Of a stretch of 64,000 nt of DNA, positions 1 through 64,000 are shown piece after piece. Every line of letters begins with the position of its first letter. Position 1 is the first letter of the stretch. Both the position numbers and the translations under genes were made by a program. The notes below the pieces were generated by a model, which saw nothing but the letters and a program-made list of their open reading frames with translations, searched no databases and was not told the DNA's origin. Source of the DNA: Gelatoporia subvermispora B. Taxonomy: Eukaryota; Basidiomycota; Agaricomycetes; Polyporales; Gelatoporiaceae. The stretch lies in NCBI GenBank assembly GCA_000320605.2, contig KB445802.1:124001-188000 (forward strand). The letters run 5' to 3'.

Positions 1-14
1 AGAGCTGGTTGAAT

Positions 15-1244
15 CTAGCTCTGTGCCTGAATCTCGACGTCGAGTACGGGGTCAAATACCGACGCAGTCTTCGCACCACGTCCATGTCCACGTCCACGTC
101 CACAACCTCTGCCTCCGCCACGCCCTCTTGGAGCTACAAGCTCTCTCTGCATATCCTGGTCCTGCTCGGCATTTCCTTGAGTCAAAGAAAATCCTAGCTC
201 AGCGTTGGCTGCGATTACTGGTTCATCAGTAAGGCCTTCAATTGTCCCAGATACTCCTCCTCGCCCCTGACCACGACCACGGCTGGAACCACGGCCTCTT
301 CCTCTGCACGGAGGCGCAGCAGAAGGTGCCGTTTCGATACTCGCTTCGGAAACTGCGGCGGTAAAGGTGCCACGAGAGCCAGATCTAGTATGTACGTTTA
401 TTTCCCACTGCATGTCATTGATATCACTGAGGAAATTGCTGTTGAACGATGGAGCGGCATCGGAATCGTCGCTGTTAAGGAGATTCCAGAAGTACAGAAC
501 GGAGGCGCATAGGGGGAGAGTTTCCATGGATATCACAGTAAGCGACCAAAGAAGTTCAACTTGATGGATTATAAAATACTCACATGCCATGAATAGTAGC
601 TCCCTTATCCTTACCGCGCGGTTGCGGCGCCTTGCCCTTCACAGCGCGAGGCGTCTTATCCTCTCCAGACTCACTCTCCGAGCCATCATCCACTGCCGTG
701 TGCGTGCTCTCCTGGCTCTCTCGCAATTTCTCAATCTCGTCCCTCGCAGTGGCCTTCTTTTTCCCCTTCTTCTTGACTTCTTCTACCTCCGAGGGATCGT
801 CCATAGTGGCATCGCTCGCATCAGCGCTGGGATCTGCTTGGAAGGTGGGCTCAACAGCCTCAGTTTGATCAGCTTGATTGTTGGCGATCTGTGTGTCCTG
901 CTCAGATAACACGGACAGGGTGGCTTTCTTGGACTCTGGATTAGAGGTGAGCAACATCGGTCAGACGCTAGTGAAGAGGTTGACTGACTGCGGCCTCCTT
1001 TCGCAACTCTTGGGCGTTCGACCTTTGCACCATCCTCCTTGATCACCTTATCCTGCATTTCATCCTTAAACCGTGCCACCTGCTTGGTCGTTGCACTCTT
1101 CTCTGTCGCCTCCTTCACACGCTGAGCTTGCTTGGCCTCTTTCTGTTCTTTCCTCGCGGCAGCTTCTGCAAGCTCATCGGGATCGCCTCTAGCTCGAAGG
1201 CCGGGGTGGACGGTAGCATTCTTGGCGCGGGTCGTGACACCCAT
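15..1244 (-). CDS. Basic, RGG-rich hypothetical protein, possible transposon partner
   Basis: Three exons join in frame (1244-989, 935-584, 471-15; introns of 53 and 112 bp) to give 354 residues. I chose the ATG at 1244 because it opens an N-terminus of the type MGVTTRAKNATVHPG. As I recall, TTRxxNxxxHPG starts recur in many dispersed Agaricomycete hypothetical proteins. The middle is highly charged (Lys/Glu-rich, probably helical, with a KKKGKKK basic patch). The C-terminal 130 residues hold two RGG/RG clusters (GRGRGSSRGRGQGRG and PRGRGGGRGCGRGRG), which usually bind RNA or mediate protein contacts. No catalytic domain is visible. It lies head to head with the Plavaka transposase, 254 bp apart, so the two could share a promoter or belong to one element. 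That link is inferred from position only. An in-frame upstream start (to 1469) is possible. Confidence 0.6.
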
Positions 1245-4200
1245 AGGGGACGAAAGGATGAGTCGACGAGATGAGTTGTCAACAGTTTGGATTTTGGGTG
1301 CCCACGCTCCGGGTGTGGAAGCGGGACTTGTCCGCGATTGGACCAGTCCTCCACGGCACCTGAGATAATCTAGGATCGCGTTTGAGCTACGCGCCACCAT
1401 GATTACCTTTTCCATACCTCGGCACTCCTCATTCTCTCCCAGATGTACTGTATTTGCTTCTAACGTCAACTATACTTTTTTTTAACTCTACTGCTTGAAT
1501 GACAACACATGACGAAGGCGCAAAGAAGAAGCCCCAATACCAGTGTCCTTTCGCTCCAGTATGCAGGAAATGGTGTGTCACCAGCGCAGGAATGACAAGG
1601 CACCTAGCGTCCTGCCATGCGGACAAACCGACCCGCCCAGTCGTAGAAGACACTTCATCCTCTCGACCGGCGCGCTCTCTGTACACTACGGACAGCGGGC
1701 TCTACCCGTTACCTCAGCCCCCAGTCCAGGCTAGCGATGATGACCCTACAACTGAGTCTGACGTTGCTGGAGGCTGTTCAGGTCCTTTGTCATTAGCCGT
1801 GGAGGACTACTCGGACTTAAACAAGGTGCTAGAGACATTCTTTCCAGGTGGTGTCGGTCTAGAAGACGATGAAAAGGACTCCCTAAGCCAATGTTCAGAT
1901 ATCGAAGAACACATCGATGCCATGTACTCAGCTTTCGGTGGAATTGACCTAGATGAGAAGAACGACAACGACCATGAGGATGGAAACGGTGGTGAGGATG
2001 GTGATGCCGAGGATAGTGATGATGACGAGGACGAGAACAGTGAAGATGAGGACGAGAACAGCGAAGACGAGAACGAAGACGATGAGGACGGCGAAGATGG
2101 AGATCAGATCATGCAAGAGCTCGTGAATCCCTATGAAACATTCTTCCTGTCTGACACCTTTGGGGATGAACTGGCGTGGCAGATGGTCGATGCTGCGACG
2201 ACCCCCAGGCCCAACAGAAGTCCGAGATAACCACAATCTGCAGCTTCAGACAAGGCTCGCGGTGATCCCAACGACCCATTCATTGACATGCCAGACCTAG
2301 CCGACGTCAGCTCAGATGAGGACAATGGCGATGACGACGACGACGACGAGGTCTATGATGATGGCGTGGCAGCCGGCTTCTGGTGGCTTCCAGACCTAGG
2401 TAATACGGAACGTAACGGACCTGCCCCGGAAAGCGACGATGCAATGTTTCAGGATCCACTAGAAGGTAAGTATTTGCATCATCCAAAGCTGCCAAGAAAG
2501 TCAATTGACTTCATGAAAGTTGCAGAAGCTACAGAAGCGGTGCAATCTGCAGAAGTGGTGCAATCTGCAGAAGTGGCGCAATCCGCAGAAGCAGCGCAAT
2601 CCACGGAAGAAGCACAAGCAGTGCTGCGCGAGCAAGTCAGGCGCACTGTCACAGTTGAAGATGTGGACGACGACAATGAGGAATACGAAGAAGATGAGGA
2701 GGGATACGTTTGTCAGGGACACAAGAAAATGAATGGTGAGTGACAAGTCTTCCGGGTTGAAGACTAGGGTTGACTCGATCGTCAGCGCGGCCTTGCGATA
2801 GCGCAGGTGAATTCCTGCCAGAAGATGCACAGCCTCCACCTAAGCCTCCATCACCTTCCAATCCATTCCATCCTTTTGCAAACAGAGTCGACTTCAAGGC
2901 CGCTGACTTCATATATACAAGAAACCAGATGTCAGCGGGTGACATCGACATACTGTCCCTTCTGTGGGCGGCGACTCTAGCCAAGCACAAAGACTCACCT
3001 CCACTCCAAGGGCACACATCATTGTATGACACAATCGACTCAATACCCTTCGGAGACATGCCCTGGCAGTCCGTCACTATGCACTACACCGAGCTCGACG
3101 AGTCTCAAACGACACATCCTGCCTGGCAGAAGGCTGAGTATGATGTCTGGTTTCGAGATCCTCGAACTGTTATCCACAACATCCTCGCTAACCCTGATTT
3201 CAGGGGCGAGTTCGACTATACGCCAATTCGTGATCACGTGCCAGAGAAGCTTGGTGGTGGTCTACGCCGAAGAAATTTCATGTCCGGAGATTGGGCTTGG
3301 AACCAGGCTGTTGGTAACCAATTTCGTCACTCATTGTGCTAGCTAATATGACCTATCTTCTAGACCCAGATTACCGCCAACCCGGAGACACACGGATCGA
3401 TGTTCGTGCCTCTTATCCTCGGTAGTGATAAGACCACGGTCTCGGTCGCGACAGGGCAGAATGAGTATTGGCCCCTATATCTTTCGATTGGGAATGTACA
3501 TAATAATGTCCGGCGCGCCCACCGCAATGCCCTCGTCGTCATTGAGTTTCTCGCGATCCCGAAAAGTAAGTACCATCGGTCGTTTTATGATTAAAATATG
3601 ATATATATTCGGTCTTAGCGGACAAGAAGTATGCAGACGACCCTCTCTTTTGTACGTTCCGGAGACAGCTTGTACACGCTATGCTCTCAAAGATTCTGGA
3701 GACGCTGAAGCCAAATATGACGAAATGGGAGGTGGTTCAGTGTCCAGATGGCCACTTCCGCCGTGCAATTTATGGGATAGGGCCATATATTGCAGACTAT
3801 CCCAAGCAAGCTCTGCTTACATGCATCGTGCAGGGATGGTGTCCAAAGTACATTCAATGTTCATGGCAATGACCCGAATCAGACTGATCCATTCTGGAAA
3901 CATAGGTGTATCGCGTGTTCGCCCGACTATGATGGCTGTGCACTCTCTTGTTCTCAAGAGCACACTGAATACATCGTCCCCAGGCTGTCCTCCGGGGATT
4001 TGTGGAACGGGTACGGAATTGTTGCGAAAATAGTGGTAAGACATGTTATCTGAATTCTAGATTCTGCCCTGCTTCTCCCCCTTATTTCTTTTCTTTTCCC
4101 CTTCCTGCTTTTGTCTTTGTTTCCTCTATCAGGTCGTTGCACAGATCCCAGACACCTCCAGGAGTCGGTCTCAAGAAGGGGCCTTGCTGGGTCCCGCTGA

Positions 4201-4807
4201 CCATCACCATTGATACGTTCTATTGCAATCCTCTGGCAAATAGGTCTACCACATCTAGTCCCAAATAACATCCTGTGCACGTGTCAAGTCACAAGTGATC
4301 GAGAACGGCACGGGATAAAGAGCAGCGGGTACCCAAATTAGTGATCAAGCCACTCCACTCAGACGCGCGGACGAAGACACGTTCATTAGCGCCCAAAAAA
4401 GCGGCCTCACAAGATGGCAATGCAGTTTCATGCTGCCATGAGCATTTGGGGAGAATTCACAAGCTCGCAATTGAACACGTTCGAGCAGCAACCCTGAGCC
4501 GGACATCAGTCATTCCCTGGCGCACAAGGCCTTGGTTTCGAGTCTCCAAGACCGTGCATCTAACAGCGCAGACATACAGCAACAAGTCGTCAAGAAAAGA
4601 GCTCGTGTAGCTCTACCTACGACAATGGTGACATGGTACATGGCGCATGGCGCGCCGCCTGGTGCTCAATCCGAATTTGGAAGTTGACGCCGACTGCCAC
4701 TGCCGCCGCCGCCTCCTCCGTTGCTCTCAATTCTCGCAACAGTTTCGGCATCAATATGGCGCACGAAGATCGCGGTATGCCTCATGCTTATAAAATTATA
4801 TATCTAG

Positions 4808-5128
4808 GACGCTCATTGTCGATTCAGTTTGGCGCAACCGTCTCGACGAGTTCCTGGTGGAACACGCTCTTCCTGGCAGGGCGATATGGTCGATTGTGCT
4901 CCGCTCGCGAGGGAACGGGGTCTCGGCGGAAGTAGAGGTCCTCATATCCAGTGAGTACAGTCGTTTTCTGAGAGCATATCTCGCTGATGATTGGCAGTTC
5001 GCAGCACCGAGTACGCCTACCACTGCGACCGCACCAACATGGTCCCCGGATATCTTGAGGAGAAAGCGGCAAAACAGGCATACCTGCGCCTCGTTGAGCA
5101 GCAGATGGGATCAATGGATGGGCAGTAG
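4808..5128 (+). pseudogene. Possible dsRNA-binding-domain gene fragment inside the Plavaka intron
   Basis: Two exons (4808-4950 and 4998-5128) flank a 47-bp GT-AG intron and read in one frame to a TAG. The first carries RLDEFLVEHALPGRAIWSIV and GNGVSAEVEVLIS. The second carries STEYAYHCDRTN and GYLEEKAAKQAYLRLVEQQM. The order (helix, three short strands, then a Lys/Ala-rich helix of the EEKAAKQAYLRL type) resembles a double-stranded-RNA-binding domain, but the match is by eye and weak. No convincing start codon joins in frame upstream, so I treat it as a captured fragment. Confidence 0.3.
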
Positions 5129-5424
5129 GGGGCGGGATTTGGGTATGCGGGGCATTGGTCGCGACGCCACACGCTTTGCCAACTCAGCATTGTGGGCGAC
5201 ATCTCAGCAATGCTCATAGTTGTGGCCAATCAGTCGTTCGATGTGTGTATTGGACCCAGGGTTGTATCAAGCTCTTTGCCGGAGTCCCTGCTCGCAAATC
5301 TTTACCCCGATCGTGGGCGATCGCGCCGACCACCGCTCCTTCGTGGACGGTGGTGGGCTCATCGGGTGGGCCGTTCGTGCGCTGACTTGTGTGATATCAC
5401 TGCAAATTCAACGTCTTCAGCTCA

Positions 5425-5740
5425 TCCCTCTGCACTCCTTTCCACATCTCCTTGCACATCTTCCTCGCCATCCCTCTGTCCTTCTATCCTGCCGTCCCCC
5501 TGCTCGTCCCTCTACCGGTCCTCTACATGTTCCCCTCGCCATTCCTCTGTGCGTGCTCCTCACTGTTCTCCTGCATATTCCCTCACCGTCCCTCTGCACT
5601 CGCCTCTCGCCACCCCCCTGCGCGCTCGCCACCCCCCTGCACGCTCGCCATCCCTCTGCGCACTTGCTGTCCCTCTGCGTGTTCCCTTCACCAACCCCCT
5701 GTGTGTTTTTCTCTCCGTCACCCTGTGCATCTCAGTTGAA
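5425..5740. repeat. CCCTCTGC-type minisatellite
   Basis: About 15 irregular copies of a roughly 18-22 bp pyrimidine-rich unit built around CGCCATCCCTCTGCGC. Both strands carry long open frames over it, which come from base composition and not from selection. Confidence 0.75.
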
Positions 5741-5840
5741 CCTGCTGCCCAACTGCTCGCCATCTTCCCTGAAAGCGCCGCCGAAGTCCAAAGATTAATC
5801 AAGCCGTCGTTTTCACAAGTCGGTATATTACATCACGATG

Positions 5841-6030
5841 CCTCAGCAGCCGCGGATTGGACTCATTGACCACATCAACCACCTTGACAAGAGACCGCTC
5901 CCTCGACATGTTCGCAAGTAGGTACATCTATGGTGCGAGGCCTCAGCAGCCATGGCTTGGGCTCATACCGTACACCGTGCAACCTCAGCAGCCGTGGCTT
6001 GAGCTCATCGACCACCTCGAGAAGACGATG
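5841..6030 (+). repeat. Three dispersed copies of a CCTCAGCAGCC unit
   Basis: Copies begin at 5841, 5941 and 5983. Each reads PQQPxxGLI or PQQPWLELIDHLEK in one frame. The first and third extend for over 40 bp into similar IDH(I/L) sequence. They are probably remnants of a duplicated coding segment. Confidence 0.6.
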
Positions 6031-6479
6031 CTGGTGAGCTCGACTGCATATCTTAGTCTACCTGCTACTCACATCTACTTCTCCTGGAAGTCTCAAAGAT
6101 CTCTGACACATGGCATTCAGCATGCCTAGTCTGCGCCTAGTCTTGAGACGGTTTATTTGCCGCCACGCATCATATCTCGTACTCACTCTGCCTACTCTTT
6201 GCCTCCTCCGTGTTCCCTTTGTTCCCTTTGCCTCTGCCATGTCACCTTCACCTCTACTCCCCCTTCACCATCGCCACATCCCTGCTTGCTCTTCCGTAGC
6301 CATCCCCCTCACGCTCTAGTCACGGTGACGTTGAGCAGCTACCCAGCATGCCTCGCTGGCGGCCATCGGGGCCTTCGACTAAATCCTGCAGCTACGAGTG
6401 CAACCGACAGACTGATGCTACCATATCACCATACGCCAACTGGTTCACAGGGAAAGGCAGCTGCCGATCAATAGGTGCA

Positions 6480-6960
6480 TATATCAGTGTATCTGTCTGA
6501 GCATCATTCTCACCAGTACCCTCAAGGCATTCACCAAGCAATCAAGTCCCGGACCCCGAGTATGCGTCCTACTATATCAAGGAAGTGACCGTCATGCTCA
6601 TCAGCGCTCTTGAGGCATCTCTACAACCCGAGTGTGTTTTCTACTACATCGAGGAAGCGACTATCATACTCATCAGCATTCTCGAGATATCTAGCAGGGA
6701 ATCATTCCTGGATCCCGAGTATGTGACCTACTACATCAAGTAGGCAACCACCATCCTCATCAGCTTTGCCAAGGCATCTCCGAACCCCAGTATGTATCCT
6801 ACTACACCAGGAGGACATTCCAGTATCTGTATCACGACAACAACAAGTATCCCAAGTATGTGTCCTGCTACATCAAGAAGTGACCATCAACATGCTTTGT
6901 GGACTACAAATATGAGCGCTCTACGAATGGATCATGAGTACGTGTCCTACTTTGACTTCA
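6480..6960 (+). repeat. Degenerate tandem array, unit about 65-87 bp
   Basis: Copies with a CCCGAGTATGTGTCCTACTA core start near 6555, 6627, 6714, 6786, 6851 and 6933. The spacings (72, 87, 72, 65, about 82) are mostly but not always multiples of three. Early copies translate as PEYASYYIKEVTVMLISALE, with decay and stops later. It looks like an old protein-coding tandem repeat. Confidence 0.65.
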
Positions 6961-9269
6961 ACCTGATTCCGCTGATCTTCGGGGGTATTTTCAGCTAGGC
7001 CCTAACGAGCGTGTATAGCGATCACGTCATCCATTTGACTATGATGTCTTACCAGCCATCATCTACCTCATCATTTTCCTTATTCATTGACATTTCTACA
7101 TTTTATCTGATTCCCATAGTATCAATCTCGGACAGAGCTGACCTTCCTGTTCCCTGTAGCCCTTCACGAATGATTTTCCACGCGCCGACATTCATGAACT
7201 AATCGCATCCGACATTTTGCATCAGCTAATCAAAGGCACGTTCAAAGATCACCTCGTCACTTGGGTGGAAGAATACCTGAACTTGAAACATGGCAAAGTG
7301 CGAGCGAACGAGATCCTGGCTAATATCGATAGGCGGTGAGTGTCTCATATTTACGCAAGTCATTAATTGTCTAATGTGGTCCTAGTATTTCTTGCGCTCC
7401 TCACTTCTCCAATCTGCGTCGCTTTCCAGAAGGTCGCAGGTTCAAGCAGTGGACAGGTAATGACTCGAAGGCTCTCATGAAGGTAGGATAATTCTCGAGC
7501 ATCATGGACTGTACAGGCTAAACCTCGTTCCAGGTTTGGCTTCCCGCAATTGTTGGCAAAGTCCCTGTGAAGATGGTCAAGGCAATCCGTGCCTTTTTGG
7601 ATTTCTGCTACATCGCTCGCCGCGAGGTATTTACTGACACTACACTAGCTGATCTGGACGACGCGTTGCATAGGTTCCATAAGTATCGTAAAATCTTCCA
7701 GACAACCGGTGTCCGCCCCGAAGGATTTGCCCTCCCACGTCAGCACTCGCTCAAGCACTGGAAGACCCTAATTCGCAAATTCGGGGCCCCAAACGGACTG
7801 GACTCGTCAATCACCGAGTCGAAACACATCGAGGCTGTGAAGGACCCTTGGCGTCGCTCGAATAGGTACCATGCCCTTGGGCAAATGCTCCTGACGAATC
7901 AACGCATGGATAAGCTTGCAGCCATGCGCGTCGATCTCAAGCACAGAGGCCTTCTGGAGGGATCTGTCCTGACGGACATATGCCGAGCATTGGGTAAGTT
8001 GATTACACCGAAATGCATTCATGATTAGTGATGGACTTGCTGCACAGACATAGCAGTCGATGATCTAGAACAGTCAAACCCATGGGCCTCTCACATATTA
8101 CGCAACAGCTTCAGGACAGAAGCTCAGGAAACAGTGGAGAAGGATTCGAACGACGACACATCGGAAGAAACAGCCGTCGATGAACCGAAAGGAGCCTCAA
8201 AAGTGAGACTCGCAAAGACATACCGTACGTTAAGCGTGCACCGTTGATGAATTCCCCATCAATGCTGACATGCAATCCTCTCATAGAGCGACATCTATCC
8301 AGAGATGTGCGGACACTTGCCATACAAGTCCGCCAGCCACGCCTTCTGGAGTTAATGCGACGGTTCCTTTACGACCAAACGAGATTGTCCGCTGGCCCGG
8401 AATCCTCCCAAGTTCCCGTCCACAGGTGTCCAGACTTCGAGGGCAAAGTTTACATTTATTATTCCGCAGCGGCTACCTATTTTGCTCCGAGTGATCCCTC
8501 TGGCATTGGGGGGATGCACCGAGAGCATATTCGTGCAACACCGACATGGTTTGGCACTTCATATCGTTTTGATTGTGTCTTTGTCGGCCTAGGTATGGCT
8601 GATGAAGGAATCTATGGGCGCGGCATTGCTCGTATCAGGCTGTTCCTGTCATTCAAACACCGCGGTGTTGTCTACCCATGCGCCCTCGTGCACTGGAACG
8701 AGGTCGTCGGAAATAGGCCTGACAAACAAACCGGGATGTGGCTCGTTCAGCCCGAATACCTCGAATCCGACGGAAGCCCCTACATGTCAATCATTCACCT
8801 GGACATGATTGAGCGCGCCGCACACCTAATGCCGCAGTTCCCCATCGAAGACGTCCCGGTAGACCTCGCATATCATCAATCCCTCGAGAAGTTTAATTCC
8901 TTCTATGTCAACCATTACATTGATCATCATGCTTTTGACATCATTTTCTCATGTAAGTGACTGCCTTACCTGCGAACATCATCTCTTACTCTGGCACTTT
9001 GTCGTTAGCACGTCCGAGTCACTCCAATCCCTCGATCCGAACCGCTCCAAGTCAGCCAATACTCCTCGCACGGCAGCCATGAAGAACACGTATGCCTAAG
9101 GACCGCGTAGTGATATTGCTTCCGAGACTGCGCTCAGATGAGGCACTGGATATGGACGAGACGTGCTCTTTGTATTTTGTACTAGGATTTCTCATGTATC
9201 TCTGACTTTTACGGCTTTTGATCGACGGATTTTCGCAGCTTTCTCTACTTTGACTCACGGAACGGTGCT

Positions 9270-9505
9270 TTTGTTGCTGCTGTGACTTTCACAGAGGGAG
9301 GCGCCCGATGTCTCCTCAAAGCAGCAAAAGTGACCTCAATACGATACTGGAGTAGACACTGTCTTTCGCCACTTCTCTTACTTTACGCTCACTTTTCATT
9401 GCTTTCGCTTGAGAGGTCTACAAAAAGTACAAAAAGAAGAGAAAGCCCTTTTCTATCAACAAAGTGAAGGGAAAAGTAGCAGCAAAAGCAGCAAAAGTAC
9501 ATGTG
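9270..9505. repeat. AAAGT/ACTTT-rich cluster, candidate transposon subterminal repeats
   Basis: GCAGCAAAAG occurs near 9321, 9481 and 9490, and a partial inverted form (TTGCTGCTGTGACTTT) lies near 9274. Many further AAAGT or ACTTT motifs occur on both strands within 240 bp. Direct and inverted short motifs clustered this densely just past the transposase suggest subterminal binding sites. Confidence 0.35.
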
Positions 9506-12119
9506 AGATTTTGCTGATGTAGTCCGCAAATGCAAATAGGGAGTAGACGAGGACTATCCTGTGGTTTACATTACTGTTCTGGAAAGTGGTGGAAACAGTG
9601 AGTTACAGTCAGGTCTCACAATAGTTGTCGGAATTCTACCAGATGTCATGTCCGCCGTAGACGTAGTGATACATGAGCGGTGTCTGATGTCTGGGTTAGC
9701 ACTGGTCTGCGTGTTCGAGACACCATCCGCAAAGAGGGATCTCCGATGATGCGAGGGACCCTTCTTTTGGATGCATGAACTATGAAAATGGAAACCAACC
9801 AAAAACACCGCGCGCTTGAGAAGAGTTGCGGCGGTAGCTCTCCCCATCATTGACAAGTTACGTGTCTCTCCCAACATCCGCCACGCTGCCTTAGCTCGAC
9901 CGAACATGTACAGCATGAATGGGCAGGGATGAGCCTATCTGCCCGTGACTGTGGTTAGTGGGGCTTGTCATGTATGGATGAGAAGCACAATATCAGGAAT
10001 AGGTGAACCCGAGCGCAACGTGCTGAAGGCTGCAACAGTACTCCCAGGACAAGTTAACAAAGTTTCATGAGCATTTGAAATGCTGAATGAGGAGAATGGA
10101 GACGAGCCATGGACAGAGGAAAGTGGTGTGACACTTACATGTATAGATGCAGCACGATGAGTCGCGGACACGGACACTGCTCCCAGCTCGGCTCACCCAC
10201 TCCGCATGTTCCTGATCACCTTGTGGACTTTACTCGCGGCGCCGGAAAGAGCACCTTTGTATATATGCAGTGCGTTGTCTCTGAGCCTCCCGCCGAGAGA
10301 TGGGTTGCTGTCATTGCCATCCCCAGAGCATTTGTCGTACTACTAGAGTGAAGAACTGCTCAGCCACCATACCAGTGTCAGGACTACATATTCGCAGCAA
10401 CGTCAGAATGTTTATGGACAGAGCAATCAATTGCAAGTTTAAGAAACAAGAGGATCAGTTTGGCACCTGCATGAGGTCCATGTGTGCAACCGCCGAAAGG
10501 GCGCTGGTAGACCTGTTTTCCATTTTTGTCGAAAACCTTTACCCCGCGATGGCGACCGTCCGATGTATCTTCTACACTTCGCACGATCTCCTGAAAACAT
10601 CTACTGACGGAGTTAAGCCATGTCGCATGCATACTGATAGTCTTACGGATTTATTCATCCCAAATTTACACACCGACGCATATCCTATGAATGCACATTG
10701 CACGAGATAGCGGCATGAAGTCATGGCCGACATATCGATGGGTTAATTATCACTAGTTCGAGAATCATCCTTATGTTTCCCGTCGGTGGTTGTATGGATG
10801 AAAGAGAGACAGGGCGGCGCGCCAGTCACGGTCGTCAATGCACAGTGCACAATACGCACTGCGCGGCCTTGCACGAAGACTCGTGCAAATGAATCTGGGA
10901 GATTGCATGGATTGGATTCGACAGAATTCCAGATTGACCAGGGCATTCAGCTGTAGGTCAGGTTGAGATGCAGGTAGGCAAGAGCTTCACGCATTTAACG
11001 CCTCGTTGGCTGGGAACGTTCTGCGAGCAGGTCGACATCCCTGTGGTGTAAGCGCCTGTGCAAGATCGGATTATGTGCAACCATCGGGAGGATCCGGAGG
11101 GGTGCTCCTGAGACTCTTCAGACAGTTTCACTGCGGTCGACGACTGATAGCGAACAAGATCAACTTTGTGTCACATATCCTACTGCACTTGTGTACTAGA
11201 GAAGTGCCGCCCGTGTCGGCAACAACCTTGCTTGCCTTTATCGGCAACTTGGAACTTCTTCGATTGCATGTGCATTATTGTGGTCACAACTTTCGGCGAA
11301 TACATGCGAAATTCTTAGTTACAGGACTACATGGACGGTACCTGTGAGGTCGTCGAGCCACGTACATAATGAATGTGAGAGCACGTGCGAGGTCAAGACG
11401 CGCATTGAGATGTGCACCGGATAAGGAAGGAGGTTCACGCGCGAGGGACCGTGGGAATATGTTGAACGAAAAGTGGTCACAATTATGGCAAGGAGAGACC
11501 TTGCAAGCAAGGTGATCCCGAACGTAGCTCCGTGGTCACATGTCTGTATGGTCTACACTGTTTGCCAGTCTGCTATAGAGGCTGGAGCCGTTACGCCTGT
11601 GGGCCTTGAGCGATATCCTCCGGCTCAAGCGCACCAGCTTTCAGTTCCATCCTTGATCAATCATCAATCGGTGCTATCGCTGGTGTCCTGTATCCTGCGT
11701 CCCCTCCAACTACTCACGGCTCCTGCCGCTAGCTTCCTGTTTTTGGCTCACAATAGGACAGAATGGCTTGCGAAATCTGCTCAGCTTCACAACGATCAGC
11801 ATGAGCTTGTGTTACGCTGCATCCAGAAAGCATCCTTCTGTGTGCAGACCTGTGCGCGCACAGAACATCACAGAATGCCCAGGAGGGCGCACTCACTGGC
11901 CCTGTAGAGGCAGGTCATGCCCAACCGAGGGCGTTTTCAGCGATAGACAGAGCGGAGTACCGTCCACTTTGATTTGCAAGCGCACAGTGCCAACGACCGC
12001 CGAAGCAGACGCCCAAAAAGATTGCGGTTGTCACCTGTTGCTACCAAGAGGTTTTCGTCCGGCCAACCATTTCATTCTGCTTGGTATTCTGAGTTTAGGC
12101 CTGCCGTTGCATCTCCCCC
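9506..12119. other. Gene-poor region
   Basis: Only short unconserved frames. A P-loop-like GAGKSTFVYM near 10235 is isolated and was not accepted as a gene. No tRNA or obvious repeat was seen. Confidence 0.5.
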
Positions 12120-12262
12120 AGCTCCACTATCGAAGTGAGCTTTCATATTTACACTTTCCCTGTTACCAGTTAGTAGTTGCGCAATTAGACACTGGATCGA
12201 GCAATCCCAGTCTCTGGAGGGATGATTTGAATCGGATTCGTAGCACAGCCAGAAACATCTAG
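12120..12262 (+). pseudogene. Possible aspartic-protease relic
   Basis: A single frame reads VVAQLDTGSSNPSLW, close to the QLDTGSS(D/N)LW active-site loop of family A1 peptidases, just after a TTACCAG acceptor-like site. The flanking residues do not continue as a protease and the frame ends at 12262. If real, this is a decayed exon of a second A1 protease, 9 kb from the intact one. Confidence 0.35.
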
Positions 12263-12652
12263 AGTAACAGTCAATACTACTCCGTACCGGTAAGTTACAT
12301 GTACATCAGTCTCAATACAATGTGCTGACACGGAACTATTCTTTAGGCTCAACACAGGCTCGACGGATCACTTGAGACACAAGTTGACCTCTTCAGATGT
12401 GGCCAGGCTTTAGACGATTCGCGCCAGGAAGAATGCTCTTACGCATCCATTATGAGCATAATCAATAAATGCATTACAGAATACAGACATCGCCTTCGAC
12501 TATTATGTGATGCCAACCTCAACTTCGTCGTCCCTTAGCTTACTTCCTCCAGTTCCGGCCCTCAAGCCCGCTCTTTGCGTGTATCCTTGGCACACCTCAA
12601 TACTACTCGAATGTAAAGTTTTCTGAGTTGATCCGAAGCTTACGACATGTAG

Positions 12653-13194
12653 CTACCCAAAGCACTGGGGACTGGGAGATGTTTCGGTTCCCTCGATTGT
12701 ATCTCGTACGTTGATCCAACCTCCGTCATCATATATGATGTGGAAGTCGTCACTCTCACCCGATAGGCCTCCGTCTGTCACGGGAAGACTCGGCTGTACA
12801 TGAGGTAAAGGTAGGAAGCTCAGCGGATTCATTTGCCATGACCGATTCGTGAGCTGTCTTACTTTATGGTCTGCTATGTGGTCATGGGATTGCTGAGTCT
12901 CCACCGAGGTCTCGATGATCACATCTAGCGTTTTTATTAGGGCTGATACAGGAAATAATCTGCGCAGGGCCTACCAGACTCGGACCTTGGCCAATGACCA
13001 TTTCCAACATTCATGAAACATCCATCGACCTTTCTCCTAGCCACATGTTCGACCGGGCTGTTGCCTACTGCCGGTACGGTACTTGAACCGACATGGAGCG
13101 CATTTACGATAGGCTCTTCTGGGACGGGTAGCGCGAAGATGATTGTGAGAATTGAAAGGAGAGTGAGGAATATGTAAGGAATGCGGGTGAACAT
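12653..13194 (-). CDS. Small secreted protein, 163 residues
   Basis: Exon 1 (13194-12975) and exon 2 (12924-12653) are joined by a 50-bp intron with a CTAAT branch site and a GCTAG acceptor. I chose the second in-frame ATG (13194) because it begins with MFTRIPYIFLTLLSILTI, a textbook signal peptide ending near FALPVPEEP. The mature part is about 140 residues with only two cysteines, neutral to acidic, and no repeat. It contains a short Gly/Asp patch (IIYDDGGWINVRD). No known domain was recognised. Secretion is predicted only from the leader. It stands alone in a gene-poor stretch, as small secreted proteins of wood-decay and pathogenic fungi often do. No TATA box was found. Confidence 0.65.
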
Positions 13195-14595
13195 CGCTGC
13201 GAACAGTCGGTGGTCGATGAGGCATCCTGGGAGACATCTCATGTACTTAACCACCTTGCGCTACTATGAAATTTGCAAGCTCGTGTGCATCCCAACAACT
13301 GGGTTCCAGAATTCCTGCCGACATTTCCTACGAAACTGTCTCTTGTCGACCGATGCTATTATGCCCACGTCTGTCTCCATGATCAAGGACTTTTCAGACG
13401 AGTTGTTCCATCTGAGTATTTGTTGATTGACAGTAAAGCAACGCGCCTCGAGTCACCAGGCCAGCGCACTAACGAAGACGCTACGTAGTCGGGCAGATCG
13501 GGAATATGCTCGTTATAGGTGTCTGGGGCGCTGTATTCCGATGCACGTTCCTCTGTTGTGATATCATGCTCGTACGGTCAACGGGCTGTTCGTGGTGATG
13601 ATCTGTCGATGGGAGGTTCACATCCGTGATCGTTTGCGGTGGCTAGGACACAAAGCAGGACCTTGATCCAGCTGCGGCGAGAATATTGTCCAACTGAGAT
13701 ATCAGAAGTCGCTGTGCAGATCAGTTCAGCTTGTAGTAAGGTCAGGAGGCAAGCCTGTGCCACAGGCGCCAGCACAGGTTTGAAGCGCCCGGCGCAAGAA
13801 ACCTTAGTTGCTTCTGGCCGCATGGAGGACGCACATGCAGAATTAGACCATCTTTCCATTCTTCAGTCTTGGCACTACATAGCGAGGTAGATGAAAGCTT
13901 TCAGTCTGAGTTCGTCGGTTCTGCGCCGAATTATCCTGTAGAATTCCCGAAGCTGACGGAAAACGTACGGAGCGATCAGCGAAAATGTTGCTATGTTATG
14001 AGACCTATTTCAATCCGGGATGTCTCCTCACAAATCTCGACGTTGACGAGTGATCACCCAGTAGTCAAGAAACCGGCCTGTTATGATCCTAAACTTCGTT
14101 CTTTCCAACTCTTCCCTGAAGTTCAGATACCATGCGGTTTGCAAAGGGCGTATGAGGTCTGTCATGACTGTAAGATAAACCTTTCTACCTGGAGTCAAAA
14201 TCACCACTTCATCTTGTTGATGTTTTGTCCCTCACTGCGATATCTTCACTACGTCGGGGTCCACGACCTCTCGATCTGATAGATGGTATAGCGAATTCAC
14301 CTACCAATGGCCGCACTAGGCAATATCTGCATTGACTGCAGAGCGTGACCTGGACAACGGTCGATGGACTATACATGTACTTCGCACCTGTGCTCGGTTT
14401 TTGTAGGTTCACTCAATTATACGATAAAGTAGTCTTGGAAACACGTTGCACCAACTGCTATACGGCTGTGCGCCTCTTGCAAGCTTGCTTAAGAGTCGGG
14501 TGCATCTAATACATGCAAGTCACGTATCCGCTCCATCGACACATCCAACGATTCTCTGAGTCTACTTCTAAGCGCATCGAATTCTCTCACTAAAG
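13195..14595. other. Intergenic, no gene seen
   Basis: Frames up to 136 codons on both strands lack any recognisable motif, signal peptide or splice-consistent extension. Confidence 0.5.
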
Positions 14596-14998
14596 ATGCT
14601 CGCGTCATTCACACGCAACCTGGCTGTTTATGTGCTCCTACTCTGTGGTATAGATCACGTTCATTGTCCCAAGACCTAAGACCACTGACCACGAGTTGTC
14701 ATGTTGTCCAGCCGTCAGCATCGCTAACCCTATTATAGATAGTGCCGCCTCTGTTGCAAATACCTCCATCCCTGTTGTAGACATCTCCACCTCTGCTGAT
14801 CCCATTTCTACCGCTGTTGCGAACATTTCTACTTCTGTTGCACACCTATCCACCTCCGTTTCGGACATTCCCACCCCTGTTGCAGGACTTCACGAACTGA
14901 GCTTTCCGGACAACGCTGCGGTAAGGTGTTTCAACATACATCGCGTTATATATTGCTAAAAGGTTGAGCAGTGCGACGGTCCGTTCGTATGCGTCTAA
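14596..14998 (+). CDS. Small secreted Ser/Thr-rich repeat protein, 95 residues
   Basis: Three exons (14596-14647, 14712-14920, 14972-14998) with introns of 64 and 51 bp stay in frame. The first encodes a signal peptide (MLASFTRNLAVYVLLLC, completed as LCAVSIA across the intron). The middle is a run of irregular 6-8-residue repeats such as VANTSIP, VVDISTSAD, VANISTSVA, HLSTSVSD and IPTPVAG, rich in Ser/Thr and probably O-glycosylated. The last exon gives CDGPFVCV, so the protein ends with a closely spaced Cys pair. No family is recognised. It could be a cell-wall or effector-like peptide. The tiny last exon is supported by a GTAAGG donor, a CTAAA branch site and a GCAG acceptor. Confidence 0.55.
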
Positions 14999-17126
14999 AA
15001 CGTGCACATCAAGATGTCTCTTGTGTCTACACGATGCTCCGGTCTGTCATAAGCTCATGTGTCACAACTCTCGGATGTTGGGAATAGTAGATAGGAATAA
15101 GGATTGGACAGATTGTAGAATGATGCTACTTCGTTTATCATGGGATCCTCCTATATGATGGCGCGGAGACATACCTTCTGTGAGGTCGTGAGGTCGAGCC
15201 TGGCAGATACTCAAATCAATCGTGGTCTAAGATCATCGAGGGAACATACCTCAGTACACCATCTGCACTCTGGAATCCCTCTGCAAAGGATACTCCGTCG
15301 GAGGGGTTCCAGTGCCGACCTGGTGCCGATCCGATTAGCCTAGTCGAAAGAGCGTGAGCAAGAGATTGAGGCCTACCGATGCATCATAGATAGATGAAAG
15401 GTGTTCTTACGACAGCCTGACTATCGCCGGTCCATTTGATCTTTTTGGCCTCTTCAAACAGACGTGTATCTCTGTGACCAACTACACCTTGTGTTTGAGT
15501 TTGAGGGTCATGGGGCTGCTGTAGTGGTCGACATATTGAACTTGGCTGTCATAGGGACAGAGAACGGGACAATGCGAAGCTCCCTGGAACGAAGGAGTTG
15601 TCCAAGGTTCTCTCGTCTGCCACGGTGTACACTTATGATTCGACAATCATATATACAGCTTACCGCCAATCCGATCCCTACATGTGGTAAAAGAGAAATC
15701 GAAGCGCAAAACTGACCAGCATTACTGGAGGACGAAGAAATCAAACAAAAACAGCACTCAGCTGCCGATTACAATAATGGTGGGATGCCAGAGGTCTCGA
15801 GTCTCGCATTGCATCTGTACTCTGCAAGCTTGATGCAAGCAATCTTCCGCGTCTTTCGGCAGCCCGGGATATCTCAACGTCAGGAAACCAACTTGAGCGC
15901 AAGGGCATCCGGATCCTCGTGTGGTATGGTTACGCCGTCGGTGCTTCTCAGCCGCAAGGAACTTGAGAAGACCAATTTTGGCACTCCGGAGTGATATTCG
16001 AGCGGTCACCAGTGAAACGTCATCATCTCGGAGAATGATGAATGATAGTGCTGTACAGATGACTTTATATGGCACTGCTCATCATGCACGAGTTAGAGAT
16101 GACCGTTGCTGGAAACACCGCAAGTCACCAACCATACCGATTATACAACCCATGAACGTTGAACCGATAGTTGACAGGAGTCGGGAATCGTTGCAGTGTG
16201 CCTCTAGAACAACTCACATGTCTCCATGGAGTCGGATCAGACTCAGAGTATTGGCCTTCTGTTGTACTCGATAGCTAGGGATGATCACGGCCGAGAAAGA
16301 CGTGTAAAGCAGTCACAGGGAAATGGAAAGCCATTCGTCGATGGGTTGCGTGCCGGGAGCGGAGAATACGCGCCGTTGTACTGGCTACTACAGGCGCCTG
16401 GAGCCCTTTCTCAGCGCTCAGTTGAGCCCAGAAATTGTCTCACAAACATTGACCTATTTTCCTATTCCTACAGCTCCTTCCAAACACCTACCTGGATGTA
16501 CCTGCTATAGTCACTCAGATTGACCCTGTGCTCTGCTCTAGTGTACAGCTTCGGGCGCACGGCGTACCTACGGGGTGATCACCGCCTTACTGATCAAGCT
16601 CACCATCCTCTAGTACGCCTGTAAGGATTTCCATTATGCACGCTTACGTGGCAACGTGTCTCCGAGCTACAAGTTCGTCTCTTGGATTCAGGACTGTTGA
16701 CTGTTGCATTCACGACAGCCGCCTGCCAGAAACCCAAGGACAGATACTTGCTGATTCTGCTCGGGGGATCCAAGCTATGCACAGATCTGATGGTTTGTCA
16801 TGCATACGACGCCGCCGCGTACGCTTCGCTGTCCCTTTACGGTCGATCTGGTACTGATATGCAATGGCCGTCACCCCATGTCAGAGTCCCATCGGGCCGT
16901 CTCCAATCGATACAGGCATTTGGATACTGAACAATCTGTCCTTCATGTTGCTAGGATATTCCTAAGCCTCAACCTCGTCTTTTTCCAGGAGCCCGAGGAC
17001 GACTTTCACGGCTCCTGGCGTGTCATTTAAATGGGCATGTTTCACCCGGTGACTCCTCTGTGGTGATTTCCTCCTCGCCGCACCTACACTCTTTTCGACT
17101 CTCCATTAGTCGTTCCTTACCATTCC
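14999..17126. other. Intergenic, no gene seen
   Basis: Only short frames without motifs. AT/GC content and frame lengths look like non-coding DNA. Confidence 0.5.
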
Positions 17127-18775
17127 ATGGCAGACTCAGGCTCCAGCGCAGCGGCGGCCATTGTTGCCAGCATTCTACAAAGGTTCGTTTTGTCTAGGTG
17201 TGCTAATTCTGCTCGCTGACATCTTTTCTAGCAACTTGGAATCCTACTGTATGCTCGTGGCAGTCAGTGAGTACACCACATTGTGTCACCAGATAGCTCA
17301 ACGATACTGAAGTGTAATGCAATTTCAGCATGTGTATTCTATGAACATGTGACTACATTGGATGACGAAGTCGAATTTGTCTGGGGAAATGGCATCAATT
17401 GCCCTGCGCTACTCTTTTATCTCAACAGATGGCTCATATTATTATGGGCAATTTCTGTCCTCTTGACACTCGCTCCAGCAAATACGCTCCCTGTAAGCAT
17501 CCTTCAATAAGATGATACGGCAGATCTCACGGTTCATTGCAGGTGTCTGTACTCATTTCACTTGTGCTGGTGCAATGGCTGAGTCATTACGTTTAACAGC
17601 TGTATTATACAGAATCTCGCTGGGGAGACAATTGAAATCATGTTGTACTTTGTTTGGGCAGGTACTAAAACCCCATTATCCTGACTGGTCGAGACTTACA
17701 GTTTTTTATAGCTTTTTCGGCTACGCGTGTGCATGTTCTCACTAGAGGATCTTTGTTCTGGCCCATTGCCGTCTGTGTGCTGAGTCTAGTACCAGTGGTG
17801 ACCAACATTGTGCGCGTTTCGGTTAAAAGTGACGTTGCGCAATTACTAATTTCTGGACGGTAGTATACATCGATAGTATCCATGACTTACCAAATGGTGG
17901 ACATCCCTCTTTATGGTACTACCTGTGTGATAACAGAGGTGCTCTCGTCCAATGCTATATTCAGGTAATTCCGTGTCACTATTGTCCCAAATTTGGCACG
18001 ACTAATGCTCTCTCTAGGTGTACGTCTTTCCCTCTCTAGACGGCCCGAGTCGGAGAGTTGACATAATTCCCAAGTCACAATTGCAACACGGATGTGTGTG
18101 ATTACTGCCGACCTAATTGTCATAGGAATTACATGGCGGGCGTCTGGCGGGACCCTTATCGAGTTTCGCAAAGTAGGGATACCTAGACCTGTTCTACGTA
18201 CTCTGCTCAGAGATGGTGCGCTCCTATCCCTATAAAAGTCACAATACTTACGATGTGCATGCGAAACGCAGGTTCCTTGTACTTCGTGTAAGTGATACAA
18301 CCTCTCAGGATCTGGGGACCGCATCCGACTTATGACATGCAGCATTCTTCTAATCCTGAATGTTTGGCAGATAATTGGCAATGCCACAGGTGTCCGTTGC
18401 CTTTGATAACATGTCACTATGAGAAATGGCTGACACATATTTGCACTAGTTCTTCATCTTCACGGTTGGCGTGTTTGGTACCCCGTACGTGAGCTTCACG
18501 CTACTTGTCTCCTGTCTCTGACGTGAACACTGTGTAGGGTGTGCTCCATCATCATTTCCCGCTTCCTCTTTGGTCTTCGCCGCGCTGCGGTCGATCGCGA
18601 GATGGAGAGTTCGTTATCCGCCTCTCAATGCAGTAGCAAGTTCTCTCACATCATATTCAACCGGGACGACATGTCTGGAGATGTCCTGACCCCTCTAGAT
18701 CGTCCCCAAGACACTGCCTCCGTACGTAGTTGTCATCCTCCACATGTGTCGCAGCTGAATGACACTTATGGCTAG
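17127..18775 (+). CDS. DUF6533 multi-pass membrane protein, paralog 1
   Basis: The start MADSGSSAAAAIVASIL is followed, after short introns, by the DUF6533 signature VFYEHVTTLDDEVEFVWG and LLFYLNRWLILLWAISVLL. Later membrane segments include IEIMLYFVWAAFSATRV, LFWPIAVCVLSLVPVVTN and ITADLIVIGITW. The cytosolic end starts SIIISRFLFGLRRAAVDRE. This is the seven-helix plan of a large, uncharacterised basidiomycete family, perhaps receptor-like. About 11 introns occur. Two exons must be only 2 nt long to keep frame: GT at 17543-17544 (introns 17493-17542 and 17545-17599) and GT at 18018-18019 (introns 17965-18017 and 18020-18074). A 16-nt exon encodes SLYFV. The model is otherwise intact. Two paralogs lie at 26815 and 36496, on the same strand. 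Confidence 0.7.
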
Positions 18776-21023
18776 CGAATATATTGGGAAGAAGTCTCCG
18801 CTCCCAGCTCCGTTTTAAGGACGCGCGAACAACGTGTGGCAGATGTGGACGTTGAAACATACTGTTGGAAGAGCATTGACATTGAGGATTACTAGTTAAA
18901 GAGTAGAGGCTGTATACCCAGTCAAACACGCTCATTTCATCAGCCATTCTTTCTACTTTTACATCCGCCAATATCTTATATCGAAGTAGATCCATCTTGC
19001 GTACCATTTGAAACAACGAAAGTAACTACCTGGATTCACAACCCCCCAACTTCTGGAATCGTTGTACTCAGCTGTTGTACCCGAGATCCAGGGCTTAGGG
19101 CACCTGTGGGATGATTCGCGTAATTGAATTGCCTCACGGCTCGCGCTCAGAACCGACCTAAATCACATATTGTGCCGCCTTTCTGTTCGTACCTGCGACA
19201 TCCACTAGCGCACGGCTGGTCATGGTCATTCCAAATACCTCGCGTTCCCCACGTCTCCCACGTCTTCACCATGTGGAATGCTCACGTTGTCCGCCCATAG
19301 GTACAACACGGGCGAGACCTTTCAACCGCCGTGCGGTCATTGGCGAGACTTCGGCGTATACCCCATGATTCGAGATCTTACTATGATGTCGAGAATGAAG
19401 GGGTCGAGATCAGCCGAGGGCCGAATCAAATGTGGACAACAGTGTTGCTGTAAGGAGCACCCGGAGCTCATTAGGGCTCCACGGCACTTTGTTTTGCGTC
19501 TGATCTGCATGCAGCAAAGTGGTCAGACGAGTATCATCGCAAATAAATGCCCCAATAAGACCAGAAAGCATAGAATTTGACTAGGAATGAAAGTACAACT
19601 GATATAGACGGGACCAACGAGGGTACTGTCGAGGCAAGGGCGCACATTACAGTTTGGTGCATTCAATCATTATAAACCCGCACAGGAAGTGGGCATATAC
19701 CAAGGTCTGACGGAAATTGCCGGGGTCTCGGCCCAGGTTGGGCGTCTAGACAGCTCTTCTGCTTCTGATATCACCTTAGGACGCCGTCTGCGACCTGTGC
19801 AATATCCGTTGCTACAGAAACTACCAGAAGAACAGAACGGTTCCTCAACAACCCGCATTCTGACCAACACGGCACTTTCTGGTTCCGTTCGTGACATTGG
19901 AAGCCCACGTCACCATGCAAAGCCCGTCGTCTCAGTTCATTGATGTCATCGCCGCGGTCAATGTGCCAGAGTAGCAAAAGGGCCACAGGAACTCTACAAA
20001 GGTGTTCAGGCTGCTCTACCGCTGTCCTCTGGCCCAGGCACCCAAGTCCTAGTTGGCACGGCCACATAGACGTAGCGCACAGGAGCTATAGCCCTCGATG
20101 ACCGGGTCCTGGACTCCAACTCCGTGTGCTATCTTTCTCGACATCTCAACTACTCGTTCCTGGAGCTTTGAGCATGGTTGACATCTGCGATGATCAGTAG
20201 GGCCTGTTAGAGCGCGGGTCCATATGATTTCCTGTTAGATCTTGGCTCAACTCCCTCCACGACTAACGGTACTTGTGCAATCTGCTAGCCTTGTTTCGTT
20301 GAGCGTTAGGAAAAACTTATCGTGCTATGCTGAACGTTTGTAGGAGTGGACCGGGCGTTCATTACTGTTGAAGCGCATCCACATTCTTCATTAGCCACCG
20401 ATGAGCGCCACTGTTCGACAACCATTCCATCATGAAATGATGACGGGGCGTAAAATAAAAGGATTCCGATGCTCGCATTTGATCCTTCTATACTTGCATT
20501 CCTTTCAACGGAAGTGCCAGAGCGGATGCTATAACGATCACCTTGACATGTGCTACGCCATGCAGGTTTCCCGTTGCGCAACGTGCTATTGCTGTACGGC
20601 TCTTCTCTACCTCACCTCATGCGCCTCCTACTAGATGAGCTGTTTGTCTCCAGACAGGGCACGATACTGATGTGGTATGCGGAGGATAATGGGTGCCGGA
20701 TCTCGAGCGTCTTCCAAAAATCCCGATCATCTGTCCCAGATGCATGTTCTCCGAGGTACTATCGATATTCCACTGATGGCATGGAGGCACACTTATCCAA
20801 TGAATCTATCCGTTTGTGCTAATATCAGATTAGGTGCGCTATGGCATACGGTGTTACCTACGCCGCCTTCGGTCAGGCAATTCTTGCCCCCGAGCGACCT
20901 CGAAATCAGGCGGATTCTCATGGTCAGCGCAAGGCGTGCTGGCATTGCTGCATCGGATACTACGGCATCACGACTCTCGTGATCCTTGACATATTAAACA
21001 AGAGCTGATCTTCCATTAGGTCT
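18776..21023. other. Intergenic, no gene seen
   Basis: No frame with family motifs or a credible splice pattern. Confidence 0.5.
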
Positions 21024-21063
21024 CATATCCGTTTCTCAGCAATGTTCGATATCAACGGATATG
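21024..21063. promoter_or_regulatory. Perfect 10-bp inverted repeat upstream of the protease
   Basis: CATATCCGTT (21024-21033) and AACGGATATG (21054-21063) are perfect reverse complements, 20 bp apart and about 155 bp before the protease ATG. The halves contain CGG triplets, the core bound by Zn2Cys6 fungal regulators, so an operator is possible. Confidence 0.35.
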
Positions 21064-21144
21064 TGGCTGAGATCCGTGCAGTTGTTGGTGACCGTCGCCG
21101 AGCACCGAATGGAATCCCGCACCTGTGCTCCCTGTGGGTTTTAC

Positions 21145-21150
21145 TATAAA
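21145..21150 (+). promoter_or_regulatory. TATA box of the aspartic protease gene
   Basis: A consensus TATAAA lies 67 bp before the start codon, between two GC-richer stretches. The spacing fits a fungal TATA promoter with a short leader. Confidence 0.45.
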
Positions 21151-21216
21151 GCCACCCATGAATCCCGCTAACCCCATCTGTCACTCCTTCTTGCTCGGTA
21201 TCCTGCTTTAATCACC

Positions 21217-23090
21217 ATGTTCTCCAAGACGTTCACCACACTCATTTTTCTTGTATCCTGCACCGGATATGCTTCGGCGGCTCCGGCGCAGCCCAACGTG
21301 CCGACCTCGTCGAAGTCCGCCGCGTCTAGCGCTGCACCCAGTGCTCCTGCAGCACACGCGCTCCCTATCACCCGTCGCTTGAACATCACCGCACCGGGTA
21401 CCCTGGCCCAAAGCGATCGCTTGCGTGCTCAAACGTTCCGCCAAGGCCTCATGCCATCCCACGGCGGAGCACCATCGTCCCTACCTACATTCTCCCAGAG
21501 TACCGGCATCACCAATTCGGCGAATCTGTACTACGCCTCTGTACGTCTCTGATGCAGCCTGTTCACACTACCATCTCCTAATATTCAACGTGCAGGTCGG
21601 AGTCGGAAACCCGCCGACGCAATGTATGCTTTCAGTGTCTTCTATTCATTTTGTATACTCATTACAGACACGCCTTAGATACCCTCATCGTAGATACTGG
21701 GTCCTCCAACACATGGGTAGGCGCAAACCAGAACCGGCCGTACAATCCGACGAGCACATCGCAGTTTACTGGAGACGAGGTGGTGAGTGACCTCAACCAC
21801 TACTTCTACCAAAAACAATCTCACGTTCCAACGTAGTCTGTAAGCTATGGCTCCGGGGCATTTGCTGGTACGCTTTGAAAACTTCTAACGTCTAGCAAAG
21901 ATTTGGTCTGATGAGGCACTCAAGGCGAGGAGTATCTGGATACTGTAACCGTTGCATCCGGACTTGCAATCCAGCAACAGAGTATCGGCGCCGCATTTAT
22001 CTCCGAAGGAATGAATGGGGCGGATGGTATTCTGGGGTATGTCATGTCATCAATTCACTGCTGCCCTACCCTCTCAATGCGTTTGATTATCTAGCCTTGG
22101 ACCCACTGATCTGACCGAAGGTACGTCACTAGTCTAACAAGCACTAGGCATCAGCTTATATGTTGTAGGCACTCTTCAATCATCCGGACAGAGCATTCCG
22201 ACGGTGATCGACACTGCTGCTGAGCAGGGCCTGATCAGTGCTAAGCAAGTCGGCATAGCATTTGCGCCCACGACGTCTACCTCGCAGACCAATGGAGAGA
22301 TTACGTTCGGTGGGTCGGATTCGAGCAAATTCACGGGTTCGTTGGAATTTGTGTAAGTACTCAAGTGAACACTGGTGTGTTACATTGTCATTCTGAACAA
22401 CATGATAGCCCAATTACTGCTGCTTCGCCTGCAAATGAGTTCGTGGGAATTGACCAGTCGATCACGTACGGCTCCTCGCAAATCCCGATAATGTCCCAGA
22501 CCGCCGGCATTGTCGACACCGGAACCTCGCTCCTCATGCTTCCCTCTGGCAAGTAGTTTCTGGATGTTCATGACGCGGTGTCTGATTAAGGGGGGCTAGA
22601 TGCATTCCAGAGCTACGTGCAAGCCACTGGAGCCACTCCCGATGAGACCACCGGCTTATTGACTCTTCCGGCAAGCCAATTCTCGTCACTCCAGAGTCTC
22701 TTTTTCACCATTGGAGACGTAAGTGTTTCTCTCATTCTACCTGTGATATGGTCAAGGCTGAGAGCATTGGCCATAACAGACTACGTACGAATTCACTGCA
22801 GACGCTCAAGCGTGGCCCGTGGCGGTACGTGGATTTTCTTTGCCGCGTATATACGCGCGGTGCTCCAGCTAACTTGCAAATAGCTCAATAGCGAGATTGG
22901 TGGCAATGAGAATCAGATCTACCTCATCGTTGGTGACACTGGCTCTCCGTCCGGCGCAGGTCTCGACTTTACCAACGGCCTTGCGTGGCTTGAACGTTTC
23001 TACTTCGTCTACGACTCGGGAAATAACCAAGTCGGCTTCGCCAATACACAGGCCACTACGCAATCGGTCAATGTTCCCAATGCCTCCTAG
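21217..23090 (+). CDS. Secreted polyporopepsin-like aspartic protease (family A1)
   Basis: A signal peptide (MFSKTFTTLIFLVSCTGYAS) and a Ser/Ala/Pro-rich propeptide precede the catalytic part. Both active-site loops are present: VDTGSSNTWVGA (near 21690) and IVDTGTSLLMLPS (near 22520). The flap region SYGSGAFAG is also present, as are NGADGILGLGP and the closing FYFVYDSGNNQVGFA. The protein is about 410 residues, normal for fungal proteases of the polyporopepsin type, which cleave extracellular protein at acid pH. It has about nine introns. One begins with GC instead of GT (GCAAGT at about 22552) and joins MLPS to DAFQSYV. The reading frame is intact throughout. A TATA box and an inverted repeat lie upstream. 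Confidence 0.9.
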
Positions 23091-23806
23091 ACAATCATTC
23101 GCGGAGTCACCTTCTTGGAATCACACCTGGTTCTGATGGACAGTAGTTTCGGTTATCTTGTCCTTGTCATCTATCTAGTTGTAATGAGGGGTCTGCTGTG
23201 GGGTCACCTGTAAATGCTGAGCATAGAGAGCTGCATGTCAACGAGCGAAACTATATCACAGCATCATACTGGTCCCAGTCAGCGAAGGTTACCTGAACCC
23301 GGGACTCAGTCCTAGGGCCGTCAAGCTAGAATTGCATAAGCGATGAAAATGTCGATTAATCGTGTCTGGCGGTGTAATTCCGCATCAAAAATAATGATGG
23401 GATCGATACTTCGTAGTTGTGCCAAGGATATGCAGCAATGAGAAACGTAGAGGCTCAGTGCTAGGTTGCGGACCCTTGCAGGCCGTGGAAAATACTGTAA
23501 TATCCTTCTCATATTGACCTCTACTCAGACCTCCGTGAGTACAACGCACTATAGTCGTGTCATTGCTCATGTATCGTGTTCCGCAGTTGGATGAGTTGCG
23601 ACGCCGCCGTGAGCGAGCTGAAATTACACAACTGTAGGTCGCTAATTCAACACTCCACGAGGGGTTGCAAGATAACAGCACGAAATGGGAATGTCAACCT
23701 AGACTTTTGTAACGGCTATCTATACAGAAACTAATAACGTCGCAATGAAGCTAGTACCGTGCTATCGATGGGTGCTCAATGCGGAGTACTGATGAATGTG
23801 AAGCAC
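23091..23806. other. Convergent 3' intergenic region
   Basis: It lies between two genes pointing at each other. No gene or repeat was seen. Confidence 0.5.
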
Positions 23807-25049
23807 TCAATCAGCTGCAGATCGAACATAGGAATATGGAGTAGGGAGCGATGCGGACTCGTATTGGTCGGGATCGGACGGGCCTGCATCGACTCCAGCT
23901 GAAGATACCTCATTTGGTATCAACGAATTCTGCGATTGCGTGATTGTAATGCTCCTCCAGTTCTTCCCGTCGACCGGAACCTCGTGGTATCGTGGAGTCT
24001 CAAAGCGGACTTCATCGGACAGCCCAGATGCCGAGGGCGTCACGCTTGGACCAACTTCAGTAAAGGCGGATGATGAGTTTGGTATCAGAGGCAGCCCTTT
24101 GCCGCTCTCTACAACATCTGCGCATGCCACTTGTTATTAGAATATATCCACGGAGCAGTTCTCCCGACCTTACCATCGATCCGATATGGATGTATGTTAC
24201 TAGCTGGGTCCAGGTAGGCATTTAGCGATACAATCTTGTTGCGCAGCAGATAGACGGCCAATGTGACACAGGCCAAGGCTATAGATGCGCCAATCGATAC
24301 ACCAACAATCGTTCCTTTGCTCAGGGAATGTGAAGATGACGACGATGATGATATAGACGTTGCCGATATTGGCGACAACGGTAACGAAGCCGTGATTGTT
24401 GGTCCACTCAGAATTGACGAAGAGGATCCTGTTCCTGATGAGGACGGCTAGTTTGACGTTAGTGTTGCTTCGAATGAGCAGCTCAAAATTTTGCGCTTAC
24501 TGTACTAGCACCGGCGCTAAGGGAGGATAAGGTATCTGAGATCGTGACCTGTATTCTGTCGAGGAAGAACCAAGTGCCAAAATTGGTGATGACAAGTGTA
24601 TGTGACATGCCGTCCGCCAGGGTTGGAGATGTGAAGAAAGTGACATTGTACATGATGGATGTTATATTGTCGTCGCGAAACCATGTTTTGACCGGCCCAT
24701 TGTCGATTGAGTAAGTCGAATTCTCGAGGATGACACCTGCGGGTCCTCGAGCACCATATACACTTATCTGAGTCCCTGCGTTGAGACACTTAGTAGATAG
24801 CATGTCCATATTTGTATTAAGTCACAGACCTACGAAAGATAAGGTCGCCTGGCCGCCTAGCTCCTGACACAGTGCTAGAGTATCGTCGAATCCTTGACTG
24901 TTGTTTCCGTGCATGAAGTTCCCAAACAGAGACCAAATGCCAGTATATATGATCCGTGAGTCCGTGTCATCGATGTTTATGACCTCGCTGGCTCCAAAGT
25001 AGACAAGGGCCAGCACAATCAGTGTCCACTCAGATGGACGCGAGAACAT
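23807..25049 (-). CDS. Single-pass membrane protein with Ser-rich stalk
   Basis: Four exons give about 360 residues. The leader MFSRPSEWTLIVLALVYFGA precedes an extracellular part with INIDDTDSRIIYTGIWSL, then GGQATLSFVGTQISVYGARG, several Asn-x-Ser/Thr sites, and FLDRIQVTISDTLS. This beta-rich extracellular module followed by a Ser/Thr stalk, one helix and a cytosolic tail is a common, functionally unknown basidiomycete design. The stalk (PSSSGTGSSSSILSGP) precedes the helix TIVGVSIGASIALACVTLAV and the basic stop-transfer YLLRNK. The cytosolic tail (DVVESGKG to SYVRSAAD) is Ser/Pro-rich. Introns at GGTCTG, GTAAGC and GTAAGG donors all preserve frame. It could act as a wall-stress or adhesion sensor, but that is only by analogy of layout. 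Confidence 0.7.
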
Positions 25050-26754
25050 GTTGGGAGTGGGAGAGCGACAAGCAGGTCATACAGGTCGACGAACGTCTCC
25101 CATCTTGAGTGGTGTGACCGCTGTCGTGCATTGCAAGATAGCGAGTCTCGTACTCAATCAGCAACGGCACGACACTCCCATCCAGATGGACATGTAACGG
25201 TTGCTGATTGATTTCCAACGCCCAATGATGCCATAAATGGCCTTGAGCCTTGGCACAGCTAGTGACGCATCCTGCACTCTAGCATACGCATGCGCTTGCG
25301 GGTCCGTTTAATTGAGCACATCTGCTCTACTCTGAGTGGTTATTTGACTAATCAGTCACTACTCATAATAATTTCATCACCACGTATCTCTCACCATTGC
25401 TCAGACAGAATCCGCCAGCAGTTACCACCTATCACCCTGTTGTCAATGGCGGTCAGAACCTGATCCGCTTCATCGCTCGTAACCGCCCGCTGCACGTGAG
25501 GACCTGAGACGAAGCGGGGCGCCTCATCTCACCGAGTTGACGTTCAGCAGATATGAAGAATTTCCATCAATTGTGCATACTTTGACAGCTTTAACATATT
25601 CTAAATATGGTGGCTCAAGGTGCCCGAAGATTTCAATGAGTGACCATGTCCGACACTGGGACAGAACTCTGGAACGTGCCTTAACATAGTTCAAACGCCT
25701 GTCCCTGAAAACTCTCAGGCGTGCTCAATACATTGATGTAGCAAAGAGCACACCTTGACTAAGGACCCGCCTCTAAAAAGAGTCAAACACAATGGCTGCA
25801 GGAGGAGCGCTGTACGGGTGGACGCTTGATATGTCGAAGCCTATCAAGAATGATATGTACACAGTGGCTTAGTGGAAGTTGCCGGTAGGGTCCGTGGTTG
25901 GTCTTGGTGCTGCTGTCGGTCATTGAGGAAAGCAGGAGTTTGTCAAAGATCTGGAGCTTACCAGGCCTTCTTCTTCAAGGTCGCCAGACCCAAAACAGAA
26001 TATCAGACATCCACCAGTTGCACCGCAGAATGCTCATACAAGGCGGTATAAGCTATGTAGTCATAGAGGCGCTGGATCAGCCTCGGGGGATTCACTACAC
26101 GACTTGCCAGCACATCGAGCCTTGTTTACGCACATCCTCGGCATTCGCCGAGATCTAAACGTGCTCAAGGCGTGGCTCAATGGGTGGCACGAACCCATCC
26201 GAACCTGTTCCCTGCTGAACGTACATCCCAGAGTCCATTCACCCCTCAAGTTCTCGCTTAGTCAGACCCGGTCAGCTCTGGTGCGCCCCCAAGACACACA
26301 CACCCGTTGCTTCAAATGTCCTGTACCGCAGTTGCACAAAGATGGTGGGCAGACAATATGTATCAGTTCACACCATCTATCATCCGCGATGCGAGGCAAA
26401 CCCTGAAGACGTGCACGGGAGTACATGACAGGCGCGTTCCTCTCATTCTCGTTCTTGTACGGGATTAGCTCATTTCCTGTGAGCTGCCCGCATCCTGAGC
26501 TACTACGCGTGACAGGACGTCTGTCGCCTAATTCTATTCCCCAGGCACCATGCCTCCTTAGGCCTGCAACTACACCGCCGTTCCGATGTAATGTGGATAG
26601 TTTATATACGTTATCTGATGACCCCCTGATGGTGATTATCATAGCATTGTTCATGTACGTACATTCGAGTTTAGCGGTAAGGTACACAGACCCATAGGCT
26701 GACATCGGCCTTCGTTCAGGAAGTCTGGCTTTGCCCGTTCATACGTTAAATAGC
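25050..26754. other. Divergent intergenic region
   Basis: No convincing gene. Frames of up to 147 codons on the minus strand (26262-26705) have no motif. Confidence 0.5.
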
Positions 26755-26760
26755 TATATA
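26755..26760 (+). promoter_or_regulatory. TATA-like box of DUF6533 paralog 2
   Basis: TATATA lies 55-60 bp before the start codon. Confidence 0.35.
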
Positions 26761-26814
26761 CGCTCTCTTCGGTGTGTCGTGTTATTTTTCCCCTGTCCTG
26801 CTACATTCACCTCG

Positions 26815-28627
26815 ATGGCATACGTCGGCCCTGAAGTTGCGGTCGAAATTGTGACCTATCTCAAGAGCGAGTGAGTAGTTATCTTCGTTTTCCGACGGTT
26901 GTCCTGAATCATGTATCAGCTGGATAGACGAACACTGCCAACTGGCAGGCATTGGTATATTCCTGATTTGTCATGACGACTGAGCACTAACTTTGTGTGC
27001 TTACCCAGCACTCGTACTTTACGATCATATCATCACCATCCCCGGGGAGGCTCGATTCATATGGGGACAGAAGCTCACCAACGCAATCATTTTATTCTAC
27101 TTGAATCGATGGTTTACATTCCTCTGGGTAGTCTCTTTTACCCTTGGCTTCGTGGGCTTTGAAAATATCCCGGTAAGTCTCAACCTGCGCCTCATGCTCT
27201 TCAGCTCACGTATCTCTGTATAGGGGTTCGTTTGAATCTCTACTTCTGCATTTGATATTATGCCCATAATTTTCCTGTAGCTGCATGGCGCAAAATCTTC
27301 TGTCACAAGCAATGACGATAGTCTTGTATTTGATCTGGGCCGGTATGTCATTTCCATGTGTCGCATCCTGATTTCTCAGTATGTACTCTGGCAGCGTTCT
27401 CCGGGATTCGTGTTTTCGGTGTCAGTGGCGGCAATCGGTGGCCCTCGGCATTTGTATTTGCACTCAGCCTGGTACCAATAGCAACAAACCTTGTGCGGAC
27501 TCATGCTCTCGTGCCTATCAGAGTGCTGATTCAGTTGACAGTACGGTAATGTCGCAGAAGTAACGTACAACTTTGCTGAGCTCCCGGTCGTCGGTCTTCA
27601 ATGCCTTCTCGGAAACAAACTCACACAGGGAACAGCGCTGAAGTAAGTTTTTGTCTCACTTCTCGAACAAATTGAACCCAGCTATTCCTCTGTTATGTGA
27701 CATTAGATGTACGTTTTCAAGGTTGTGGGAATAATCCGAACGCACTAAAGCCTCATCTTCAGTTGCTATTGCTACTCGGGTATGCGTTATTGCTGCGGAC
27801 GTCGTGGTTTTGACAATCACTTGGATGAAGACCTACGCGCTGAAGAGGGAGGCAGATAGAGTCGGAATAGCGACACCCCTAGCCACTATGATGCTTCGAG
27901 ATGGTACGCGTACTTCGCTCTGTTCAGTTGTTCATTACTCAGAGCGGCCACTGCCTAGGCACCATCTACTTCTTGTGAGCATATATATCATTATGAACGT
28001 CCTTTGTCGATAAATACGGGACAATAGGGCTCTCTTAGCGCTCAATATTATCCAGATCGTCGGCTGGACTACAAATGTGGGTGTAGAATGTCCTAGTTAT
28101 TGTAACTCTCACTGATAGATCATATCGTGTAGTCGTTCATATATGCCGCTACTGCTTTCGAGACGCCGTTCGTACACTTACCAGTAGTCTTCAACCATAA
28201 GTCCCACTGATATCACCTCAGGTTGTCTTCGATGATCGTTTCCCGCTTCCTCATGGATCTCCGCCGCGCCGCCTACGCCGGTACTGGCGAACCCTCAGGT
28301 GAAACCCACCCGTCGTTCGTTCGCTCAGCCAATGCACAACAGGACAGGCCCCATACCCCCGTGCTCAGGTTCGCCCCAGTCATCAACGACATGGGCGGAA
28401 ATCTTAGCTTCATATCAGACGATGATCTGGTTGATGGAGACGAGCCTTCTGGGGGATGTATTCTCGCTGATGAAGAGGCCCAAGCAATATCTGACCATGC
28501 GCTCGTCGTGGACACGAGTGGTGCTGGGAATACTTGTGATGAAGGCAAACCCGAAGTCTCGGAGGGAAACGCCGAAATAGTGGAGACTCCACGCTCACAA
28601 TACGCAGCGTGCGGAGGCTCGTGTTAA
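26815..28627 (+). CDS. DUF6533 multi-pass membrane protein, paralog 2 (intact)
   Basis: The start MAYVGPEVAVEIVTYLKS leads to LVLYDHIITIPGEARFIWG and IILFYLNRWFTFLWVVSF, the family signature. Further helices are CMAQNLLSQAMTIVLYLIWA, SAFVFALSLVPIATNL, CVIAADVVVLTITW and LALNIIQIVGWTTN. They are followed by SSMIVSRFLMDLRRAA and a long acidic tail. Frame requires two 2-nt exons. The first is GG at 27224-27225 (introns 27173-27223 and 27226-27280). The second is AT at 27707-27708 (introns 27643-27706 and 27709-27762). A 16-nt exon encodes TIYFL. The tail keeps VLRFAPVINDMGGNLSFISD, a motif shared with paralog 3. No lesion was found. The function is unknown; a surface sensor or receptor is the usual guess for this topology. 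Confidence 0.75.
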
Positions 28628-29125
28628 GACGCGCTAGTGGCAAAACAGCAAATGCACGAGTAGACAGTAATACGACTCTTTTTTCGTCAAAAGAGTCCCA
28701 TTCGCAGAGATAGGATCCGGATTTGATATGTGTACCAGATGTAGAAGATAGCCACTGGTGTAGCTCTGAGGAATATGTATCAAAAATGCTTGGAATCCGG
28801 GGAGGGTGTGGACTCGAAAGGCTGCAAGTGCTGAAAACTTCCCTGAGTGTGCTCGCATTTCTGGTGCATGGAACAGGCATTCCAAGGATATGCGAGAGAT
28901 AGAAAGCGTGGTTATGGAGAAGTTCAGTGACGGAGTCGCAGATTAACATCGAATCTTCCTCATTGACATACGAATAGACATATCAAATCAGAGACGTTAG
29001 GCCTTCTTAGTACATTCATAACCGAAACGTGCATTTGCTCACGAACAACAGTACACTGTACGTGTCAACACAAAACCGGGCCCTACGGAGAAACTTCAGT
29101 GCGACGATGACAACTCGGCCGACCC
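28628..29125. other. Convergent intergenic region
   Basis: It lies between the ends of the DUF6533 paralog 2 and CYP505 genes. No gene was seen. Confidence 0.5.
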
Positions 29126-32100
29126 CTACTCAAAGATGTCGGTGGCGTAACGGTCAGAGGTGATCTGGTGGAACAACTCCTCTATGCCACCGTCATCAAG
29201 CTCGGGACGGTTCTCCTTGATGAGGGCAATGAGGACGGCTTTGACTCCAGTGGCTACCTTTCCGGACCCGCAGACGAAGAACTGGAGACATCCATTCAGT
29301 GACTGTGTCACTCTGCGGACCGCGGAAACGCACCTTGCATCCTGCATCGTACGCTGCCTTGATATCTGCACGGTCTTGCCAAGCACGGCTGAGGTATACG
29401 CTTGAGCTCATGAACTCGCGGTTTACGTGGACATTGACTCACTCTTGGACATACTTGCACCCTTCAGAACTCTGAGGCAACCTCGAAAACGCCGGCCTGA
29501 CATCTACGACACCAAGCCCAATCCAGGCCTTGATGTCAGACTCCGCGTACAAGAAATCCTCGTTCGGAGACCTGCATCCGAAGAAGAGCAGGCTCTTGGC
29601 CACCTGCCGACCCGCCTCCCTCTGCAGAGCACGCTCCTGGAGGAAGCCTCGCATGGGAGCGAGGCCCGAGCCAGCGCAGAACATGACAAGTGGCACAGTA
29701 GGGTCGGACGGCGGGTGGAATTTGACATTGGATGCCCGCACGGCAAGCTGAACCTTGTCGCCAGAGCGAAGTGCGGCGAGGTAGTTGCTTGCCACACCGA
29801 GGAACGGCTCGGTCCTCCCGGAGAGAGCAGGCGATTCGATGACGCTGACCGTGAGGGTGGCATGCTGAGGATTCCAGAGCGGGGAAGACGAGATAGAATA
29901 CTGCCGTATACGCATCGACGGGAGTATGGAGAGGAACGTGCTCAGAGGAAGTGTTATTTCTGGGTGTTCCTCCAGGAGGTCGAGTACGCTGAGGCGCCTT
30001 CCGAAGACCTGTTCTGCGTAAGTCTCCACGTAATCGTTAAGAGACTTCCTGGAGGCCTCAGTGGCAGCGGCATCTGCTAAGATGCCTAAGTCGCGCTTCG
30101 TGGCGGGCTGGGCGAGCTCGACGTATCCGCTGAAGAGGGTAAACAAGCTCACTGCCTTGTTCGTCGGCAGAGAGGTTGGCCCGTTGGATGAAACGATGAT
30201 CTTTTGGCAAGATTTAGGAAACATGACCTATGCGACGAAACTGCCAACCTACTTCCTGCTCTGCAGACAAGCCGAATCTTGCTAGAACTCTGCGTACATC
30301 TCGCGCGGGATTGATCGGTAGACTGAGGTAGCATACACAAGAGAATCAATGGAAATGCAGCCACATTTACTCACATAGCTAGATAGTCGCCAGCTTGATA
30401 CGTCATATGTTCAGGTAGCTCAAATTCTTGCAAAGATCAGACCTCTTTCGTTCCACCTGGCGTGAAACACTCACCAATGTGCCGCTTGACAGGTGCACCT
30501 GGTGCTGTCAAGATGCGATTCTCGACAACGGTCCCAATGGTCGCATCAGCCTGACGAAGGACTTCGGCACGAGTGGTTCCAGAGTCTACGATCTCGACAC
30601 TAAGGCCAGAAGTCGTGATGTTGATCGCCGCCGTCTGATATTTCTGACGACAGAAGCGGATAAAAATGCGGGAAGATAATCATCTTCTAAGGACGTTACC
30701 TTGCTCAACGCATCCCACAACTGGGCCTCCCAAGCGTCGAATGACTCGAAGAAGTCTCCACTGGCCGCGTCTCCCTCGCCACGAGGGGCAAGACGTTCGG
30801 CGCCACGCTCAGCCAGTAGCGCATCGCATAGTTTCGGGATGCGTTGATACGTCTGGACCCAGTCGCGGTTACCGCAGCCAAAGACACTATACGTCACGTT
30901 TGACATCTCATTGCCCTTCATACTGGTCAGCCACTCGATGAATTGTGCAGCATTATCGGTAGGATTGCCTGCATAGGTTCAGCGGCAAGTATCCAAAGAT
31001 GTGCAGAATACTCTTACCCTCGTAAGAGGCTGTGACGATTATCACAGGGCCATCCGTAGGTATATGTGAAGTCGCAGAGTCAAGAGTACCAATCGAGGCA
31101 CGGAAACCTAGGAGGACATGAGATACATTACCCCTCATTTGAGCTAACCTCACCATGAGACGGCGCTGCGGAAGCCACACGCCGAGCGAAAGCTTCCGAG
31201 GATCCTGTGTTAGATCCATATAGCACGTACAACGGCGTCTTCGTAGATGTATCGGCATCACCGACTTGGACATGGTCCTTCGAGATGCCCGCATCATGGA
31301 GTAGCGTGGACGAAGGTACTGCAAGGAGCCTAGGCTTTCCAGCGCGAGGAATGGCGTGAATACGAAGGCCAGCAGGTTTGATGGAGAGTGTTTGTTTGAC
31401 ATGAAGATCATAGGATGGGTCGTGGAAGACGAAATCGAACTTCTGTAGCAGCGCTATCAGAGTCAACTGGACTTCTTGCCAGGCAAATGCACGACCCTTC
31501 AGAACCTTATCAACGATGTCCCCAAGTTAGGAGTAAGAGCCTTACAATGCAGCCACGCATTCCATACCCAAATGGTTGCCACGCATTGGGCTAGATGAAG
31601 AGTAATCAGGACCATAGCGAGAAAGAGACGAACTGCTGACGTACTGGAAGTGCCTCGAATTTCCCCTCCATCATCCTTTCAGGACGGAACTCGTCCGCCT
31701 GCAACTCGGTGATCAGTAAAGTGCAAATACAAGACGGAGAACTTACATCGTCTCCCCAGACCAACGGGTCGCGATGAGCAGCCGACACATTTACGACGAT
31801 GTTCATGCCCTTCGGGATGGCATACTTCCCGTCCGCCAGAGTCGTGTCCTCTATGGGACTTGTACCCCTTTGAGGAATACTGGGCGTAAGTCTCAGTGTC
31901 TCGCGCATGACGGCTATATTTGAATACAAATATATCTCAGATTTGAACGACTAGGCGATAATGAAAGACCTCACCAAGGAGATAAGGTAGCTTGTTGACA
32001 TCTTTGATGGATACAACTCGGTCACCGATCATCTCGTCTATCTCCTCACGAAGCTTGCGAATGGTCTCAGGATTCTTGATGAGATGATACATGGCAAAAG

Positions 32101-33478
32101 TGAGCATCCCTGTTGTGTGTGAAAAATATTAACGCTTCAATCCTGGGCAACCAAGCAATGACCTACCCGAGGTTGTTTCATGGCCTAGAGGGATACCGTG
32201 AGCATTGATACTTTGAATTAGAGGACCTGTACTTACCGGCCACGAAGAACGTCACCAGCTGAGGATGGCAATTAGTATGTGGGGATTTCATGACAGGTAT
32301 AGCGACTTACGTTGTGCTTAATAGTCTGCTCTGGGAGTTTCTTTCCGGTTTCCTTGTCAACACCATTCAGCATCAGGTTCAAGAGGTCATTCTTATCGAC
32401 CGGGTGCGCCTTTCGCTCCTCGAGTACTGAGCTGAATGAATCATCGTTACTCCGTCGGTGCTGGACTTGAAGGCTCACCCTCATCGATGAGGCTATTGAG
32501 AATCCGCTGGTCCTCTTCAAATTGCACCTGTGCTTTGACCTTGATCGCGTTAACAATCCCAAGACTGCTAGCACGAGTCATGCATTGGTAGAGGAAGTCG
32601 GCGAGTGCAGTAATGAAGGGATGGAGCTCTTCCTGTAATCACGCAACAGGTTGTGAGCATTATAACCTGGGTACAGAGATATCCTCAACATACACTATAG
32701 AACGAGTTGAGGCTACGGCACATATTTCAGCTAAAGCAAGTGGATGTTCGAGAGAGCTACCCACCGATAATTCATGGAACAAAGAGCAATGGCGTCGAGG
32801 GTAACGCGCGTGAAGTCTGCGACGGGATCTATGGCATATTCTGGGCCGTGTCTGAAGCGGAGATTCTGAGATAAGTGTGATAGTCACTGGTGTATGAGAC
32901 GTACCTCTCCCACTTCAGAACCAGCTGAGAGACGATGTCCATCATGTCGTCGTACATTCCCTGGACCGCCGCCGGGCTAAAGGCGGGCATGAGGATACGG
33001 TCTATCGGTGTTGCCCAACAATCGTCAATATACAATGGGTAGCTTGCTATAGGAAGAGAGACACACGGGCGATGTACCAAGTCTCTTCGTCGGGGACATG
33101 CGCCTGTATACGTTTGAGCGACAAGACCTACCCAGACAGGCCAGAACTCACGGTGAATAAGCCATCGCCTGTAACGAGTCGGACGTTGGCGAGACCTCCT
33201 GCGACCATCTTGCGGAAACGCCGCTCGTCGGAGACCTCGTTGACAAGCTTCTGAGATGAGACGACGACGACCTCACGAGCTGAAGGGTAAGTGACAGACC
33301 ACGATCAGTGCGTCTCATCCCCTTCAAAAAATTGTACCGCACAAATAATGGTAAGGCGGTAGACATCGCCGTATTGCTTCGCCAGTAGGCTCATAGACTG
33401 GTAGGGCAGGTCTCTATCGAGCGACATGGCGTTTCCCAGGAAGGGAATGCGCATGGGAGACGGGATTGGGGTAGTCAT
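29126..33478 (-). CDS. CYP505: CYP505-type P450/NADPH-P450 reductase fusion
   Basis: The ATG at 33478 opens MTTPIPSPMRIPFLGNAMSL, typical of fungal CYP505 proteins. P450 landmarks in order are ERRFRKMVAGG, IAHRILMPAFSP, the I-helix AGHETTSG (split by an intron near 32200), ETLRLTPSIPQRG and PFGYGMRGCIGRAFAWQE, the heme-cysteine loop (near 31550). The reductase half follows: FMN-binding LYVLYGSNTGSSEAFA, VIIVTASYEG and SVFGCGNRDW, then the FAD/NADPH region with MRIRQYSISSSPL, MFCAGSGLAPMRGF and SLLFFGCRSPNEDFLY. It ends DRYATDIFE. The family hydroxylates fatty acids and alkanes below the terminal carbon using its own reductase, on the cytosolic face of membranes or in the cytosol. More than a dozen introns are present. 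Every landmark is present and in frame, so it looks functional. Confidence 0.88.
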
Positions 33479-36400
33479 ACTGTTGAGCGAACAGAATGTT
33501 GAGTGTGTTGGAATGGGGGAGGACCGACGGCGACAGCTCTGCTTTATGTATCTTTGCCCCGTTGAGCCACCGGTGGCCATACAGGGGTGAAAGATACATG
33601 AGGCAAAGTCTTGCCGTTCTATCGCAGGGGATCGTGCCGCCCATTCAGATGGCGATAGGGCGATGTGCCACGCCGGCGCTGTGGAATCGGAATGAGCAGA
33701 TGCAATGTCATGCTCGCTTAGGGTTAGTGCCCCGCGCGGGGCACGCCAGTTCCCCCGCCGGGATCCTGGCTACCCGCAGGATGTTCCTCCGCTACGTACC
33801 TTTTCGTCTAGCAAAAATTACCATAGTGTGCCATGCCGAAGGGTATGCTACGAGATGCCCGAGGCTTGTCAGGTCTACTGCGTAGGTGTACGCCCGGCTC
33901 TTCTTGTTGCGGTCAACTCGGATACGGTGAGACACGTAGTGCCTGACGTGCGACAGCAAGAAGTGTCATTTGTACCTAGGAATTCCACAGCGGCAACCTT
34001 GAAGGAAACGAGGGCTCCGTCAACGACATTACTTGCCTCGGGGAAGGAGCATGGAAGACCGACGGGGGCAGTGGCCGGCCGCAATTGCTTTTCCTACGGT
34101 GGAAGCATAAAGAAATATGTCCTTGTACATAATAAGGTGCGTCGAGCAGGGCCGCATACTGATTCAACATTTAGATGAAGCACCTTGCTGTAGGATTGCT
34201 TGGCGTCAAAATCGACAAACGGTCCAGGAAAGAATAGACAACCCTAACCCCAACTACAGTCTCGCTCCGGCTATGAACGAGCCGGCAGTTCGCCGATGCC
34301 GCCGGAGTCGCTCAGTGGTTCAGCTGCATTTGAAGATGGCCGTACGCCGAGGTGTGGATCCTACAAGTTCAGAGTCAATACGATGACACCCAAGGTCTCG
34401 AGCCGACGAAGTTGTATACCTGTGTCGAGCGTCGAAGAAGTGTCCGGCTCGGCTCGCTTCACCCGGGACCTGCACCCGCAAATCGTTAGTTCCTGACGCC
34501 AGCAAGTATTCTAGATCTGTACGTATTGGGAGGTTAGCATGTTCCCCGCTACACATGACATGATGAGGAGAACAGCAATTTCCTGCGGTCTCACACGGTT
34601 CCGCCTGTTCCATCGCGCTGCACTTCTTGTGTCACCCCAGTCCGAAAGCGCAGACAGACGAGTTCTCGGTGTCATACAAGGACGTAAGGTGGTGGCGACG
34701 CTTGAAACCGAGATCTGTGCGATGTTTCTATTGTTCACCCGTTGGATTTGTCCAGATGAGGAGATAGTCAGTAAATGGTGCAGAAGAAATTCAGAGGACG
34801 ATGCCGGTCCATTCCGCTACATGGGTCATGGTCTCAGCCGCGACACGTGCGCAAGAAGTCTGCAGAAAATTGTAGCAAAACTGATCAGTCGAACGAGTAA
34901 CACAGAAACATTGTGTATAAATTGGTGTCACCCGCCGGCATGCGGACGGAGGCGGGTACCTTGTTTATCGCAATTTCAAATCAGGTCGGTCCCGCTAGTT
35001 TAGTAGTGTAGATCCTGCGCTGGGAAAGGCGACAATATGGCTTGGATGTATCCCAATATGTGCTGTGATCTTGTGCACCGTGATGAGCAGGACACCTTCC
35101 AGTGATCAGAGAGTACTCCTGGCGTGTGTCATATTGCTAGACTCCAATAACCACTTTAAAACAGAGTAGCGCGGCATGTCTCAGATTTCTCTATTTAGCA
35201 TCAGCAGAACGTCACAAACCCTTGAGAAATGCATCAGCATGTTCAGGTTATAGTCGTGTGCCGTGCGTTGACGTACCATGAATGTGGGAAAATATTTGAT
35301 GGCTCAGAACATTTGGAACGACTCGCTGCTTCAAGAGGGTTGAACGTTGAACAGATCTTATTCTCCCAGCACGCGAGCACGGTAATCTCCACGAACACAT
35401 TGATAGAGTCCACAGTCTCAGACAAGCGACTCCCGGAGGCGGACCTTGACGGCAATCTCTTTAATAAGCGCCCATTCGCGGCAACTGCCGTACCTCTCAC
35501 CCTCCCCATAGTCTCACGATTAGTCTACCGTTGCACCAATGCCTGCCAGCAGTCACACCACTCGATACCGCACAATCTCCAGCCTTAGCTTGAGTTCAAG
35601 GAGTGATCTCACAGGTAGAGTGCCTTGGGCTCACGACTGTCGAGGATCGAAGCCTGATTGCGTTCAAGCTTAGACGGGCTTTAGTAGACTTAGTAGGGGA
35701 TCTATCGTTGACAGGTCTGGTATGCTCCGGTGCGCGCCACATAAGGTTCCCTGCAGCTAAGTCGCGTCACCCGTTATGATATATGTATGCCTTTCTGGAA
35801 GTCCGTCATGGAACCACCGCCTACGCCATCTCAGCGATGCAGCTCCTGCGCCTCTGAGGCGCCCAGATTCTTGTCGATATCGGACTTTGGGATATCTGAA
35901 GCCCAAAGCTATCATCACAGCCAGGCTCCTGATACATGCCGGTCTCATGTCCACAGGCATATCATTTTCTTTGGCAGTGTGACAGCGGCTGTTCAACTTC
36001 TCGAGTTCTGGGCTTCTCAGGTGCGTTACAGATAGGCTGATAAGGCTTGCCTTACCACTGTCGTACAACCGTCCTCAGAGAGGGTACCGATGGGCTCGAG
36101 ACGGCATCGTAATGCGACCGCTGTTAGATGGGAATGGGACAAGTTGCCTAATTATATGACACTCCAGTAGCGTACGGCGCCGCTGCGTGGTCGCTGTATA
36201 ACGAACAATGTGTGTCTCGTGCGGCATCAACTAGTACTGATGTCGCGATGTCATCTCTCGGAGATTGGGCGAAGTTTCTCCACATGCGGTTTGTTCGGTG
36301 CACACGAGAATCTGGATGAAAGTGGCTCTGTGGGCGAATCAATCACAGTCCGCAGGCGATTGAAAAGACTTCTTGTGGTTGATGTTGGCACAGACCTGGT

Positions 36401-36495
36401 CTGCACGACGGGCCTTCGTCACATTATCCCCCACTCACGTCTGCGAGCTCTTTGGCGTGTTCTATAGTATACTCGACCCGAACGACATACACCAG
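33479..36495. other. 3-kb intergenic region, no gene accepted
   Basis: It is divergent from the P450 start. The longest frame (34539-35003, 154 codons) has no motif or splice support. Confidence 0.5.
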
Positions 36496-38142
36496 ATGTC
36501 TTATCATGGCCCTGACGTGTCTGCCGACTCTGTCGATTATCTCCAGAGCTCGTGAGTTTGGTCTCCTTGAGTTGCGTATCTTCCTGACTTGGCCAATCCA
36601 CAGTTACGTTAGCTTATGCTGTGCTGTAGCTGGAAGCGGTACGTTGACGATCTCCTCTCCAACACCTCTGACTGACCAATGCAACGTTCAGCTGTGGTTC
36701 TCTATGATCATCTGCTAACGTTCAACGAAGAAACACGCCTCATTTGGGGGGAAAGAATAACCAGTGTGAATGCCTTGTTCTACTTCAACCGCTTGTTCAC
36801 ATTTTCTTGGGCCGTGGCAAACCTGTTGGATTTTGTTACCGCATCGACCACTCAGGTAGCATTCCCTCTTCTACCAATGTGGACCAGGATCTGATTTCGA
36901 TGTTGTAGGAGTTGGTTTCCTCGGACCCCATCTACATACTTACTAATCCTCTTACCTAGCTGCATGTCAATAACCTTGCTGCAACAGGCCCGTGTTCGTG
37001 TTGTTCGTGATATGGGCCGGTAGGCCATTGTATTTCATGAGCCTGTTTATCTCAAATTGATCATTCACCAGCATTCTCCGCAATCCGTGTCTATGCGATC
37101 GGCGGCGGCATCCTGTCGTTATCGTTACTCGTTGCCGCATTGGACTTGATGCCTGTAGCAACCAATATCGTATGTTATCTGTCCTCCTTTCTTGCGTTAT
37201 TTCTGAGCTTTTCCGCAGTACGCAAATGCCATCGAGAACACATATGAGATCACTACGTTCCCCATACTCGGTATGCAATGCCTGATAGGCGATCGTGTGT
37301 CTGAGAGCCTCAATACTAAGTGAGCCTTCAATCAACTCCGCATTATTGAATCACTCACTCACCACGCCGCTCAAATAGATGTCAGTGATGCTCTGAGTCT
37401 GCTGTATTTGGGCTCATGAACTACGCCCTCCTGTTATAGTGGCAATTGTTACACGAACCTGTGTCATCACATCCGACGTCCTTGTCCTAGCAACTACCTG
37501 GTTCAGAACATACACTTTGAAAAGACAATTCGATCGATGCGGGGTCAGCACCCCTCTCGTCTCGATGCTTCTACGCGATGGTGGGCGATGAATTCTCTCT
37601 TCGTGATTACACCTTGACTTCGCTCTCCAGGCACGGCATATTTTCTGTGAGCACCACCCATGACCTGAAGTCGTCTATAAGGCTGAGCCATGCACGGGCC
37701 AGGCTTGCGTTGATTTTGAATATAATCAATATTGTGGGATGGACCACGGATGTAAGAAACGCATGTGACTCGGTTTTTACCGAGCCTAATCGAGACTGCT
37801 CACAGACGTTCGTATACGCTGTCGCCGATTTCACCACTCCGTGAGCTGCACTTGTAACTATTTCGACGACGGCCAGTGACATGTTTCAGTATTTCCTCGA
37901 TCATCATCACCCGTTTCTTGTTGAACTTGCGCCGAGCGGCAGCTGATAGGGGTAGTCCGGGTGTCACCCAGGACTCCTCCACAGGAACGTCGTCGAACCT
38001 GTCTCAAGATGCGTCCCAGGCTCTAACGATACGGTTTGCGTCCTTTGTTGGCGACATGGGCGGAGAGCTGGCGGTCTGGCCGGATGACACAGGTTACATC
38101 GAAGCCCTGAGCGACAGAGTGCCCGAGCATGAAGCAAAGTAA
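36496..38142 (+). CDS. DUF6533 multi-pass membrane protein, paralog 3 (likely frameshifted)
   Basis: MSYHGPDVSADSVDYLQSS precedes VVLYDHLLTFNEETRLIWGE, LFYFNRLFTFSWAVANLL, GGGILSLSLLVAALDLMPV, CVITSDVLVLATTW, LALILNIINIVGWTTD and SSIIITRFLLNLRRAA. The tail has TIRFASFVGDMGGELAVWPD. Frame needs 2-nt exons GA at 36909-36910 (introns 36856-36908 and 36911-36959) and AT at 37379-37380 (introns 37320-37378 and 37381-37439), as in the two paralogs. The exon that follows the first microexon (36960-37019) is 2 nt shorter than in both paralogs. The frame changes between LLQQA and VFVLFVIWA, in the third helix. I found no alternative splice that rescues it. It is either a recent pseudogene or carries a sequencing error. 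Confidence 0.65.
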
Positions 38143-39075
38143 CACTCAGGTAAGCATCATCAATGTACTTCTTATTCATACGCAAACTGAGCGGCGATGT
38201 TGAATTTGATAGTCTTTACAACACAACCGCGATCTTGGAGTTTTCGCATCCGGCCTCAATGGGACGTAAACAACGGAGAATGCAGGTGCTCGGTACAGTA
38301 ATTATGGCAAAGCGCGCTAGCTCGAGTGTATCATGAGCGTCTTCTAACCTTACTGCACGGCTGTCCTTGGACATTATGGTGTACTCATTCGTAGCTCATC
38401 CAGGTTTTACGCGAATTGCATGCATATTTTTAACGCCTTAGGTCGAACTCACAATTCGTCATCGCCCTGTGAGAACCGTCATGGGAATTGCGAGACGTAT
38501 ATGAGGCAGGAGCGAGATCGTCTGCCACACACCCGCGCTTACCAAGATCGGATCTCCATGTAGAGGCTGTGCATTCCTTGCGCTAGGTCGCTAGCGACAA
38601 CAGATCATCCACGCTCTCCATTTACAGTGCAACACCACCTCCACCACCAGACCCGTAGTCTCGCCTTGCACTTCGATGACGTATCCCATGGAATGCCAAG
38701 GGCAGGGTATATGAGGACGCAGATGACCACGATTCCATCATGGCAGACAGAAGGTGGTTTTCCCGGACTTGTGAACTGCTGATGACCAAACCAATGGATA
38801 CCCATTGAGTCTTAGTTTGACTTTGGCCTAATTCCTCGCCCGGAGGCCAGTGAACCCAGAATACTCGCGTGCCTAGGCCAGTTAAATTAGGACTCAAAAG
38901 ATGACTTCCTTCGTGCCTTGCTTCTCCTTCTCGCTGCAATAAGTCAACTTCTATATTTATGTTCTTCCGCAATTTTGGAACGCTTCTGCGGATTCCGCTG
39001 TTCCGTCCAGCCCTCCACGCGAGCGCGTCGCTACACAGTATTTGCTGCTTTCGCCAGACTCTTTGTCCTGCTGCA
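38143..39075. other. Intergenic, no gene accepted
   Basis: Upstream region of the methyltransferase. A 208-codon minus-strand frame (38622-39248) overlaps the methyltransferase's first exon and has no motif. Confidence 0.45.
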
Positions 39076-39850
39076 ATGTCTCTCGTCAAGATCCCGTTGA
39101 TTTTAGCTAGTGCGCTAGCAAACCATATCACGATGATATCTCCGACGGGACAACCTACAGCAAGCGAGCTCGCGAAGGACATTACCTGGAGTGAACGGAT
39201 GTTCTTGAAGACAGTGCGAACACTTCCCATCCTGTCTGATGTGCGCACTTTTGTATCCCTATCTTTAGTATTGCGCAGCTAATGTACGATAGATCGTGGT
39301 ATGGATCAGTAGCGGCTGCGAGATTGCGGTGATTCTTGCCATGAAGAACCCTTCGAGTCCAATCGCAGCGAGAATTTTGCGAACTCTGGCGTGGGGCGCA
39401 GCGCGCGCAGGACAACGCATTGGTATTACCCGTACATATGCCGTCGGCTGTGCATTCGCCGTCATCGGTGGTCTGCTGCGCATTTACTGCTACCGCACAC
39501 TCGGACGCCTCTTCACATTCGAGATCACCATTCGACCAGGACATCGATTGGTGACCGAAGGTCCATATTCGGTTGTGCGACACCCTGCATACACCGCCAC
39601 GACGATCGTTTCCATAGGACTTGCTCTTTGTCAAGGTGGTCGGGGCTCGTGGGTGAGAGAGAGCGGGATGCTTAACAAAATCTGGGGAAAGGCAGTCGCA
39701 TACGGATGGTCGACCTGGATGGTGTACTGTGTTATCATGCTCTGTATGAGGCCGCCACAGGAGGATAAGATGTTGCGAAAGCAGTTTGGAGAACAGTGGG
39801 ACAACTGGGCGGCCAAGGTGCCGTACAGACTGCTTCCTGGCATATATTGA
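39076..39850 (+). CDS. Protein-S-isoprenylcysteine O-methyltransferase (Ste14/ICMT type)
   Basis: Two exons (39076-39240, 39293-39850; 52-bp intron) give 240 residues, the normal size. The C-terminal half has the family's conserved block: YRTLGRLFTFEITIRPGHRL followed by VTEGPYSVVRHPAYTA, where RHPxY and the Glu near the end (LRKQFGEQWDNWAAKVPYRL) bind S-adenosylmethionine and close the site. Hydrophobic segments at about residues 5-20, 56-70, 95-112, 155-170 and 190-205 fit the ER-membrane topology. The enzyme methylates the C-terminal prenylated cysteine of Ras-like GTPases and mating pheromones. I chose the ATG that opens MSLVKIPLILASA; the same frame stays open further up, so a longer N-terminus is possible. 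A relic of a second copy lies at 40250-40345. Confidence 0.88.
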
Positions 39851-40249
39851 TTGAGGCGTCGCTCCAAGGTAGGGATGAACATCCCAAATTATCTACAGCT
39901 TCGCTCATCTTGTGCTACAGAGCTATTCTCCTCGACAAAGCTCTTCCCCATTGACTAGTCCGGGCCTTAAGAAGCTTCAAGCTCCTTTGAGTAATTTACT
40001 CCGACTTTTACTCGCCCCGCTTGCCAAGTCACACTTCGCTCTATGACACGCCAGATGTATGATTGCTATCAACTCACATGATGCACCATCAGAAACATGA
40101 AGTCTTAGCACTTCACGACTTGACGTTGCCAGGTGTGGTCACTTAATTACCCAGCTCAACGTTGCTGCCCTCCTCTCCCGAGTCGACAACAATACACTAT
40201 TCCGCGTTTCGGATGCCTCGCTGAGCTGGCTGTTCGCCATACCAGCAAG
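39851..40249. other. Intergenic, no gene seen
   Basis: Short spacer between the methyltransferase and the relic copy. Confidence 0.5.
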
Positions 40250-40345
40250 AGCCAGGTGTCCTCCATCGTAATCAAGATGTCGCACAATGGGCCAAAGAAC
40301 CCTTGGTGATTAATCGATGTCCAGTACGAATAGTCATCATGGCTC
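40250..40345 (-). pseudogene. Relic of a second isoprenylcysteine methyltransferase
   Basis: The minus strand reads MTIRTGHRLITKGSLA, then after a one-base frame change IVRHLDY. It lines up with ITIRPGHRLVTEGPYS and VVRHPAY of the intact gene 400 bp away. Only the catalytic core block is recognisable. It is inverted relative to the intact copy. Confidence 0.6.
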
Positions 40346-40698
40346 GTATTGCATGACACTGGTACGTTCCGCTGTGACGAGTGCTACGGTCGCCACAAAG
40401 ACGATACAACAAGGGCATTGCGGATGCCAACACCGAAGAACGCCCTTGGACGCACCTCTGTACAATACCCCAGTGCGCTCGCAACCACGGCGCTCACGAG
40501 CGTTTAGTTCCAGTATTAGATATCCAGAGCTACCAGTCGCCCATATATGCGCCCATACATCCGAAGAAACAGCATCGTACACGAAAGAGAACAGACGTAG
40601 AACACACAACTAGTAACATACATGTACAAGCATGACCGTGTAAGTCTTCAATCATCGTCATCCGACTCGTTATATCATGCGCACCATCGGGTCGTCGT
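40346..40698. other. Intergenic, probable 3' flank of the transporter
   Basis: No coding motif beyond possible older methyltransferase remnants. Confidence 0.4.
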
Positions 40699-43492
40699 TC
40701 ATGCAGAGTAGCGATCCTGGTATCAAGCGCAGTGAGTACATTTCCGAGACACCAAAGGTGAGAAAATTGCCACATACTCTGAGATATTGTCCCTTGAGCT
40801 GGAGGGTAGGTACAATCAGGAAGAATAACGCGAGTACAATTGCAGCCTCGACGCCGAAAGTTTGCAGCGCGCCGTTCTTTGTCGCCCATGGTACTTGGAA
40901 GAACGCGACACTGAAACCACCCAGGGTACGCGCCAAGTTGACCAGAGCAGAAATTTCTCCCTGTGGTTGCAGTGAGTTGACATTCGAGGCTCGAAATAGC
41001 TGCATGAGACACACCTGGTATCTTGGGAAACAGTCATTGCAGTATGCGTCTGAAGAAACCCCGAGTCAAAAAGGCGTGATAAGCAAGTTTGCTGCGTACT
41101 CACAAACAGCTACAGTGTTAATCATGACCGCGACCTCAGCAATTCCCCATCCCATTACGAGTGCGCCCAAGCTCAGATGGTTCTGGACTGAGCCGCCCAA
41201 GAGCAGGTAGCCGCAAAAGTAAAGGGGCATCGCAATGTAGCATGTCCTATCAGATCAGACCATCAATATCGACCACACTCACAGATGCACGAAACGTCGC
41301 ACGCACCACAACCTGAACTCGGCCACGAAGACACCATTATTCCTGCGAATGCAGAAGTTCATGACCCAGTCGTTGAAGTACCGACCCATCACTTCTCCGA
41401 TCAGGACCGCAACCTGTTGTGGATGACAGTTGATCGGCGCCCACATGGAGAGGAAATACAGTACATACGATGGGAGTACCGTAGGCACCAGCGATACCAA
41501 ACTGGCTAAGCCCGAAGCCGACCGGAGGAGGCGAGCCCAGGAAGACCGCATTCGTCGTCTACAAGCCAGTCCTCTCATCAATTTTATCTACATGAACGAA
41601 AAATGACACCAACTCACGTTAATACCAATACTGAACCCGAACACCATTGCCTGCGTAACGATTCATTTATTCCATCTCCCACCCAATCCACAAACACCCA
41701 ACGCTCACCTCGAACAACAAGATGCCTAGGAGGTGCGGGCGCCACACGAGGTTGAGGCACGCGAGGATGACCTCGGTCCACTTCGGGCGAAACTTTGCCA
41801 TGCGTGCGCCCGTAATGCCGATCAGGGTCTGCACGCGCTCTAAGAAGCGTGACTTCGGGCGCGGAATGGGCCTCGGGTTGGTCAGCTTGCGGTCGTATAA
41901 CCTAATCTTAGTGTCAACCTCGTGAGCGTATACGAGAAACGAGTAAGACGTACGTCTCATCCATGAAGAACGTGATCATGAAGACGACGATCGCGCCGTA
42001 GATAGATGCCATCCCGTATGTCCATCGCCAGCTACAGGAGCCTGTCAGCGGGTTTCAGAGCTGTATCTGTGAGGGTCACTGTACTTGATCCGTGCAACAA
42101 TGAAGCCGAACATAAATGGCGACAGGAAAGGTGAAATGATGAAGCCCATCGTCCAGATATTCAGCTGCGAGCGGGATTAACACGAGTGAACGAACAGTTT
42201 CGTCTGGCCTCTCTCGCACCTTTCGTGCTTGCAGATGGAACGGGAAAAGATCAGTGACGACATAGAGGCCCTACGCCGGTGGAAATACAATCAGCTCGTC
42301 ATGACTCTCGAAAATACCTCTGTACTTACGGTAACCTGCGGACACGTGCTTTCGAAAGGTATCAACGGAGGTATTCCGAAAGTAACTAACGAGCGAACAC
42401 TCACGCGAAGAATCCATTGAGGCAACGCATCGCTAGAGAAAGCATTAGTTAGAATCACCGAGTCGAAGGTGACACAGAATAGCTGGCAGGCTAGAGTCCG
42501 ATATGCGCACTGTGCTTACCTGTAAAGACCCTGATATTTGGCGCGAATGTCGCGCCGATATTCCATCCAAGGGCGAAGACCTGCGCAATCGCGTTAACGC
42601 CTATTCTAGCTTGCAAGAACATTGCAAACCAACCTGCGACCACCACAGGACCGGGAGTCGGCCGTACCGGCGCATAAGCATGACAGCGAATAGCCCACCC
42701 CATCCTGGTACGAGGTTCAGTATATGACAATGACCGGCACCACCTCAAGCAATATAACACACACACCTAGTAGGAAGATGCTCCAGCTGTGAATGATGCG
42801 TGTATGAGCAGTTTAGCCCAACCGGATGCTACTAGCACTCACTTGGAAGTGAGATCATTGATCTCACCGGTGGTCGTGTTGAACTGCGTCGCGAGCGCAA
42901 AGATGTCCGCAATACCTGCGCAGGCCAATGAGAATTACGCTCAACAGACGCCCAAACCCGCGCGATGATCGGCTCCCGCAGGCATCCCGTAGCGCAGCGG
43001 GACGGCAGGCGCGCAATATGGATGGTCACGCACCTACGCCAGACTGGAAGTCGGGGACGATGGCTGCGAGAGTCACGATGAAGAGCTGGAAATTCTTGTG
43101 CACGTCCGACCACTATAGATGGCAGATCGAGTCAATCTACGCGTGGTCCGCTGTATACACGCAGATGGGCGCACGTTCATGGGGTCCTCCGGATCATCCG
43201 TCGGCTGCGGCCACAGCACCTTCGTCCCGTCCGGCGAGAGCTTCAGTCTCTTTGCGACTGCCTCCCCGAACTCGACTTTCGCCTCCCTGCGGACCGTTCA
43301 GCATGCATCACTGGGGCCCACTAACACGACAGGCACTCACTCAGGGTCGACGACGAGCCGCCCGGCATTGTGCTCGTGGTATGAGAGCAGGTCGAACTCG
43401 GACTCGGACGCACCCGCCGGCTTGTCCGTCTCGAGCTGAGCCTTCGCCTCGGTGTCGCTGCTGTGCACACTGCTGTTCTTCTCGTCCGACAT
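40699..43492 (-). CDS. MFS transporter, anion:cation symporter type (allantoate-permease-like)
   Basis: The start MSDEKNSSVHSSDTEAKAQL opens an acidic cytosolic N-terminus ending DDPEDPMN, the usual lead-in to helix 1 in this fungal clade. Later blocks in order are VTLAAIVPDFQSGVG, FALATQFNTTTGEINDLTS, FAVMLMRRYGRLPV (the MFS loop 2-3 motif), RPHLLGILLFEVSVG, GEVMGRYFNDWVMN, and GEISALVNLARTLGG with FSVAFFQVPWATKNGALQ. The last exon (40699-40716) adds DRYSA after a splice from QYLR, giving about 500 residues and about 12 helices. Many 50-70-bp introns interrupt it; their exact borders in the middle (41.5-42.8 kb) were not all solved. Relatives take up small organic anions or ureides at the plasma membrane. 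The substrate is not deducible here. Confidence 0.8.
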
Positions 43493-44887
43493 TGTCTCTA
43501 TGGCGCGTTACGGGTCGTGGTCGTCGCGGGCGTGCAGCCGGCTAGGTGGTCGGTACGAGGGAACGGGATGCAGGGTCAACCAGGCAGACACACCCCGCAT
43601 CCTGCAGACGGGGGCGATATAAGCGATTCTAGTTTAGCGGTGGGGAGATCGCGCGGGATGTGGTGGGACGCGGTCGCCATATCCGTCTGTGATCTTCCAC
43701 GGGTGCCAGGTGACCGGCGGCTGGCCATGGGGACGCGAGAACGCGAACCCGTGCACAGACAAGGTCGTGGAGAGCCCCCGTGCGCGCAAACATTCATCCA
43801 TACCCGCAGTATGGCAGGGATTGAATGCAAAAGCGTGCACATCCGAGGCAAGGAACGTGTTCCCAGAGGCTCTCCAGGCACTTGAATATACGAGGCTGTA
43901 CGGTGCCGCGCGACACCTCCGTATGCCAAAGAAGCATGATCTTCGGTATCTAAAGTGCGTCCTTTCGCATGCATGAGACTTGTCAGGACAATCTGTTTAT
44001 CCTGTCGCTTCTCCGCCAGCTGCGCTTGATGCAGATCCCGAGGATACATTTTGTTGCGAATTGGTTGCTATTCGTCTGGTGGAGTCGCGTTCCCGGGCTT
44101 GATCTGCAAGCAGTGCACGTATGACCGGAACGCACTTGGAGCTGCGTAGGATCCGTCAGAAAGCGTGCAAATTGGCGGAAAGTCGAGTATTATCCGCCCG
44201 CACGCGAGAAGATACGAGGTGCATCCGGTGGTGACAGATACTTGGAATCTGGACAAGTGTTCGGTCACAGATAAAACGCGCCAAACAAGTACTACTGCAT
44301 CTTGAATGTGATCGCAGTTAGCGTAGCGGAACTCATGCCAAAGGGGACCGCAACATTTCAGTGCGAGATGGATAGGTGGAATACACGGACAGCATCCCTC
44401 GTGTTCTTTCGAATAACTGATGCGCGTTGACACTGAGGAGGGAAGAGTTGGTGTTCCGCCAATCAGGGCAGATTGAGGGAGCACGTGATTACTGTATGTG
44501 TGAATTCAACGCCCGTACGACCGCGGGCGCTTGGCAGTTTCTGAGCTGTGTCCGATGTCGACGAGGCTAGCAGCGCACTCTGTGGGCCATGAAGCAACAC
44601 ATCTGTGACACTGTTCTCGCTGTGGTACATATTTGCTATGCTCTTGTGACCGATTCTACACATTGGGCAACTATCTGGACAATTACATCCATCTGTCTTT
44701 GATGCCCGGCAAAAGCCAGAAGCAATAGACCTGATCATACAGTTCTAGATACCACAGATGGATTGATCTAGGGTGCACCCTCAGCTATCCTAGGCCTCCC
44801 CAGCCACCAGTTGACTGTGTTAGGCTGTCAACGTTAGCGCCTCTGCCCTCTGTGTCACCCTTAATGTGCACGCAGTCTTGAGAACCC
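43493..44887. other. Divergent intergenic region
   Basis: Promoter space between the transporter and the RasGEF gene. A few frames up to 157 codons have no motif. Confidence 0.5.
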
Positions 44888-46570
44888 ATGCCGGTATCCT
44901 CGGACCATCCACGAACAATGTCTACAAGCCCCTCTAGCGAAGTCCAGCCTGAACTCTTGTTGAGCCCTGACGGACATGTCCTCGCAGGGACGACACAGGC
45001 CCTGGTAAAACAACTTATTGCACCAGATGAGTGTGGTGAATTTCTACTTACCAGGTACCATCCGACCTACTCTGATCCGCTCGAGGACCACCCAGATCCA
45101 TCATTCGTGGAGGTGTTCATGGCGACGTTCAAGTCATTCATGACTGCCAATGAGCTTGTAGATGCTCTCATAAGCCAATATGAGAAGAGCGTGGCTTCGG
45201 ACGCCGACGAGCAGAACACGATGCAATCGACGATTCGTGCAGGGTACGTACCCCAAGGGCCGTTCACAACCACCTCTCGCTCAGTGTTTGTCATTCACTC
45301 TAGGGTAATTGAAGCCATCAAGCTCATCCTGAGTGACATTGAGCAGGATGACCGCGCTGCGCTCTTCCGGATGGAGGAATTCATATCCCAGCCGGACGTT
45401 GTCAAAGACGCACGAGCGAGCGAGCTTCTACGCCTCGTTGCCCTCGCGGTACGTTCATCCCAAAAATGGTCTCGAGATTATCCATCTGATCTGGCGCAAG
45501 CAATCGCGCCTCTCTTCCTCCAAGAAGCAAGATTCCAAACCCGCTGCAGGCGCCGTGACCAAGACCGAGAATCTCTCCTTGCGGGACATAGATCCCCTCG
45601 AGCTCGCCCAGCAGCTGACGCTTATGGACGCCGCGCTCTTCAAGCGCATTCGGCGTATTGACTGCCTCAAGCGCATGCATGGCCCCGGTTCAACGGAAAG
45701 GATTAGCGACAGTGTCACCCCCATCATCGCTCTCGCAAACAAAGTACGCCTCCTCATCCTTGCCCAAATTTATATCAACGTCCGTGGCTCGTTATCACTT
45801 GTAGGTTGCGGAGTGGGTTGGCCGCTGTGTACTCTTCGAGGACGACCCGGCCGCACGCGCTGCTACAGTCACCTTCTTCATCAGCATCGCCGACGTGCGT
45901 TCCTCCCGCCTCCTCCCTATCTACAGCTGATCAGCATCTTAATACGCTTTAACAGCACTGCCGCACATTGCAGAACCTCTCGTCCATGGTAAACATCATC
46001 TCCGGGCTCAACGCCCCGCCCGTGCGGCGCCTGCAGGACACTTGGCAGGCGGTAAGCGAGACGCAGCGCGCGCAGATGCTCGCGTGTGAGGCCGCGGTCG
46101 ACGTCGCGCACCAGTTCACAGCGTATCGTACTGCACTCGCAAGGATTGAGCCACCATGTGTTCCTTTCATCGGTAAGCACACGCCGGGTTCTACGAATCG
46201 TTGTCATCCCCAATGGCCCTCACCCTCCTTCCCCTCCATAGGAGTCACCCTAACGCTCCTCGCCCAAATCACCACCTCACACAGCACCTCCCCTACCATA
46301 CCATCGCACATGATTGACTTCGCCCAGCTCCGCGCAGCCTACCCACTCCTGCAAGACCTCTCCAGATGGCAGTACACCTCGTACGACATCGCTCCCTCTC
46401 CTGGCATCGCTGCCTTCCTCGAGCGGGCGCTCAACGGGAGCGACGACATCGAGCCCGACGTCTTCGAGCTGCTTGAGCGCAGCTTTCAGCTGGAGGCCCG
46501 TCGCCCGGGGGACGAGAAACTCGTCGAGTTGACAAGGACACTTAGCACTACGAGTACTGAAACCAGGTGA
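44888..46570 (+). CDS. Ras guanine-nucleotide exchange factor (RasGEF_N + RasGEF)
   Basis: About 460 residues in six exons. The N-terminal RasGEF_N region shows FVEVFMATFKSFMTANELVD and VIEAIKLILSDIEQDD. The catalytic Cdc25-type domain shows DIDPLELAQQLTLMDAALFK, ISDSVTPIIALANK, CVLFEDDPAARAATVTFFIS, CRTLQNLSSMVNIISGLNAP, PPCVPFIG and FAQLRAAYPLLQDLSRWQYT. These are the usual landmarks that open the Ras nucleotide pocket. It lacks the SH3 and long N-terminal parts of yeast Cdc25, so it is a short RasGEF. Introns at about 45253-45303, 45450-45500, 45744-45807 and two more preserve frame. The MPVSSD start could instead be at the next Met (MSTSPSS). The stop-proximal flank is duplicated at 49820. 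Confidence 0.85.
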
Positions 46571-48618
46571 TTGGGTGCTTCCTGATTGGAGACTGGAGAT
46601 TGATTACTGCTGTTTTGCACCGGAGACACTTGGCAGCAACTGTCGAATATAGTCATATAATGCATGTGAATATCGTGCAGAATTGGGATGTTGAGAGTCA
46701 AAAGCAGAGAACAAGTAGGTCAACAGCAAAGGACTCTTGCGAAAGGTTGCAAAACACGTCCAACTTTCACTGTGCGCTTGAGCGCCCGTGCCATTGCAGA
46801 CGCTTCATTACTGGAGTACCTCTCAAGCTCAGGTGAGCTTCTCCTGGGTACGAACCCTCTTGAGTTTGCTCCTGTCTCAGATATGTCTTATCTCGTCGTT
46901 GATGACGATGCCCTTTCGGGCAGATGCCAAATTGCCGTTCTACTGTTCTCCTGAGCAATGTCTCGCAACCGGAAATCGCACGTCCTGACATACACTTAAA
47001 AGGCATGTGTACGAGATAGAGATCATCGCATTATGTACTGCAGAAGTATTTTGGCTGACCTCTCTTCCAGAACAAGGGTGGTCATAAGCTGCCTGTACAG
47101 GTCTCACTCGTCTCTCCGGGATTTCTCGCGTTGTCCGTCTTCAAGGGGCTCGCGAACATCATTCACGACAGCGTCAGCACCATTCAGGTCCAAACGTGGT
47201 GCGAATGACGAACTGTTCTAGTCGCTTGGCTAGCCCTATACTCCGGGGCCTGACGCTATCCGCGAGGTGATAGCTGATGCTCTGCCAGTCATCACGGCTG
47301 CGAACCAGGTTATTGCGACACTAAATCCCCGCCATGAGTATTATCGTCGCATATTGATAGATGATTAACACGTTCTATTCCTTGTTCATCCTGCTGACCA
47401 AGCGAATATCTTACATGCCTGTTTCAAACGCTTCGGCAACTATCATCAAAGCCAATGCGGTACAAGGACCGCGCTGCTCGTGCACTCCGGCTGCAGCGGG
47501 CTGATAGAGGTCCCGTTATTACCGATTGGAGGGGGGGTAACTGTAAGATATTCCTCCACGTCCATCAGGAAAATATCAACATGTCTTATAGCGTCTTTTT
47601 TGCTCCTTGAGGCACTGAACGGGCGCTAACGAGGTAAAAAAAGGACGTCGCCCAAGTTCTAAAGGGTCAATAAGACGCGATAAGATAACCTGAGATTTTC
47701 ATGATGCCGAACCACGAGAAACAGGGCGCGCTTGTACGTGTGCAGTTACTGGAGCAACGCATTGTCAGCGTTTCCGTTTCTTCTTTTCAAGGTCCATCAT
47801 CCAGAGGCCTTCCGCCAAGATAAAACAGAGTATGAACGATGCATATCAGACACACTCGAACTTGTTAGGAGTTTCGATCTTGACATCAGCCCTAGCGTAT
47901 CAACGAGACAATGACCGTCCCGGTGGTACTGATATCCCCAATTGCGAGACCTCACCGTTGGCGAGTTCCGTCGTAAGCGACTCTGAGCTTCCCCTGCAGG
48001 CTGCGATAATTGCCTGTTCTGCACGAAGGTGCCCGCCACGAGATGCGGAGATGATCTTACTTCCCATAATATCACTAAAAATCCAATCCACTCTGAACTC
48101 CAAATACTGGGTGCGAATCGGAGAGTCTGGCTGGCTGGGTATCTCTGAGAATGCAGCAGCAGAGCAGACCTGAGTGGACCTGCCAGGCCGGCGCCTGATC
48201 CAGATCGGATCGTGAGCAACCGTGGGGAAGAGCCTGACGGGCGCTTGCGTACTCTTCTGCGCACGTGGTTTGTTCTCGGCTCCTCCTGTTGTCGTCTGCT
48301 CGGCATTAGCCCCACTCTCGTGTGTCTACTCTCATTAATGCCATCAGTTATCTCAGTATATGGTTGCTATACTATAGCGTAAGTACTGCAAACTTTCTCA
48401 TCCCGCTTGGGTCTTCATGCAAGATTTTCTGTGACCACTTGCCGTGGCGGCCACATAGACAGCTCATCTTCGAGGTCAAAGTCTGAAGTACTCACGATTT
48501 GTACGTGCAGCCTGAAATGCGATGGACGACCACCTGTTTGCAACTACAGCGGGGCAGCTATGCATCTTCTGCTTCTCTCCTGCCCATCTTGCACTCCCGC
48601 GCCGCGTCAAGAGCTAAA
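46571..48618. other. 2-kb region between RasGEF and its broken copy
   Basis: An isolated phrase SLVSPGFLALSVFKGLANII (near 47110) looks protein-like but is followed by stops and matches no family I recognise. Otherwise featureless. Confidence 0.4.
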
Positions 48619-49850
48619 CGTTGTCAAAGACGCACGATCAGGCGAAATTCTGTGCCTCGTCGCTCTCGCTGTGAGTCCGATATGGTTCTTCCCGGAACGA
48701 AATATCTGGCTTGGCGCAGGCAATCACGTCTCCCCACCTCCACGAAGCAAGGTCCCAATCCCGCCTCCGGCGGCGCGACCAAGCCCGAGGCTCTCTCCTT
48801 TCGGAACATAGACCCCCTCGAGCTAGCGCGGCAGCTGACACTCTAACTCTGTGTCTTCATGGTCGTTTGTCTTGACACGCCGTATGGGTAGCGCCGCGAC
48901 AAAGCAGCAAATCGACAGTACCGGCGTGACTATTGCGTCCGCAGATAGTCTCGGGCGCATGCATGCGAAGGGGAGGATCAGCGACAGCGTCACTCCCATC
49001 ATCACCCTCGCAAACAAGGTACGCATCCCCTTCACCTGTCCAAGCCATTCAGTGAACGTCTGTCGCTCGTGGTAGGTTGCAAAATGGGTCAGCCGCTGCA
49101 TGCTCCATGACGGCGACCCGCCCGCGCGCACCGCTACAGTCGCCTACTTCAGGAGCACCGTCGTCGTACGTCCTCGCTCCCCTCCGCAAATTCATGACCT
49201 CACTACGTTTTCGTAGCACTGTCGCACCTTGCAGAACTTCTCGTCCATGGTGGACATCATCGCCGGGCTCAACTACTAGCTGGTGCGGCGCCTGCAGAAC
49301 ACTAGGCAGGTGGCGGGCGACGCGCGCCTCGCGCAGATGCGTGTGTGCGAGGCTGCATTGACAGTGCGCTAGAGTTCTCTGCGTGCCGCACTGCGCTCGC
49401 GAGCATTAGGCCGCCATGCGTTCCTTTCATGGGTAAGGGTAAGCTCGCGATGGGTTTTCGTAATCCCTGCCATCCCCAATGACCTCTTACGCTCCTCCCA
49501 TGCCGCAGGAGATACCCTCACGCTTCACAACCAGATCGCAACGGACCCTTCTACCACAAGTCCACCGTACATGGTCAACTTCGCCCACCTCCGCACAGCC
49601 TACCCACTCTTGCAGGACCTCAGCCGGTGGCAGTCACTCGTACAACATTGTCCCCTCTCCTGGCATGACCGCATTCCTGGAAGGAGCGCTCAATGAAGGC
49701 GACGACGCCGAGCCCGACGTCTTCCAGCTACTCGAGCATAGCTTTCCAGCTGGAGCCCCGTCGCGCGGAGGACGAAAAACCCGTCGAGCTGAGTTGAGCG
49801 CTATGAGTGCTGCGCTCATGTGATTGGGTGCTTCCTGATTGGCTGAGCTG
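48619..49850 (+). pseudogene. RasGEF pseudogene, tandem duplicate
   Basis: It follows the intact gene segment by segment: VVKDARSGEILCLVALA, RNIDPLELARQLTL, RISDSVTPIITLANK, CRTLQNFSSMVDIIAGLN, FAHLRTAYPLLQDLSRWQ. The N-terminal RasGEF_N half is missing. Breaks include TAA at 48844-48846 after QLTL, TAG at 49277-49279 after GLNY, and frame changes after LSRWQ. Similarity continues past the stop (GATTGGGTGCTTCCTGATTG at about 46570 and 49823), so the duplication was genomic, not from mRNA. Introns are retained, which agrees. Confidence 0.85.
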
Positions 49851-50329
49851 GAACGCTTGGATCGCACTTGAGACGGCTTCGTGAAGACTGTTGTAGGTTA
49901 TTGATATTGATGGTGTTGTGTTTCGTTGGTTACAATTCGAATTTGATTGTGGTTCTGACCAGGTGTCGCCGATGAACTATGGACGGGTTTGTCTGAGCAT
50001 CGCCTCTGTTGTCGCGCCTCTGCCATGGTCTCATACGCCCGGCGCAACTCTTACAAGCTACCCGCCACATCCTAGGACCGCTGCGACTACATCCGCCACG
50101 TGCTGTGCTTCATCAGCTCATATCGCGAAGCCTAGAACACGTTACGGAAGCTCCCTCTGTATGCCTCCGCAAACATATCGACATCCCAGCACAGCATTCT
50201 GCATCCGGAAACTATCTATAGCCCGGTTCCCAACCAGCCCGCCGACCCTCCACACACCCGCACGAGGTCCTGAAACCGCAGTCCAGGCTAATCTTCGCGG
50301 ACAGTGGACTGACTGCAACGCCGAGGTCA
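49851..50329. other. Upstream region of the glucanase gene
   Basis: No gene seen. Long frames here lack motifs. Confidence 0.45.
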
Positions 50330-50358
50330 CCAATCAGCTTCCGCGTCCCGCTGATTGG
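50330..50358. promoter_or_regulatory. Inverted pair of CCAAT boxes
   Basis: CCAATCAGC (50330-50338) and GCTGATTGG (50350-50358) form a perfect 9-bp inverted repeat with an 11-bp spacer, about 350 bp before the glucanase ATG. Each half holds a CCAAT core, the site of the Hap complex in fungi. Confidence 0.45.
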
Positions 50359-50589
50359 TCTGAACCATCTTCTCGCCGATCATGCTGTGCACAATTTCAA
50401 GGCACGACCTGGACCGCGCCGCCGATCGTCGACATTGCCCGCCTTCCGCATTCGACATCCCCGCCCTCCCGACGCCGATCGCGTCTCAGGGCGCGGATGA
50501 CCATATATGGGCTGAAAATATGGAAGCGGCGCAACACTTCTGCGACAGTCCAGTATGCGGCCGTGTTTTGAGAGCGCACGCTGGAAAGG

Positions 50590-50595
50590 TATAAG
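50590..50595 (+). promoter_or_regulatory. TATA-like box of the glucanase gene
   Basis: TATAAG lies 111 bp before the ATG. Confidence 0.35.
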
Positions 50596-50705
50596 AGCTC
50601 GCGACGTTCTGCGTCGAAAGTCCAGCATCGTCTTTGTACGGCCCCGTCATCTTCGTCCCTCCCTAAGGCAACTGTCCTCATACCTTCTTTATAACGTTCT
50701 CCAGT

Positions 50706-51901
50706 ATGCCTTCCATCTCCTCCGTCGCGCTTTCTGCGCTCGCATGTCTTCTCGCCCTCCCCACCGCCGACGCCGTTCCCACGGGCACAACATACAAGCT
50801 CACCCAAAATAACGTCGGCACTTCATTCCTTCAAAACTTCGACTGGGAGACCACGCCGAATTCACCAACTGGCCGAGTGTGAGTCCGGTGCATCCCCCCT
50901 TCTGTATCTTCGACCTGACGACGTGTTCTTAGTGCCTACACCACGCAGCAGGCGTCCCTTGCATCCAACCTGACGTACGCCAACGCCAACACCTTCATCA
51001 TGCGTGTCGACCACACGACAACGCTCAACTCATCGAGTACCGTCGGGCGCCAGAGTGTCCGCATCAAGAGCAACGCGCAGTACGGCACACATATGGCGGT
51101 CTTCGACATTCGCCACATGCCCCAGGGATGCGGCACCTGGCCTGCGATCTGGGAGGCTGACGACTCCGTCGGCATCGTGAACGGCGAGCTGGACATCCTC
51201 GAGGGCGTCAACAGCCTCTCTCCTAGCTACACCACTCTGCACACCCCTGGTTCGTGCACACTGTCTGCGACGCGCAGTCAGACTGGGTACGTCAACTGTC
51301 CCTTCTTCTTCATCTTCGTGTCTGACCTCTCCGTGCAGGACGGCCGTCTATAACAACTGCAGTTCGTCTGCGGCGCAGGCGAGCGGCAACAACGGCTGCT
51401 CCGTCTCCTCCACGACGTCCAACTCGTTCGGGCCCACGTTCAACAGCAACGGCGGCGGCTGGTACGTCGTCGAGCGCAATCCTACGTCCATCAGTGTCTG
51501 GTTCTGGGCGCGAAACGACAAAACTGTCCCTGCCACCGTCAGCAGCGGTGCCAGCTCCATCAGCACCACGGGATGGGTGAGTACTGCCTCATGTCTTGGC
51601 TTGCTCCATTATCTCATTGTGTTTCCAGAAAACTCCCCTTGCATACTTCCCCTCTTCTTCGACATGTAACCTCTCCGCGAACTTGAAGAATCACAATATC
51701 ATCATCAACACTATGCTCTGCGGCTCATGGGCTGGTTCCCGATACGCAGCCTCTGGGTGCCCTTCTGACTGCATCAGTACGTCATTATACATTCTTCTTC
51801 ATCCCTGGCATCTGACATTTGGCTCAGGCTATGTCAATGCCAACCCTTCGGCATTCGTCAACGCGTACTGGGAATTCGCAGCTCTCCGCATCTACACTTA
51901 A
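50706..51901 (+). CDS. Secreted GH16 endo-beta-1,3(4)-glucanase-like enzyme
   Basis: Five exons give about 330 residues. The signal peptide is MPSISSVALSALACLLALPT, cut near TADAVP. The catalytic strand GELDILEGVN (near 51185) has the GH16 pattern E-x-D-x-x-E: the first Glu is the nucleophile and the last the acid/base. GTWPAIWEADDS just before it is the usual aromatic substrate platform. Other fits are TTLHTPGSC, NSFGPTFNSNGGGWYVVER, VWFWARND and the closing WEFAALRIYT. Several Cys pairs suggest disulphides. The enzyme likely hydrolyses beta-1,3- or mixed-linked glucan of its own or foreign cell walls. Introns after GRV, SQTG, TTGW and SDCI keep frame. A TATA-like site and paired CCAAT boxes lie upstream. 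Confidence 0.9.
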
Positions 51902-52608
51902 GTCGAATCGTTAATTTACCATCCGTTTCCGGTTGCGTTCATATACTAGTATCCGCTTTGGCTTAGCTATAATATCTAGAATACTTTTCTTCCTAATCCT
52001 GCCATGATCCTGTAATTTTCACCACGTCTTACGAGCATTCGGAGGGTCTGCAATACATGTAGTTGTCGCAAAGATTTTACGCGATCTTGTGCCAATCAAA
52101 CTCTGTTTTCTCTTTAACTTGTCGGACCTCTCTGCCTTCCTTCTTGATGAAGGAGAGTTGCCCGAAGGATGGGGGCGAGACTCCCTCGCTTATCGGGCAC
52201 TCAGGCTCTACAGTGCGGCTAAGTTTCTTAACGTAAATTATCACAACTCACTCGCCCGGCTTTACACTGGCTGTCCCGCTCCCCAGTCACGCACCCCCTC
52301 ATGTTAAAAGGTGGACTTCGATTATTATGACTTGACAGTATTGAGGTAGGCGTCTTACTGCCCCATGAATATTGTCCAGACAGTTCGACCGCATCGCTGC
52401 ACTGCTGAGTAATCAAAACGGGGTGTTCGCTGATGCGCCTTGCTCCATGTACATGAATAAAACATTGTAAAGCATCTTAATTATCGTCTAGAGCGTCTAT
52501 GTGCTTGCACCGCCTGGATTAGCAGCTGCCGTTTGCGGCATCGAGAGAGACCGCAAAGGGTAATGGGCATTCCACCTGTCAGGCTACCGACTTGGTTTGC
52601 AGGCGATC
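51902..52608. other. Intergenic with probable 5' leader intron of the next gene
   Basis: A GTAATG...TTTGCAG stretch of 44 bp (about 52559-52602) ends just before the start codon of the EF-hand/ZZ gene and looks like a leader intron. Confidence 0.4.
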
Positions 52609-55600
52609 ATGATGCACAGTTCCCGTTCTCCATCTATCATGAGCCCCAATATTACGCGACGAGATTCTGCACAGCTAAAGCCACTACCTCTACCTCGGCC
52701 TGTGGCAGGCGTTCGGCCCTCTATTTCCCGAGAATCTAGTTTGATTAGCGGTAAGATTAGCAGGAAGCCCAGTATCGACCCCTCATTTCACGACCTTTCC
52801 GTTCCTTTACCAACCAAGCCAGAGCTTTCGGTGAAGAGGCTGAACAGCAAGCTTCATGGAATGCGATCTCTTGCGGAAGGTGGCAAGAAGCCGGTAGTGG
52901 CCCCGAGTGTAACCAGAGGATCCCAGGCACACTACCCAGAAACTCAGGAAGGAGTAGCGCGCCGGAACCAAAGTGCCCTCTCCATTCCGACTTCGAGGCC
53001 GTCGCGTAAACTGAGCCGTTTCGACCTGCCGCTCAACGAGGGTGAACTTGCTCGAATAGTTCTGCAAGGCGTTGAATCGCAGAGGAAGAGCGCAGGTATG
53101 CACTTCATTTGTTACCAGGCGTCGAACTCGCCAAATTTCATTCGAAAACGCAGCCGAAAGAGCAAAGGCACCTATGGATGCTGGGCGTATAGCAGCCGTA
53201 GCCACGAACCCAGCAACGAAATCCGTGGGCAAGACACTTCAAGGTGTTGCAGACTGTATACAACTGTTGGACGTCAGATTACCCGGCTTGATCAATGCCT
53301 TGGAGGAGATGTCAAAGTTGCACCCTCTTGCAAGCGGTAAGTCATATAGTGCTCTCGCTACTGAGTTGGCGTTCACACGAGAGGCTTTTCAGCTTCTTTC
53401 TACATTGTGAAAGCTGCATTTGAACTCTATTTGGCGCGTCGCGAAAATGATAAACGAATCCAGACTCTGTATTACCAGATGAGCGAAGTCGGGCTAATCC
53501 TGATTGAGTGTGTTTGTGCCGTCGTATCTCAAGTTGGTAACATATGTTGACATTTTTTTCAGGTTGGGTAAAGTCAAACCGTTCACTAAACTACTGCCCG
53601 GCAAAGTAAAGGAAGTAGCAGATGACATTAGGGAATGCGCGAAGACTTGTCACGCTTACTCAAAGACTGGTGCTGTGGTCAAATTTATACGCGCTGGAAT
53701 ATGGACGAAGGACCTAGTTGATCTCCTGCAGCTATTTATGCAACGACGATCTGAGCTGCAGATGATCCTCCAGACGCACGTTGTCAAGCGCCAAGAGCAG
53801 ATGCATGAGAGTCTGATCAGGTACGTGCGGTACTTTTATCGTGCTCGGAACTATTGCACGTTCTATGACTAGGATCGAAGACATGACGGAGATATTTCTG
53901 AATCAATTCGTCTCCGAGAAGGAGCTCGCACTTCGGGAAGAGCAACGAAGCTGGAAAATCGACCCCAACCAAAGTATTGATTCTATGCTGAAGAGGCTAC
54001 TGCAACGTGAGCTACAGCAGGACTCAATAGCGCATGGGGGCAAACAGTCCATCGCGGTACCAACAGGGTTACAGACGAGAGGCTACAGGCGCTCAAAGCT
54101 GATCTGATGGGGGACACAAGAGCTGCTGTGCGTAGGATCGAGGACGAGTTCGATGTTAAGTTTAAAGCAGCTATGAGCAAACAAGAAATGCGACTCACTC
54201 ATGTCATCCGAGAAGGCAACGATCAGTTATTCGTGAAGATCACCAACTATCTGCAGCCCCCTGCGATCACACCTCCCCCACCCTACGACAGAATCACGGA
54301 TCAGGTGGGTGATGCCACGTCAAAATTTCCGAGACGATCAGCGCCCAATATCCTGCTCATCTTCGCCCTCAGACCTTAAGAGCAATTTGGAAGTACATGG
54401 TAGGGAGAATACTGTGAAATCCTTGAGATTGACTTGACTAAGGGTACCAACATTCCAGACGTGGTCAGGACATGCCGAGGCACGACAATTTGTAATGGCA
54501 CTCCGCGACCATTTTATCGAGAGAAGCAGCGTGACCAGTCTTAGCTCTACGGAAAGTGCTTCAAGAGAAGTAGATGAGCAGTGGGCCCTGGAATACATCG
54601 GACCAAGGTGGCAGCAGCATCTCATGGACGCGATTGACGACGACTCTTCTGGCTATGTCACGATTGCAGAGTTGAACAATTTCACGAACTCATTGCCTAA
54701 AGACCTCAACTGGAGGTAACTATTCGTGAAATGATGCTTCAGGATCACGCTGACGCTGATTCTGGAGTCTACCTCGGTGGCTGGCATACTGGGCAGTCGG
54801 TATGAACCCCTCATCGAATGAAATAAATTGATACTGAGTCGCCGCGGTATACTCGAACCAGGCTGGCATTTAGACGCCATCTCATATGTCCGGGAAATTC
54901 GACACATTCTAGCGTCGATGCTACATACTTTACCCCAAATACCTCCTCATAACCGCAATTATGGGGACCAGTATTTCGATACAGTGTGGCGGTACCTATT
55001 CCCATTGATAACCTCCCTTCACCCATGTCCTGTTCCAAATGGACTTCGGCGACTTTTCGAGAAGTACACGCTCTACGAGGAGAATCGCCTTGAGCAGAAT
55101 TTGAAAGAGATAAAATACAATGTAGATGCCGTTGACACCCTACGGGTCAATGTCGTGGGGTCTTCTTATGGTAGAATCGAGAAGGTATCGAGTCGGGTCT
55201 CACTATCAGCTCGACGTCCTAGACTGATCGACACTCAGCACATTCTAGCCGTTGTTGCCTTACTGTTAAGGAAGCATCTCAAGATTCTTCGGACGGCGAT
55301 CGGTGTAAACTTCGACGAGGATGAACTCGATCGATGTGCAAATAGCATCGGAACATGCGCTCGCGCGATCTCTCTGCGCATATCAGACTTATCAGGTATC
55401 AACGCTAGAGTTGGCGCGACTTCAGGAACTCAAATGATGCACTAGATTATTTGCGAGCTCAAGGGCACCAAATAGATGTGAATGCCATACTCCAGTCAAC
55501 CGCCTGTGGCCTAGTATGTTTCCTATCACTTGAATTCCACTTTATTGTATATGCGCTCATCTATCATCGGCGAAGTTCAAGAACGTTTGCTACGGAAACA

Positions 55601-57453
55601 ACATATGGTCAACCTCAACAGTTCAAAAGTACAGCTTAGGTTACAGAGATATCCAGCAATCGTTGGCAGCCGATATAGAAACAAGTGAAGAACAAGAGGC
55701 TGTTGTGTCGGAGAACGACTATCAGACACTCTCACCATTATCACCTGAAGGAACTTTCCCTTTATTCGAATTCCGTTCCTCCAGGTGCCTTCCGCATCAC
55801 GAGTGAGTGTTACCTCGTGCAGCATGTATCTCAGTTTTGATGTTCTGAATTCGTCAGAACAATCTGCTATTACTGCCACAGTCCTATCATAGGGGTGAGG
55901 ATAATTTGTCTCGACTGCTGGGACCCGAACGGTCAGATATGGGACAGCCGAGATCTCTGCTCCAGACAATTGTGCATAAAAGGGGCTAGTAGCCATCCCG
56001 AAGATCCACACACACACGGTCACACGACGATGTTGAAGATTCGAACCTATCTGCATCTCAATGATAAGGCTGCGCTACTACAACAAGCTAAGAAAATTTC
56101 TACTCGCCATCTACAGCCGCATCATGACCCCCAGTCCAGCCATGGAGAGGTAAAGACGAGCGAGAGTTTCGGAGATACCTCAATAGATGTCGTGTGGGGA
56201 AGCGACCCCGAAGTTCCAACGCTCCATCAGGATAATTCATGGCTGCCCGATTACAGTGGTATACGTACCATGAGCCCTTCGGCGCAATTGGACGCACTGG
56301 ACCTTCCTTCAGCATTCTCGGAGGAAGTAATGAGCGGGAGGACAGAGCGTAGCGAACATCATGGAGTGTTGCGCGCCGAGGCCGGAGCCTTTGTGATGAG
56401 CCCCTTGCACGAGTTGGACGCACAAGATCTGTCGCCGATGCCTTTCGAAGAAATGCGCATATATGACGGTAAAGCTGACAAGAATTATTCTCCATCCACG
56501 AATTCGGACGTCATCAAAATCTCGGTCGAGCCACCTTCGAGGAGCGAGTCGCTATCATCGGCGGACGATCATAAATACTTTCCCATGATGCTGATGTCAC
56601 CAGACACCGGTTCACTTGACCCCAGCTCGAATATCCCACCTCCCGAGCCGTCGATTCTTGAAACAGGAAGCAAGATACAATGCTGCATATGCCACGATTC
56701 ACCGTTCCCTTCATACTGGGCTTGTATCGAATGCAGTGATGATGGTATGCAGATACTTCCTTGAGTACTACCTGCCGACTTTAATTGCGGATAATCATGC
56801 AGAATCAGAGTACTTGATCTGCGACAATTGTGAGGATGCACAATATCTAGCGTGTCATCTGTGCGCAGAGACATTCGTTCAGCCATCTTGGTACTTTGGG
56901 TGCCATGGAGGTACGGTGTATTCTGGTATCGCGACATCTTATAACCTGAGCATTATCATTCACAGATGACCAGTTCCTTTGTGGCGCATGTACCAAATTG
57001 GGTCGCAGTTCAGCCTTACCCATAGGATCGGATCGCCACGTCTATACTCATGCACTTGTTCGACGCCCCTGCCTACTCCAACCACCTGTCGACTTGACAT
57101 GCAAGCCTCTGCACTCCGCCGACCCCTTATGGGTTGTTCAAGACCATGTAACGGAAATACGCCAGGATGTGCAAGTAATCAAGGATAGGATGGAACAGGT
57201 CCATGTGGCCGTGGGCACAACAGGTGACTCTTCAGTCGCTCACAGTCGCGCCTATCACGCTGCAGTCGAGACACGCGTTGCCGCTGTCGAGCGGCGAGTG
57301 GAGCTCATAGACAATAGGCTCGAGCTGGTCCAGATCCAGACGGACAGGATTACGGAGTACCTCGAACGCCTCTTGAGTGAATCGAAGGATCGGCCCGCGT
57401 TCGTCGTTTCTCCCATATTGCAAGAACAGCCCGGGCGATCAGACGAATCTTGA
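52609..57453 (+). CDS. Large EF-hand and ZZ-type zinc-finger protein
   Basis: About 1,200 residues in many exons. The N-terminus is Ser/Pro/Arg-rich and disordered. A helical region follows (GVADCIQLLDVRLPGLINAL, ARRENDKRIQTLYYQM, EVADDIRECAKTCHAYSKTG). Then come WSGHAEARQFVMALRDHFIE and a canonical EF-hand loop DDDSSGYVTIAE (near 54640), so calcium binding is likely. LPRWLAYWAVG and a second helical block follow. Cys-rich modules are ICYYCHSPIIGVRIICLDCW (near 55890) and IQCCICHDSPFPSYWACIEC with LICDNCEDAQYLACHLC (56670-56870), ZZ-like fingers. A C-terminal coiled coil (ETRVAAVERRVELIDNRLEL) ends it. This order matches a family I know from Agaricomycetes with no assigned role. A 41-bp intron (about 54006-54046) is needed to keep frame. 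The start is uncertain. Confidence 0.75.
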
Positions 57454-58426
57454 TGCACAGTTATGGACATGTATTTCGTTACAGCGCATTCTCCCTTCTG
57501 TGAAACAAGAGCTGTAATATACTAGGTGGAATACCAACGGATTTTATTTCCAACGAGTTTCGTACCCTGGGGTGAGATCCGAGTCGACCAGTCTTACAAC
57601 CGTCGCAGTTCGCCTAGGCGTCCATACAATGCTCGCTCACGTAAATTATCACAATAACTCAGCCCCAACATCTTGACCGGAGATGTGTCTTATGCCACTG
57701 CATTCTCTGTCGGCAGCTACGCAGTTCGGCTCTTCGTGAAGGATTCGCAAGGATGGAGGTCAAGACGGCTTAATATTTGATAGAGCGAAGTGACCATACG
57801 GATATTCGTCTCTACATGTGCCTACGATTCAGATCGGCTCCGGCGTAACCCGGTGATCGCTGGTGACCTCTTCAGACGCGGGCGGACGGCTGTGCGCACA
57901 AGTTCTTGCTGGTAGCGTGCCAATTCACGGGGCTTTGCTGCAGGTGGCCATGTCTGGACAATGTTCAGCACCTTGCTGCCTCGGATCTTGACTCGATTTT
58001 GACGGATCTAAGCTAACAGGAAGGAGCCGAGTAACATTTAAACCTGATATATACGAGACAACAAAAAGAACAGCTTGAATCCATCATAACAGGCGACTCG
58101 CCATTCGTTCCAACTCGTAACTCGTCGTAAGCGCTCGACGCGCAACGTCATGAATATTCTGCGCCGGTGCGCTGCTACTTCTACTAAGACACGGGGAAAC
58201 GAGTGGACAGGAGAGCGCGGGTTGGGGTGAGACAAGGGTATGCATCCGAAAGAACAAACAGAAAAAACTCCAGATGGACACAGCATAAACAGGGTGAATA
58301 GAGTAATACACAGGTGGCGTGGTTCCGCGTCGGGCGGAACGGTGGGCACGATGGGCAAGGGGGGCACGGTGGGTACGAGCGTCAGGGGGTGTAAGGGAAA
58401 ATTTTCGGGTATGGACGCCATGGGTA
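57454..58426. other. Convergent intergenic region
   Basis: No gene seen. A short G-rich GGGCACGGTGGG tandem near 58335-58385 lies in the 3' flank of the Chs7-like gene. Confidence 0.5.
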
Positions 58427-60839
58427 TCACCGAGGGTAGTAATCGTCCCAATCGTCTGCGGCGCGGGATTGATAATGAGGATATTGATAAAAGACAGATC
58501 GACACGGACGCACCTTCCGTGATGCCTTTCCATGCGAGGTACAGGACACCAACGGCCGCTGTCTCCAGGACAGTCGCCACAAACGAGCCGTCTATCTTCT
58601 CTGACGATCCCTGCAAACACGGGTCACGGGTCAACGAGCGCCCGACAAGCGCCAGAGACAAGAGGCGACTGACCCGGCAGATGACTTTGTTGAGCAGGAA
58701 GTAGTCGAGCTGGCTGAGGACGAAGAGAACGGCGGCGAGGATGAAGTACCACACCGGGCGCACCTCGTTCAGCAGGCCGAGCACCACGTACACCATCAGA
58801 CAGAAGTACAAGATCGCCGCGCTGCAACGCCACTTCGTCAGAATCACGGGGAACCGCTTACGAAGAAAGAGACGTACGCCGCAGGCCAGATCGTCGTGAG
58901 GATAAATAGCGGGACGCTGTGCAGGTCCTGCGGGGGGTTCGATGGGCCGAAGACGGTCGTGAAAGTGAAGCCCACGTCCAGCGCGATGTACGTCGTCGCC
59001 ACGAAGAATGCGAGGATGAAAAAATCGAACGGCTGTCACGCCCCAATCCAGATAAGCCGTCGCCCATAGTGTGAAGAGGGGAAAACGTACGATCAGGGAG
59101 CTCAGCGTCCCGTCCTCCACGACCTGCGTGCTGACAATGCCGTTGCCCAGCAGCGCCCAGAACGTCGCCGCGACAAGCCCCGCGTGTACGGCCGTGATCG
59201 CCGTGAGCGCGGTCGAGCCCTGCTCAAGGAACGAGCCCGTCGAGAGCAGCTGAAATGGGAGCGTGAGGAGATACATAATGAAGAACAAGCGGAGCTCGAC
59301 GCGGCCTGCAAAGAAGCGCGTCAGTACGGCGATCGTCCAAAATTGGCTCATAGAAGAGAGACGACCAGCGAAGGGACCTGAGCGATTCAGGGGCGCAGCT
59401 GAGAAGCAGCGCGTTTCTATTGGTCGGAAATATCACGTGCAGACGCGTCGATTTTGTGTAAGAACACAATCAGAGAGCAGCACAACAACGTTCCCATAGC
59501 CCATGCTCCCTCAGTGACCTGAAGCTGCGCATGATCTAGACAAGAATAGGTCACAGGCAGAGCAACTCAGTTAAGAGTGGAGGATACCCTGGATTGGGAG
59601 GGCCGGATTTGATCATAGATCCCTTGTATACCAACCGTGAGGGCCGTTGTCTGAACAGCAAGTGATATCACTCGTTCACGGTTACCATGCCTGCAAACCC
59701 AGTGGATGTTGTTCTATGACGGCTCGCGTTACTGTGCCGCAGACGTAGAGAGGCCCCTGAAGTGCGCACGTCGCGATGAACGGGCATCGCGCGAACTCTC
59801 CATCGGACGGGAAGAAAGCCCGCAACAGTGACTGAAGACACGGGCCCCAGCGGTGTATCCATGGACGAGGTCAACGAGCTCAGACCAGACAGCAACCTAG
59901 ACGGCCGGCGACATCAGTCCAGATTGACGAGCACAAACTCACCAACAGCAGCTTTTCTTCTACTTGTCCAAATGATCAGCGTCACCATGAAGAACATGCT
60001 AAGACCGCATGCGATGATGTTCGCGATATTGCCCAGCGAGCCGTTGGAGCCAACCCGGAGCGTGCCACATTCTGGGTTAATGCCTACTGGCGCGGACGAT
60101 GCGTTCGCCGACGCGCCGGTGAGTGCTGAGGAGCCATGATGTTCGAGCTGCGGTGCAAAGACACGTTAGGCATGCATGCACAGGCAGGGTGTAAGATGGA
60201 TAGGAAATTGCCAAAGACCGGGACTGCGGTTGGCGGCCTTACGGCGTCAGAGGGAAATGTGGTTTCCGCGTCAAGACGTGGATGGCGGCCGCGCAAGTGA
60301 GGCATGATAACTGGGGGCTGTGGAACAGCTGCGATGGTGCAAAGCCCATTCTCGCAGATGCGTCGACGCCGATGGGAGGAATAGGATTAAAGGCCTTGAA
60401 GACGAGTCCCAGACGCCACAGTGGGCGAGAGCTTCATTGGACTGACGGCGGCACCGACGCCCTTCTCAGCGACATGGAAGGGTTGAGTCTGCAGGTGGCT
60501 ATGCATCAGGATGGCGGCCAGCCCTGCAGGATTCCGTGCTCAAGACTGAACCCTTCCATCCCGCGGGTCCGCTGTGGCCACAAGTGAACACGACCCCCGC
60601 AACGCCTCTGCACGCCTCGCACTTGATAGTGATCGCGCCATCCCGCCGCGCGCCGCCCGCGCCGTCCCGGACAGTAGCTAGAACGATGAGCACGACTGGT
60701 GCGCGCGGTGGTGGCTCCGAGCTGTAAAGTTTGGGTATAGGCTCGATCGCAAGGGACGTACCTGGCGATAAAAGATATTACACCAGGGATAGGACGGAGT
60801 CTGATGGCACAAGGAGGAGAAATCGCCGAAGTTGACCAT
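58427..60839 (-). CDS. Chs7-like chitin synthase export protein (multi-pass)
   Basis: Exon 1 (60839-60762) encodes MVNFGDFSSLCHQTPSYPWC, the typical Chs7 start with GDF and paired Cys. Exon 2 (60147-59943) gives GINPECGTLRVGSNGSLGN and IIACGLSMFFMVTLIIWTSR. Exon 3 (59305-59091) gives VELRLFFIMYLLTLPFQLL and GNGIVSTQVVEDGTLSSLI. Later exons give PFDFFILAFFVATTYIALDV, VRPVWYFILAAVLFVLSQLD and KIDGSFVATVLETAAVGVLY. The end is DDWDDYYPR. All junctions keep phase. Members of this ER-membrane family release chitin synthase III for transport to the surface; the role is taken from family resemblance. The first two introns are unusually long (614 and 637 bp), the rest about 55 bp. A missed small exon within them cannot be excluded. 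Confidence 0.75.
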
Positions 60840-62475
60840 CGCGGCCGAAGGGGGGTATGGCTTCGAGCCAACGGGGTATCGCTGTGGGCCAGGGGCAGAC
60901 CAGTAATCGGATTCGGGGCAGGCGAAGATTTGTCGTGAGAGGTCGTGGTCGGTTATGTAGCGCGGCGTATTTGCGCGGGCACGCGGCGGCAGCAAGTCAC
61001 AACATGAGCCGAACGAACACCGGGCTGAACGCCGCCGACAGCGGACACGCACCTTGCACCGTTATCGCCGACGGCGGCGAGGGAGAAAGAGCGCGATGCT
61101 CGTCGAGGGCGACGATGAGGACGACAATTGCGGGAAACCAACGACGGCTGCGGGCGCTCACGCGTTGATATGGCCCCGTTTATTGACAGCTGCATTCGAC
61201 TACGCCCACCATCACCGCCTCGACAACCCAGCTCTATCATCATCACTTTTCTGACACTGACTTCCCGGTCATCCTCCACGCCACCATCTCGATGAGCTCG
61301 CCGCCGAAATCATCCTTTGCCGCAGGTCGTGGGCGACGATGGCGACCGGGAGGGGACTCTGCCCCGGTGGAGCCGATGCTGCTGGAGCACTGCGGCACCA
61401 ATCTGACCGACCAGCTGCACTCATGCAATTGCAATCCAGCACTTGAAGAATCCTCGCTTGTCGCTACGTTGGTCAACACCACTTCGCTGGCTCATGGCAT
61501 TTCGTATCGCTTTCACCCGCTTTCACTCGGTCAACCCGACGAAACCCGACGACTCCCCAGCATTCTGGGATCTGATTCCTATAACCACTCGCTCCAAGAG
61601 GACTACTGCACTGACGGACGTCGGAATCCACGGCTTGCGTCGACCATGGCCGTGCGACTGCGGTGGACACCATCGCCCCCCTATCTCAGCTTTGCGTCAC
61701 TCCAGGTCTCTTTATAGCTCTTCATTAGCAAACTCGGACTTGCAAAATGGAGGCCCAAATGTATTTGTGATTGTTCGCGGGAGCCCACTATTAGTGTGTG
61801 GACCGGTGAGTAACTTGGTAGCAGGAACATTTCTGTGTACTGCAGAGTTATCAGACCAACCTGTACTCTCCGAGACACAAATAATGATATTATCTGCCCA
61901 GTCTCATCCGAGTGTTCAGACGAATTATGTGTTTTGAGAAATTTGTTTGCCCAGTCATAGCGTATGTGATCCCTAATGAGGCCATTTAGAGCAAGGCTTG
62001 AGTCGAAGTAGTCGAAATCATTGACAGAAGAGATTGCACATGTCCTCGGAAGATTATGCAGTAGTGGTCCCACAACGGCCTATATACAGGGAACTGACCT
62101 GCGTGGGCTACGATAAGGCGGCCTCCCATGGGGAACATGTGCATACATCCAATTACCAGGTTCTCGTTCAACGCTAACTGCGAACAGTCGACGGAAGGGG
62201 GACCTCGTGAGCAAATAAGCTGCCACAGCAAGGCATCGCGAAGACCGAATTATCCAGATGACAAAATCGATATGTCATTCCGAAGCGCATTCGTATTCCT
62301 ACACTCTTCCTACGCTCTGCGAGCAGGTAAAGTACATTCACAGAAGACCAAAAACCAATTAGAACGAGGGACTATGCGGCCACTAGGACCGGTATAACGA
62401 GTGATCCTACGCGGATGAGCAGCATCCGCGGGAATGTCCAATGTCGGAACGTACACGGCGGTGAGCAGTCCGTTT
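60840..62475. other. Intergenic, no gene accepted
   Basis: A GC-rich frame at 61292-61717 (141 codons, plus) and a minus frame at 61681-62073 were inspected. Neither has motifs or matching splice signals. Confidence 0.4.
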
Positions 62476-63885
62476 CTAAACTATACGCTGTGTCACCTTG
62501 TGTGTCACATCTACACAGACCCACCTCTCGTCGTCCTCGCTCTTGCAGCACCTGCTGAGGCGGTCTAGCACCTTTTTCGCGCGGACGATAGACCGGCGCT
62601 CGGTCTCGACCGTCGTCGGCAGCGACGCGCGCGGCGAGTCGTGGTTGTAGTACGCCCGCGCGAGCACCTCTGCGGGGCTCGCGGGCTTTGGGGGCGTGGA
62701 CTTTGTGCGGGCGCGCTTCTGCAGGCGCCGCCCCTTGGGCAGCGGGCGCGGATAGCAGAGCGCTTGGTCGATCTCGTGCACTGTGAGCCACGAGGATGCA
62801 CACGACGTGCTTTCTACGGCGCCGCTGCTGCTGGCGCGAGCCATCATGGCCTGGAAGTCCGCGCACGATGCCCCGGTGGGGAAGTCGACCTCGATGTAGT
62901 TCGTCGTCGATGTCGACGAGACAGAGAACGCGGACTTCTGTCACGGCGAGGAGTCATACAGCTGACTGGCATGTCTAAGAAGAGAGACGTACAAGGCCGC
63001 CCATATTCACGAACACCGGTGTGCTCTCATAGCCGTCCGTCCTCCCCTGACGACGGCCCTCAAAGAAGCCCTCGTCGGTCAGCGTTGAGTCCGTCGTGCT
63101 CGACGAGTGGGACGCGACGCCGGGCCATGCTCTCGGAGACGGGAGACGGATCGCAAAGCGCCTATCGCGCTCGAGCTCCGCGGGCTTCAGGCGGTTGAAG
63201 CACGAGCGGAGGGTCCCGCGCTGGTCGCGGGGGCCCGCAAAGTGCGCGAGGACGGTCGAGGACGCGATGGCGGGGCTGTGCGGCGCGTGGAGGGACGGCT
63301 CGAGCCAGCCGTGGTACGCGTACGGGCCGCCGGGGAGGTCCTCGCACGCGAGCGCAGCGGTGCTCGGCGCGGTCCCGCCCAGCGCGCAGAGGCGGTCGAT
63401 CGTGAGCACCTGCGACTGGCTGTCGAGCGCGTCGCGCGGCGCGGGCGTCTCGCGCCCGCCCTTGTCCTCCTCCGAGTCGAGCAGGTGCGCGCCGGAGAAG
63501 GTCACCATGCCTTCTGCGGGGTCCCAGACTGCAGCGAATGTGAGCGCGGTGTGCGGGGGGATGACCTCGGACCAGCGGTGGTTCTCCAGGGTGCGGTCGT
63601 CCTTCACCATCTTGGGCTCTTGACCATCTAGAAGGGCGGTTGCCTGGGCCCACGAGCTATAGCGACACCGAAGCAGGCAGGGATGGAACCGGCGCACTTA
63701 CGTTGTACGCTTTGTCGAGGAGCAGGCACGCGTGTAGTTCGTGGTGGTCGGGCGCTGCGCTGCACTGCACTGCAGGAGGACGACTGGAGGAGAGTCTCGG
63801 GGTATCGCAGGAGTTAGTCGTATGCCTGCATACGCAGTCGTCCTTGTATGAGACGGAGGGGCGAAGAAGTAGTGCGGAGCTTCAT
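62476..63885 (-). CDS. Hypothetical protein, 410 residues
   Basis: Four exons (63885-63834, 63769-63702, 63643-62993, 62937-62476) with introns of 64, 58 and 55 bp join in perfect phase. The first intron has a GACTAAC branch site and CTGCAG acceptor. The protein begins MKLRTTSSPLRLIQG, then ELHACLLLDKAYNATALLDG, VIPPHTALTFAAVWDPAEGM, FSGAHLLDSEE and SQVLTIDRLCALGG. The second half has FVNMGGLKSAFSVSSTSTTN, IEVDFPTGASCADFQAM and a basic Arg/Lys stretch (PLPKGRRLQKRARTKSTP), perhaps a nuclear-localisation signal. The C-terminus WVCVDVTHKVTQRIV is basic. GC at third positions is very high, which creates long antisense frames. I do not recognise the family. There is no signal peptide or membrane helix. 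Confidence 0.7.
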
Positions 63886-64000
63886 ATTGACGTGCGTTAT
63901 GCCTCGTGTCTGCAAGCTTCAGGGAAGCCCAGATAGCGAAAGACCTGCAGCATGCCGAGGGAAGAGCCTGTAGCCTGGTGAGTGGTGTGAACAACACTGG

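Follow-up and report, generated by a model that had tools for sequence, protein, structure and literature searches.

Exons of two nucleotides are predicted at two fixed sites across a DUF6533 gene family of Gelatoporia subvermispora B

The window analysed is a 64,000-nt stretch of the genome of Gelatoporia subvermispora B, a wood-rotting member of the Polyporales (GenBank assembly GCA_000320605.2, contig KB445802.1, positions 124,001 to 188,000, forward strand); positions below are those of the window unless stated otherwise. It carries three related genes, all on the forward strand. Gene 1 (DUF6533-type, 17127..18775) has 12 introns and a predicted product of 332 amino acids, with an uncertain 3' end, gene 2 (DUF6533, 26815..28627) has 12 introns and a predicted product of 388 amino acids, and gene 3 (DUF6533-type, 36496..38142) is possibly degraded. 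The gene 2 protein scores 52.6 bits against DUF6533 (PF20151), above the curated cut-off of 24.1. A public G. subvermispora B protein is identical to gene 2 over the first 85 residues; the public gene 2 model, CERSUDRAFT_97167, jumps from column 85 to column 197 and so misses 111 residues, from site A to past site B. Sites A and B are the two places in these genes at which the reading frame calls for two nucleotides between a pair of short introns (A1 and A2, B1 and B2).

At site B of gene 1, spliced alignment places intron B1 at 17965..18017 (53 nt, phase 2), the microexon GT at 18018..18019 and intron B2 at 18020..18074 (55 nt, phase 1, AAG acceptor), giving the joined codons AGG TTC (Arg-Phe). 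The corresponding features of gene 2 are B1 at 27643..27706 (64 nt, phase 2), AT at 27707..27708 and B2 at 27709..27762 (54 nt, phase 1), with joined codons AAA TTT (Lys-Phe); the predicted join reads CTGAA, the end of the upstream exon, then AT and then TTGCTATTGC. For gene 3 the alignment gives B1 at 37320..37378 (59 nt, phase 2), AT at 37379..37380 and B2 at 37381..37439 (59 nt, phase 1), with joined codons AAA TTG (Lys-Leu). The original prediction had named these three AG-NN-GT units as the sole match in each gene. All three are present and flanked by AG and GT, and each gene has one AG-N2-GT in the interval from ~75 nt before to 60 nt after, which takes in both introns. The intron sizes it had given were reproduced by the spliced alignment, and its residues at the joined codons match the sequence and its translation.

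Site A is GT at 17543..17544 in gene 1 (spliced alignment) and GG at 27224..27225 in gene 2, where it would contribute a Gly directly before a near-invariant Cys. The candidate in gene 3, GA at 36909..36910, was picked by eye; the aligner made no call there, and gene 3 is counted among 20 loci left uncalled at A. The exon that follows site A in gene 3 (36960-37019) is 60 nt long, compared to 62 nt in 87 of 89 called family exons, and with the usual acceptor after A the frame is broken. Gene 3 stays open, to 327 amino acids, only with A2 ending at 36987, which drops nine residues including the near-invariant Cys, and it may be a degraded copy. The earlier proposal of two microexons in all three genes calls for caution at gene 3, where the frame breaks after site A; site B of gene 3 is intact. 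When B is skipped in silico in gene 2, the protein stops after 204 of 388 residues, so the full protein needs inclusion of B and correct splicing in two steps; skipping A brings a stop at 140 residues, and retaining B1 or B2 a stop at 173 or 181.

For a wider view, the 37.7-Mb G. subvermispora assembly was searched with the helix downstream of the B unit as query. This returned 150 scored matches at E values up to 10, all but four of them below 0.01. Of the 150, 111 were analysed and 39 were left unread. Long flanks were available for 91 of the 111 (90 loci, and gene 1 taken from the window) and short ones for the other 20. A scan that uses no alignment located AG-N2-GTRNG within the interval 25-130 nt ahead of the AIATR helix in 80 of 91 genes, compared to a mean of 3.65 genes in 20 plain base shuffles, and spacings of 0-30 nt other than 2 are found in 2-18 genes. 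The recurrence is far beyond chance.

The loci were then modelled with a spliced protein-to-DNA aligner (own code) that allows introns of 42-130 nt with GT/GC-AG ends in any phase; junction residues were masked, and the profile was refined in two rounds from the same 111 loci. At site B an exon was called in 99 of 111 loci, every one exactly 2 nt long. Among the 104 loci whose alignment extends to A there were 84 calls, of which 83 are 2 nt and one, probably an artefact, is 10 nt. The total is 182 predicted 2-nt exons (83 at A, 99 at B) across 111 loci. Masking the unit lowered the score in all cases (median ~20 half-bits), while the gain of the B structure over the best exon-free structure was below 5 half-bits in 10 of the 99 loci. 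Of the 87 predicted proteins, with a median pairwise identity of 40% and a minimum of 22%, 78 are free of stops and 9 contain one. The original prediction, which described the unit in three genes, is right about its presence in all of them and too narrow in scope, as the unit is standard across the family.

Particular features of individual sites were also seen. The site A exon is itself AG in 61 of the 84 called loci, which creates a tandem AG-AG ahead of the GT donor; splicing to the second AG would leave an exon of zero length and shift the frame. At site B of locus L008 (~62 nt upstream of the helix exon) the donor behind the 2-nt exon is GC and not GT (AG-AT-GCAAGT).

The 12 loci uncalled at B fall into three kinds. 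In four (L038, L056, L096, L102) the unit is visible by eye with weaker sites, six (L065, L074, L084, L090, L095, L110) are broken or different, and two (L019, L021) have lost B1 exactly. In both, the exon ahead of B2 carries the two bases in frame; it measures 103 nt (101+2) in L019 and 100 nt (103-3, one codon less) in L021. A comparable loss at site A was found in L050, where A1 is gone exactly and an exon of 166 nt (164+2) precedes A2, a normal 47-nt intron. In these three relatives the bases lie inside an exon, as is expected for an ultra-small microexon that has lost a neighboring intron. Identity between L019 and L021 is just 38%, and the exon is retained in the two closest relatives of either locus, so their B1 losses are separate events. 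It is the first intron of the pair that was removed in all three clear losses. No exact loss of a second intron was called: joins that skip A2 measure 76, 70, 91 and 61 instead of 64, and no join skips B2. If losses proceed through partly spliced RNA, these few cases hint that the first intron is spliced first. Some loci may have left the arrangement in another way. L074 is in frame at site B with a single 115-nt intron, and at site A of L021 and L073 the best score goes to one intron of 97-109 nt; an AG-NN-GT relic is still present in L074 and L021. Evolutionary escape from the 2-nt exon thus seems possible, as does damage.

The two letters of exon B look translated. Arg or Lys occupies position 173 in 54 of 99 loci, and Leu or Phe position 174 in 81 of 99, though both residues were masked during alignment. 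Where AA or AG precedes exon B, its first base is a purine in 49 of 57 genes, and where T follows, its second base is a pyrimidine in 81 of 87; the associated P values are indicative at most, being uncorrected for relatedness among sequences that are not independent. The flanking introns look ordinary. Median sizes are 53 nt (B1) and 52 nt (B2), G occupies donor position 5 in 96-97% of both, and a CTNAY branch-site candidate is found in 61-70% of them compared to 32-33% in a reversed control. Donor, acceptor and branch-site signals of B1 and B2 are like those of the remaining introns of the family; the A2 donor is somewhat weaker, with G at position 5 in 72%. The unit is thus bounded by AG and GT and by two introns with normal signals, as an ultra-small microexon should be. 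Most genes share near-constant exon lengths of 35, 2, 62, 98, 2, 141, 16 and 49 nt, while exons that bear loops vary.

Family-wide recurrence, frame, splice signals and exact intron losses together bear out the proposal of a genuine 2-nt exon at B, and its presumed age is supported by the sharing of B among paralogs as diverged as these and by its traces in proteins of other Polyporales. As far as sequences can tell, the 2-nt exon is real, old and family-wide. The further suggestion of a selected gene structure found no support. The four introns beside the 2-nt exons are present in 85-96% of genes and the other eight in 90-99%; the flanking introns are kept no better than the rest, and special selection for the 2-nt exon structure is not supported. 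General stability of introns would let the exons persist without such selection, and what is maintained is the frame and the codons.

Public proteins offer a separate line of evidence. CERSUDRAFT_119661 (P0023) is identical to the prediction for locus L078 over 271 residues. From L078 DNA there is no canonical single-intron way of producing this protein at either site, and there is one canonical two-intron way at each, with AG at A and AT at B. Non-canonical single excisions yield the same residues in three ways at A and two at B. Given canonical sites, CERSUDRAFT_119661 would need both 2-nt exons. The contig named in its record has 365,068 bases and the contig of L078 (C27) 353,769, and the public protein may represent another copy or assembly version.

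We aligned 103 public proteins to the family profile, comprising 90 annotated proteins (five of them from Gelatoporia) and 13 labelled lgn or jgi. Of 86 annotated proteins scorable at B, 41 have a disrupted alignment there (25 gaps, 16 insertions), and 38 of 81 do once the Gelatoporia models are set aside. Partial records, distant homologs and several cases of two models for one gene are present among the annotated proteins, so some of the B gaps may be natural. Control introns are disrupted less often (i2, 0/62; i5, 8/83; i9, 7/82; i10, 7/82; i12, 8/79; Fisher P ≤8e-8 for B versus each); introns i6 (26/85) and i11 (40/79) lie in variable loops and were excluded as controls for B. None of the 10 scorable lgn/jgi proteins, which come from contigs of 965 to 1707 nt, is disrupted at B (Fisher P 0.004 versus the annotated proteins). 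We infer that these short-contig proteins are mostly uninterrupted frames of spliced transcripts; two of the set, P0057 and P0016, have stretches that resemble a retained intron. At site A, 32 of 79 annotated proteins are disrupted and 3 of 7 scorable short-contig proteins have insertions, and the protein test lends this site no support because the loop before A varies in length.

Pairs of models illustrate the effect at B. The Postia placenta genome model P0090 jumps over B from IPSFGT to TYRIKQ, while P. placenta P0022 (1691-nt contig) reads 38 residues across this jump with B included; the two differ at 5 positions outside gaps. In two strains of Lentinus tigrinus with the same gene (no mismatch), one model is contiguous (LALR-FTIASR) and the other has 19 residues inserted at the Arg-Phe junction. 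These patterns suggest that automatic gene finders often miss the 2-nt exon. Peptides inserted in P0011, P0002 and P0019 were considered as proof of AG-NN-GT units in other species and set aside, as their back-translation is ambiguous without DNA. Three models that bear the name of SAM domain proteins, P0088, P0090 and P0093 (Daedalea, Postia and Wolfiporia), finish with the C-terminal half of a DUF6533 protein and lack the stretch around B; they are likely annotation fusions.

We consider it very probable that site B is a real, normally constitutive 2-nt exon between two ordinary short introns, and that the same applies to A in most genes. The spliceosome would take out the two introns of ~53 nt successively, by intron definition. 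Removal of the first intron, as the earlier step, would attach the two bases to the exon before it, after which the second donor (most often GTATGT or GTACGT) would be used. The two bases would complete codon 173 (usually Lys or Arg) and open codon 174 (usually Leu or Phe), which are predicted to fall in the first turns of the fifth of seven helices. The exon may have persisted because the family seldom loses intron positions and because the protein is cut short when the exon is skipped or either intron is retained. We infer constitutive inclusion and splicing order from the sequences.

Regulated use of the microexon, which the original prediction raised as a possibility, with inclusion or skipping of A or B toggling between a full-length and a truncated receptor-like protein, is unlikely. 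The truncations computed for gene 2 would suit such a switch, and a glucose-dependent microexon switch is described for Xlr2 of Trichoderma virens (PMC11121469). Against it, the splice sites at B match the strength of those in the rest of the family, with only donor A2 somewhat weaker, the introns around the 2-nt exons are kept no better than others, and B is included in every scorable short-contig protein. It is highly improbable that the two introns are excised as one of about 110-120 nt, with another donor or acceptor keeping the frame and the unit a chance or structural element. A single-intron state is reachable, as L074 at site B and L021 and L073 at site A illustrate, and non-canonical single excisions in L078 also give the residues of its public protein. 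However, no canonical single intron fits L078 together with that protein, the exact spacing of 2 nt is common to most genes, and the 16 stop-free single-intron solutions for genes 1-3 (2, 4 and 10, respectively; GT/GC-AG, at least 40 nt) are all flawed, either losing part of the conserved loop or adding intron peptide. Even the best case, with the donor GTGTGT at 37295 in gene 3, loses 9 residues.

Two other explanations deserve still less weight. An acceptor that adjoins a donor between two short introns has the geometry of a stwintron or a recursive-splicing site, at which the unit would merely reset splicing within one long intron and leave no bases in the mRNA. The stwintrons known from Hypoxylaceae fungi likewise consist of two adjacent short introns removed in two steps, but they leave zero bases between the parts, while the DUF6533 site leaves two (PMC9024468, PMC12403724). 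With no bases kept, the frame would be off by two and genes 1 and 2 would stop early, as they do on skipping of B, and the paralogs that lost B1 hold the two bases in an exon; we find this reading barely credible. That the whole family group is decaying, with the frame mismatch reflecting pseudogene damage, is extremely improbable. Signs of decay do exist in the predicted proteins with stops, the shortened exon of gene 3 and the several loci broken at B. Yet open frames and codon constraint contradict a pseudogene origin: most proteins are free of stops, exon lengths hardly vary, the unit recurs in diverged genes and the public model CERSUDRAFT_119661 matches L078 throughout.

A combined proposal goes beyond the constitutive 2-nt exon. 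Under it, this seven-helix, receptor-like family of the Polyporales, with more than 100 loci in the genome, would be built on a plan with two exons of exactly 2 nt, each created when an intron inserted two bases ahead of a donor already present, and the two obligatory steps of splicing may act as a silencing checkpoint. Taken as a whole, we regard it as speculative and doubtful. If it were true, it would describe a common route of intron gain and receptors that can be silenced through incomplete splicing.

Sub-codon exons are already known. In Fusarium CYP621A, a 1-nt exon is confirmed by SRA reads (Nelson and Syed 2026, PMC12940212). That case is likewise fungal and resembles ours in that the exon was recognized from a phase mismatch and a constant AG-N-GT (here AG-NN-GT), that a relative lacking introns is informative (intronless in CYP621A) and that public models miss the exon. 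It differs in concerning 1 nt in one gene across Fusarium, while the exons described here are 2 nt long, at two sites, in about a hundred paralogs of one genome, and are predicted from sequence alone. The 1-nt microexons of APC11 and VPS55 in land plants are verified by RNA-seq and RT-PCR (Yu et al. 2022, PMC8831610; Guo and Liu 2015, PMC4674806). They too are long-kept, essential for the frame and unannotated, with introns lost in some relatives, but they belong to single plant genes and not to a large fungal gene family. Exons of 2-5 nt in Arabidopsis, Drosophila and human (cited in PMC12940212) are of the same size class and are apparently separate cases instead of a family-standard structure. 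P450 genes of Phanerochaete chrysosporium, also a white-rot basidiomycete with small introns (45-55 bp), have microexons encoding 2-10 amino acids, the shortest being 6 bp (PMC1184071) compared to 2 nt here. Snowball/SNB1 of Coprinopsis cinerea is likewise a DUF6533 protein with seven predicted transmembrane helices (PMC10949477); the word microexon is absent from the main text of that paper. Among the matches listed in a search of the open-licence literature, none described fungal exons of 2 nt or a microexon in a DUF6533 gene, and in that literature we did not find sub-codon exons as a standard structure, twice per gene, of a large family.

The 1-2-base exons we found in the literature are isolated and belong to single genes, while those predicted here recur at two fixed sites throughout a family, which makes it a natural set for asking how the spliceosome handles an exon too small to be recognized as one. 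A 2-nt exon also offers a reason why public models of these genes are frequently broken, as in the truncated gene 2 model and in nearly half of the scorable annotated proteins at B, and errors of this kind may carry over into work on DUF6533 proteins that relies on automatic models.

A class D (Ste2-like) identity of the seven-helix fold is putative. Foldseek itself ranks other receptors first, and the VIA list spans its best 1000 chains. No relatives of the family were found in the viral contigs searched. The genome contains at least 150 scored DUF6533 matches (255 candidates). Ten further DUF6533 matches are clustered upstream of the window on the same contig (C12:13240-109695); they are missing from the search with helix 5 and perhaps represent another subfamily. 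A further small exon of the family, bounded by introns i9 and i10, is 16 nt long in 86 of 88 genes; at the edge of this exon, the public model P0004 carries 8 additional residues.
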